This document shows positions 1-36,023 of a DNA stretch of 36,023 nucleotides, one piece after another. Positions within the stretch are counted from its first letter, which is position 1. Each line of letters begins with the position of its first letter. The position numbers and the translations under genes are program-made. The notes beneath the pieces are model-generated. The model was not told the DNA's origin, did not search any database, and was given only the letters and a program-made list of their open reading frames with translations. The stretch is from Candidatus Saccharimonadota bacterium (GTDB taxonomy: Bacteria > Patescibacteriota > Saccharimonadia > Saccharimonadales > UBA10212). The stretch spans positions 1 to 36,023 of the forward strand of contig JAICWR010000005.1 of the NCBI GenBank assembly GCA_025934715.1, written 5' to 3'.

Positions 1-366
1 CAAGCTGCTGTAATAATTTTTTGCCGGCAGCGGCTTGGGCGGGGCTTTGAAAAAGGTTACCAAAAAATAAGAGCTGCGACTGTGTTCACTGCCTTTGTAA
101 GGATCAGCGTCCACCAGAGCCTGTAATTGTTTTTGGCTGCGCACAATCGTGATGCTGTTAAAGCCCAGCTTGGCCGGCCAGGTTTTCTCTAATTTAGCCT
201 CAATTGCAGCTTGATCTTTGGAACTAGACTCAAAAATCACATTGCCGCTGGATAGCAATGGCTGGACGTTCTTAAATCCGGCTGATTCGGCAGCCTGTTT
301 GAGCTTAGCACCGTGCATATTCGGATTTGATGGCCCAATCCCGCGAAGAAGAGCCACATATTTCAT
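1..366 (-). CDS. DUF1697 family protein, C-terminus cut by window edge
   Basis: The minus-strand reading frame from the ATG at 366 is open to the window edge (122 codons seen). It begins MKYVALLRGIG and continues with a LLSSGNVIFES stretch, both typical of the DUF1697 family (full length about 170-180 residues, so roughly the last third is missing). The family is a small alpha/beta fold of unknown biochemical function. The start is supported by a TATAAT box 6 nt upstream (373-378, minus). It is transcribed divergently from the SGNH hydrolase, with only 35 nt between the two start codons. Confidence 0.85.
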   Translation of the reverse strand, partial: MKYVALLRGIGPSNPNMHGAKLKQAAESAGFKNVQPLLSSGNVIFESSSKDQAAIEAKLEKTWPAKLGFNSITIVRSQKQLQALVDADPYKGSEHSRSSYFLVTFFKAPPKPLPAKNYYSSL

Positions 367-372
367 CCCCCA

Positions 373-395
373 ATTATAACCGCGCACGGTACAAT
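373..395. promoter_or_regulatory. Back-to-back leaderless promoters for DUF1697 and SGNH genes
   Basis: TATAAT on the minus strand (378 to 373) lies 6 nt from the DUF1697 ATG, and TACAAT on the plus strand (390-395) lies 6 nt from the ATG at 402. Both spacings put the transcription start at or next to the A of the start codon. No good -35 hexamer is visible for either. Confidence 0.55.
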
Positions 396-401
396 TGGTT
401 T

Positions 402-1025
402 ATGAGAGTTTTAGTCTTTGGCGCCAGTACGGTGCAGGGGTTTTGGGACAGCCAGGGCGGTTGGGCCGACAGACTGAAACGTCACTACGACGAGATTCAA
501 CTCAAGGACTTATCAAAAGACATCCCGCATGTGATGAACCTGGGGATATCGGCTGATGGTTCGTCCGAGTTGTTAAAGCGGATTGGGTATGAGTGCGAGG
601 CGCGGCAAAACCAAAAAGGCCTAACCGTAGTGATTTCCATCGGCAGCAACAGCGCGGCGATAGTTAACGGCCAACCAGTCGCCTCAGTCGAGCAATTTAA
701 AACTGAGATGGCCCAAATCATCAGTGTAGCCATGCAATATACCGACAAAGTGATGCTGGTTGGATTGCCGTCGGTTGATGAATCTAAAACCACCCCACTA
801 GCGTGGGCCGATTGGCATTTTAAGAATGACCGAATAGCCGAATTCGAATCTAAGGTCGAGGAGCTGGCCGGAGAACATGGAATTCCTTTCGTGCCCATCC
901 ATAGCACGATGTTTGCGAAGGGCAATAGTTTGAATGCGGCTGACGGCTTACATCCAAATGATGCTGGACATGAGCTGATATTCAATCTTGTTCAACCCAA
1001 ACTGGACAAGTTGCTAAATACTTAA
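402..1025 (+). CDS. SGNH/GDSL-type hydrolase
   Basis: A 207-residue protein starting MRVLVFGASTVQG. The expected SGNH blocks are visible: block I with Ser9 in GAS (in place of GDS), a block II glycine in NLGISADGSSE, a block III asparagine in SIGSNS, and block V DGLHP with Asp181 and His184. The family hydrolyses esters of lipids, carbohydrates or acetylated peptidoglycan; the substrate cannot be read from the sequence. No signal peptide is seen, so it is probably cytoplasmic. An in-frame upstream ATG at 327 would read back through the divergent DUF1697 gene and its promoter. The ATG at 402, 6 nt after TACAAT, is preferred. Identification of the fold is fairly sure, the substrate unknown. Confidence 0.85.
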   Translation: MRVLVFGASTVQGFWDSQGGWADRLKRHYDEIQLKDLSKDIPHVMNLGISADGSSELLKRIGYECEARQNQKGLTVVISIGSNSAAIVNGQPVASVEQFKTEMAQIISVAMQYTDKVMLVGLPSVDESKTTPLAWADWHFKNDRIAEFESKVEELAGEHGIPFVPIHSTMFAKGNSLNAADGLHPNDAGHELIFNLVQPKLDKLLNT

Positions 1026-1038
1026 CAAGTTAAGTATT
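1017..1038 (+). terminator. AT-rich palindrome at the SGNH stop codon, possible terminator
   Basis: AATACTTAAC-AA-GTTAAGTATT is a perfect 10-bp inverted repeat with a 2-nt centre, and the TAA stop codon lies inside it. A nearly identical copy sits at the end of the ABC permease gene (11333-11354). There is no long T tract here, so termination is only suggested. Confidence 0.4.
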
Positions 1039-1057
1039 TATACATAAGCGGTTATCG

Positions 1058-1063
1058 TACAAT
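1058..1063 (+). promoter_or_regulatory. -10 box of the TauE/SafE gene
   Basis: TACAAT ends 6 nt before the ATG at 1070, predicting a leaderless transcript. Confidence 0.5.
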
Positions 1064-1069
1064 ATTCAA

Positions 1070-1822
1070 ATGACATGGCACGAATGGCTGCCGTATGTAG
1101 TATTCGCTGTGACTTTCACGGCCAGCATTCTCTCCGGGATGGCCGGAGGCGGCGGCGGTTTTATAATCACCCCGTTTTATATCGCTATCGGCTTAACTCC
1201 ACAGCAGTCAATCGCCACCGGCAAACTGGGGGCGCTGGGCCTGGACGCCGGAGCCATCGCCGCTTTTAGAGGTAAAATCAAGCAGTATCGTAACTTCACG
1301 TTTTTTTTGATGCTGATAGCGATTGGAGTGGGCTTTCTGTCAAGTTATTTCATCAGAAACATTAAAAACGAAAACTTACAGCTGGTGATGGGAACGATGA
1401 ACCTGGCCATGATCCCGTTATTATTCATCAGGCACCACCATCTGCGGAGCCGGCGTAAACACTATGTCTTGAGGCTTATGAGCGTCTTGGCGATAATGGC
1501 TATATTACTACTGCAAGGGACATTTAGCAGCGGCATTGGCTCTTTGGTAAACGTGTTTTTAATCCTGTTTTTTGGTTTTTCGGCTTTGGAAGCCAGTTTA
1601 ATCAAGCGTCAAACCTCGATAGCTCTCGATGTTGTAGTGCTTGCCGGGCTGCTGGGCGCCGGGCTCATCAACTATAAATACGGGCTCATTGGAATGGCTG
1701 GCGGTGCCACGGGCGGTTTTATCGGTTCAAGATTCGCGCTGCATGAAGGCGAGCGGTTTGCCCGCTACGCTTTGATGGTCTTTATGCTGGTATCCGGTAT
1801 CTGGCTGGTAGTTTCAGCCTGA
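1070..1822 (+). CDS. TauE/SafE family sulfite/anion exporter-like permease
   Basis: A 250-residue, strongly hydrophobic protein with about seven to eight membrane segments. The N-terminal GMAGGGGGFIITPF motif, and its echo near the C-terminus (GMAGGATGGFIGSRFA), match the two-fold repeat of the TauE/SafE (DUF81) family. These are inner-membrane transporters for sulfite, sulfoacetate or related organic anions, but most members have no proven substrate. Length is close to the family norm. It stands alone, with its own -10 box, downstream of the SGNH gene. The product class is fairly certain, the substrate not. Confidence 0.85.
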   Translation: MTWHEWLPYVVFAVTFTASILSGMAGGGGGFIITPFYIAIGLTPQQSIATGKLGALGLDAGAIAAFRGKIKQYRNFTFFLMLIAIGVGFLSSYFIRNIKNENLQLVMGTMNLAMIPLLFIRHHHLRSRRKHYVLRLMSVLAIMAILLLQGTFSSGIGSLVNVFLILFFGFSALEASLIKRQTSIALDVVVLAGLLGAGLINYKYGLIGMAGGATGGFIGSRFALHEGERFARYALMVFMLVSGIWLVVSA

Positions 1823-1923
1823 TGCCGCTGTGATAATTCCACCTGCTTCCTGTATCCCATCTTATAGAGGTATATTCATCTAAGCGTTAAGCTTGGGTTG
1901 CAATACTAATAAAGGAGGTGTGC

Positions 1924-2112
1924 ATGGCCCAGGATTACAATCCAGCTGACAATTTAACGGACGAAGATCGCGCCAAAGGTGGTAGGGATAGCCACAACGG
2001 TGGTAATAGTAACAGTTCGATGAACAGTAATGCCAGCGGCGCGGCCGGTAATACTCCAGCCGCGCGGCGCGGCGGTAAGAACAGCGGCAAGAACCGCCGA
2101 TCCAGCAGGTAG
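1924..2112 (+). CDS. Small Gly/Asn/Ser-rich hydrophilic protein, KGG-like
   Basis: A 62-residue basic protein with almost no hydrophobic residues. Residues near the N-terminus (DRAKGGRDSHNGG) resemble the KGG-type motif of stress-induced hydrophilic bacterial proteins, and the C-terminus (RRGGKNSGKNRRSSR) is Arg/Lys/Gly-rich, which could suit nucleic-acid binding. The ATG at 1924 is chosen because a near-perfect Shine-Dalgarno sequence, AAAGGAGGTG (1911-1920), precedes it. A longer GTG start at 1918 would lie inside that site. This strong ribosome site contrasts with the leaderless genes around it. A clean hairpin terminator follows, so the gene is monocistronic. Function unknown. Confidence 0.65.
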   Translation: MAQDYNPADNLTDEDRAKGGRDSHNGGNSNSSMNSNASGAAGNTPAARRGGKNSGKNRRSSR

Positions 2113-2133
2113 GTGAAAAATAGCAAAAAGCGG

Positions 2134-2160
2134 CGAGCGGGATAAAATCCCGCTCGTTTA
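2134..2160 (+). terminator. Intrinsic terminator after the KGG-like gene
   Basis: A 9-bp perfect stem, CGAGCGGGA (2134-2142) with TCCCGCTCG (2148-2156), has a TAAAA loop and is followed by TTTA. Confidence 0.75.
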
Positions 2161-2168
2161 TTAGGTGC

Positions 2169-2174
2169 TACAAT
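2169..2174 (+). promoter_or_regulatory. -10 box of the gene at 2183
   Basis: TACAAT ends 8 nt before the ATG at 2183. Confidence 0.5.
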
Positions 2175-2182
2175 CTCTTTAG

Positions 2183-2761
2183 ATGTCGCGCAAAGCTAAA
2201 ATCGTCATGCTGGTAATATTGGCCCTGGTTTTTGTGGCGGCAGCCGTGGTGGCGGGGGTGGTTGTCCTACACCGGTCTAATAACCATAGCAGCGGCGCCT
2301 CAGCCACAAATAGCTCTCAAACGACTTCCCCCGCCCAGCGGGAAGCCTGTGAGATTTTCACACTGGCGGATGCCAAGCAGATCCTTAATGGCGACGTGGC
2401 TGGAGGGGATATGGAAGCCACCGGTACATCAAAAGATGTCCGGGTTAGCGGCTGCAGTTATAAACTTAGCAGCGCAGCCGCGCTGGCCGCCGATACAAAA
2501 TCCGCTTCTTTAATAGCCCATTTCCCCAGGACTTCTGTTGGGATTGCCAGCGACCAAAAGGCTTTCAAGGGCCCCTTGCCGCCTGGTTCAACCATAGTGG
2601 GCGGCTATGGCGACAAGGCGTTTTGGGACAGGCAGCTGGGGCAGTTAAACATCCTAAAAAATAATATCTGGTACGTCCTAACCTACGGCACGGCGGCGCC
2701 AGCCGACCGCAGCCTGCAGCAAACCAAGCAGCTGGCCGACATTCTGGCCCCTAAGCTTTAA
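2183..2761 (+). CDS. Membrane-anchored extracytoplasmic protein, unknown function
   Basis: A 192-residue protein with a basic N-terminus, one hydrophobic segment at about residues 5-29 and no lipobox cysteine, so an uncleaved anchor is likely. A Ser/Asn/Thr-rich linker follows (about 35-52), then a compact domain containing two cysteines (in REACEIF and SGCSYKL) that could form a disulfide outside the cell. The CEIFTLADAKQIL stretch is reminiscent of small secreted DUF3558-like domains of actinobacteria, but the resemblance is weak. It follows a terminator and has its own -10 box. No function can be assigned. Confidence 0.7.
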   Translation: MSRKAKIVMLVILALVFVAAAVVAGVVVLHRSNNHSSGASATNSSQTTSPAQREACEIFTLADAKQILNGDVAGGDMEATGTSKDVRVSGCSYKLSSAAALAADTKSASLIAHFPRTSVGIASDQKAFKGPLPPGSTIVGGYGDKAFWDRQLGQLNILKNNIWYVLTYGTAAPADRSLQQTKQLADILAPKL

Positions 2762-2827
2762 GGCGCGCGCCTGGCTAAAAACGGCGGCTTAGCTTAATAT
2801 TTATCTGTAGCATAAGCGACTTACTTC

Positions 2828-4591
2828 ATGGATGAAGACAAAAAAACCGAAGAAAAAGCAATAGAGACACAAGCGCCTGAAGATTCCGCAGCCGGGCAGG
2901 TGGATCCGGAAAAACCGGCTGCCGGCGGTTCTAAATGGGGGCGTTTTAAAGACTGGTATGGCCTGCGCAAGAAGTGGACCATCCCACTCAGCATCCTGCT
3001 GCTTATCTTGATACTAGCCGCCATCCCTTTCACCCGTTATGGATTAGCCGGCACAGTGCGCAAGGATAACATCGAGCTGAAAGTGACTGATGCCACAGCT
3101 AATACTCCAGTGAGCGGCGCAACCGTCCATATCGGCAATTTATCCGCCGAAACAGATAGCGCAGGTGAAGCGACATTGCATGGCGTCAAGGCCGGAAGCC
3201 ATAGCGTCACGATAACTAAGAATTACTACCAGCCCAGCACCGTCAAAATACTGGCGCCGATATTCAGCCAAAAAGCCATACCGGAGTTCCAGCTGACTGC
3301 CACCGGCCGCCAGGTCAAAATAGAGGTGACTAACCTGATTGATAAAACAGCCCTATCGAATGTGAATATAAGATTCACTGATACTTCGGCCAAGACTGAC
3401 AAGACAGGTAGCGCCACGGTCGTGCTACCGGTCGGCGAAGCCACACAAGGCGCGACTTTGAGCCTGCCCGGCTACAATGACGCAAGGGTCACCGTAAAGG
3501 TCAGCAATGACAAAATCCAGGACAACCAATTCAGCCTGACGCCTGCCGGCGAAATTTATTTCCTGTCCAACCTCAGCGGCAAGATCGATGTTGCCAAAAC
3601 CAACCTTGACGGCAGCGGCCGCCAAACTGTCCTGGCAGGCACGGGCAACGAAGACGACAGGAACACGGTGCTGTTAGCTTCGCGCGACTGGAAGTATTTG
3701 GCCTTGCTATCGCGCAGGGCCGGCAACACCCCGACGCTCTACCTGATCAACACGACTAATGACGGGCTCACCGCCATCGACACCGGCAGCTCTGATTTCA
3801 ATCTGGCCGGCTGGGTGAATGGCGATTTCGTCTATACGGTGACCCGCGACAATCTACAGCCCTGGCAGCCAGGGCAGCAAATTATAAAAAGCTACGACCC
3901 CGTGGCTAAAAAGCTGACAACCCTTGACCAGACCAGCGCCTCTGGCACCAGCCCCTTTGATTACACGGCCCAGCATATCGGGAACGTTTATGGCAACGAC
4001 GGCAAGGTCTACTATACGAAAAGCTGGAACGGCACCAGCCCGGCCGGGCTGGCCGATAAGCAAGCCACCTTTAATTCAATCAACACCGACGGCAGCGGCA
4101 AAACAGCAATCAAATCCTTCTCACTTAAGCCCAACTCGACTGACACAGCCATCAACCTTAGCGCCCAGCTGGTCGGGCCGGACAAAACTGAGCTGTATTT
4201 CTTTGATAGCGCCAGCGATAACTTCTATAGCTACTCCGGCGGACAGGTGGCGGCTGACAAAACTGAAACCCCGGACAACTTCTATAACAGTTTTTACGCC
4301 ACTTACCTTTTGTCGCCGTCTGGGAACAAGACTTTCTGGAGCGAACCGCGTGACGGTAAAAACACTTTGTTCACCGGTGACCAGAACGGCCAGAATCCTA
4401 AACAGATAGCCACCCTGAGCGATTACTCGCCGTACGGCTGGTACACCGATAGTTACCTGCTGGTGTCGAAAAATTCCAGTGAACTCTATATTATGGCCAA
4501 AGATGGGTCACAGACGCCGGTTAAGATAAGCGATTACCATAAACCGGCTCAAACATTTAATGGTTATGGAGGAGGTTACGGCGGCCTATGA
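2828..4591 (+). CDS. Membrane-anchored protein with two carboxypeptidase-regulatory-like domains and a beta-propeller-like C-terminus
   Basis: A 587-residue protein. Residues 1-48 are acidic and cytoplasmic, and a single membrane segment lies at about 51-73. Two consecutive beta-sandwich-like repeats follow (about 78-155 and 157-235). Each has the pattern of a value, a substitution point and a G-x-A turn (PVSGATVHIG then DSAGEATLHGV; ALSNVNIRF then DKTGSATVVLP), typical of CarboxypepD_reg/PEGA-type modules. From about 240 to the end, repeating stretches such as GEIYFLSN, KYLALLSRR, NTPTLYLINT and KTELYFFDS suggest a TolB/WD40-like propeller. A probable surface sensor or binding protein; the ligand is unknown. 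It overlaps the next gene by 4 nt (ATGA), so the two are co-translated. Confidence 0.75.
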   Translation: MDEDKKTEEKAIETQAPEDSAAGQVDPEKPAAGGSKWGRFKDWYGLRKKWTIPLSILLLILILAAIPFTRYGLAGTVRKDNIELKVTDATANTPVSGATVHIGNLSAETDSAGEATLHGVKAGSHSVTITKNYYQPSTVKILAPIFSQKAIPEFQLTATGRQVKIEVTNLIDKTALSNVNIRFTDTSAKTDKTGSATVVLPVGEATQGATLSLPGYNDARVTVKVSNDKIQDNQFSLTPAGEIYFLSNLSGKIDVAKTNLDGSGRQTVLAGTGNEDDRNTVLLASRDWKYLALLSRRAGNTPTLYLINTTNDGLTAIDTGSSDFNLAGWVNGDFVYTVTRDNLQPWQPGQQIIKSYDPVAKKLTTLDQTSASGTSPFDYTAQHIGNVYGNDGKVYYTKSWNGTSPAGLADKQATFNSINTDGSGKTAIKSFSLKPNSTDTAINLSAQLVGPDKTELYFFDSASDNFYSYSGGQVAADKTETPDNFYNSFYATYLLSPSGNKTFWSEPRDGKNTLFTGDQNGQNPKQIATLSDYSPYGWYTDSYLLVSKNSSELYIMAKDGSQTPVKISDYHKPAQTFNGYGGGYGGL

Positions 4592-4929
4592 CATTTGACG
4601 AATACCAAAAACAGGCGATAAGCACGGACGTCTATGGCGGACAGGGCGATATCATGTCGATTGCTTTCATAAACAAAGTGCTGGGCTTGGTCGGCGAGGC
4701 CGGCGAAGTGGCCGAAAAAGTCAAAAAACTGCAGCGTAACAGTGAGGGTTCAATGACAGGCAAAGACCGGGATGAGTTGCTAAAAGAGCTCGGCGACGTG
4801 CTCTGGTATTTGAGCGCCATCGCCCATTATTTGGAAGAACCGCTGGGAAAAATCGCCGATAATAACCTTTCCAAATTGAAAGACCGTAAAGAGCGCGACG
4901 TTATCGCCAGCTCTGGCGACAACCGCTAA
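4588..4929 (+). CDS. MazG-like nucleoside triphosphate pyrophosphohydrolase
   Basis: A 113-residue all-alpha protein. The family signature is visible: ExxE in GEAGEVAEK (around residues 36-44) and ExxD in KELGDVLWYLS, which bind Mg2+ and cleave NTPs or dNTPs to monophosphate and pyrophosphate. The tail KDRKERDVIASSGDNR resembles that of many short single-domain MazG proteins. It probably sanitises damaged or excess nucleotides in the cytoplasm. The start codon overlaps the stop of the membrane protein upstream (ATGA). It runs convergently into the AlkA-type glycosylase gene 13 nt away. Confidence 0.88.
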   Translation: MTFDEYQKQAISTDVYGGQGDIMSIAFINKVLGLVGEAGEVAEKVKKLQRNSEGSMTGKDRDELLKELGDVLWYLSAIAHYLEEPLGKIADNNLSKLKDRKERDVIASSGDNR

Positions 4930-4942
4930 ACACCTAAGTGGT

Positions 4943-5590
4943 TTAAACGTTGTGGCGGGTTTGTTTTTGCGGGTTATTGTCCAGGCTTTGCCAGAGGTAC
5001 CAACTGGCGACCGATTCGTAGGGATGCCAGTGGTTATCGTTAGCCACGGTCACGCACATCGCCGGATCCGGCAGTTCGTTTAGGCCATATAGAACCATGA
5101 TGGCTTTTCGGATGCCCAAATCGCCCACCGGCAAAATATCCAGCCGGCCCAGCCCGAACACCATGAACATGTGGGCGCTCCATTCGCCGATGCCCTTGAC
5201 GGCTGTGAGCTGCTCGATTAGCTGTTCGTTGGGCATGGTTGCTATATGTTCCAAGTCGAGCCGTTTGTCCAGGACGTGCCGGGCCAGGTCTTTTACGCAG
5301 CGGACTTTGGCCCAGCTCAGGCCCACATCACGCAATTTTTGGTCATCCACTATTATTAATTGCTCAGGAGTGGGCATCTTGCCGTCAAAGAGCTCCAGGA
5401 CGCGCCGCCAAATAGCTCCGCCGGCTTTAGCGCTGAGCTGCTGGCCGACGATGCTGCTGACCAGCTCACCATAGCGGTCCTTATGCGGCTTTAATCGGCA
5501 TGGCCCACTGGCTTTTATAACTGGCGCTAGTTTCTTGTCTTTGCCCATCAAGTGTTTCTCGGCCCGGCGCAGCTGCTGCTGGAAACCCAT
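4943..5590 (-). CDS. AlkA-type DNA-3-methyladenine glycosylase (HhH-GPD)
   Basis: A 215-residue protein from the ATG at 5590. A longer frame exists upstream, but it would run through the promoter and 5' half of the divergent gene. The helix-hairpin-helix (VKGIGEWSAHM, 131-141) is followed by the Gly/Pro loop with the catalytic aspartate (ILPVGDLGIRKA, Asp157), as in AlkA/HhH-GPD enzymes that excise alkylated purines. The QQLSAKAGGAIW segment (50-61) is also typical. It is close in length to short bacterial and yeast MAG-type enzymes, lacking the AlkA N-terminal TBP-like domain. TAGCAT lies 7 nt upstream of the start. Confidence 0.88.
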   Translation of the reverse strand: MGFQQQLRRAEKHLMGKDKKLAPVIKASGPCRLKPHKDRYGELVSSIVGQQLSAKAGGAIWRRVLELFDGKMPTPEQLIIVDDQKLRDVGLSWAKVRCVKDLARHVLDKRLDLEHIATMPNEQLIEQLTAVKGIGEWSAHMFMVFGLGRLDILPVGDLGIRKAIMVLYGLNELPDPAMCVTVANDNHWHPYESVASWYLWQSLDNNPQKQTRHNV

Positions 5591-5597
5591 ACGGAAA

Positions 5598-5623
5598 ATG
5601 CTACAATGGCTGTGAAATATAAG
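5598..5623. promoter_or_regulatory. Overlapping divergent promoters, glycosylase and the gene at 5634
   Basis: On the minus strand TAGCAT (5603-5598) is 7 nt from the glycosylase ATG. On the plus strand TACAAT (5602-5607) or TATAAG (5618-5623, 10 nt from the ATG at 5634) can serve the other gene. The two -10 elements overlap, so both promoters could not be occupied at once. Confidence 0.4.
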
Positions 5624-5633
5624 CAAAACCAAA

Positions 5634-6164
5634 ATGACTCCTACAGCCAAAGCCCCTATCGCCCCGCAGCCAGTGATTAATGACGTCGCCGGCCCGACAT
5701 CCATGCCGGCGCCTAACCTGGTGGATAGCATCCCTGTGCATAACCCCGGGCAGGCGCCGGCGCGCCATGATGATGACGCCGAGCTGGATAAAATTATGCA
5801 GGATGTGGGGCGGGAGCTGCACAAAGATGACGGGCCCCATAAAAAACACCATTTCTGGGAAGCCGGCCGGCGCCACAAGAAAGAAGCTAACTTTTCCACC
5901 CAGATGTCCATAAAGAAAGCGCCGCAGCCCGTTGCCGCCGGGCCCCGGCCGGCGCCGGCCGCCCATCAGGCGGGTGCTGTTCCTAAGCCCCCAGTACCGA
6001 AAGCTCCCACCCAAACTGCTCATTCCAAGGTTAAACCAATCGCCCAAAAAGCCGCCAGGGCGCCCAAGGCTCCCAAGCAACACCACGCGCCGCTGATGGT
6101 GACCGTTATAACTGTCTTAGTGACAGTCGCGTTAATCGCCGTTGCTTACCGGGCTTATAACTGA
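5634..6164 (+). CDS. Pro/Ala-rich tail-anchored membrane protein, unknown function
   Basis: A 176-residue protein. About 150 residues are hydrophilic, rich in Pro, Ala, Lys and His (repeated PQPV, PAPA, KAPKAPKQ), and a single hydrophobic segment follows near the C-terminus (about 151-172), with only a few residues after it. This tail-anchor layout places the disordered region in the cytoplasm. A short charged block at about 45-85 (DDDAELDKIMQDVGREL) may be helical. The family is not recognised. It is convergent with murC, with 1 nt between the stop codons. Confidence 0.65.
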   Translation: MTPTAKAPIAPQPVINDVAGPTSMPAPNLVDSIPVHNPGQAPARHDDDAELDKIMQDVGRELHKDDGPHKKHHFWEAGRRHKKEANFSTQMSIKKAPQPVAAGPRPAPAAHQAGAVPKPPVPKAPTQTAHSKVKPIAQKAARAPKAPKQHHAPLMVTVITVLVTVALIAVAYRAYN

Positions 6165-6165
6165 C

Positions 6166-7461
6166 TTAACTGGAGAATTGTTGTCTTAGCCACTCGTCTA
6201 AAGAGCCGGCTCCGCCGGCGCTCAAACAAAGCACCAAATCGCCGGCCACGGCGTGGTGCTCAATCATTTTTTTCAAATCGCTGTTTAACTGTGCCGCGGC
6301 CGCCTTGGCCCTAGTGGCGGCGCTGAGCAGTTTCAGTAACTTCTCTGCGGTCAGCAGTTCTAAGCTGGGGTCTTCCCGCGCCAAGTAACTCGGCACGACG
6401 TAAAGCTGTTTGACCTCCTCAAACAATCCAGCCAGTTCGTCTTTAATGAAGTGCTGCCGGGTGTTGTGCAGTCCCTCATAAACGACTACTACGTTATCAG
6501 CGGCGACTTCGTGGGCCAGCTGCAAAGCACCGATGATCTTAGGCGGCGTGTGGGCGTAATCGGTGTAGATGTTGGGGAACAGCATTTCGAACCGCCGCGA
6601 CACGCCGGGGAATTCATTAAGCTTGGCCAACAGCTCCGCCAGCGGCTTATCCAAAAGCGGCTGCAGCCCCTTGGCCACCAGCCAGGCGTCCAGCCGGTTG
6701 ACCCGACCCGGCAGCTTAAGCAGCTGGTCGATTTGCGGATCCTTATCGTCAAGGATCGCTTTGCTACCGTTGGCGTCCAGGCCTAACTTCTCGGCGTCAT
6801 CGTGCCACAAAACTGCCGACTGGCTTTGGTCGATGAATTCATTGAAAGCTTCATAGTAAGACTCGCGGGTTGGATAGATATCCGGATGGTCCCAATCGAC
6901 ACCCGTTATAAGAGCCATTTGCGGATAGAAACTTAAGAAATTACGGTCATATTCGTCGGTTTCATAAATGAAGAACCCACTTCCATCTTCATAATGCCCC
7001 ATATCGCCGAAGCTGAGCTTGGCTCCCACTGAATAACTGGCTGGTATGCCCAGCTGCTTGAACAGCCAGATGGCCATGGCTGTGGCCGTGGTCTTACCGT
7101 GGGTACCGGCTATAGAGATCAACTGGAGCTTTTTCTGCGACAAAATCTCGTTTATCAGATCGTCGCGCTTGGTGGCCTTGATATTATTGTGCCGGCAAAA
7201 CTCCAGCTCCGGATGGTTAGGGTCGGTTTTAGGTAAAGCTGAGCTGTAAACCAACCAATCAATCGGACTGAGCTGGTGGACCTTGGCTAATTGTTCGGCA
7301 GTTTGGCCGATATGAATATCACTGATGCCGCGCTCTTTGAGATAACCGATATAACCGCTTGGCCGCGCATCGCTGCCGCTGACTTCGTAACCAGCCTGCT
7401 TAGCGATCAGAGCCAGCGGGCCGATGGCGGTGCCGCCGATTCCCGAAAAAAACACGTGCAT
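6166..7461 (-). CDS. murC: UDP-N-acetylmuramate ligase, MurC/Mpl type
   Basis: A 431-residue Mur ligase. The N-terminal Rossmann-like domain starts HVFFSGIGGTAIGPLA, the ATP-binding loop is AGTHGKTTATAM (near residue 118), and the central domain carries YETDEYDRNFL and DWDHPDIYP. A C-terminal domain includes TDYAHTPPKI and VYEGLHNTRQ. MurC joins L-alanine to UDP-MurNAc in the cytoplasm during peptidoglycan precursor synthesis; Mpl joins a recycled tripeptide instead. The GIGGTAIG start and lack of other wall-recycling genes favour MurC, but Mpl cannot be excluded. The region directly upstream is a heptamer repeat that supplies its -10-like sequences. Confidence 0.85.
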   Translation of the reverse strand: MHVFFSGIGGTAIGPLALIAKQAGYEVSGSDARPSGYIGYLKERGISDIHIGQTAEQLAKVHQLSPIDWLVYSSALPKTDPNHPELEFCRHNNIKATKRDDLINEILSQKKLQLISIAGTHGKTTATAMAIWLFKQLGIPASYSVGAKLSFGDMGHYEDGSGFFIYETDEYDRNFLSFYPQMALITGVDWDHPDIYPTRESYYEAFNEFIDQSQSAVLWHDDAEKLGLDANGSKAILDDKDPQIDQLLKLPGRVNRLDAWLVAKGLQPLLDKPLAELLAKLNEFPGVSRRFEMLFPNIYTDYAHTPPKIIGALQLAHEVAADNVVVVYEGLHNTRQHFIKDELAGLFEEVKQLYVVPSYLAREDPSLELLTAEKLLKLLSAATRAKAAAAQLNSDLKKMIEHHAVAGDLVLCLSAGGAGSLDEWLRQQFSS

Positions 7462-7463
7462 GA

Positions 7464-7505
7464 ATATAGGATATAGGATATAGGCAATAGGGAACAGGCA
7501 ATAGG
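7464..7505. repeat. Degenerate heptamer tandem repeat upstream of murC
   Basis: Six consecutive 7-nt units read ATATAGG three times (7464-7484), then CAATAGG, GAACAGG and CAATAGG (7485-7505). All end in AGG. Read on the minus strand, the first units give TATATC, TATATC and TATATT spaced 7 nt apart. The middle one (7475-7470) is 8 nt from the murC ATG, the spacing seen for other leaderless promoters in this window. Confidence 0.7.
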
Positions 7506-7535
7506 GAAAGCGGAATGCCTGATGCCTATTGCCTA
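7481..7535. repeat. Inverted repeat between murC and the gene at 7563
   Basis: TAGGCAATAGG (7481-7491) is matched by CCTATTGCCTA (7525-7535), an 11-bp perfect inverted repeat (12 with the flanking A/T) around a 33-nt spacer. The left arm also recurs as a direct repeat: AGGCAATAGGGAA at 7482-7494 and 7496-7508. Confidence 0.6.
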
Positions 7536-7549
7536 TTCCCTTTCGCTGT

Positions 7550-7555
7550 TATGAT
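7550..7555 (+). promoter_or_regulatory. -10 box of the gene at 7563
   Basis: TATGAT ends 7 nt before the ATG at 7563, which helps choose this start over in-frame ATGs at 7515, 7551 and 7557. Confidence 0.4.
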
Positions 7556-7562
7556 TATGCTT

Positions 7563-8156
7563 ATGAAAGAAATAGCCGCCAAGTTGGCAGAAATTTCAGT
7601 CCGGGCATGGCTGGTGTTGTTTCTTATCAGCAGCTTGGTCTGCATTGTGGCCCTCAGACACAATAACCAACAGATGGTCAAACTCCGCGACGCAGTCTAC
7701 GCCGCGGATAAGAACGGCGGAGATGTCAACGCGGCGCTCAATAACCTTAGCCACTACGTTTATGCCCACATGAACACCAACTTATCCGACGGGACCAGCG
7801 GGATCTATCCACCTATCCAGCTCCAATACACCTACCAGCGCCTGCTGCAAGCCCAGGCTGGCAAACTGCAGGAAGATAACCAGAAAGTTTATTCGGCCGC
7901 CCAAAATTATTGCCGGTCGATCGGCCAAAGCGTCTGGGGGTTGTCGACCATAACCTGCATCCAGAATTTTGTGGTGAACCACGGTGTGAAATCCACCGCC
8001 AACGTCAACATTCCCCAGGGATTATACGAATTCAACTTTGCCAGCCCGGCCTGGTCGCCCGACCTGGCCGGCTGGAGTCTGCTAGTCAGCTTTATCTCAC
8101 TGGTAGCCCTACTGGCAAAACTGGCCCACCGCAAGTATTTCACCCATAAAAAATAG
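7563..8156 (+). CDS. Two-pass membrane protein, unknown function
   Basis: A 197-residue protein starting MKEIAAKLAE. One membrane segment lies at about residues 14-34 and a second near the C-terminus at about 168-188. The roughly 130 residues between them probably face outside; they contain two cysteines (YCRSIG and TCIQNF) and polar, Asn/Gln-rich stretches. Not a recognised family. An in-frame start at 7515 would lie within the inverted repeat and is not preferred. The stop codon is embedded in the stem of a bidirectional terminator shared with the convergent gene. Confidence 0.65.
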   Translation: MKEIAAKLAEISVRAWLVLFLISSLVCIVALRHNNQQMVKLRDAVYAADKNGGDVNAALNNLSHYVYAHMNTNLSDGTSGIYPPIQLQYTYQRLLQAQAGKLQEDNQKVYSAAQNYCRSIGQSVWGLSTITCIQNFVVNHGVKSTANVNIPQGLYEFNFASPAWSPDLAGWSLLVSFISLVALLAKLAHRKYFTHKK

Positions 8157-8181
8157 GATCCTTTTCAAGGGACCCTATTTT
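8151..8181. terminator. Bidirectional terminator between convergent genes
   Basis: AAATAGGATCC (8151-8161) pairs with GGACCCTATTT (8170-8180) in an 11-bp stem with one A/C mismatch and an 8-nt loop. Both arms are flanked by A or T runs. Confidence 0.65.
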
Positions 8182-8190
8182 CATCTCCGG

Positions 8191-8823
8191 CTAAGGCTTG
8201 GTCGTGGTGTTGGTGTTGGTCTGGTTGGTGTTAGTCGGAGTGGTGCTCTGGGTGTTCGTCGTGCTGTTAGTCGATGACGAATTGTTGGTTGAGCAGTTCG
8301 GCCCGTTCGGGTTTTGCTGCTGGAACTGCTTGATGGCCTGGACGACCTTACCGCTGTCCTGCAGGTTTTCCCAAAAAGCGACCTGGTTGCGGTTAATGAT
8401 CATCTCATCTTCCGGCGAATGCAGCTGCTGACAGCCAAGCTTAGTCAACTGCGGGTTCGCGGCCTGATTATTACCTGTCGTTGAAGTAGTCAGGTAATAG
8501 ACATCCTTAAGGATGAAGTAGCTGGGAGCCAGCTTAGTGACGTGGCCAAAGTACGTGGTGTAGGCCACCGCGCCACTGGTCGCGCCGCCATTCAAGAAGA
8601 CAGCTTGATATTCGTTAGATTTGACTTGATTAGATTCACCAGTCGTCGTCGAGCTGCTGAAAATCAGCCAGCCGATAGCGACCAGCAGAACCAGAGCTGC
8701 TAGAGCGGTGAAAATGAACCACTCGATTCTCACTGCCCGGCCATTCCAATCAAAATGTTTATGCCGGTGCGAGCCTGCTGGCTGGGGTGCAGCGGATTGT
8801 CCGCCACGAGACATGTATTCCAT
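8191..8823 (-). CDS. Single-pass membrane protein with Thr/Asn-rich tail, unknown function
   Basis: A 210-residue protein. About 32 basic residues (SHRHKHFDWNGRAVRIEW) precede one membrane segment at about 34-55. An extracytoplasmic domain of about 100 residues contains one cysteine and aromatic-rich strands (TTYFGHVTKLAPSYFILKDVYYL). The last 35 residues are almost only Asn, Thr, Ser and Gln. Such tails are common in secreted proteins and suggest a surface-exposed linker or glycosylation target. The start at 8823 is supported by AAGGTGG 8 nt upstream; an internal ATG at 8814 is the alternative. Function not assignable. Confidence 0.65.
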   Translation of the reverse strand: MEYMSRGGQSAAPQPAGSHRHKHFDWNGRAVRIEWFIFTALAALVLLVAIGWLIFSSSTTTGESNQVKSNEYQAVFLNGGATSGAVAYTTYFGHVTKLAPSYFILKDVYYLTTSTTGNNQAANPQLTKLGCQQLHSPEDEMIINRNQVAFWENLQDSGKVVQAIKQFQQQNPNGPNCSTNNSSSTNSTTNTQSTTPTNTNQTNTNTTTKP

Positions 8824-8992
8824 GCGTTATACCACCTTTGTTATTTTTTAATACCCCACTATACTAACGCACTAATGCTTTAAGAGGCAAGGCTGATTCC
8901 TGTTGTACTTATGACCGGAGTATGGCTTAAGGAGAGTTCACAGGGGTTGAGCGGACAGAAAAGCCTGAGCTGGCTGGCACAGGGATTTAACA

Positions 8993-9026
8993 GGGCTTGA
9001 CAAGGGAAAAGCCCTCAGAGTATTTT
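8993..9026 (+). promoter_or_regulatory. Promoter with overlapping inverted repeat for the 67-residue gene
   Basis: The 241-nt gap between 8823 and 9065 ends with TTGACA (8997-9002), an 18-nt spacer and TATTTT (9021-9026). The -35 lies inside an inverted repeat, AGGGCTT (8993-8999) with AAGCCCT (9009-9015), a possible operator. A purine-rich ribosome site (GGAGAGAGGG, 9049-9058) precedes the ATG at 9065. In the rest of the gap I see only a weak 29-codon frame (8911-9000), which I do not call. Confidence 0.5.
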
Positions 9027-9064
9027 AGGGGTACCATTACTAATTAACGGAGAGAGGGAAGTAA

Positions 9065-9268
9065 ATGGCCTATAAGCACACTAACAGCAAGGGTGTTACC
9101 TACTACCTAAATGCCAAAGAGGTGACATTGCGGGGCGGTAAAACCCAAACTATCTACTATTTTTCTAAGGACGAGCGTAGCGACACTGGCGTTGATTTGC
9201 CAGGCGACCGCGTGGTCAACGAAAACCCGCGCAACGGCTTCCTGACCCTGAAGCGCAAAGACAAATAA
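9065..9268 (+). CDS. Small basic protein, KHTNSKG type, conserved in CPR bacteria
   Basis: A 67-residue basic protein beginning MAYKHTNSKGVTYYLN and ending NGFLTLKRKDK. From memory, close relatives of this sequence recur as an uncharacterised small protein in Saccharibacteria and other CPR genomes; this cannot be checked here. The alternation of short hydrophobic strands with Lys, Arg and Thr suggests a small beta-rich fold, perhaps nucleic-acid or ribosome binding (inference). It has a good -35/-10 pair, a purine-rich ribosome site and a strong terminator, so it is monocistronic and probably highly expressed. Confidence 0.8.
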   Translation: MAYKHTNSKGVTYYLNAKEVTLRGGKTQTIYYFSKDERSDTGVDLPGDRVVNENPRNGFLTLKRKDK

Positions 9269-9291
9269 CACTGGTTCACTAAACCGGCTAA

Positions 9292-9320
9292 ACACCCGCC
9301 CAGAGGGCGGGTGTTTTTTT
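9292..9320 (+). terminator. Strong intrinsic terminator
   Basis: ACACCCGCC (9292-9300) pairs with GGCGGGTGT (9306-9314) around a 5-nt loop, followed by seven consecutive T (9314-9320). Confidence 0.92.
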
Positions 9321-9327
9321 GCTCATG

Positions 9328-9333
9328 TATAAT
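9328..9333 (+). promoter_or_regulatory. -10 box of the ABC exporter operon
   Basis: A consensus TATAAT lies 10 nt before the ATG at 9344 and directly after the preceding terminator. Confidence 0.6.
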
Positions 9334-9343
9334 TTGGAAGAAC

Positions 9344-10102
9344 ATGGCGGACAGTATTGTTAAGGTTGATGACCTCCATAAGAGCTACAGCGGCCGTGAG
9401 GTCGTCAAAGGCATCTCGTTCGAAGTCAAAAGGGGTGAAACTTTCGGGATATTGGGGCCCAACGGAGCCGGCAAGACCACCACGCTGGAGATGATTGAAA
9501 CTCTGCGGCCCATAGATAAAGGGACTGTCACAGTCAGCGGCGTGAATGTGTCTAAAGACCCGCAAAAAGTTAAGTACATGATCGGCGTGCAGACCCAATC
9601 CACGGCTTTCATGGACAAGGTAAGACTCACTGAACTGCTGGAGCAGCAGGCGGCGGCTTACGGGGAACGCATCGACCCGCTTGAGCTGCTAAAAGAAGTG
9701 AACCTGGAAGAGAAATCCACTAGCTATATCGAGAACCTGTCGGGCGGCCAAAAACAGCGCTTCAGTATCGCCGCCGCCCTAGTGCACAAACCGAAGGTCT
9801 TTTTTCTGGATGAGCCAACGACCGGCCTTGACCCCCAGGCCCGCCGCCGGCTGTGGGACCTTATCAAATCAGTTAAAAGGCAAGGTATGACCGTGATTCT
9901 AACCACTCATTATATGGAAGAAGCCGAAGAGCTGTGCCAGCGGGTGGCGATCATGGACGAAGGGCAGATTGTGGCGCTCGACACTCCGGAGAAACTGATC
10001 CGGCAGCTGCTCAAACGCGGTTTTAAAAAAGAACGCAAGGTCGAACAGGCCAACCTTGAAGATGTGTTTTTAGACTTAACGGGTAAGGTATTGGGCACCT
10101 AG
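9344..10102 (+). CDS. ABC-2 type transporter, ATP-binding subunit
   Basis: A 252-residue nucleotide-binding domain. The Walker A loop is GPNGAGKT (38-45), the signature LSGGQKQR, Walker B KVFFLDEPTTGLDP, and the H-loop ILTTHYMEEAEEL. It resembles the DrrA/CcmA-like group that powers drug, lipid or polysaccharide export together with an ABC-2 permease, which is the next gene, 2 nt downstream. A longer start at 9311 lies within the terminator. The ATG at 9344, 10 nt after TATAAT, is preferred. The substrate is unknown. Confidence 0.93.
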   Translation: MADSIVKVDDLHKSYSGREVVKGISFEVKRGETFGILGPNGAGKTTTLEMIETLRPIDKGTVTVSGVNVSKDPQKVKYMIGVQTQSTAFMDKVRLTELLEQQAAAYGERIDPLELLKEVNLEEKSTSYIENLSGGQKQRFSIAAALVHKPKVFFLDEPTTGLDPQARRRLWDLIKSVKRQGMTVILTTHYMEEAEELCQRVAIMDEGQIVALDTPEKLIRQLLKRGFKKERKVEQANLEDVFLDLTGKVLGT

Positions 10103-10104
10103 CG

Positions 10105-11334
10105 ATGGGCAAAGTACTTCTTATCGTGGTGATAGTTCTGGTGGTGTTCCGCATTCTGTCCAAGAGGACACCTCTGCTGGCCTGTCTCTTTAAGCGCCAA
10201 AAACAGGCTAAAGTGAACACTTCCGCGCCTAAACACCGCCAGCTGTTCACTGTCTTGACCTTCGCCAAAGTCAGCATCCGGCGCTACTTTCGCGACCGGG
10301 TCGCCATTTTCTTCACAATTGCTTTTCCGCTCATATTCCTGCTGGTTTTCGGGCTGACCGGCAAAAACAACGACGTCACTTTCCATATCGGTTTGATCAA
10401 CCAAAGCCACAGCCGCTTTTCCCAAAAATTCGTCGAGCAAATCAGGAGCAGCAAGACCTATAGGATAGACGATAGCGTTAAAAATCTGTCCCAGGCCAAC
10501 CTTAAGATGGGCCGCAGTGAAATCGATGCGACCCTGGTGCTGCCGCCGGGCTTCGGGCAAACCAATAAGCAGGGTCTGCCCGCCGGGAAAGCCGTTATTT
10601 ATTATGACGAGAATAGCGCCCAAGCCGCCCAGACATTGCAATCCGTCCTGCAAGGCAAGTTCGAATCCATTAATGCCGGGCTGGTTAAGACTCCGGCTCC
10701 TTTTGGCGTGGTGGCTAAATCGACTAACACCAAAGGCTTGACCCGGCTGGACTACACGGTTTCGGGGCTGATCGGCTTTTCAATCATCGGCCTGGGGATT
10801 TTTGGCCCGGTCAACTACTTTCCCCAGATGAAGAAAGAGGGCGTTCTCCGCCGTCTGCACATAACGCCGCTGCGAGTCTGGCAATTCTTCATATCGAGCG
10901 TTTTATCTAACGCGGTGATCGGACTTATATCCATCGCCATAATGATCGCCGTGGCCTCGGCTTTCATGAACTTCACGATAGTCGGCAATTACTTCGAGCT
11001 GGCCGTGCTGCTGGTGTTTGGTATCCTGACGATCTTTGGCATTGGTTTGGCGATCGGCGGCTGGGCCAAGAACGAGAACCAGGCGGCGCCGTTGGCCAAC
11101 ATTATTGTTTTCCCGATGCTGTTTTTATCCGGCACCTTCTTTCCGCGTTTTTCGATGCCGGAGTGGCTGCAATACGTCACCGCCTTTTTGCCCCTGACGC
11201 CGATCATCGACGGTATCCGGATGATAGCCACAGAAGGGAAGCACCTCACCGAAATCGGCCCCCAGCTTGGGCTTATCGCCATCTGGGCGGTGATTATTTA
11301 TGCCATAGCCTTCAGAGTTTTCAGATGGGAATAA
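10105..11334 (+). CDS. ABC-2 type transporter permease
   Basis: A 409-residue membrane protein. An N-terminal hydrophobic segment (about 2-17) comes first. A cytoplasmic basic stretch follows, then a segment at about 66-86 (FTIAFPLIFLLVFGLTG), a large extracytoplasmic loop (about 90-215), and five further membrane segments towards the C-terminus. This is the layout of long ABC-2 permeases (YhgE/DrrB-like) that export through the ATPase encoded just upstream. The motifs VLRRLHITPLRVWQFF and PMLFLSGTFFPRFSMP are typical of ABC-2 permeases. The first hydrophobic segment before the usual start is unusual; an alternative start would lose it. The 3' end lies in a palindrome with a T run. Confidence 0.9.
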   Translation: MGKVLLIVVIVLVVFRILSKRTPLLACLFKRQKQAKVNTSAPKHRQLFTVLTFAKVSIRRYFRDRVAIFFTIAFPLIFLLVFGLTGKNNDVTFHIGLINQSHSRFSQKFVEQIRSSKTYRIDDSVKNLSQANLKMGRSEIDATLVLPPGFGQTNKQGLPAGKAVIYYDENSAQAAQTLQSVLQGKFESINAGLVKTPAPFGVVAKSTNTKGLTRLDYTVSGLIGFSIIGLGIFGPVNYFPQMKKEGVLRRLHITPLRVWQFFISSVLSNAVIGLISIAIMIAVASAFMNFTIVGNYFELAVLLVFGILTIFGIGLAIGGWAKNENQAAPLANIIVFPMLFLSGTFFPRFSMPEWLQYVTAFLPLTPIIDGIRMIATEGKHLTEIGPQLGLIAIWAVIIYAIAFRVFRWE

Positions 11335-11359
11335 TACTTAACAAGTTAAGTGTTTTTTA
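11333..11359 (+). terminator. AT-rich hairpin terminator after the ABC permease
   Basis: AATACTTAAC (11333-11342) pairs with GTTAAGTGTT (11345-11354; one mismatch) and continues into a run of T. It shares a 16-nt core with the palindrome at 1017-1038. Confidence 0.55.
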
Positions 11360-11384
11360 TCTTTAACCGATAACCCCTAAGCTT

Positions 11385-11390
11385 TATACT
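11385..11390 (+). promoter_or_regulatory. -10 box upstream of the murJ leader ORF
   Basis: TATACT ends 9 nt before the ATG at 11400, so transcription would start close to that ATG and about 45 nt before the murJ start. Confidence 0.45.
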
Positions 11391-11399
11391 AAGTTCAGC

Positions 11400-11447
11400 A
11401 TGACCAAAAATGCGGCTTCTATTTCTGTGCGGAGCCTTTGGCCGTGA
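11400..11447 (+). CDS. Possible 15-codon leader peptide coupled to murJ
   Basis: The frame reads MTKNAASISVRSLWP and stops at TGA (11445-11447). This TGA overlaps the GTG chosen as murJ start (GTGA at 11444-11447), and GGAG (11431-11434) lies 9 nt before that GTG. A leaderless mini-gene that terminates on the start codon of the next gene would allow translational coupling or attenuation. It is a small frame and could be chance. Confidence 0.35.
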   Translation: MTKNAASISVRSLWP

Positions 11448-13030
11448 AACAATGGCTGACACGGGCTAATCAAAGAGCTTCCCTTATAAACGCTGCGGCG
11501 TTACTGGTGGGCGCGTCATTGACCGGCCAGCTGCTGGGTTTCATCCGCACCCAGGTGGTTAATGGTAACTTCAACACCACCGGCCATATCACCACAGACG
11601 CTTATTTCGCCGCCTTTAAAATACCCGACTTCTTCTTTTACACGATCGCCGCCGGCGCCCTGGGCGTTGCCTTCATGCCCTTCTTAGCCGATAGGCTCCA
11701 TCAGGGTGACCGCCAATCCATTTGGAAGCTGACTTCCGGCTTGTTGAATTTTCTCGGCCTGCTGATGTTCGGCGTCGGTCTGGTCCTGCTGTTTTTTACC
11801 GAGCCGCTGCTGCGGATCGTGGTCGGCCATAACCTTAGCCCCGGCCAGACGCATGACGCCGTGGTGATAATGCGGCTGATCGCCTTCAACCCACTGCTTT
11901 TCACAATTTCGGGAGTGCTGACCAGTTTGCAGCAGACTTTCGGGCGGTTTTTCTTTTATGCCGTGGCGCCGATCGTATATAACGGCTGCATCATCGCCAG
12001 CGTCTATATCTTTAAAGATAATATCGGGCTTATCGGGTTGGGCTACGGGGCGCTGGCGGGCGCCGTGCTGCAGTTGCTGATTGTGCTGCTGGGGCTGGTG
12101 GGGATGCGCTTCCGCTACACCCCGTCAATTAATTTCAGCCCGACTTTCCGGCAAGTTTTGCGCAATTTGCCGCCACGGTCTATCGACCAGGGACTGGACT
12201 CCATCAATTCCATTGTCGAAACTAACCGTGCCAGCACGCTGACACCCGGCTCCATAACCGTTTACGAAAACGCCTACACGCTGCACTTGGCGCCGATTCT
12301 GCTGATTGGCACGGCCATTTCCACAGCGGCTTTTCCGCGGCTGAACGACCGGCTGGCCCAGGGGCGTCCAGACCTATTCAGGCGCGATTTCCTGATGGTG
12401 CTCAGAGCCATAATCTGGATTGTCGTGCCGGTGGTGGTTGTGACCTACTTTACCAGGGGTTACCTAGCGCGCCTGATCTTTAAAAATCCGCAGGCCGCCA
12501 TCGCCTCGACGTTAGGATTTTTAACGGGCGCCATCTTCTTCCGTACGATCTACGCCTTGATCAGCCGCTGGTTTTACGCCCAAAAAGACACCCGCACGCC
12601 GCTGTTCGTCTCGTTGTTCGCCATCGCGCTTAACATTTATCTGGCCTTCACTCTGGTGCGGGAATCCGGCGACGTCACCAGTCTGGCCATCGCCCAATCT
12701 ATCGTGGCCGCCGTGGAAGTGCTGATACTGGTTGGCATAATGCTTTATCGAGACCGCAAGCTGTTCGACGTGGAATTCTGGGGCGGCGTCAGCCGAATCC
12801 TTTCAGTCACCGGCTTCACCGTGCTTATCACCTACATCATGGTGCAGCTTATCCCGCTGAGCGTCACCGACCGTGGTTTTATCAAGTTGGCATCCAAGCT
12901 ACTGGCTATAATCATCCCGACTTTTGTCATGCACATCTGGCTGTCGTCGCTATTCGGCCTCGATGAGGTCCGGCCCGTTATCGACAAACTACGTAAGCTG
13001 GTGCTCAAACCGGTCCGTATAATCGACTGA
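11444..13030 (+). CDS. murJ: Lipid II flippase MurJ (MviN)
   Basis: A polytopic membrane protein of 528 residues from the GTG at 11444 (a TTG at 11438 would add two). It has about 13-14 hydrophobic segments. The N-terminal motif GQLLGFIRTQVVN and TDAYFAAFKIPDFFFYTIAAGALGVAFMP, seen in two parts, are hallmarks of MurJ, as is the internal NRASTLTPGSITVYENAY region. MurJ moves lipid II from the inner to the outer leaflet for peptidoglycan assembly. Length matches the family. With MurC, GH16 and the FtsB-like gene it indicates a working cell wall. Confidence 0.93.
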   Translation: MKQWLTRANQRASLINAAALLVGASLTGQLLGFIRTQVVNGNFNTTGHITTDAYFAAFKIPDFFFYTIAAGALGVAFMPFLADRLHQGDRQSIWKLTSGLLNFLGLLMFGVGLVLLFFTEPLLRIVVGHNLSPGQTHDAVVIMRLIAFNPLLFTISGVLTSLQQTFGRFFFYAVAPIVYNGCIIASVYIFKDNIGLIGLGYGALAGAVLQLLIVLLGLVGMRFRYTPSINFSPTFRQVLRNLPPRSIDQGLDSINSIVETNRASTLTPGSITVYENAYTLHLAPILLIGTAISTAAFPRLNDRLAQGRPDLFRRDFLMVLRAIIWIVVPVVVVTYFTRGYLARLIFKNPQAAIASTLGFLTGAIFFRTIYALISRWFYAQKDTRTPLFVSLFAIALNIYLAFTLVRESGDVTSLAIAQSIVAAVEVLILVGIMLYRDRKLFDVEFWGGVSRILSVTGFTVLITYIMVQLIPLSVTDRGFIKLASKLLAIIIPTFVMHIWLSSLFGLDEVRPVIDKLRKLVLKPVRIID

Positions 13031-13046
13031 ACCTCAATTGGTTCTA

Positions 13047-13075
13047 TTGACAATCTGTGCCATTGCCTCGATAGT
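13047..13075 (+). promoter_or_regulatory. Sigma70-like promoter of the GH16 gene
   Basis: Perfect TTGACA (13047-13052), a 17-nt spacer and GATAGT (13070-13075). This predicts a start near 13082 and a 25-nt leader, unlike most genes here. Confidence 0.55.
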
Positions 13076-13106
13076 TAAGCTGTAGCTCCCCGTAAAACAA
13101 AAACCA

Positions 13107-14255
13107 ATGGAACCGTTAAGGGCTTTGCTAGCCTCTGCTAAACCGCACTTGTGCGCGTTCGGCTTCGTCGCCGGAGCAGGTTATAAATTGCCACTGATCA
13201 CGGCGATTATCTTATTGACTGGCTCAGTGGGAATTGGCCTGACGGTCTACCACAGACAGCCGCACTCCAGGGCGCCGGGAACATCTTCAGGGTCGATCGC
13301 CGAAGGACCGGCCGCCACTAACACAACCGGGAACGGCCAGGCGCAATCCACCAAAAATGCCACTAAACCAAAAAACGGGGCCAAAAAGACCACCAGTGGC
13401 CCTTCATCTGCCACCGGCACTTCATCAGCGCAGTCCTCATCCGGTTCAGCTTCCGGCGGCTCGTCAGGGTCCGGCAGCGCCGGGGCCTGCAGCGGGTCTA
13501 TCCCAGCTGGATATACCAGTTTGGCTTTTTGCGACGATTTTAGCGGCACGGCCGGCTCAGCGCCGGACTCCAGCAAATGGAATGTATATGGAGGAACGAC
13601 GCCCAACCGCTGGGGCGAAGAGTGTTTCGTTAATGACCGACAGCATATTTACCAAGATGGCAGCGGCCATTTGGTGGAGACGGCCACCTCGAACCCCGGC
13701 GGGGTGCCCTGTAACAACGGCAGCGGCCTTTATGAATCCGGCGGCATGGACACCGGCAACTTCCCAAACCCGCTATTTTCTTTCCACTACGGCCAGGTGG
13801 AAGCTAAGATTAAAGTTCCTTGTGAGTCGGGCGCTGGTATGTGGCCGGCCTGGTGGATGACCGGGCCGAGTTGGCCTAATGGCGGCGAGATAGACATGCT
13901 CGAGATACTGAATAATGCCAACACCGGCTTTGACGCTAAGCAATCGGTGCATGGGGCTATCTCCGGCGGCGGGGTCTGGTCCATTGGCCACCATAACGTA
14001 TCAACCACTTTATGGTGCAATGCTTACCATATATACGGTTTGAACTGGTCGCCCAACAGGCTGGATTTCACTATCGACGGCACAGTTACCGCAACAACCA
14101 CTCCGGCCGATATGAAAACAGGGTGGATTTGGCCCTTTGAGTCTAACAGCGCGAAGCTATTCATCGACCTGCAGGTCGGCGGTTCGGGCGGCACGGTCGA
14201 TAATTCAACCCTGCCCCAGAGCATGCTGGTGGACTGGATAAGAATCTATCGGTAG
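13107..14255 (+). CDS. Membrane-anchored glycoside hydrolase family 16 protein
   Basis: A 382-residue protein. A hydrophobic anchor or signal segment lies at about residues 28-50, followed by a roughly 80-residue Ser/Gly/Thr/Lys-rich linker and then a catalytic beta-jelly-roll (about 130-382). The GH16 active-site motif is complete: GEIDMLE with Glu261 (nucleophile), Asp263 and Glu266 (acid/base). Supporting motifs are FHYGQVEAKIKVPCESGAGMW (in part), WPAWWMTG and the closing MLVDWIRIYR. GH16 enzymes cleave beta-1,3/1,4-glucans and galactans such as laminarin, lichenan, agar and carrageenan; the substrate cannot be told. The active domain would sit outside the cell, tethered by a flexible linker. 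Confidence 0.93.
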   Translation: MEPLRALLASAKPHLCAFGFVAGAGYKLPLITAIILLTGSVGIGLTVYHRQPHSRAPGTSSGSIAEGPAATNTTGNGQAQSTKNATKPKNGAKKTTSGPSSATGTSSAQSSSGSASGGSSGSGSAGACSGSIPAGYTSLAFCDDFSGTAGSAPDSSKWNVYGGTTPNRWGEECFVNDRQHIYQDGSGHLVETATSNPGGVPCNNGSGLYESGGMDTGNFPNPLFSFHYGQVEAKIKVPCESGAGMWPAWWMTGPSWPNGGEIDMLEILNNANTGFDAKQSVHGAISGGGVWSIGHHNVSTTLWCNAYHIYGLNWSPNRLDFTIDGTVTATTTPADMKTGWIWPFESNSAKLFIDLQVGGSGGTVDNSTLPQSMLVDWIRIYR

Positions 14256-14286
14256 CCAATCGACTCACCGATGGGGTCCACTGCTA

Positions 14287-14292
14287 TATAAT
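14287..14292 (+). promoter_or_regulatory. -10 box of lepA
   Basis: A consensus TATAAT ends 7 nt before the ATG at 14300. Confidence 0.6.
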
Positions 14293-14299
14293 TACAGGG

Positions 14300-16075
14300 A
14301 TGGACCAGGGCCATATACGGAATTTTTGCATAATAGCGCACATTGACCACGGCAAAAGCACGCTGGCCGATAGGTTGCTGGAACTGACAGGCACAGTCGA
14401 GAAGCGCCGGATGCATGAACAAGTGCTGGACAAGATGGATTTGGAACGCGAGCGCGGCATCACCATCAAGCTGGCTCCAGTACGGATGAAATATGAAGAC
14501 TACGAACTGAACTTGATAGACACCCCCGGCCATGTGGATTTCAGTTACGAAGTCAGCCGCAGCCTGGCGGCCGTGGAAGGGGCGATTCTTGTGGTCGACG
14601 CCAGCCAGGGGGTTCAAGCCCAGACACTGGCCAACGTTTATCTTGCGCTGGGCGCCGATTTAAAAATTATCCCGGTGCTTAATAAGATTGATTTGCCGGC
14701 GGCCGACACCGAGCGGGTCGGCGCTGAAATTATCAGCCTGCTGGGCTGTCAGAAAGAAGATATCCTGCGCGTCAGCGCTAAAACCGGCCAAGGCGTGAGG
14801 GAGTTGTTACAGAAAATTGTGTCCGACTTGCCACCGCCCTCCGGCGATGCCGATACGCCGGCCAGAGCCTTGATTTTCGATTCGTATTATGACGATTACC
14901 GGGGAGTGATCCTATACACCAGGGTGGTTGACGGGCAAATCACCAAGAATTCAAATATACGTATGCTAGGCACGGCCAGCCAGGGATTAGCGCTGGAAGT
15001 CGGCTCCCTTTCACCAGAAATGGAGCCGGCCGGCAGTCTTAAGGCCGGCGAAATCGGCTACATCGTCACAAACCTTAAAAGCACCCACTCCGGCCGGGTG
15101 GGCGACACTGTCACGGCCGGCGATGACGGGGTGCGGCCGCTGCCCGGCTATAAAAATGTCCAGCCATTTGTATATGCTGGTTTTTTCCCGGATAGCCATG
15201 AGAACTACCAGGCGCTCAAAGACGCTGCGGAGCGGCTGGCTTTGAGCGATTCGGCGCTAAGCTTTTCGCCGGAAAACTCGCCAGTGCTGGGCTTTGGCTT
15301 CCGTATCGGTTTTTTGGGCCTTTTGCATATGGATATCGTCCGGGAGCGGCTGGAGCGGGAGTATGGCCTGGAGCTGATAATCACCAACCCTTCCACCGAC
15401 TATCAAATCAAACTGACCTCCGGTGAAGAAATCGACATAAAATCGGCGTCCGAGCTGCCCGAAGCCAGCTTAGTCGATGAAATCCGTGAACCCTGGGTTA
15501 AGGGGGAGATAGTCTGCCCCAGCCAATACGTTGGCAGCGTGCTGCAGATGGTGGTGGCCGCCCGTGGAGCCCAGAAACACCTAAGCTATATGGATAATTT
15601 GGCGGTGATAGATTTTGAAGCGCCGTTGGCTAACTTGCTGACCGACTTTTACGACCAGCTCAAAAGCACTACCAGCGGTTACGGCTCGTTCAATTATGAG
15701 CTGGCCGATTACAGGGTAGAGGATCTAGTACGGCTCGATTTTTACGTTGCGGGCGATAAAGTGGATGCCCTATCTATAATGGTCCACCGCAGCGAGGCCG
15801 AACGGGTGGCCCGGTCGGCCGTCGCCAAACTCAAAGACGTAATTCCGCGCCAGCAGTTCAAGGTTGCCCTGCAGGCCGCCATCGGCGGTAAATTCATCGC
15901 CCGTGAGGATATTAGCGCCTATCGCAAAGATGTCACCACCGGCCTTTACGGCGGCGACGTCACCCGGAAGAAGAAAGTTTTAGCCAAGCAGAAAAAAGGC
16001 AAGGAGCGCATGAAACGCTTTGGGAAAGTGGACATACCAGCCGAAGCCTTCGCGGTCATGCTAAAGAGAGATTAG
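14300..16075 (+). CDS. lepA: Translation elongation factor 4 (LepA)
   Basis: A 591-residue translational GTPase. G1 is AHIDHGKSTLADRL, the switch I region RERGITIK, G3 DTPGHVDFSYEV, and G4 NKID. The C-terminal EF4-specific domain ends in KKKVLAKQKKGKERMKRFGKVDIP and PAEAFAVMLK, typical of LepA and absent from EF-G. The factor acts on stalled or initiating ribosomes; its length is normal. The GTP-binding motifs are all intact. Transcription appears leaderless. Confidence 0.96.
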   Translation: MDQGHIRNFCIIAHIDHGKSTLADRLLELTGTVEKRRMHEQVLDKMDLERERGITIKLAPVRMKYEDYELNLIDTPGHVDFSYEVSRSLAAVEGAILVVDASQGVQAQTLANVYLALGADLKIIPVLNKIDLPAADTERVGAEIISLLGCQKEDILRVSAKTGQGVRELLQKIVSDLPPPSGDADTPARALIFDSYYDDYRGVILYTRVVDGQITKNSNIRMLGTASQGLALEVGSLSPEMEPAGSLKAGEIGYIVTNLKSTHSGRVGDTVTAGDDGVRPLPGYKNVQPFVYAGFFPDSHENYQALKDAAERLALSDSALSFSPENSPVLGFGFRIGFLGLLHMDIVRERLEREYGLELIITNPSTDYQIKLTSGEEIDIKSASELPEASLVDEIREPWVKGEIVCPSQYVGSVLQMVVAARGAQKHLSYMDNLAVIDFEAPLANLLTDFYDQLKSTTSGYGSFNYELADYRVEDLVRLDFYVAGDKVDALSIMVHRSEAERVARSAVAKLKDVIPRQQFKVALQAAIGGKFIAREDISAYRKDVTTGLYGGDVTRKKKVLAKQKKGKERMKRFGKVDIPAEAFAVMLKRD

Positions 16076-16090
16076 CGCCGATACGCTATC

Positions 16091-16132
16091 CTCACTTGTC
16101 GCACGAATGATTATGTTAATCTGTTAAGTGAG
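16091..16132 (+). promoter_or_regulatory. Inverted repeat ahead of the first kinase-like gene
   Basis: CTCACTT (16091-16097) and AAGTGAG (16126-16132) form a 7-bp inverted repeat that brackets a possible TATGTT -10 (16112-16117) and ends 1 nt before the ATG at 16134. It could be an operator or could occlude the start in mRNA. Weak on its own. Confidence 0.3.
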
Positions 16133-16133
16133 T

Positions 16134-16829
16134 ATGACGCGCGAAGAATTCCTGACCCAATTTCCCAAGCTCGTTAAAAATTATGAGCCCTCACAGGTGG
16201 CCCTCCAGCGCATTTCTAACATAACGCTTTTTATGGTGATCGGGCCCTCGGGTGTGGGTAAAACATCTATCGTCAAAGGCATGAATATCCCCTATGTGGC
16301 AAGTGACATCACTCGGCCTAAACGGCCCGAAGAAATTGACGGCCAGGATTATTTTTTCAGGACGGATTACGACAAAGTGATATATGACATCCAGCACGGC
16401 GGCTTTGTCCAGGTGGCCGTCGGGCCGGACGGCGACTTTTACGGCACCCGGGCCAACTCCTACCCGTCATTCGGCATGGCTGTCTACGCGGTTGTCGCCG
16501 ATGTGATTCCTATCTTCCGTGAACTGGGGTTCGAAAAAACCTTCAGCCTTTATATCGTGCCCCCGAACATGGCCGAATGGATGCACCGCATGAAGGCCCA
16601 CAACTTGTCCCAGTCTGATCTCGAAAAACGGATGGCCGAAGCCCAGCGATCTCTCAAATTCGCCTTGAATGATGTGCAGACCCACTTTATCTTGAATGAT
16701 GTTATGGACGATGCTATCGGCCAGGCCAATGACTTGATCGGCGGGCGGGTGAACAGGGTGCGCGAGGAGTACGCCAAGCAAACAGCCGACCGCCTGTACA
16801 AGGAATTGACCGGCACAGCAGGTAAGTGA
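16134..16829 (+). CDS. Guanylate kinase-like P-loop protein, copy 1
   Basis: A 231-residue protein. After about 28 extra N-terminal residues comes a canonical P-loop, GPSGVGKTS (37-45). It is followed by SDITRPKRPEEIDGQDYFF, which matches the GMP-binding segment of guanylate kinase (Ser, two Arg and Tyr all kept), then FVQVA in place of the usual FLEWA (Glu to Gln) and FYGTRA. The C-terminal lid and helix are present. Guanylate kinase phosphorylates GMP to GDP. The altered Glu and the extensions leave open whether this one still uses GMP. A second, more divergent copy follows after 4 nt. Confidence 0.75.
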   Translation: MTREEFLTQFPKLVKNYEPSQVALQRISNITLFMVIGPSGVGKTSIVKGMNIPYVASDITRPKRPEEIDGQDYFFRTDYDKVIYDIQHGGFVQVAVGPDGDFYGTRANSYPSFGMAVYAVVADVIPIFRELGFEKTFSLYIVPPNMAEWMHRMKAHNLSQSDLEKRMAEAQRSLKFALNDVQTHFILNDVMDDAIGQANDLIGGRVNRVREEYAKQTADRLYKELTGTAGK

Positions 16830-16833
16830 ACCA

Positions 16834-17571
16834 ATGCCGCTCCAGTACTACTCCGAATTTAAGGACGCGCTGGAGAAGTATCAGGTGTCAGACAGGGCGC
16901 TCCGAGCGATAACAGACCTGCGCTTAGTATTGCTGGTGGCGCCAACTTCAGCTGGCAAGAACACCGTGATCCGCCATCAACTCCAGACTGGCCGTTATTA
17001 TTTCGTTGTTTCGGACACCACCCGCCAGCCACGGATTAACGATGGGGTCAAAGAAAAAAACGGCCGGGAATACTGGTTCAGGACAGAAGAAGAAATGCTA
17101 GATGATATCCGCCAAGGCGAGTTATTAGAAGCCGAAATCATCCACGAACAGCAGGTTTCAGGTATTAGCATTCGTGAACTGGAAAAGGCCAAGAATCAGC
17201 GCAAGATAGCCATCACAGACGTGGATATTCACGGCATGCATAACATCATGAAGATCAAACCGGACGCCACGGCCGTGATGCTGGTCCCTCCGAACTTTGA
17301 CGAATGGCAGCGCCGTCTGGCCGCCCGCGGCCGCATGACCCCCGAAGAACGGGCCCGCCGCTTTAAAACGGCGCTCAAGATATTTGAAGACGGCCTTGAG
17401 CAGGATTATTACCACTTTGTGATATCTGAGAATGTTGAGCAGTCCGGTGCGATTTTGGACGCCATAGTGGCCGGCAAGCCCAACCCCCACCAAGGCCGGG
17501 GCCGCAGCGCGATACAGCAATTACAATCCGCCCTTCAGGACCAGTTAAGTCCAGACCGATCAATCCTTTAG
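16834..17571 (+). CDS. Guanylate kinase-like protein with degenerate P-loop, copy 2
   Basis: A 245-residue homologue of the upstream gene with the same N-terminal extension (about 30 residues) and overall layout. Its P-loop reads APTSAGKNT (36-44) where the family has GPSGxGK[ST]T, so the first Gly is Ala and the Mg-binding Ser/Thr is Asn. The GMP-site SDTTRQPR segment and the following Tyr are kept, LLEAE keeps the Glu, but the YGT tyrosine is replaced (QQVSGIS). This suggests weak or lost phosphotransfer, or another nucleotide. A Pro/Gly/Gln-rich C-terminal tail is extra. The stop codon overlaps the CIRCE operator of the next operon. Confidence 0.7.
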   Translation: MPLQYYSEFKDALEKYQVSDRALRAITDLRLVLLVAPTSAGKNTVIRHQLQTGRYYFVVSDTTRQPRINDGVKEKNGREYWFRTEEEMLDDIRQGELLEAEIIHEQQVSGISIRELEKAKNQRKIAITDVDIHGMHNIMKIKPDATAVMLVPPNFDEWQRRLAARGRMTPEERARRFKTALKIFEDGLEQDYYHFVISENVEQSGAILDAIVAGKPNPHQGRGRSAIQQLQSALQDQLSPDRSIL

Positions 17572-17606
17572 CACTCTTGACACCTGAGTGCTAATTTCTC
17601 TAAAAT
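17568..17606 (+). promoter_or_regulatory. CIRCE operator and heat-shock operon promoter
   Basis: A perfect CIRCE, TTAGCACTC (17568-17576), 9-nt spacer, GAGTGCTAA (17586-17594), is the HrcA-binding site. The spacer itself contains the -35 TTGACA (17577-17582), and TAAAAT (17601-17606) follows after 18 nt. HrcA bound here would block RNA polymerase directly. Confidence 0.95.
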
Positions 17607-17614
17607 AGAGACAC

Positions 17615-17641
17615 TTAGCAATTAAGTTTTGTGAGTGCTAA
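17615..17641 (+). promoter_or_regulatory. Second, imperfect CIRCE over the hrcA start region
   Basis: TTAGCAATT (17615-17623), 9-nt spacer, GAGTGCTAA (17633-17641). The right arm is perfect and the left arm has two mismatches. It lies just downstream of the predicted transcription start and ends 2 nt before the hrcA ATG. Confidence 0.8.
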
Positions 17642-17643
17642 AT

Positions 17644-18348
17644 ATGACCCCAAGACAAGAGAAAATTCTGCAGGCGGTTATCGAACAATACGCCGAAGTC
17701 GCCAGCCCGGTGGGCAGTAATCTGCTGGCACGGGTTTTTGGGGTGTCTAGCGCCACTATCCGTTCAGAGATGGCCGAACTAGAACGCCTGGGCTATATCA
17801 TGCAGCCGCATACCAGCGCCGGACGGATCCCCACAGATAAAGGCTACCGGTTTTACGTCAATACCTTAACAACGGCTGACGGAAAACCGGCAGAGCGGCG
17901 CGCCGAGCGGGCGCTGGAAGCCCGGGTAAATAGCGGCGGCCAGCCCGAGCGAACCATCCACAACGCGGTGGACACTTTGGTGGAACTGACCCACAACTTG
18001 GGGATGGCCACCATTGGCAACCAGCTATATATGAGCGGATTATCAAACCTGTTCGGCCAGCCGGAATTCATGCACCCGGGACAAGTCCAGGAGGTGGCGA
18101 GGCTTCTGGACAATCTGCAGCCGTGGCTAAATGAAGCCGCGCCTAATGAGCCGCTGAGCGTTTATATAGGACGTGAAAACCCGATTGGCCGCAGCGCCGG
18201 CGCCAGCCTGATAATCAGCCGCTTCCGCAGCCCGTTCAGCGACAGTAGTTATATCGGTGTTTTAGGCCCTACGCGCCAGAGCTACCGGGATGTCATGAGC
18301 CTGGTCGGCCGGGCCGGCCACGCCCTGGAGGAAACCTTGTATGTCTGA
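17644..18348 (+). CDS. hrcA: Heat-inducible transcription repressor HrcA, short form
   Basis: A 234-residue protein. The N-terminal winged helix is clear (TPRQEKILQAVIEQY, SPVGSNLLARVFGVSSATIRSEM in part, LERLGYIMQPHTSAGRIPTDKGYRFYV), and the C-terminal GPTRQSYRDVMSLV is the usual closing motif. Typical HrcA has about 340 residues, so roughly 100 residues of the central GAF-like and insert region are absent. It represses chaperone operons by binding CIRCE, here its own. A GTG at 17635 would add three codons but lies inside the second CIRCE; the ATG at 17644 is preferred. It overlaps the next gene by 8 nt. Confidence 0.93.
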   Translation: MTPRQEKILQAVIEQYAEVASPVGSNLLARVFGVSSATIRSEMAELERLGYIMQPHTSAGRIPTDKGYRFYVNTLTTADGKPAERRAERALEARVNSGGQPERTIHNAVDTLVELTHNLGMATIGNQLYMSGLSNLFGQPEFMHPGQVQEVARLLDNLQPWLNEAAPNEPLSVYIGRENPIGRSAGASLIISRFRSPFSDSSYIGVLGPTRQSYRDVMSLVGRAGHALEETLYV

Positions 18349-18604
18349 ACTTAGCCCACTTATGGGCGAAACAATCTTTGGTCAGCCTACACCGCCTGAA
18401 GCCCGACAACTCATTGAAATGTGGGCCGAGTTTTTTGAAGGTAGAACAGGCGAGTCTGAATTAGAAGCAGAAATGAGAATGATGAGAACTGCAACTGCAA
18501 TTCAGCGCGAATTATGGCCGCATCAAAGTTATATGGCGCAAACTCTGAATGACATGGCTTGGATTGCGGGAGATAAATTAGTGAGAGGGGAGCTTGATGA
18601 GTAA
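18341..18604 (+). CDS. Unknown 87-residue protein between hrcA and grpE
   Basis: An acidic, probably helical protein (MSELSPLMGETIFGQPTPPE at the start; Trp/Met-rich segments IEMWAEFFEG and LNDMAWIAGD). No signal peptide or membrane segment. It overlaps hrcA by 8 nt and grpE by 8 nt, so it is translated as part of the operon. Its codons are visibly more AT-rich than those of the chaperone genes around it, which hints at a different history or relaxed selection. The family is not recognised. Confidence 0.7.
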   Translation: MSELSPLMGETIFGQPTPPEARQLIEMWAEFFEGRTGESELEAEMRMMRTATAIQRELWPHQSYMAQTLNDMAWIAGDKLVRGELDE

Positions 18605-19061
18605 GAAGCCGACAATCAAGGAATTAGAGCAGAAAGTCGGCGAGCTGACTGAGGCGTTGCAACGGGAACGCGCCGATAGCCTTAACCTGCGCCGCCGGAC
18701 AGATGAAGAAAAGAAAAGGCTGGGCGAATTCTACAAGGCCATGGTAATCCAAGAACTCTTGCCGGCATTAGATAATCTAGAGCGAGCTTTTAAACATACA
18801 CCCAAGGAGTTAAAGGACGATGATTTCGTCAAGGGCTTGCGCAGTGTCATGAAGCAGTTCGAGCAAAGCTTTGCCCAGCTGGGGGTCAAACGGATTAAAA
18901 CCGTTGGAGAGGAGTTTGACCCTAAACTGCACGAAGCAGTCCATATGGAGGATGGCAACGGTACGGTTGAAGTTGTTTGCGAGGAACTTCAACCGGGCTA
19001 TACGCTGGGCGACGAAGTCATCCGCCACGCCATGGTTAAAGTAAGTATGGAGAAAAAATAA
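18597..19061 (+). CDS. grpE: Nucleotide exchange factor GrpE
   Basis: A 154-residue protein. It has an N-terminal coiled coil (IKELEQKVGELTEALQRERA), then NLRRRTDEEKK, LLPALDNLERA and a C-terminal beta domain with GVKRIKTVGEEFDPKLHEAV (in part) and GDEVIRHAMVKVS. GrpE releases ADP from DnaK. It is shorter than E. coli GrpE at the N-terminus but complete in the core. The ATG at 18597 has AGGGGAG 4 nt upstream; a TTG one codon earlier is less likely. The stop overlaps the next start (TAATG). Confidence 0.95.
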   Translation: MSKKPTIKELEQKVGELTEALQRERADSLNLRRRTDEEKKRLGEFYKAMVIQELLPALDNLERAFKHTPKELKDDDFVKGLRSVMKQFEQSFAQLGVKRIKTVGEEFDPKLHEAVHMEDGNGTVEVVCEELQPGYTLGDEVIRHAMVKVSMEKK

Positions 19062-19345
19062 TGGGTAGTATGGAGCAGCCCCTGCCAGGTATGAGTGAAG
19101 GGGAATGGAAATTCCGGGAAGGCGGTGCTTTGATTGACCATGGAGTAGAACAAGGCGATTATGAGCTTTCACGGCAGGGCTTAGAAATCTCTATCGACGC
19201 ACTCGAGGAAACCTTAAGGCCGCACCTTGAGGCTCGCTTTCAAGAGCTTTTTCCCGGAGAACACATACCAACCGAGCTACAAGAGCTGGGATATAGAGTT
19301 AAAGAAAAGGAAATTGATTTATTTATAGAAGAGGAGGAACAATAA
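19061..19345 (+). CDS. Unknown acidic 94-residue protein between grpE and dnaK
   Basis: A very acidic protein ending in KEIDLFIEEEEQ, predicted mostly helical with a single aromatic-rich N-terminal stretch (MSEGEWKFREGG). Its start shares one base with the grpE stop, and its stop abuts the dnaK start, so it is translationally linked to both. The coding sequence is AT-richer than grpE and dnaK. The acidic C-terminus recalls chaperone-interacting tails, but no function is assigned. The AGGAGG within its last codons is the ribosome site for dnaK. Confidence 0.7.
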   Translation: MGSMEQPLPGMSEGEWKFREGGALIDHGVEQGDYELSRQGLEISIDALEETLRPHLEARFQELFPGEHIPTELQELGYRVKEKEIDLFIEEEEQ

Positions 19346-21301
19346 ATGGCGAAGATTATAGGAATCGATTTAGGAACGACTAACAGCGCGATGGCGGTGA
19401 TGCAGTCCGGCAAGCCGGAAATCATTGCCAATAGCGAAGGCAACCGCACCACGCCTAGCGTGGTGGCGATTAATAAAAACGGCGAGCGGCTGGCCGGCCA
19501 GGTGGCTAACCGCCAGCGCGTCACCAACCCGACCAACACGATTTTTGGCGTAAAGCGGCTGATTGGCCGCAAGTTCGAAGACAAAGAAGTCCAGCGAGAC
19601 ATTGAACTAATGCCGTATAAGATCGTCAAAGCCGGCAGCGGCGTGAAAGTTGAAATGGCCGGTAAAGAATACAGCCCTGAAGAGGTCAGCGCCATGATCC
19701 TTAGCAAACTTAAGGCCGACGCCGAAGCTTTTTTGGGCGAGCCGGTCACAGAGGCGGTCATAACTGTTCCGGCCTACTTTGATGATAGCCAGCGCCAGGC
19801 CACCAAAGACGCCGGCAAAATCGCCGGCCTAGAGGTGAAGCGAATTATCAATGAGCCAACGGCCGCCGCCCTGGCTTACGGCTTGGAAAAAGGCAAAGAA
19901 GAAAAGATCGCCGTGTTTGACCTTGGCGGCGGCACCTTCGACATCTCCATCCTGCAACTGGGCGAAGGCGTGTTCGAAGTGCTCAGCACCAATGGCGACA
20001 CCCACCTGGGCGGCGAAGACTTCGATATGCGCATTGTCAACCACTTTGTGGAACAGTTCAAAAAAGAGTCAGGCATTGATGTGAAAGATGACAAAGCTGC
20101 CATGCAGCGGCTCAAAGAAGAAGCCGAAAAGGCCAAAAAGGAGCTATCCACAACAGAGGTGGCCGACATCAACCTACCGTTTTTGACGGCCAATGCTGCG
20201 GGCCCCAAACACTTTGAATATAAGCTTAGCCGCGCCAAGCTGATCGAGCTGGTCCAGGACTTGATTGACCAGACTGCCGAGCCAGTCAAAAAGGCTCTAA
20301 AAGATGCCAAGCTCGAACCCAAAGATGTCAACGAAATTGTGCTGGTAGGCGGTATGACCCGCATGCCGGCCGTGGTCGAAAAGGTCAAGCAAATTTTTGG
20401 CAAGGACCCCCTGCAGGGTGTTAACCCGGACGAAGTCGTGGCTGTGGGCGCCGCTATCCAGGCCGGCGTGCTGCAGGGCGATGTCAAGGACGTTCTGCTC
20501 CTGGACGTCACTCCGTTAAGTTTGGGCATCGAGACTTTAGGTGGAGTCACCACGAAACTGATTGAGCGCAACACCACTATCCCGACAAGTAAAAGTGAAG
20601 TTTTCAGCACTGCTGCCGACAACCAGAACAGCGTGGAAATCCACGTACTGCAGGGTGAGCGCGAGATGAGTGCCGACAACAAATCGCTCGGCCGCTTTAT
20701 CCTGGACGGCATTCCGCCCGCACCGCGCGGTGTGCCGCAGATCGAAGTCACTTTCAATATTGACGCCAATGGCATTCTGAACGTCACAGCTAAAGACAAA
20801 GGCACTAGCAAAGAACAGAGCATAACCATCCAAGGCAGCGGCAATCTGGACAAAGCCGAGGTGGAAAAAGCCGCCAAGGAGGCCGAAGCCCACGCCGAGG
20901 AGGATAAGAAAAAGCGGGAGCAGATAGAGGCCAAGAACCAGTTAGAAAACGCCGTTTACCAGGCCGAGAAGATGAAGACCGATTACAAAGATAAGCTGTC
21001 CGAAGAGGATGTTAAAACCCTCGATGAAGCCATTACTGAAGCCAAAGGCCATCTGGAGGCGACCGACCAGGAAGAGCTGGAAAAAGCCGGTAAGGAACTC
21101 AGCGATAAGATAATGCCCATCGGCGCTAAGATGTACGAAGCAGCGCAGCAAGAAACTAGGACTGACGAACCAGCCGATGCTGGCGATGCAAAAAGCAAGA
21201 AGAAGTCCGACAAAGACGAACCGATCGAAGGCGAAGTCGTCGACGAACCCGATAAGAATTCTGCGAATTCTGACGGGGCAGGCAAGAAAGAGGATAAGTA
21301 A
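19346..21301 (+). CDS. dnaK: Chaperone DnaK (Hsp70)
   Basis: A 651-residue Hsp70. The N-terminal [13 protein letters not shown] phosphate loop, [13 protein letters not shown] and [12 protein letters not shown] define the ATPase domain; the linker [18 protein letters not shown] (in part) leads to the substrate-binding domain. The C-terminus is a Lys/Glu/Asp-rich disordered tail ([20 protein letters not shown]). Length is normal (E. coli 638). It has no insertion or missing motif. It folds and protects proteins with GrpE and DnaJ encoded in the same operon. The long open frame on the opposite strand is a codon-usage shadow. Confidence 0.98.
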
Positions 21302-21459
21302 TGAAGTGGCGCCGCTTAGGCTTCCTGGCGGCGATGCTGGCCGCCTTTTCAACCGGAGTGAAAACCGGTGTCAAATACGCTCAGGACCATTACGTGTCTA
21401 AGGACCGGCGGTTCATTGAAGCCGAAATCCTAAAACGGGAGAAACAGAAAAATGGCTGA
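21301..21459 (+). CDS. Small protein with hydrophobic N-terminus, 52 residues
   Basis: The frame begins at an ATG sharing one base with the dnaK stop (TAATG at 21299-21303) and reads [20 protein letters not shown], then a basic/acidic helical tail ending [10 protein letters not shown]. Residues 6-20 are moderately hydrophobic, enough for a short membrane segment or signal-like helix. It overlaps the next gene by 8 nt. The overlaps at both ends and the GC-rich codons argue that it is real despite its size. Function unknown. Confidence 0.6.
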   Translation: MKWRRLGFLAAMLAAFSTGVKTGVKYAQDHYVSKDRRFIEAEILKREKQKNG

Positions 21460-21730
21460 CGGTCAGCTTAATTTCGATGTTGAGTTTGAGAAAATTGCTG
21501 CTGTCGATGCCGCGGCAAAAGACAGAGACCTAAGATATTTTTATTGGAATCGTATATACGGAGATTTGCCAGCTAGTCGTACGTCTTATGATCTCATCGC
21601 TGATGAAGTTTCACATTTTCATAACCTTTCGGCAGAACAATACGATTCCGCGCTGGTAATGTGCCTGGCCGGCCTGGTGGAGGGGGTAAAAACGGGCAGG
21701 GAGATGTTTAGCTACGATGGCGAAGCGTGA
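21452..21730 (+). CDS. Unknown 92-residue protein between dnaK and dnaJ
   Basis: An acidic protein ([20 protein letters not shown] at the start) with aromatic-rich centre ([11 protein letters not shown]) and a helical C-terminal part ([16 protein letters not shown]). No membrane segment. It overlaps the 52-residue gene by 8 nt and dnaJ by 14 nt, which makes translational coupling likely. Composition is AT-richer in its first two thirds than dnaK or dnaJ. Its C-terminal part vaguely recalls that of the 87-residue protein (LNDMAWIAGDKLVRGE), too weak to claim homology. Confidence 0.7.
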
Positions 21731-22799
21731 TTATTACGAAGTCTTAGGCGTCGGTAAGACTGCCAGTCCCGACGAGATCAAAAAAGCTTTCCGGCGCCAA
21801 GCCGTCGAACACCACCCCGACCGTGGCGGCAATGAAGAGAAATTCAAAGAGATAAACGAAGCTTACGAGGTCTTAAAAGACCCCAGCAAGCGCCAGCGTT
21901 ACGACCAGTTCGGCCACGCCGGCGTAGGCGGCAGCGCCGCCAGTGATGGTAACCCGTTCGCCGGCTTTGGGGGGTTTGGCCAAGGCCAGGAATTTAACTT
22001 TGATTTTGGCGACCTGGGCTTGGGCGACATTTTCGGCAGTTTTTTTGGCGGCGGAACTGGCGGCGGCCGCGGCCGCAAGGCCCGCGGCCAGGACGTCGAG
22101 ACCACAGTCGAAATCAGTTTCGAACAAGCCGTCTTTGGCACCGAAGTCGACCTCAGCCTGACCATGCAGGACACCTGCAGCCACTGCAAGGGCACGACTG
22201 TCGAGCCTGGCTACGAACTCAAGCAGTGTGATAATTGCGGCGGCCGCGGCCAGATAACCAACGTCATGCGCACCGTTTTTGGAAATATCCAGCAATCGGC
22301 GCCTTGCCCTAAGTGCGAAGGCCGCGGTCAAATCCCGGAAAAAATCTGTACTGTTTGCAGCGGCAAGGGCACTGAGCGCCGCAATCAGGTCGTCAAGCTC
22401 AAAATCCCCGCCGGCGTGGACGACGGCGCCACCATCCGTCTGCGCGAGCACGGCGAAGCCATAGCCCACGGCCCCAAAGGCGATTTATACGTCAACATCA
22501 GAGTGAAGCCGCACAAAAAATTTACCCGCGAAGGCGATTTAATTCTTTCTGACGAGCATATCGGTATGGCCCGCGCCGCTTTGGGCGCCGAGATTGAGGT
22601 TGACACCGTGGACGGCCTAGTCCGGATGAAAGTCCCAGCCGGCACCCAAAGCGGCACCGACTTCAAGCTGTCCGGCCACGGCGTGCCGCACCTCAATAAA
22701 AAAAGCCGCGGCGCCCATATCGTCACCATCGCCGTTGACACCCCGACAAAACTGAATAAAGAGCAAAAGAAACTGCTCGAATCCCTGCATGACAGCTAA
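21717..22799 (+). CDS. dnaJ: Chaperone DnaJ (Hsp40)
   Basis: A 360-residue type I DnaJ. J domain with the HPD tripeptide (33-35), a Gly/Phe-rich region (about 75-115), four zinc-binding repeats ([32 protein letters not shown]) and the C-terminal substrate-binding domains. The first zinc repeat ends in TT rather than the usual GxG, a minor deviation. It stimulates the DnaK ATPase and delivers substrates. It is the last gene of the CIRCE operon and converges with the methyltransferase gene, the stop codons overlapping within 22796-22799. Confidence 0.97.
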
Positions 22800-23410
22800 T
22801 CCAGCGGATTCTTTTTAGACATCACGATGGTAAAATCCTTATCAAGGTAAGAGGTGTCCAGCTTGACATGCTTGGCCAGCGTCCTGCAGTATTCATAAAT
22901 TTCGTTCGGGTCAGCGTAAGCGATCAACGGGTCAGGCGCGATCGGCTCCAAGCCGCCGGCCATATTAAAGGCCAGCACCTCATCAGTTTGGTCCCATAGG
23001 TTCTTGATCATCCGCTTGCGTTTAGCCAACCAGCCGGGCACGTTGCCATTCATTACCCCCGAGGAAATAACCACGTCAAACTTGCCGACACTTTTGTTGA
23101 ACGGATCACCAACCTCAAACCGGTGGCCTTCATAATGTTTCTTAGCCAGCTCGATAAATTCCTTATTAATATCAACTCCAAGGTATTTGAAATTCGGCGA
23201 TTTGGCATATAAAAACGGCAACAAATCGCCCAGCCCGCAGCCGGCATCCAGGATGTGTTTTTCGTTCACCGGAATATGTTTCGCCAGCATCCTAAAACGG
23301 ATGGCCATCGACCGATAATCCCACCACAGCAGGGCTTTAGGGCCGGGCCCGTATAGCTTTAAGGCTTTTTCGTAGTCTTCCTCCAGATGGGCAAAGTCTA
23401 AAAAATTCAC
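22796..23410 (-). CDS. Class I SAM-dependent methyltransferase
   Basis: A 204-residue protein with a Rossmann-like fold. Motif I is [15 protein letters not shown], motif [19 protein letters not shown] (SAM ribose binding by Asp), and motif [11 protein letters not shown]. The N-terminus carries [20 protein letters not shown]. The substrate is unknown; it could be a small molecule, lipid or protein. The start is a GTG at 23410 with TAAAAT 6 nt upstream (23422-23417, minus), so even a GTG-start gene appears leaderless. It is divergent from the glutamine amidotransferase cluster. Confidence 0.88.
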
Positions 23411-23416
23411 TTTACT

Positions 23417-23446
23417 ATTTTACCCTCTTGACTAAAGGTGGATAAT
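23417..23446. promoter_or_regulatory. Divergent -10 boxes, methyltransferase and 37-residue gene
   Basis: Minus strand TAAAAT (23422-23417) is 6 nt from the GTG of the methyltransferase. Plus strand GATAAT (23441-23446) is 7 nt from the ATG at 23454. Confidence 0.5.
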
Positions 23447-23453
23447 ATAAGAG

Positions 23454-23567
23454 ATGCTTGAAAATAAAAAGCAAAACGGCTTTATTCCCATGTTGGTCAT
23501 TTTTTTGCTGCTGATAGCCGCCATAATCTACGTCGCTTTCGTAAAGGTCCTGCATAACCAAAAATGA
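23454..23567 (+). CDS. 37-residue single-pass membrane protein
   Basis: The frame reads MLENKKQNGFIPMLVIFLLL and continues into a hydrophobic helix ending near YVAFVKVLHNQK. One membrane segment covers about residues 10-29, with short charged ends. It has a leaderless-type promoter and its stop overlaps the start of the amidotransferase gene by 4 nt (ATGA), so it heads that operon. Function unknown; it may be a small membrane tether or regulator. Confidence 0.6.
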   Translation: MLENKKQNGFIPMLVIFLLLIAAIIYVAFVKVLHNQK

Positions 23568-24124
23568 AAATCTTGCTAGTGAACAACCACACCCAGCACC
23601 TCGACCATTTGCTGGAATCGTTAGACGGGCACGAAGTGGAAGTGGTGATGTACGAACCAGGGGCGAAGCTCAACCATAGCGACAAGGATCTGGTCATACT
23701 ATCCGGCGGCGGCGGCGAAGGCCTGGAGATTCACGATAAATACCACCGCGGCAAATTGTGGTACAAAGAACAGATGGAATTTGTCCGCCGGTGCGACAAA
23801 CCGATGGTGGGTATCTGCATGGGTTTCGAAGTGATTGCCAGGGCGTTCGGCGCGCCGGTAAAACCATTGAAAAACGGCATGGTGCATGGTTATTTCAAGT
23901 TTTCCACAACCCCTAAAGGCTATTTGGCCCTCGATAAAGATAAGTTAATCCAATACAAAGCCCATAGCTGGCACGTCGCTAAACCCCCCAAAAACTTCGA
24001 AGTTCTGGCAGCCTCGGGCGACGGTGTTGAGATAATCAAGCACAATAAACGCCCGATCCTAGCCGTGCAGTTCCACCCCGAAAAAGGCGGCACCCTAAAC
24101 CTAGCATCTCTGCTTAAAATCTAG
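23564..24124 (+). CDS. Class I glutamine amidotransferase-like protein
   Basis: A 186-residue stand-alone GATase1 domain. The nucleophile elbow is GICMGFE with Cys85; the His/Glu pair is in QFHPEK (His171, Glu173); SGGGGEG forms the oxyanion-type loop. Such domains release ammonia from glutamine for a partner synthetase; some members instead hydrolyse gamma-glutamyl bonds. No usual partner (GMP synthase, carbamoyl-phosphate or anthranilate synthase) is nearby. The next gene is an ATP-grasp ligase 16 nt downstream, the most likely partner (inference). The upstream mini-gene overlaps it by 4 nt. Confidence 0.88.
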   Translation: MKILLVNNHTQHLDHLLESLDGHEVEVVMYEPGAKLNHSDKDLVILSGGGGEGLEIHDKYHRGKLWYKEQMEFVRRCDKPMVGICMGFEVIARAFGAPVKPLKNGMVHGYFKFSTTPKGYLALDKDKLIQYKAHSWHVAKPPKNFEVLAASGDGVEIIKHNKRPILAVQFHPEKGGTLNLASLLKI

Positions 24125-24140
24125 TTTAATCAAGGGACGG

Positions 24141-25415
24141 ATGCCCGCCCCTCAATATATACTAGTCGTTAACCATATAGTAAGCAGCGTCTTTAAGTCC
24201 GTTGAAGAAATAAGACGGGAACCACGCTTCAAGAATTTAGAAATCCTGCTTATAACTAATAATCCTGACTTAGCCCCGAAGTATAAGGGCTACATCGACC
24301 CAGACAAAGTGATTAACTGCGCTTTTACCAGCCGCGAAGAAATCAAATTAGCTCTTGAACCTTATATTTGCAACATCGTCGGAGTCATATGCCGCGGCGA
24401 TAAGCACATACAGTATTTACGCAAAATCATACCTCTGCTGAAGAACGAGGTCCTAGCAGCCACGGATCGGTCACTTGAGATATCTACTGACAAGGGCCTT
24501 ATGCGGCAATCTTTCTTAGAACATTATCCTCAAATCTCGCCTAAATATCTGGAAATCACAAAAGATTCGGATGAATCGATTCAAAAAATAGAATCCGAGC
24601 TTGGTTATCCGTTAATAGTAAAGCCGGCTAACTTGTTTTCAAGTTTACTCATACAGTCCTGCTCAGACCGAAAAAGTTTGCAGACTGCACTAAAGCGGAG
24701 CCTCGATTTCATAACCAGTACCTATGAAAAGGAGAATATTAACGAAAAACCAGCAGTAATCGTCGAGCAGTTTTTAGATGGGTATTTTTACTCAACTGAT
24801 GTGTTCGTAATGGAGAAGGGTGATGTCTATTGCACGCCCTTGGTCGGGTATGTGTCAGCCAAACAAATTGGCGTAGATGACTTTTCGCTTTATAAACGGT
24901 TTACACCGACAGAATTATCAGACGATGATAAGAGCCGGGCTTTTAAAGCAGCCAAGAAAGCGATCGATGCGGTGGGTCTGACCCATTCCGCTGCCCATGT
25001 AGAGCTTGTTAAAACTTCCAGCGGCTGGAAAATCATTGAGCTTGGCCCCCGCTTAGGTCGTTTTCGCAACATTATGTACAGACTGAGTTACGGTATAGAT
25101 TTATCCTTGAATGACCTTAAAATTCATCTCGGCGTCCAACCGCAGATTAAGGATAGCCTTAAGCAATATTGCTCTGCCTACAGTATCTATCCGGCCAGAG
25201 AGGGCGCTCTTAAAAAAATCGTGGGATTGGATACGATTGAGAAAAGTCCTTTGGTAAAGAGTCTCCGTTTGCTTGCTTCTCCGGGCCAAAAGTGTTTTTT
25301 TGCCAAAAACGGCGGGCACGCCCTCGCTGAGTTTATTTTTGCTTCACCGGACGAACAGGAGTATAGAGAAATGGTGGAATATGTCGAGGAAAACATCTAT
25401 GCCGAAGTTGACTAA
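24141..25415 (+). CDS. ATP-grasp carboxylate-amine/thiol ligase-like protein
   Basis: A 424-residue protein. The N-terminal 110 residues form a pre-ATP-grasp region. The ATP-grasp core shows LGYPLIVKPANLFSS (ATP-lysine loop), VIVEQFLDGYFYS and HAAHVELV-type and IIELGPRLGR segments (Mg/ATP-binding Glu). A C-terminal 100-residue domain follows. It resembles PurK/BacD-type ligases that activate a carboxylate as acyl-phosphate and couple it to an amine. The codons are AT-richer than in the flanking amidotransferase and RimK genes, so it may have been acquired separately. The substrate is unknown; the neighbouring protease and RimK genes suggest peptide or protein modification. Confidence 0.8.
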   Translation: MPAPQYILVVNHIVSSVFKSVEEIRREPRFKNLEILLITNNPDLAPKYKGYIDPDKVINCAFTSREEIKLALEPYICNIVGVICRGDKHIQYLRKIIPLLKNEVLAATDRSLEISTDKGLMRQSFLEHYPQISPKYLEITKDSDESIQKIESELGYPLIVKPANLFSSLLIQSCSDRKSLQTALKRSLDFITSTYEKENINEKPAVIVEQFLDGYFYSTDVFVMEKGDVYCTPLVGYVSAKQIGVDDFSLYKRFTPTELSDDDKSRAFKAAKKAIDAVGLTHSAAHVELVKTSSGWKIIELGPRLGRFRNIMYRLSYGIDLSLNDLKIHLGVQPQIKDSLKQYCSAYSIYPAREGALKKIVGLDTIEKSPLVKSLRLLASPGQKCFFAKNGGHALAEFIFASPDEQEYREMVEYVEENIYAEVD

Positions 25416-25430
25416 AATCTCTAAAAGTTT

Positions 25431-25436
25431 TATAAT
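25431..25436 (+). promoter_or_regulatory. Possible -10 box of the protease-rimK pair
   Basis: TATAAT lies 25 nt before the ATG at 25462, which has a GAGG ribosome site (25451-25454). This is a normal leader, unlike the leaderless genes. Confidence 0.4.
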
Positions 25437-25461
25437 TATAAGTCTATCCTGAGGTTAGATT

Positions 25462-25953
25462 ATGAGTAGTCCAAAAACTATTATCGGCCGGGCGGAAAAG
25501 GTCAGTTTTCCCGACCTGGGACTGAAGAACGTACCGGCGAAGATAGACACCGGCGCGGACGCTTCTTCTATTTGGTGCAGCAAGATAGGAGTTGTAGATT
25601 CGCAGCTGCATTGTGTTTTTTTTGACAAGGGAAGCCCTTTTTATAGTGGTGAAACAGTTATCTTTAATAGCGGAGATGTCGATCTTACAAGGGTAGCTAA
25701 CTCTTTCGGCCACCGTGAGCTGCGATACAAAGTAAAGATACCGATGAAAATCAAGAATCGTACCATAAAAGCCACTTTTACATTGACTGACCGTTCGTCT
25801 AAACTCTACCCTGTATTAATAGGACGCAGTATGCTGAAGAACAAATTCCTTGTTGATGTCAGCCGTGGAACGCCGCTGCACGAAGAAGAGAACGAACGTC
25901 TTAAACGGCTCAGAAAAGAAATGCGCAGATTGCGAAGAGAGTTAAACATATGA
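25462..25953 (+). CDS. Retropepsin-like ATP-dependent zinc protease family protein (RimB type)
   Basis: A 163-residue protein. It contains KIDTGADASSI with the aspartyl-protease-like D29-T30-G31-A32 motif, and the second conserved block YPVLIGRSML. This matches the PF05618 family (putative ATP-dependent zinc protease, retropepsin fold) often found next to or fused to RimK-type ligases. In Pseudomonas and E. coli relatives, RimB trims glutamates added by RimK. The C-terminus is a basic helix (ERLKRLRKEMRRLRRELNI). It overlaps the RimK gene by 4 nt (ATGA), so the two act together. Confidence 0.85.
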   Translation: MSSPKTIIGRAEKVSFPDLGLKNVPAKIDTGADASSIWCSKIGVVDSQLHCVFFDKGSPFYSGETVIFNSGDVDLTRVANSFGHRELRYKVKIPMKIKNRTIKATFTLTDRSSKLYPVLIGRSMLKNKFLVDVSRGTPLHEEENERLKRLRKEMRRLRRELNI

Positions 25954-26876
25954 ATATAGTTATTCTTTCAAAGGGGCCGGGAAATATATCGACCAAGAGG
26001 CTTGTAGAAGAGGCCAGGAAGCGCGGTCACGATGTCCGCATTATTAACTACACCAACTGTGAGGCCAGGATTGAGCAGAGCAATCCTGTTGTTATTTACG
26101 AAGGTGAAGTTATCAAGGGCGTGGATGCCATTATCCCCCGGATCGCCTCATCCTATACACGTTATGGCTCGGCCATCGTCCGCCAGTTTGAGATGCAGGG
26201 AGTGTTCACGACCGCCAGCTCCATTGCCATCGTCCGCTCCCGCGATAAACTGCGAGCCACACAGCTCCTGGCCCGGGCCGGCATCGGCATTCCTAAAACC
26301 GTATTTTCTAGAGGCCGGCTGACTACTGAGGAAATCGACCGTTTGGTAGAAGAACTTGGCGGTCCGCCCGTCGTAATCAAACTGGCCCGCGGTACTCACG
26401 GTCGGGGTGTGGTGCTGGCCGAGACCCGTAAAGCAGCCCGTTCAGTGCTCCAAGGCTTTTATCTCATGGAAGAAGAAGGCACAAACATCTTATTGCAGGA
26501 ATATATCGAAGAAGCCGCCGGCGCTGACATACGGGCTTACGTAGTCGGTAGCCAGGTAATTGCAAGTATGAAACGCCAGAGTATCAACCTAGAAGAAGAG
26601 TTCCGCTCCAATATCCACCAAGGCGGCGAGGGAGCTGCGGTAAAATTGACAGATGAAGAAGAGAAAGTGGCTATCAAAGCCGCCCGTGCGATGGGCCTTA
26701 ACATCTGCGGTGTTGATATGATGCGTTCAGAACGCGGCCCCTTGGTCCTGGAAGTCAATTCCAGCCCCGGCTCGGCTATCGAGGATGTAACCGGCCGGAA
26801 CGTAGCCGAAAAAGTCATTGAATACGTGGAGCATAACGCCAAAGCCCGGCGGCGTAAGGACAGGGTCGGTGCCTAA
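25950..26876 (+). CDS. rimK: RimK-type ATP-grasp glutamate ligase
   Basis: A 308-residue protein matching RimK throughout. The N-terminal domain starts MNIVILSKGPGNISTKRLVEEA (in part) and contains VDAIIPRIASSYTRYGSAIVRQFE. The ATP-grasp core has VVIKLARGTHGRGVVL, LQEYIEEAAGADIRAYVVG and the metal-binding VDMMRSERGPLVLEVNSSPG. RimK adds glutamates to the C-terminus of ribosomal protein S6 in proteobacteria, but homologues modify other targets or make poly-glutamate. The target here is unknown. The gene pair with the retropepsin-like protease is conserved in other phyla; the amidotransferase and second ATP-grasp ligase upstream extend it. Confidence 0.9.
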   Translation: MNIVILSKGPGNISTKRLVEEARKRGHDVRIINYTNCEARIEQSNPVVIYEGEVIKGVDAIIPRIASSYTRYGSAIVRQFEMQGVFTTASSIAIVRSRDKLRATQLLARAGIGIPKTVFSRGRLTTEEIDRLVEELGGPPVVIKLARGTHGRGVVLAETRKAARSVLQGFYLMEEEGTNILLQEYIEEAAGADIRAYVVGSQVIASMKRQSINLEEEFRSNIHQGGEGAAVKLTDEEEKVAIKAARAMGLNICGVDMMRSERGPLVLEVNSSPGSAIEDVTGRNVAEKVIEYVEHNAKARRRKDRVGA

Positions 26877-27411
26877 GGTACTACATTTCCTCAAGCGGTA
26901 TGCCGGCTTTGTTATCATTGCGGTTGTGCTCGTCGGCGGTGTAGCCGCGGCTATAGCCATAGGCGGCAGCGACACCCAAAAGAAAGCTCCGGCAATAGCT
27001 TCTGTTTCCGCCTGCGGCCCCTACCGGAAGGATGGCATCATATCTATCGATAACCATCAGTTTGACGTCGAGATAGCTTACAGCGCCGCCGCCAAAGCCA
27101 AGGGCTTGGGCGGCCGGCCGTGCATCCTGCCTAACGAGGGGATGCTGTTTGACTTCGGGAAGGACGGCCATTATGCCATCTGGATGAAAGACATGAATTT
27201 CCCAATCGATGTCATCTGGATAGATTCCTCCCATAGGATCGCCGCGATAGACATAGACTTTAAGCCGTCCACCTACAACAAACAGCATCCCGAAAAAAGC
27301 CAAAAGAGTGTCAATCAACTGCCTGCCAGATACGTGCTCGAGGTTAAAGCCAACACCGCCAAAGACCTACGTTTGGGCTTAGGTATTCCGGTTCATTTCC
27401 AAAAAGCTTAA
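26869..27411 (+). CDS. DUF192 family protein, membrane-anchored
   Basis: A 180-residue protein starting at GTG 26869, which has AAGGA 8 nt upstream and overlaps the rimK stop. The longer TTG start at 26818 is deep inside rimK. One membrane anchor lies at about residues 11-33. The DUF192 domain follows (about 58-180), with its conserved core: AKGLGGRPCILPNEGMLFDF, IWMKDMNFPIDVIWID, and the closing EVKANTAKDLRLGLG. These are small extracytoplasmic beta-domains of unknown biochemical function in bacteria and archaea. Confidence 0.88.
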   Translation: MPKVLHFLKRYAGFVIIAVVLVGGVAAAIAIGGSDTQKKAPAIASVSACGPYRKDGIISIDNHQFDVEIAYSAAAKAKGLGGRPCILPNEGMLFDFGKDGHYAIWMKDMNFPIDVIWIDSSHRIAAIDIDFKPSTYNKQHPEKSQKSVNQLPARYVLEVKANTAKDLRLGLGIPVHFQKA

Positions 27412-27414
27412 ATC

Positions 27415-27434
27415 CGCTCATGCTAAAATGAGCG
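27415..27434 (+). promoter_or_regulatory. Inverted repeat enclosing the -10 box of the gene at 27439
   Basis: CGCTCAT (27415-27421) pairs with ATGAGCG (27428-27434). TAAAAT (27424-27429), 9 nt before the ATG at 27439, lies in its loop and right arm. It may act as an operator, or as a weak terminator of the DUF192 gene. Confidence 0.4.
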
Positions 27435-27438
27435 CATA

Positions 27439-27924
27439 ATGGCTGAAGCCCTGTTGGCGACTCTTGTTTTATTGCCGGTGGTTTTAACGTTCCTTCTTAA
27501 AAGCGACGCGGCAGCCTCGTTTTTAACCCTATGCGGTGGATTCGCGGCCATTACTTTATCTGGCAGTGATATTCAGCATCTGATAGGTAAGACCAAAATC
27601 ACTTCGCTGACGTCCAACAATATCAGCCTGGTTTTGCTGATAGCTCCCTTGTTATTGACACTGCTGCTGACTTTCAAAAACGCGGCCGGTAGCAGAAGGC
27701 GATTACTGCAACTGATTCCGGCCTTGTGCGCCGGCGGCCTGCTGGCGGCGGTAGCCGCGCCGATGTTCAGCGACAGCCTGAACACCAATCTATCTGGCTC
27801 ACAAGTATGGAAAGATTTGCAAAGCATCCAGTCATATATAGTGGGCGCGGGGTTGCTGGCCAGTTTGCTTTTGATTTGGAGCAGCAGCTTCCATGCCCCC
27901 AAGCCTCACAAAAAGCATAAATAG
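27439..27924 (+). CDS. Polytopic membrane protein, unknown function
   Basis: A 161-residue protein with four to five hydrophobic segments (about 2-19, 25-42, 59-76, 88-105, 131-148) and a basic C-terminus (PKPHKKHK). Polar loops such as GSDIQHLIGKTK and SDSLNTNLSGSQVWKD separate them. It looks similar in layout to CvpA/colicin V production-like small membrane proteins, but no signature is clear enough to name it. It is leaderless by promoter position and is followed by the tRNA-Lys transcription unit. Confidence 0.65.
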   Translation: MAEALLATLVLLPVVLTFLLKSDAAASFLTLCGGFAAITLSGSDIQHLIGKTKITSLTSNNISLVLLIAPLLLTLLLTFKNAAGSRRRLLQLIPALCAGGLLAAVAAPMFSDSLNTNLSGSQVWKDLQSIQSYIVGAGLLASLLLIWSSSFHAPKPHKKHK

Positions 27925-27929
27925 CCAGA

Positions 27930-27958
27930 TTGATTTTTCAAGGTAAAAAACAGATAAT
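27930..27958 (+). promoter_or_regulatory. Promoter of the tRNA-Lys unit
   Basis: TTGATT (27930-27935), a 17-nt spacer and GATAAT (27953-27958) predict a start near 27965. The structured leader (27987-28098) and the tRNA would then be on one transcript. Confidence 0.6.
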
Positions 27959-27986
27959 ATAAGGTGTTAATTTGATTGGGTTTACC

Positions 27987-28098
27987 CAATTTTGCGTATC
28001 GGGGCGCTAGCGACCGTACGCAAAATTGAGAGGAGAAGGCGAGGCCGTAAGTGAGCGAATTCAGTAGCTCACGGAAGCCGTTGCCTCGACTCCGACGA
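27987..28098 (+). ncRNA. Conserved structured pre-tRNA leader element, copy A
   Basis: A 112-nt element ending exactly where tRNA-Lys begins. Its 5' part is a 12-bp hairpin, CAATTTTGCGTA (27987-27998) with TACGCAAAATTG (28017-28028), around the 18-nt loop TCGGGGCGCTAGCGACCG. The 3' part can form a stacked stem: GGAG (28032-28035) with CTCC (28090-28093), CGAGGC with GCCTCG, and GTGAGC (28051-28056) with GCTCAC. The last 8 nt, TCCGACGA, join the tRNA directly. A second copy with the same fold, identical loop and compensatory changes lies before the CAT tRNA (34933-35050). I do not recognise it as a known RNA family. Whether it is cleaved, retained or regulatory is unknown. Confidence 0.75.
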
Positions 28099-28175
28099 GG
28101 GCCCATAGCTCAGTTGGTTAGAGCAGCGGCCTTTTAAGCCGCGTGTCGTGGGTTCGAATCCCACTGGGCCCTCCA
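28099..28175 (+). tRNA. tRNA-Lys (anticodon TTT)
   Basis: A full cloverleaf of 77 nt with encoded CCA. The acceptor stem is GGGCCCA with TGGGCCC, the D stem GCTC/GAGC, and the anticodon stem GCGGC/GCCGC with loop CTTTTAA (anticodon TTT). The T arm is GTGGG-TTCGAAT-CCCAC. The 5' end joins the structured leader without spacer; an intrinsic terminator follows. Confidence 0.96.
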
Positions 28176-28187
28176 GAAATAACACAG

Positions 28188-28209
28188 CCTCGCTAAGCGC
28201 GAGGTTTTT
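28188..28209 (+). terminator. Terminator of the tRNA-Lys unit
   Basis: CCTCGC (28188-28193) pairs with GCGAGG (28199-28204) around a 5-nt loop, followed by five T. Confidence 0.85.
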
Positions 28210-28213
28210 GATA

Positions 28214-28238
28214 TAAAAAAACACCCGGCCTGGGTGTT
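28214..28238 (-). terminator. Minus-strand terminator for the secreted protein gene
   Basis: AACACCC and GGGTGTT (28220-28226 and 28232-28238 on the plus strand) form a 7-bp stem with a 5-nt loop. Read on the minus strand it runs into seven T. Confidence 0.8.
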
Positions 28239-28245
28239 GCGAGTG

Positions 28246-28283
28246 GGCCCGCGGCTCTAACTCTTGCGAGCGAGCCGCGGGCC
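28246..28283 (-). repeat. GC-rich 12-bp hairpin downstream of the secreted protein gene
   Basis: GGCCCGCGGCTC (28246-28257) and GAGCCGCGGGCC (28272-28283) are perfect inverted arms with a 14-nt loop. It lies between the gene's stop codon and the T-rich terminator. It might protect the mRNA 3' end or act as a first terminator hairpin. Confidence 0.6.
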
Positions 28284-28296
28284 TGAAGTTCGAGTC

Positions 28297-28581
28297 CTAC
28301 TGCTTGCCCGCCGGACAGACCATGATGGCCTTGTTGCCGGTGAGAGTGACAGGGCATCCGCCGAGAAAGCGGACGTGCGGGCCAACGCCAGGGCCGGAAA
28401 CGAGCGTTCCGACGCAGACGCGCGGAGTGCCGTTGTCGTTCAGTTGGCAGGTCCCGCTGTAGGTGCTGTCGGAGACAGTGAAGACCCAGCTACTGGTACC
28501 CGCGGCTGCGACACCGGTAATGATGGCAGCGATCGAGAGAACGACGAACGAAACGAGGAGCTTGGCACGCAGAGAGGACAT
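28297..28581 (-). CDS. Small secreted protein with four cysteines
   Basis: A 94-residue protein with a clear signal peptide (MSSLRAKLLVSFVVLSIAAI, hydrophobic to about residue 26, likely cut near VAAAG). The mature part of about 65 residues has four cysteines (GTCQLN, RVCVGT, GGCPVT, MVCPAG) that could make two disulfides, and many Gly, Thr and Val. It has a strong Shine-Dalgarno (AAAGGAGAGG) directly before the ATG. Its codon choice (GTC, CTC and CGT type; GC-rich third positions) differs from neighbours, and two hairpins follow it. This suggests a separate origin, possibly transferred. The family is not recognised. Confidence 0.7.
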   Translation of the reverse strand: MSSLRAKLLVSFVVLSIAAIITGVAAAGTSSWVFTVSDSTYSGTCQLNDNGTPRVCVGTLVSGPGVGPHVRFLGGCPVTLTGNKAIMVCPAGKQ

Positions 28582-28755
28582 TTCCTCTCCTTTCTCCCCA
28601 CCAGCGTTCTACTGGCGAGGTAGTAGGAACCAGATTGTTGAACTTCATGCGTCAGTGGTTGCCCACCTCAGCCTTCAGATATATTACCATAAACATAATA
28701 AAAAAGCAATAGCAGTTAACTTCTTTGGTCATCTGTGGGAATATTTGTTTAACAG

Positions 28756-30192
28756 ATGAAGAAATATCACAGAACCACCCTTATAACCCTGTTTTGCTTA
28801 TCAATTTTAGGAGGTTTAGGGCTGGCGAGGGTCATCAATTTCACGCCCCAGATTTGGCTTTTGACGCTTTCACCACTGTTATTAGCCGCCAGGAAACAGC
28901 GAATCATCGGCCTCTATCTGTTAGTCTTGATGGGTTTCGGTGTTGGATTATGGCGCGGCACTGTGTATATGCAGAAACTATCCATGCTGGACTCCTACAT
29001 TGGCCAGAAGGTGACCGTACAGGGAAAAGTGTTGGCTGATTCGGTGTATGGTAAAAATTCCCAAGTTGATTTTCAAATAGGCGGGGTATGGCTTTTAGGA
29101 CCCGATAGCCACCCTTTGACGGGCAAGATCAGGGTTAGCGGGTTTGGCATCCACATGGCCTACAAAGGGGACACTGTGCGGGCTTACGGCAAACTATACC
29201 CTGGACTTGGCTCTTACCAGGGAAGGATATCCTATGCCCAGCTGGAAACTATAGCTGCCAGCCACAACTGGCTGAACGACGGGGCGCGGCGGTTCAGCGC
29301 CGGTATGCAGAATGCCTTGCCTGAACCGCAAGCCTCCTTTGCTTTAGGGCTACTGGTGGGACAGCGCAACACTCTGCCGGCCATCATCACCAACCAGCTG
29401 ATCATGGTCGGGCTGGTGCACATCGTGGCGGTCAGCGGTTATAACCTAACTGTTCTGGTCAGGGCTGCCCAACGCCTTGGGGTAAGGTCGAAGTATCAAA
29501 GGCTGATAGTATCGCTCGGTTTAATATTGGCCTTTGTGCTGGTGACCGGTTTCAGCGCATCAATTGTCAGGGCGGCGGTGGTGTCCGTTTTGAGCCTTTT
29601 GGCGTGGTATTATGGCCTGCGCGTCCGCCCGGCGGTGTTGATAACCCTGGCCGCCGCCCTGACAGCCCTCTTCAACCCGTTTTATATTTGGGGAGACCTA
29701 GGCTGGTATCTGTCGTTTTTGGCTTTCTTTGGAATTATGGTGATTGCCCCGGCGGTATCCGCAAGGATATTTAGCCGGCCGCCCAAATTGATGACGGCTG
29801 TAGTGCTGGAAACGCTCTCGGCCGAAGTCATGACCCTGCCGCTGATAATGATGAGTTTCAGTCAGCTATCGCTAATTGCGCTGGTCGCCAATGCTCTGGT
29901 TGTCCCGCTGGTTCCATTCGCCATGTTGCTTTCAGCGGTGGCCGCCGGTGCGGGAGCGCTAATCCCCCAGTTTGCCGGCTGGCTGGCCTGGCCGGCCCGG
30001 TTGTTGCTGACCTACATGCTGGACGTGGTCCATCTGCTGGCCAACCTTCCTTCCATATTCATCCATCGCAGTATCGGTCTTGGCTACATGCTAGCCCTCT
30101 ACGCCTTGGCTTTGGCTGGGGTGGCCATATTAAGGCACAAATTGGCCCGCAGCTCTAAAAAGGTTGATGGCTTCGCCCAAATAACACCTTAA
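28756..30192 (+). CDS. comEC: ComEC/Rec2 family DNA-uptake channel, without C-terminal hydrolase domain
   Basis: A 478-residue membrane protein. The N-terminal part has three hydrophobic segments and an extracytoplasmic OB-like (DUF4131) region (about 75-170: KVTVQGKVLADSVYG, GKIRVSGFGIHM). The Competence domain follows with GLVHIVAVSGYNLTVL, FSASIVRAAVVSVLSL and WGDLGWYLSFLAFFGI. Full-length ComEC has about 750 residues and a beta-lactamase-like domain; that part is absent here, as in many short bacterial homologues. It would move single-stranded DNA into the cell. The 174 nt upstream (28582-28755) hold no recognisable gene. Confidence 0.9.
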   Translation: MKKYHRTTLITLFCLSILGGLGLARVINFTPQIWLLTLSPLLLAARKQRIIGLYLLVLMGFGVGLWRGTVYMQKLSMLDSYIGQKVTVQGKVLADSVYGKNSQVDFQIGGVWLLGPDSHPLTGKIRVSGFGIHMAYKGDTVRAYGKLYPGLGSYQGRISYAQLETIAASHNWLNDGARRFSAGMQNALPEPQASFALGLLVGQRNTLPAIITNQLIMVGLVHIVAVSGYNLTVLVRAAQRLGVRSKYQRLIVSLGLILAFVLVTGFSASIVRAAVVSVLSLLAWYYGLRVRPAVLITLAAALTALFNPFYIWGDLGWYLSFLAFFGIMVIAPAVSARIFSRPPKLMTAVVLETLSAEVMTLPLIMMSFSQLSLIALVANALVVPLVPFAMLLSAVAAGAGALIPQFAGWLAWPARLLLTYMLDVVHLLANLPSIFIHRSIGLGYMLALYALALAGVAILRHKLARSSKKVDGFAQITP

Positions 30193-30198
30193 ATGTGT

Positions 30199-30204
30199 TA
30201 AAAT
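30199..30204 (+). promoter_or_regulatory. -10 box of the yebC operon
   Basis: TAAAAT ends 7 nt before the ATG at 30212. It overlaps a small inverted repeat (AACAC/GTGTT, about 30183-30199) after the comEC stop. Confidence 0.5.
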
Positions 30205-30211
30205 AACAGAT

Positions 30212-30940
30212 ATGAGTGGACATAGTAAATGGGCGACAATTAAGCGGCAAAAGGGCGCCAATGACGCTAAACGTGGAGCTTTATTCACGAAACTTGGCAA
30301 CCAAATAGCTATTGCTGCCAGGAACGGTATAGACCCCTCGGCCAACTCGGCCTTAGCTTTAGCGATCGAAAAAGCCAAAGCCGCCAATATGCCCAATTCC
30401 AATATTGAACGTTCTATCCAGAGGGTCAGTGACAAATCGGCGGCCGAGCTAGAAGAAGTGATGTACGAAGGTTATGGCCCAGGCGGCGTGGCGGTTTTAG
30501 TGGAGTGCGCTACCGATAACCGCAACCGGACCTTGCCGGAAGTCCGGGCGGCCTTCACTAAAAACGGCGGCAATATGGCCGACCAGGGTAGCGTGGCCTT
30601 CCAGTTTAACCGCCAAGGGGTTATCCGGGTCAAAGGGCAGGGCGAAGATCTAGAGCTGGCGGCCATCGACGCCGGCGCCGAAGATATATTTGAAGAAGAA
30701 GAGACCGGCGAAACCGTCATTCATACCGCCCAAAACGATCTGGCCAAAGTCCGTGATGCCCTCAAAAGTAGTTACGAAGTAGTCGATGCCGAGCTGACTT
30801 ACACACCTAATAACACCATAGAGATTTCCAACGCCGATACCGCCCGCAAAATCATCAAACTAATGGACGCGCTCGAAGACCTGGATGATGTGGCCGCCAC
30901 CCACACCAACTTCGAACTCGCCGAGGATATAAATGTCTAA
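30212..30940 (+). CDS. yebC: YebC/PmpR family translation/transcription factor
   Basis: A 242-residue protein starting MSGHSKWATIKRQKGANDAK, the invariant YebC signature. It goes on with RGALFTKLGNQIAIAARNG, YEGYGPGGVAVLVE and NRTLPEVRAAFTKNGGNM. Length is normal. YebC proteins were described as DNA-binding regulators and, more recently, as factors relieving ribosome stalling at proline runs. It commonly lies next to ruvC-ruvA, as here. It overlaps the Nudix gene by 8 nt. Confidence 0.96.
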   Translation: MSGHSKWATIKRQKGANDAKRGALFTKLGNQIAIAARNGIDPSANSALALAIEKAKAANMPNSNIERSIQRVSDKSAAELEEVMYEGYGPGGVAVLVECATDNRNRTLPEVRAAFTKNGGNMADQGSVAFQFNRQGVIRVKGQGEDLELAAIDAGAEDIFEEEETGETVIHTAQNDLAKVRDALKSSYEVVDAELTYTPNNTIEISNADTARKIIKLMDALEDLDDVAATHTNFELAEDINV

Positions 30941-31433
30941 AAAATCGGTGGTCGCAGTTGACCTTAATGGCAATCAAGAAGAGATTTCCGTAGATAAACT
31001 GGAATGGCGGCCATCAGCATACGCCATAGTTATTAAAAATGGGGCTTTACTTCTGTCTCCACAAACCAATGGCTATGACTTGCCCGGTGGAGGAATTGAC
31101 AAGGGAGAAAAACCCGAAGAAAGTGTCATTCGTGAAGTCAAAGAGGAAACAGGAATAGATGTCGAAAATCCTCGTCTGGTTGCGTGCGCGTCTAATTTTT
31201 TCAAGCGTACCTATAAAACCACACACTACGTCCAGTCGATACTTCTCTATTACGTTTGTGATTTTCTAGGTGGGGAACTCAGCGATGCAGGTTTTACAGA
31301 AGAGGAAAGATTAACAACTCAATTTCCTGAATGGGTAAGATTAGACAGCGGTCAGATTAAACTCGACGATAAACAGATGGGGTCAAGCTATGATTGGCGG
31401 CCTCTAGTCAAGAAAATAGCTCAAGAGAGATGA
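30933..31433 (+). CDS. Nudix hydrolase
   Basis: A 166-residue protein. The Nudix box is complete: G-x5-E-x7-REVKEETGI (starting GGIDKGE), binding Mg2+ to cleave a nucleoside diphosphate linked to another group. Substrates vary (ADP-ribose, oxidised dNTPs, NADH). The gene is AT-richer than yebC and ruvC. It overlaps both of them (8 nt and 4 nt) and so is inserted into the usual yebC-ruvC order. It may be a later arrival that became translationally coupled. Confidence 0.9.
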   Translation: MSKKSVVAVDLNGNQEEISVDKLEWRPSAYAIVIKNGALLLSPQTNGYDLPGGGIDKGEKPEESVIREVKEETGIDVENPRLVACASNFFKRTYKTTHYVQSILLYYVCDFLGGELSDAGFTEEERLTTQFPEWVRLDSGQIKLDDKQMGSSYDWRPLVKKIAQER

Positions 31434-31906
31434 GAATTATTGGGATTGATCCGGGGACGGGAATACTCGGGTTTGGAGTTATTGAGAGCGATGGCCATAA
31501 GCACCAGGTCGTGGATGCCGGAGTGATACGGACTCCAGTCAAGGAAGATGACGCCGTGCGCCTGCAGACGATTTTTGAGGAACTATCAGATATAGTCGCC
31601 CAGACCAAACCAACCGAAATGGCCGTTGAAAAATTATTTTTTGCCCAAAACGTCACCACCGCCATGACGGTGGCGCAAGCCAGGGGAGTGGTGCTGCTGG
31701 CCGCCAAGCAAGCTGGTCTAGGTATCCATGAATACACCCCGCTGCAAATTAAACAGTCATTAACTGGCTACGGCCGGGCCGAAAAGAAGCAAATGCAGGA
31801 GATGGTCCGGGTGTTGCTGGGGCTTAAAGACATCCCGCAGCCGGACGACTGCGCTGACGCTTTAGCGGCCGCTCTCGTGTACGCTACCACCATTAAGGTA
31901 AAATAA
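31430..31906 (+). CDS. ruvC: Crossover junction endodeoxyribonuclease RuvC
   Basis: A 158-residue Holliday-junction resolvase. The ATG at 31430 overlaps the Nudix stop (ATGA); a longer start at 31394 is inside the Nudix gene and unlikely. The first catalytic Asp is in RIIGIDPGTG (Asp7), the Glu in AVEKLFFAQN, and the C-terminal Asp pair in PDDCADALAAAL. Length is normal for RuvC. It works with RuvA (next gene) and RuvB (not in the window). Confidence 0.96.
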   Translation: MRIIGIDPGTGILGFGVIESDGHKHQVVDAGVIRTPVKEDDAVRLQTIFEELSDIVAQTKPTEMAVEKLFFAQNVTTAMTVAQARGVVLLAAKQAGLGIHEYTPLQIKQSLTGYGRAEKKQMQEMVRVLLGLKDIPQPDDCADALAAALVYATTIKVK

Positions 31907-31910
31907 GGCC

Positions 31911-32483
31911 ATGATTGCGACGCTCAAAGGAAAGGTGGCCGAAAAAACGCTGGACCTTGTGGTTGTTGAGTGCGGCGGTATCGGTTATGGCGTGTATGTG
32001 CCGTTTGAGGACTTCGGTGCGCTAGAAGAAAGCGGTGAAGCCAAGCTGTATATCTATGAACATATCCGCGAGAACGCCCACGATTTGTTTGGTTTCCGTG
32101 ACCCCCAGTCCAAGGCACTTTTTGAACTGCTGTTGAGCGTCAATGGCGTCGGCCCGCGCATGGCCTTATCTATACTCAGTATTGCGACTTTATCGCATGT
32201 ACGCCAGGCGATCGCTGCCGGCGACGTGAAATTCATCACCCAAGCCGTTGGAGTAGGCAAACGAGTGGCCGAACGGGTGGTGGTGGACCTGAAAGACAAG
32301 GTTGGCCTGCCAGCCGATGAATCAGCCACCGATTTTTTAGCAGCGCCCGCCAACCCCAACGACGAAGCCCTCCAAGGCTTAGTGGCTCTCGGCTTTTCCG
32401 TCCAGGACGCCGCAACCGCCCTGAAAAAAGTCGATACAAAATTGCCGCCCGAAGACCGCATAAAAGCCGCCCTCAAAAGCTAA
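31911..32483 (+). CDS. ruvA: Holliday junction DNA helicase RuvA
   Basis: A 190-residue protein. Domain I is an OB fold (MIATLKGKVAEKTLD, GYGVYVPFEDF), domain II two helix-hairpin-helices (LLSVNGVGPRMALSILS and AVGVGKRVAERVVVDLKDKV in part), and domain III the flexible C-terminal helix bundle (ALQGLVALGFSVQDAATALKKV). RuvA tetramers hold the junction for RuvB. It lies 4 nt after ruvC. No ruvB is next to it in this window. Confidence 0.96.
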   Translation: MIATLKGKVAEKTLDLVVVECGGIGYGVYVPFEDFGALEESGEAKLYIYEHIRENAHDLFGFRDPQSKALFELLLSVNGVGPRMALSILSIATLSHVRQAIAAGDVKFITQAVGVGKRVAERVVVDLKDKVGLPADESATDFLAAPANPNDEALQGLVALGFSVQDAATALKKVDTKLPPEDRIKAALKS

Positions 32484-32489
32484 TTTTAG

Positions 32490-32495
32490 TAGAAT
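32490..32495 (+). promoter_or_regulatory. -10 box of the gene at 32502
   Basis: TAGAAT ends 6 nt before the ATG at 32502. Confidence 0.45.
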
Positions 32496-32501
32496 AGAGA
32501 C

Positions 32502-33320
32502 ATGCCAGAGCCATCACAGCACGAGCCATCCATTAGTGAAAAGGCTGATGAAAGACACGGTCCGCAAGAAGAGCGCTTATTTGCTATTGTGCGGGGGGCT
32601 TACGATGAAGAAGGGCACGGCACGGTGGTACCCTGGAACGAACAACAGTCTGGCTCAACGGAGGATCGCGCGACCACACAAGATGAGCTGGATACACGCA
32701 GAAGGGAAGCCAGCCTGACTGCCATAAGAGAGTCAAGAAAACACGAATTAAGATTGGTACGAGACCGTTTTGAACGACGATATACAACCTGGATACCTTT
32801 TTCAGAGGCCGAAATGACGTTAGCCGTTACAGGACTGACAACTAAAGCAAATAAGATTTTGAGTAAAATCGGTCCTAATACTCTTTCAGTAACTGAGAAA
32901 TACTATCAAGCTGCCAAGAACTACCGCAACCAGGCGGCAGTTCACCATGCAAATCTTATGGATGCCAAAATTTTTGAGCAAGACCTTAAACCCTCACTGG
33001 ATAAAGTCCGCCAAACACCCGAGATAAGGGGAGCCTTGGCTGATTATCTATACGCCAAGCAATCTTTGGAGAGACTGAGATGGGGGCAGAAAAGGGGTAA
33101 AAGGAAAAGCCAGGGGCGGATGCCGCGCGAGCGGGAATACCAAGAGATTTTTGACAGTATGGACTTTAAAAGCGAAGAGGCCCTGATTGCCATATGGGAA
33201 ATGGCGGTCCAATGCGCCCACTCGAGGCAGGAGTACTGGCAGATAGAGATAGAAAACACTGAGAATAGCAACGAGTTAGTCAGAGCTATAAAAACTGAAG
33301 ATCAAACTCACAGAACGTGA
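32502..33320 (+). CDS. Hydrophilic helical protein, unknown function
   Basis: A 272-residue charged protein. The N-terminal 75 residues are disordered-looking (Glu, Gln, Ser, Thr). The rest is rich in Arg, Lys and Glu and probably helical, with basic stretches (WGQKRGKRKSQGR) and Tyr/Trp-rich helices (VTEKYYQAAKNYRNQ, SRQEYWQIEIE). No membrane segment, signal peptide or catalytic motif. The coding sequence is AT-richer than neighbours. It sits between ruvA and dus and overlaps dus by 4 nt (GTGA). Not a recognised family; a nucleic-acid-binding role is only a guess from its basicity. Confidence 0.7.
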   Translation: MPEPSQHEPSISEKADERHGPQEERLFAIVRGAYDEEGHGTVVPWNEQQSGSTEDRATTQDELDTRRREASLTAIRESRKHELRLVRDRFERRYTTWIPFSEAEMTLAVTGLTTKANKILSKIGPNTLSVTEKYYQAAKNYRNQAAVHHANLMDAKIFEQDLKPSLDKVRQTPEIRGALADYLYAKQSLERLRWGQKRGKRKSQGRMPREREYQEIFDSMDFKSEEALIAIWEMAVQCAHSRQEYWQIEIENTENSNELVRAIKTEDQTHRT

Positions 33321-34273
33321 ATTTATTTGAAAATTTGCCCAAGCCGTTTTTTGTGTTGGCGCCGATGGACGATGTCACGGACACTGTTTTCCGCCAGATT
33401 GTAGCTGACTGCGCCAAGCCTGATTTATCATTCACGGAATTCGTAAACGTCGATGGCTTGCAAAGCCCGGGCCGGGCGCACCTGCTGCCCAAACTGAGAA
33501 TTTCGGATAAAGAAAAGCCGGTCATAGCCCAGCTATGGGGCTTAAAACCGGAAAATTTCTATAAAACAGCCAAAGAATTAGCCAGCATGGGCTTTGCAGG
33601 GGTGGACCTGAATATGGGCTGTCCGGTGAAGACTGTGGTTAAAAATGGGGCTTGCGCGGCGCTGATAAATAACAGGGAATTAGCCACGGAAATAATTGAG
33701 GCCGCCAGGGAAGGAGCAGGGGGCTCCCTGCCCGTCTCAGTTAAAACCCGGGTAGGATTTACAACAGTCGACATGGGTTGGCTGGAGTTCCTGTTATCAA
33801 AAAAACTTAACATGTTAAGTATTCATGGCCGGACTGCCAAGCAAATGTCTAAAGTCCCGGCCGACTGGGATTTGATCGGCCGGGCCGTGGGGCTGCGCGA
33901 TTCCCTGTCCCCTGCCACGTTGATTGTTGGCAATGGCGACGTTTTGAGCCGCATACAAGGCGAAGAACTGGCTAAGAAACACGGCTTGGACGGTATCATG
34001 ATTGGCCGCGGAATTTTCCATGACCCTTTTATTTTTTCTCAAAGCAGACCGTGGGAAGGATGGGGTGAAACCAAACGCCTACAGTTATTTATCAAACATA
34101 TAGAACTATTCCTAAAGACTTATGGAGGATCCGAACGCAAATTCGAGCCGCTTAGGAAATTCTGCAAAACTTATATTAATGGTTTTGAGGGTGCCGCCGA
34201 ACTGCGGGCTGAGTTCATGCTGGCCAAAAGCGCCGCAGAGGCTCTGGAACTGCTCCGCGGCCGGCGGCGTTAA
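33317..34273 (+). CDS. dus: tRNA-dihydrouridine synthase (Dus)
   Basis: A 318-residue flavoprotein with a TIM barrel. It starts from GTG 33317, overlapping the upstream stop (GTGA). Motifs: FFVLAPMDDVTDTVFR (FMN binding), the NMGCP catalytic cysteine, VKTRVGF, SIHGRTAKQMSKVPADWD (in part) and VGNGDV, GIMIGRGIFHDPFIF. It reduces uridine to dihydrouridine in the tRNA D-loop. Length is normal. A local palindrome near 33810-33825 (ACTTAACATGTTAAGT) lies in its coding sequence and seems incidental. Confidence 0.94.
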   Translation: MNLFENLPKPFFVLAPMDDVTDTVFRQIVADCAKPDLSFTEFVNVDGLQSPGRAHLLPKLRISDKEKPVIAQLWGLKPENFYKTAKELASMGFAGVDLNMGCPVKTVVKNGACAALINNRELATEIIEAAREGAGGSLPVSVKTRVGFTTVDMGWLEFLLSKKLNMLSIHGRTAKQMSKVPADWDLIGRAVGLRDSLSPATLIVGNGDVLSRIQGEELAKKHGLDGIMIGRGIFHDPFIFSQSRPWEGWGETKRLQLFIKHIELFLKTYGGSERKFEPLRKFCKTYINGFEGAAELRAEFMLAKSAAEALELLRGRRR

Positions 34274-34304
34274 CAAGTTGTAAAGACTTTTACGTTCCGC
34301 CCGG

Positions 34305-34348
34305 TAAAATCTCACTGTATGGCGCGGCCCTATAGCCCATTATGGTAA
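34305..34348 (+). promoter_or_regulatory. -10 box and possible 9-codon leader peptide before the SPW gene
   Basis: TAAAAT (34305-34310) lies 8 nt before an ATG at 34319 that opens a frame MARPYSPLW stopping at 34348. The SPW gene starts 24 nt later with its own ribosome site. It might be a leaderless mini-ORF or just the 5' leader of the gene at 34373. Confidence 0.3.
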
Positions 34349-34372
34349 TAGGCACTAATCGAGGAGGTCAAC

Positions 34373-34798
34373 ATGAGAAGCACCAGAAACAGGGTGGAGG
34401 AAAGGGACGCGCGGTACGCTGACAGGCGGCCGGTCAGGCCGGAATATACGGATGCGACTGAGGCCAGGTCGCTGGCCGGTATAAATTTCATTTTGGGAAT
34501 CTGGCTGATTATTTCGCCGTGGATCCTAAATTACTTCACAACCGAGGCCAGGTGGGACCAGTTTGCGACCGGAATCGCCATAGCGGTTTTGGCGTTGATA
34601 CGTTACGCCATACCACGGGCCAGCTGGGCTAGCTGGTTGGCCGGACTGGCGGGAATTTGGATGATAATCGCGCCTTTCATTCTGAATTACACTAAAACAG
34701 CCGCTTTTTGGAACGAGATAATAGTAGGTATTGTGGTGGCTGTACTGGCCTTTGCTAATGTCCAGACCTATAGCCGTTACAACCGTACCCCTGCCTGA
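34373..34798 (+). CDS. SPW repeat membrane protein
   Basis: A 141-residue protein. The first 30 residues are charged (Arg/Glu-rich), then four membrane segments form two repeats. Each repeat has a paired helix with the S/A-P-[WF] turn: LGIWLIISPWILNYF and AGIWMIIAPFILNYT. This is the SPW repeat (PF03779-like) arrangement, function unknown. It has one of the strongest ribosome sites here (GAGGAGGTCA, 34361-34370) rather than a leaderless start. A bidirectional terminator follows. Confidence 0.85.
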   Translation: MRSTRNRVEERDARYADRRPVRPEYTDATEARSLAGINFILGIWLIISPWILNYFTTEARWDQFATGIAIAVLALIRYAIPRASWASWLAGLAGIWMIIAPFILNYTKTAAFWNEIIVGIVVAVLAFANVQTYSRYNRTPA

Positions 34799-34820
34799 CA
34801 ATAAGAAAAGCTGGGCGCTA

Positions 34821-34857
34821 AAAAAATCGTCCCATTGATTACGGTGGGACGGTTTTT
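34821..34857. terminator. Bidirectional terminator between the SPW gene and the CAT tRNA
   Basis: CGTCCCA (34828-34834) and TGGGACG (34845-34851) form a 7-bp stem flanked by an A run on the left and a T run on the right, so it can stop transcription of both converging units. Confidence 0.85.
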
Positions 34858-34932
34858 GGTGGGGAAGGCAGGATTTGAACCTGCGACCAATCGGTTATGA
34901 GCCGACTGCTCTAACCACTGAGCTACTTCCCC
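34857..34932 (-). tRNA. tRNA with CAT anticodon (Ile-lysidine type or elongator Met)
   Basis: A 76-nt cloverleaf with encoded CCA. The acceptor stem is GGGGAAG with CTTCCCC, discriminator A. The anticodon stem GTCGG/CCGAT has loop CTCATAA (anticodon CAT), and the T arm is GCAGG-TTCAAAT-CCTGC. The first pair is G-C, so it is not the initiator. The D-loop and variable-loop text (GTGGTTAGAGCAG and TTGGTCGC) is closer to bacterial tRNA-Ile2, which is read as isoleucine after lysidine modification, but elongator Met cannot be excluded. It directly follows structured leader copy B. Confidence 0.92.
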
Positions 34933-35050
34933 TCGTCGGAGCCGGGGCAATGGCCTCCATAAGCGCACTAACGTTTGCTTATTACAGCCTCGGCCCGTCT
35001 CCTCCTCTCAATTTTGCGCACGGTCGCTAGCGCCCCGATGCACAAAATTG
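34933..35050 (-). ncRNA. Conserved structured pre-tRNA leader element, copy B
   Basis: A 118-nt element with the same order as copy A. The 12-bp hairpin is CAATTTTGTGCA (35050-35039) with TGCGCAAAATTG (35020-35009), around the identical 18-nt loop TCGGGGCGCTAGCGACCG (35038-35021). The 3' part again closes with GGAG/CTCC. The innermost helix is ATAAGC/GCTTAT in place of GTGAGC/GCTCAC, so pairs are kept while bases change. The middle helix is weaker than in copy A (CGGG/CCCG plus a mismatch). It ends TCCGACGA joined to the tRNA without spacer. An extended -10 promoter lies 17 nt upstream. Confidence 0.75.
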
Positions 35051-35067
35051 CCAAAGCTACAGGGGTA

Positions 35068-35099
35068 ATTATATCAGCTACAAAGATAAACTATATAAT
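35068..35099. promoter_or_regulatory. Divergent promoters: tRNA-CAT unit and FtsB-like gene
   Basis: Minus strand TGATATAAT, an extended -10 (TATAAT at 35073-35068), would start transcription near 35061, so leader copy B is transcribed with the tRNA. Plus strand TATAAT (35094-35099) is 9 nt from the ATG at 35109. Confidence 0.6.
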
Positions 35100-35108
35100 A
35101 GATATTAG

Positions 35109-35570
35109 ATGTTTGATGAAATAAAAAGTCTCCTAAACAATAAACGATCTAAGCAGCTAACCGATGTGCGCAACATCGGCTTATACATTTTTGGCATCGT
35201 GGTGCTGGCGATCGCCTGGAGCGGCGCCAAAACTGTCCAGAACAACTACGAACTGCAAAAACAGATCAACCAGCTTAAACAAGAGAACGTTGTGCTGGGC
35301 CTTAACAACGACAACACCGGCCTCCAGAACGGATTTTATAAGACCAATGAATACCTTGACCTGTCTGCCAGACAGGATTTAGGCTTGGCCGCGCCGGGCG
35401 AAAAAGTCTTGTTGGTGCCAAAATCGGTGGCGATGAAGTACGTCGATCCGGCATTAGAAACCAGCCAAAACTCCTCGGGTATATCACCGGCGGACACCCG
35501 CCCAAAATATATCAGGCACCTTGAGGATTGGCGTGATTTTTTGCTAGGCCGCAAGTTATTCAGTGACTAA
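35109..35570 (+). CDS. FtsB/DivIC-like septum formation initiator protein
   Basis: A 153-residue protein. The N-terminus is cytoplasmic, with one membrane segment at about 18-36, then a short coiled coil (NNYELQKQINQLKQENVVLG). A segment typical of FtsB/DivIC follows: YKTNEYLDLSARQDLGLAAPGEKVLLVP resembles the usual YxxxEYIExxAR-xLGLxxPGE pattern (the longer motif spans about residues 76-103). These proteins bridge FtsL and FtsQ-type partners in the divisome. The C-terminal 40 residues are extra. Promoter spacing implies a leaderless mRNA. Confidence 0.8.
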   Translation: MFDEIKSLLNNKRSKQLTDVRNIGLYIFGIVVLAIAWSGAKTVQNNYELQKQINQLKQENVVLGLNNDNTGLQNGFYKTNEYLDLSARQDLGLAAPGEKVLLVPKSVAMKYVDPALETSQNSSGISPADTRPKYIRHLEDWRDFLLGRKLFSD

Positions 35571-35585
35571 GACTTCGTTGGCCAA

Positions 35586-35614
35586 TTGACTTTATCACGA
35601 CTTTAACCGATAAT
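35586..35614 (+). promoter_or_regulatory. Sigma70-like promoter of the F5/8 type C gene
   Basis: TTGACT (35586-35591), a 17-nt spacer and GATAAT (35609-35614). Predicted start near 35621, 19 nt before the ATG at 35640. Confidence 0.6.
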
Positions 35615-35639
35615 CAGGCTTAAGTTTAAAAGGCTGAAA

Positions 35640-36023
35640 ATGGCCGTAAAAAGAAATACCAAAAGGATAGAAAGACCTATGGAAAACCAAGTGACTTCGG
35701 GCCGTGGCTGGCGGCAATCTTTTAGTAAGTTAAAGCACCCTTCCCAGTTCTCAAATGTTCAGCTGGCCCTTTTTGTCATTGCCTTTGGCCTAATTGGCTA
35801 TCTGATTTACCATTCATTTGCGGCGGCCCCTTTGGTCGCTTCAGTTGAGGCCGAGAACATGTTGCCGCAAACCACCAGCGGTTCCACCTCCTCTGTCAAC
35901 CTATCTCTGAACAAACCAGCCACCGCGTCTTCCATCCAAACACTGTCTAACGGCACTGTCTTAAAGCCTTCCAATGCCGTTGACGGTAACTCGTCCACCC
36001 GCTGGTCAAGCAATTATTCCGAC
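35640..36023 (+). CDS. Membrane-anchored F5/8 type C (discoidin) domain protein, cut by window edge
   Basis: An open frame of 128 codons to the window edge starting MAVKRNTKRIERP. It has a basic cytoplasmic N-terminus, a membrane anchor at about residues 42-60 and a Ser/Thr linker. Then comes NLSLNKPATASSIQ followed by SNAVDGNSSTRWSSNYSD, the classic beginning of an F5/8 type C carbohydrate- or lipid-binding domain (CBM32-like). The rest lies outside the window, so any catalytic partner domain is unknown. As a surface binder it would fit host attachment or glycan capture, together with the GH16 enzyme (inference). Confidence 0.82.
   Translation, partial: MAVKRNTKRIERPMENQVTSGRGWRQSFSKLKHPSQFSNVQLALFVIAFGLIGYLIYHSFAAAPLVASVEAENMLPQTTSGSTSSVNLSLNKPATASSIQTLSNGTVLKPSNAVDGNSSTRWSSNYSD

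Follow-up and report, generated by a model that had tools for sequence, protein, structure and literature searches.

A structured, probably mobile repeat at tRNA and tmRNA gene boundaries in Saccharibacteria and other Patescibacteria

The DNA analysed here (the window, 36,023 nt) is contig 22 of a 714 kb (0.71 Mb) Saccharibacteria bin. A tRNA-Lys gene and a tRNA-Met gene, which lie on opposite strands of the window, are each preceded by a copy of the same folded element, and the features of the two loci are as follows.

27986..28098, plus strand: element copy A, the 5′ leader insert of tRNA-Lys (R1 match, 96.5 bits; element-free orthologous tRNA in G002)
27987-28028, plus strand: hairpin 1 of copy A
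28029-28034, plus strand: AGAGGA of copy A
28035-28093, plus strand: stem 2 of copy A
28094-28098, plus strand: GACGA of copy A
28099..28175, plus strand: tRNA-Lys (TTT), called by ARAGORN
35068..35076, minus strand: extended −10 promoter TGATATAAT of the tRNA-Met gene (from sequence; conserved at the element-free site on contig C2)
34933..35051, minus strand: element copy B, the 5′ leader insert of tRNA-Met (R1 covariance model, 112.5 bits; covarying structure)
35009..35050, minus strand: hairpin 1 of copy B, CAATTTTG...CAAAATTG (fold and covariation)
35003..35008, minus strand: conserved linker AGAGGA of copy B (kept in alignment A2)
34938..35002, minus strand: stem 2 of copy B, GGAG...CTCC with two internal loops (fold and covariation)
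34933..34937, minus strand: GACGA, the 3′ end of copy B, joined to tRNA position +1 (GACG invariant in A2)
34857..34932, minus strand: tRNA-Met (CAT), called by ARAGORN and Rfam

The two copies share one layout, copy A measuring 113 nt and copy B, whose 5′ boundary lies at 35050/35051, measuring 119 nt. These coordinates bear out a good part of a preliminary description of copy B, which placed it on the minus strand from 35050 to 34933 with the tRNA-Met (CAT) gene starting at the next base (34932), reported for both copies a GGAG/CTCC closing stem that only GACGA separates from the tRNA, and gave copy B 6 nt more than copy A. That the element is structured, has zero spacing to the tRNA and occurs more than once is likewise borne out by the coordinates and by the wider family. 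The extended −10 promoter that was named is present upstream of copy B (35076-35068, minus strand), where it would set the transcript start near 35060, and the same promoter precedes the orthologous tRNA without the element on contig C2; the element is probably transcribed from the tRNA promoter.

The bin contains about 46 tRNAs and about 13 copies of the element. Nine copies precede tRNAs, namely Lys-TTT (copy A), Met-CAT (copy B), a second Met-CAT (Met2), Pro-TGG, Pro-GGG, Val-CAC, Ser-GCT, Gln and an initiator-like tRNA on contig C2, and no isotype preference is apparent. A further copy (1130-1247) lies directly before the tmRNA (731-1129), both on the minus strand of locus L055; one copy lies antisense at a tRNA 3′ end on contig C25, and one at the 3′ terminus of a gene on contig C13 that reads as htrA-like. 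In three genomes (loci L054, L158 and L159) a copy lies where an htrA-like gene on the opposite strand ends, and in two of the three the htrA stop codon falls inside it. Contig C2 (L076, 8441 nt) repeats the ruvA, dus, tRNA-Met and septum-gene neighbourhood of window positions 31911-35561 at 75-80% identity and represents either a duplication or a contig from a relative binned with this genome, so that its copy is counted with caution. The preliminary description had raised the prospect that most tRNAs lack the element and that the copies are simple duplicates of one another; the first part is true, since about 37 of the 46 tRNAs are without it, but the copies are diverged and covarying. The most similar pair in this genome is 87% identical, and the lack of nearly identical fresh copies there counts against the mobile-repeat reading developed below; one pair at 96% was found in genome G085.

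The element is built from hairpin 1, the linker (G)AGAGGA, stem 2 and a terminal GACG(A), and its length across the family ranges from about 85 to 145 nt. In an alignment of 19 main-class copies (alignment A2), which was folded with RNAalifold, 96.8% of cells are paired, compared with 87.4% when partners are shuffled, and double-sided changes occur at 20 of the 35 pairs. In a larger alignment of 89 copies from many families, which was fitted to the structure and so leans towards it, 93.8% of cells pair, all 35 pairs show double changes, and sliding the partners by 1-3 columns reduces pairing to 44% or less. The fold is therefore far beyond chance. The foot of hairpin 1, the (G)AGAGGA linker and GACG are constant across copies. 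Stem 2 falls into at least three sequence classes, and its closing pair beside the constant parts is mostly G-C (58 of 89) or A-U (22 of 89). The hairpin 1 loop, said earlier not to have changed at all, is common to both window copies but differs in the Gln, Ser and antisense copies, and relatives carry several further variants; the proposed selection on the loop sequence itself is not supported, as loops vary among copies even in the same genome. Mean identity of hairpin 1 is only slightly higher within genomes (0.69) than between them (0.64). Copies from three genomes at the htrA site share 70-76% identity and show four to five compensated pairs and no broken ones, in a comparison that used each pair's consensus fold and hence favours intact pairs. 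Unless fresh copies have replaced them, these old ones do not have the look of dead repeats in decay. No Rfam ribozyme matched the element, and a likeness of its internal loops, judged by eye, to k-turns, the hammerhead core and group II domain V was dropped.

Matches to the covariance model were obtained in 15 of 16 genomes of the family, in at least 41 of 119 genomes of the order and, with strict filters at E ≤ 1e-5, in at least 26 of 380 genomes of the phylum; the named relatives with the motif are Candidatus Saccharibacteria. A match in a cyanobacterial MAG (L193), where the rest of the element is missing, looks like a chance match. The inspected loci were picked by the score of a model that contains the GACG end and no tRNA sequence, and 72 of 80 copies sampled from the family and order, besides the first set, abut a tRNA or tmRNA. 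Sixty of the 80 end between −2 and +3 nt from an intact tRNA, spread over many unrelated isotypes, seven are followed directly by a tRNA 5′ fragment, three abut a tmRNA (L157 according to Rfam, the other two judged by sequence likeness), two lie antisense against a tRNA 3′ end, and the other eight lie elsewhere. Of 21 loci inspected in remote families of the phylum, 19 lie directly against tRNA sequence, 13 in the sense orientation (two of these not called by ARAGORN) and six antisense. The abutment is beyond chance, and in every inspected copy that meets a tRNA it follows one rule: the GACG end makes the contact, at either end of the gene, and none meets the tRNA by the opposite end. The contact is exact: the 3′ end of the element meets the mature 5′ end of a tRNA or tmRNA or, for antisense copies, the 3′ end of a tRNA. 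The two remaining remote loci (L274 and L275, from two genomes of one remote family) carry element-like structures that end 0-1 nt before start codons of genes whose products we take to be ribosomal proteins L27 and S8.

Several loci of other kinds were seen among these matches. At L115, L120, L138, L160 and L162 the element precedes a truncated tRNA 5′ part, an insert of ~25-150 nt and then a complete tRNA, mostly of the same kind, which appears to be another sort of insertion or duplication in tRNA genes. The 16S-23S rRNA spacer at L199 (genome G334) holds two copies, of which one precedes tRNA-Ala and the other a degenerate tRNA remnant.

Close relatives possess orthologous tRNAs free of the element for copies A and B and for the Met2, Pro-TGG and Pro-GGG copies. 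The Pro-GGG site reads ...TAGCTTTTA|element|tRNA here and ...CAGCTTTGA|tRNA in G008; the Met2 site reads ...CTGTTCTTTC|element|tRNA here and ...CTGTTCTTTTTAC|tRNA in G002; and the copy B site reads ...CCCCTGTAGCTTTG|element|tRNA here and ...CCTCTGTTGCC|tRNA on contig C2. Between filled and unfilled sites the promoter and the native short leader are kept, the insert sits within 1-2 nt of tRNA position +1, and no target duplication is seen at the compared pairs. Synteny past the promoter is clear for copies A, B and Pro-GGG, and Pro-TGG was compared by the tRNA alone, its flanking genes being different. The tmRNA locus of the family is filled in six genomes (one copy degenerate), unfilled in five and occupied in three by a different long structured leader, which amounts to turnover at one fixed position. 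Precise deletion is an alternative at any single site; insertion would be the more likely event because the copies are scattered over tRNAs and genomes. The converse, that the tRNA rather than the element was inserted, is contradicted by loci in which promoter and tRNA occur together with no element. What was found is clean presence and absence at orthologous tRNAs at a fixed distance, the pattern expected of a mobile element targeted to tRNA ends.

The covarying fold, the spread over families, the exact abutment and the presence or absence at orthologous sites, all of which are observed, point to a structured mobile repeat that has inserted at tRNA and tmRNA gene boundaries in Saccharibacteria and other Patescibacteria, and we put the probability of this reading at roughly 0.6. 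Its main rival is a role of the leader RNA in the host, by which the tRNA promoter would drive a structured small RNA, RNase P would form its 3′ end, and gene conversion or duplication would spread it among tRNA genes. Every examined copy keeps the fold, orthologous pairs carry compensated changes and no broken pairs, and copies lie downstream of tRNA or tmRNA promoters, all of which would suit a beneficial RNA; the compensated pairs in old copies would indeed also fit host function. Antisense copies at tRNA 3′ ends are nevertheless a misfit for a dedicated small RNA, some copies have no evident promoter, and presence varies at the same tRNA between close relatives, so that we consider a host role unlikely, if still worth weighing.

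The zero spacing invites another explanation, a cis-acting leader that alters the processing or expression of the tRNA, tmRNA or mRNA downstream, as an unusual RNase P substrate or through self-cleavage, and the remote element-like structures just before the L27 and S8 start codons are also in its favour. The suggestion that rnpB might be unusual or absent did not hold, since the bin encodes an ordinary type A RNA on contig C26 (RF00010 match, 251 bits), and RNase P cleavage at +1 therefore needs nothing unusual. With an ordinary rnpB, about 37 of 46 tRNAs lacking the element and orthologous tRNAs of close relatives doing without it, the unusual RNase P substrate of the preliminary description is unsupported. 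Most tRNAs lack such a leader and those that have it show no apparent preference of isotype, orthologs work in its absence, and antisense copies would be unable to act in this manner; we therefore regard a cis-acting function as improbable.

On the mobile-repeat reading, transcription of the element from a tRNA promoter would yield a leader of about 128 nt, cleavage by ordinary RNase P would release leader RNA and tRNA alike, and the fold would be kept since the RNA, or a folded single strand, is what is copied or recognised. The element might then spread via RNA, with a reverse transcriptase joining the 3′ end of the RNase P-released leader to mature RNA ends, in the manner of a bacterial SINE with RNase P as the maker of the 3′ end; this route we hold to be unlikely. 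Its targets would be 5′ ends of tRNA, tmRNA and leaderless mRNA in the sense orientation and tRNA CCA ends in antisense. End-to-end template switching, in which the enzyme passes from a mature RNA 5′ end or from the CCA terminus of a tRNA to the free leader's 3′ end, would account for both types of junction, sense at the 5′ end and antisense at the tRNA 3′ end, yet the step is speculation that lacks its enzyme and is unlikely. Of the 16 family genomes, three carry the reverse transcriptase domain (RVT_1, PF00078) and 13, among them this one, lack it; the enzyme may come from an outside source. The Y1 transposase (Y1_Tnp, PF01797) is absent from this genome and from the four carriers G001, G007, G009 and G015, which have 5-12 copies, and its presence bears no relation to copy number. 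The absence of a linked transposase and of RVT_1 counts against the mobile-repeat reading.

The nearest described bacterial repeats are the CGTC-tagged REPs, which are dispersed, palindromic single hairpins of 20-40 bp, found mostly downstream of ORFs, with no dedicated transposase known (Di Nocera et al., 2013; PMC3733652). The element resembles them in being dispersed and palindromic, in carrying CGTC at one end (GACG on the sense strand) and in having no dedicated transposase known, and differs in its length of about 118 nt, its two covarying stems and its position at tRNA ends. It might accordingly be asked whether it is a REP-like repeat moved as folded single-stranded DNA by a Y1 (HUH) transposase. 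In the reverse complement (T)CGTC comes first and a palindrome next, an arrangement shared with CGTC-tagged REPs (PMC3733652), and the lack of target duplication would agree with such an origin, although a four-letter tag beside a stem is in itself weak evidence. A REP is a single palindrome, whereas the window copies, at 113-119 nt, have two separate stems and the element is three to six times REP length; the left flank carries no conserved tetranucleotide; and the five genomes named above have no Y1 gene. We judge this origin very improbable.

Other known systems share single features with the element. Like MITEs it is short, non-coding, folded and dispersed, but it has neither terminal inverted repeats (its ends are (C)CAATTTTG and GACGA) nor target duplication. 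Ty3 and the Dictyostelium TRE elements are eukaryotic tRNA-targeting retrotransposons that code for a reverse transcriptase and an integrase of their own, are directed to polymerase III factors and duplicate their target sites. The element would be, as they are, mobile DNA addressed to the 5′ side of a tRNA gene; unlike them it has no ORF and makes no duplication, and its junction is the mature RNA end. Group I introns sit in tRNA genes of the same bacteria, and the L165 tRNA carries both; the element, in contrast to them, is unrecognised by Rfam and lies outside the mature tRNA. At L165 (520-742), one of the seven copies with a tRNA 5′ fragment, and at L068 (1586-2203), from the first set, the 5′ half of a tRNA-Met comes right after the element, and downstream of it lies a group I intron (Rfam RF00028) that apparently interrupts the anticodon region. 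Rfam 15 gave no match to the element at gathering score, where only the tRNAs matched, and the best weak match had E = 1.1. A description of such an element was not found in the open-access papers searched, and the repeat family is apparently undescribed.

If the mobile-repeat reading is correct, many Patescibacteria carry a structured repeat that uses mature tRNA ends as its address, and the question becomes what reads these ends, at the DNA or the RNA level, in a genome of 0.7 Mb; the filled and unfilled sites provide a ready test set. Many tRNA and tmRNA precursors of Patescibacteria would then probably start with long, folded leaders that go unnoticed in tRNA annotation, and the leader may also exist as a free RNA.

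Another structured sequence also recurs; its core is GCACAAGGAAG...GTATA..ATAC, and it was observed at L235, L239 and L243 (before tmRNA), L066 (about 1120-1230), L148, L175, L192 and L213. It is not recognised by Rfam, and it occurs alone in several genomes and directly before the tmRNA in three. Genome G003 has two tmRNA genes in one bin (L236 on contig C20 and L251 on contig C8), reflecting either a real duplicate or a co-binned relative.
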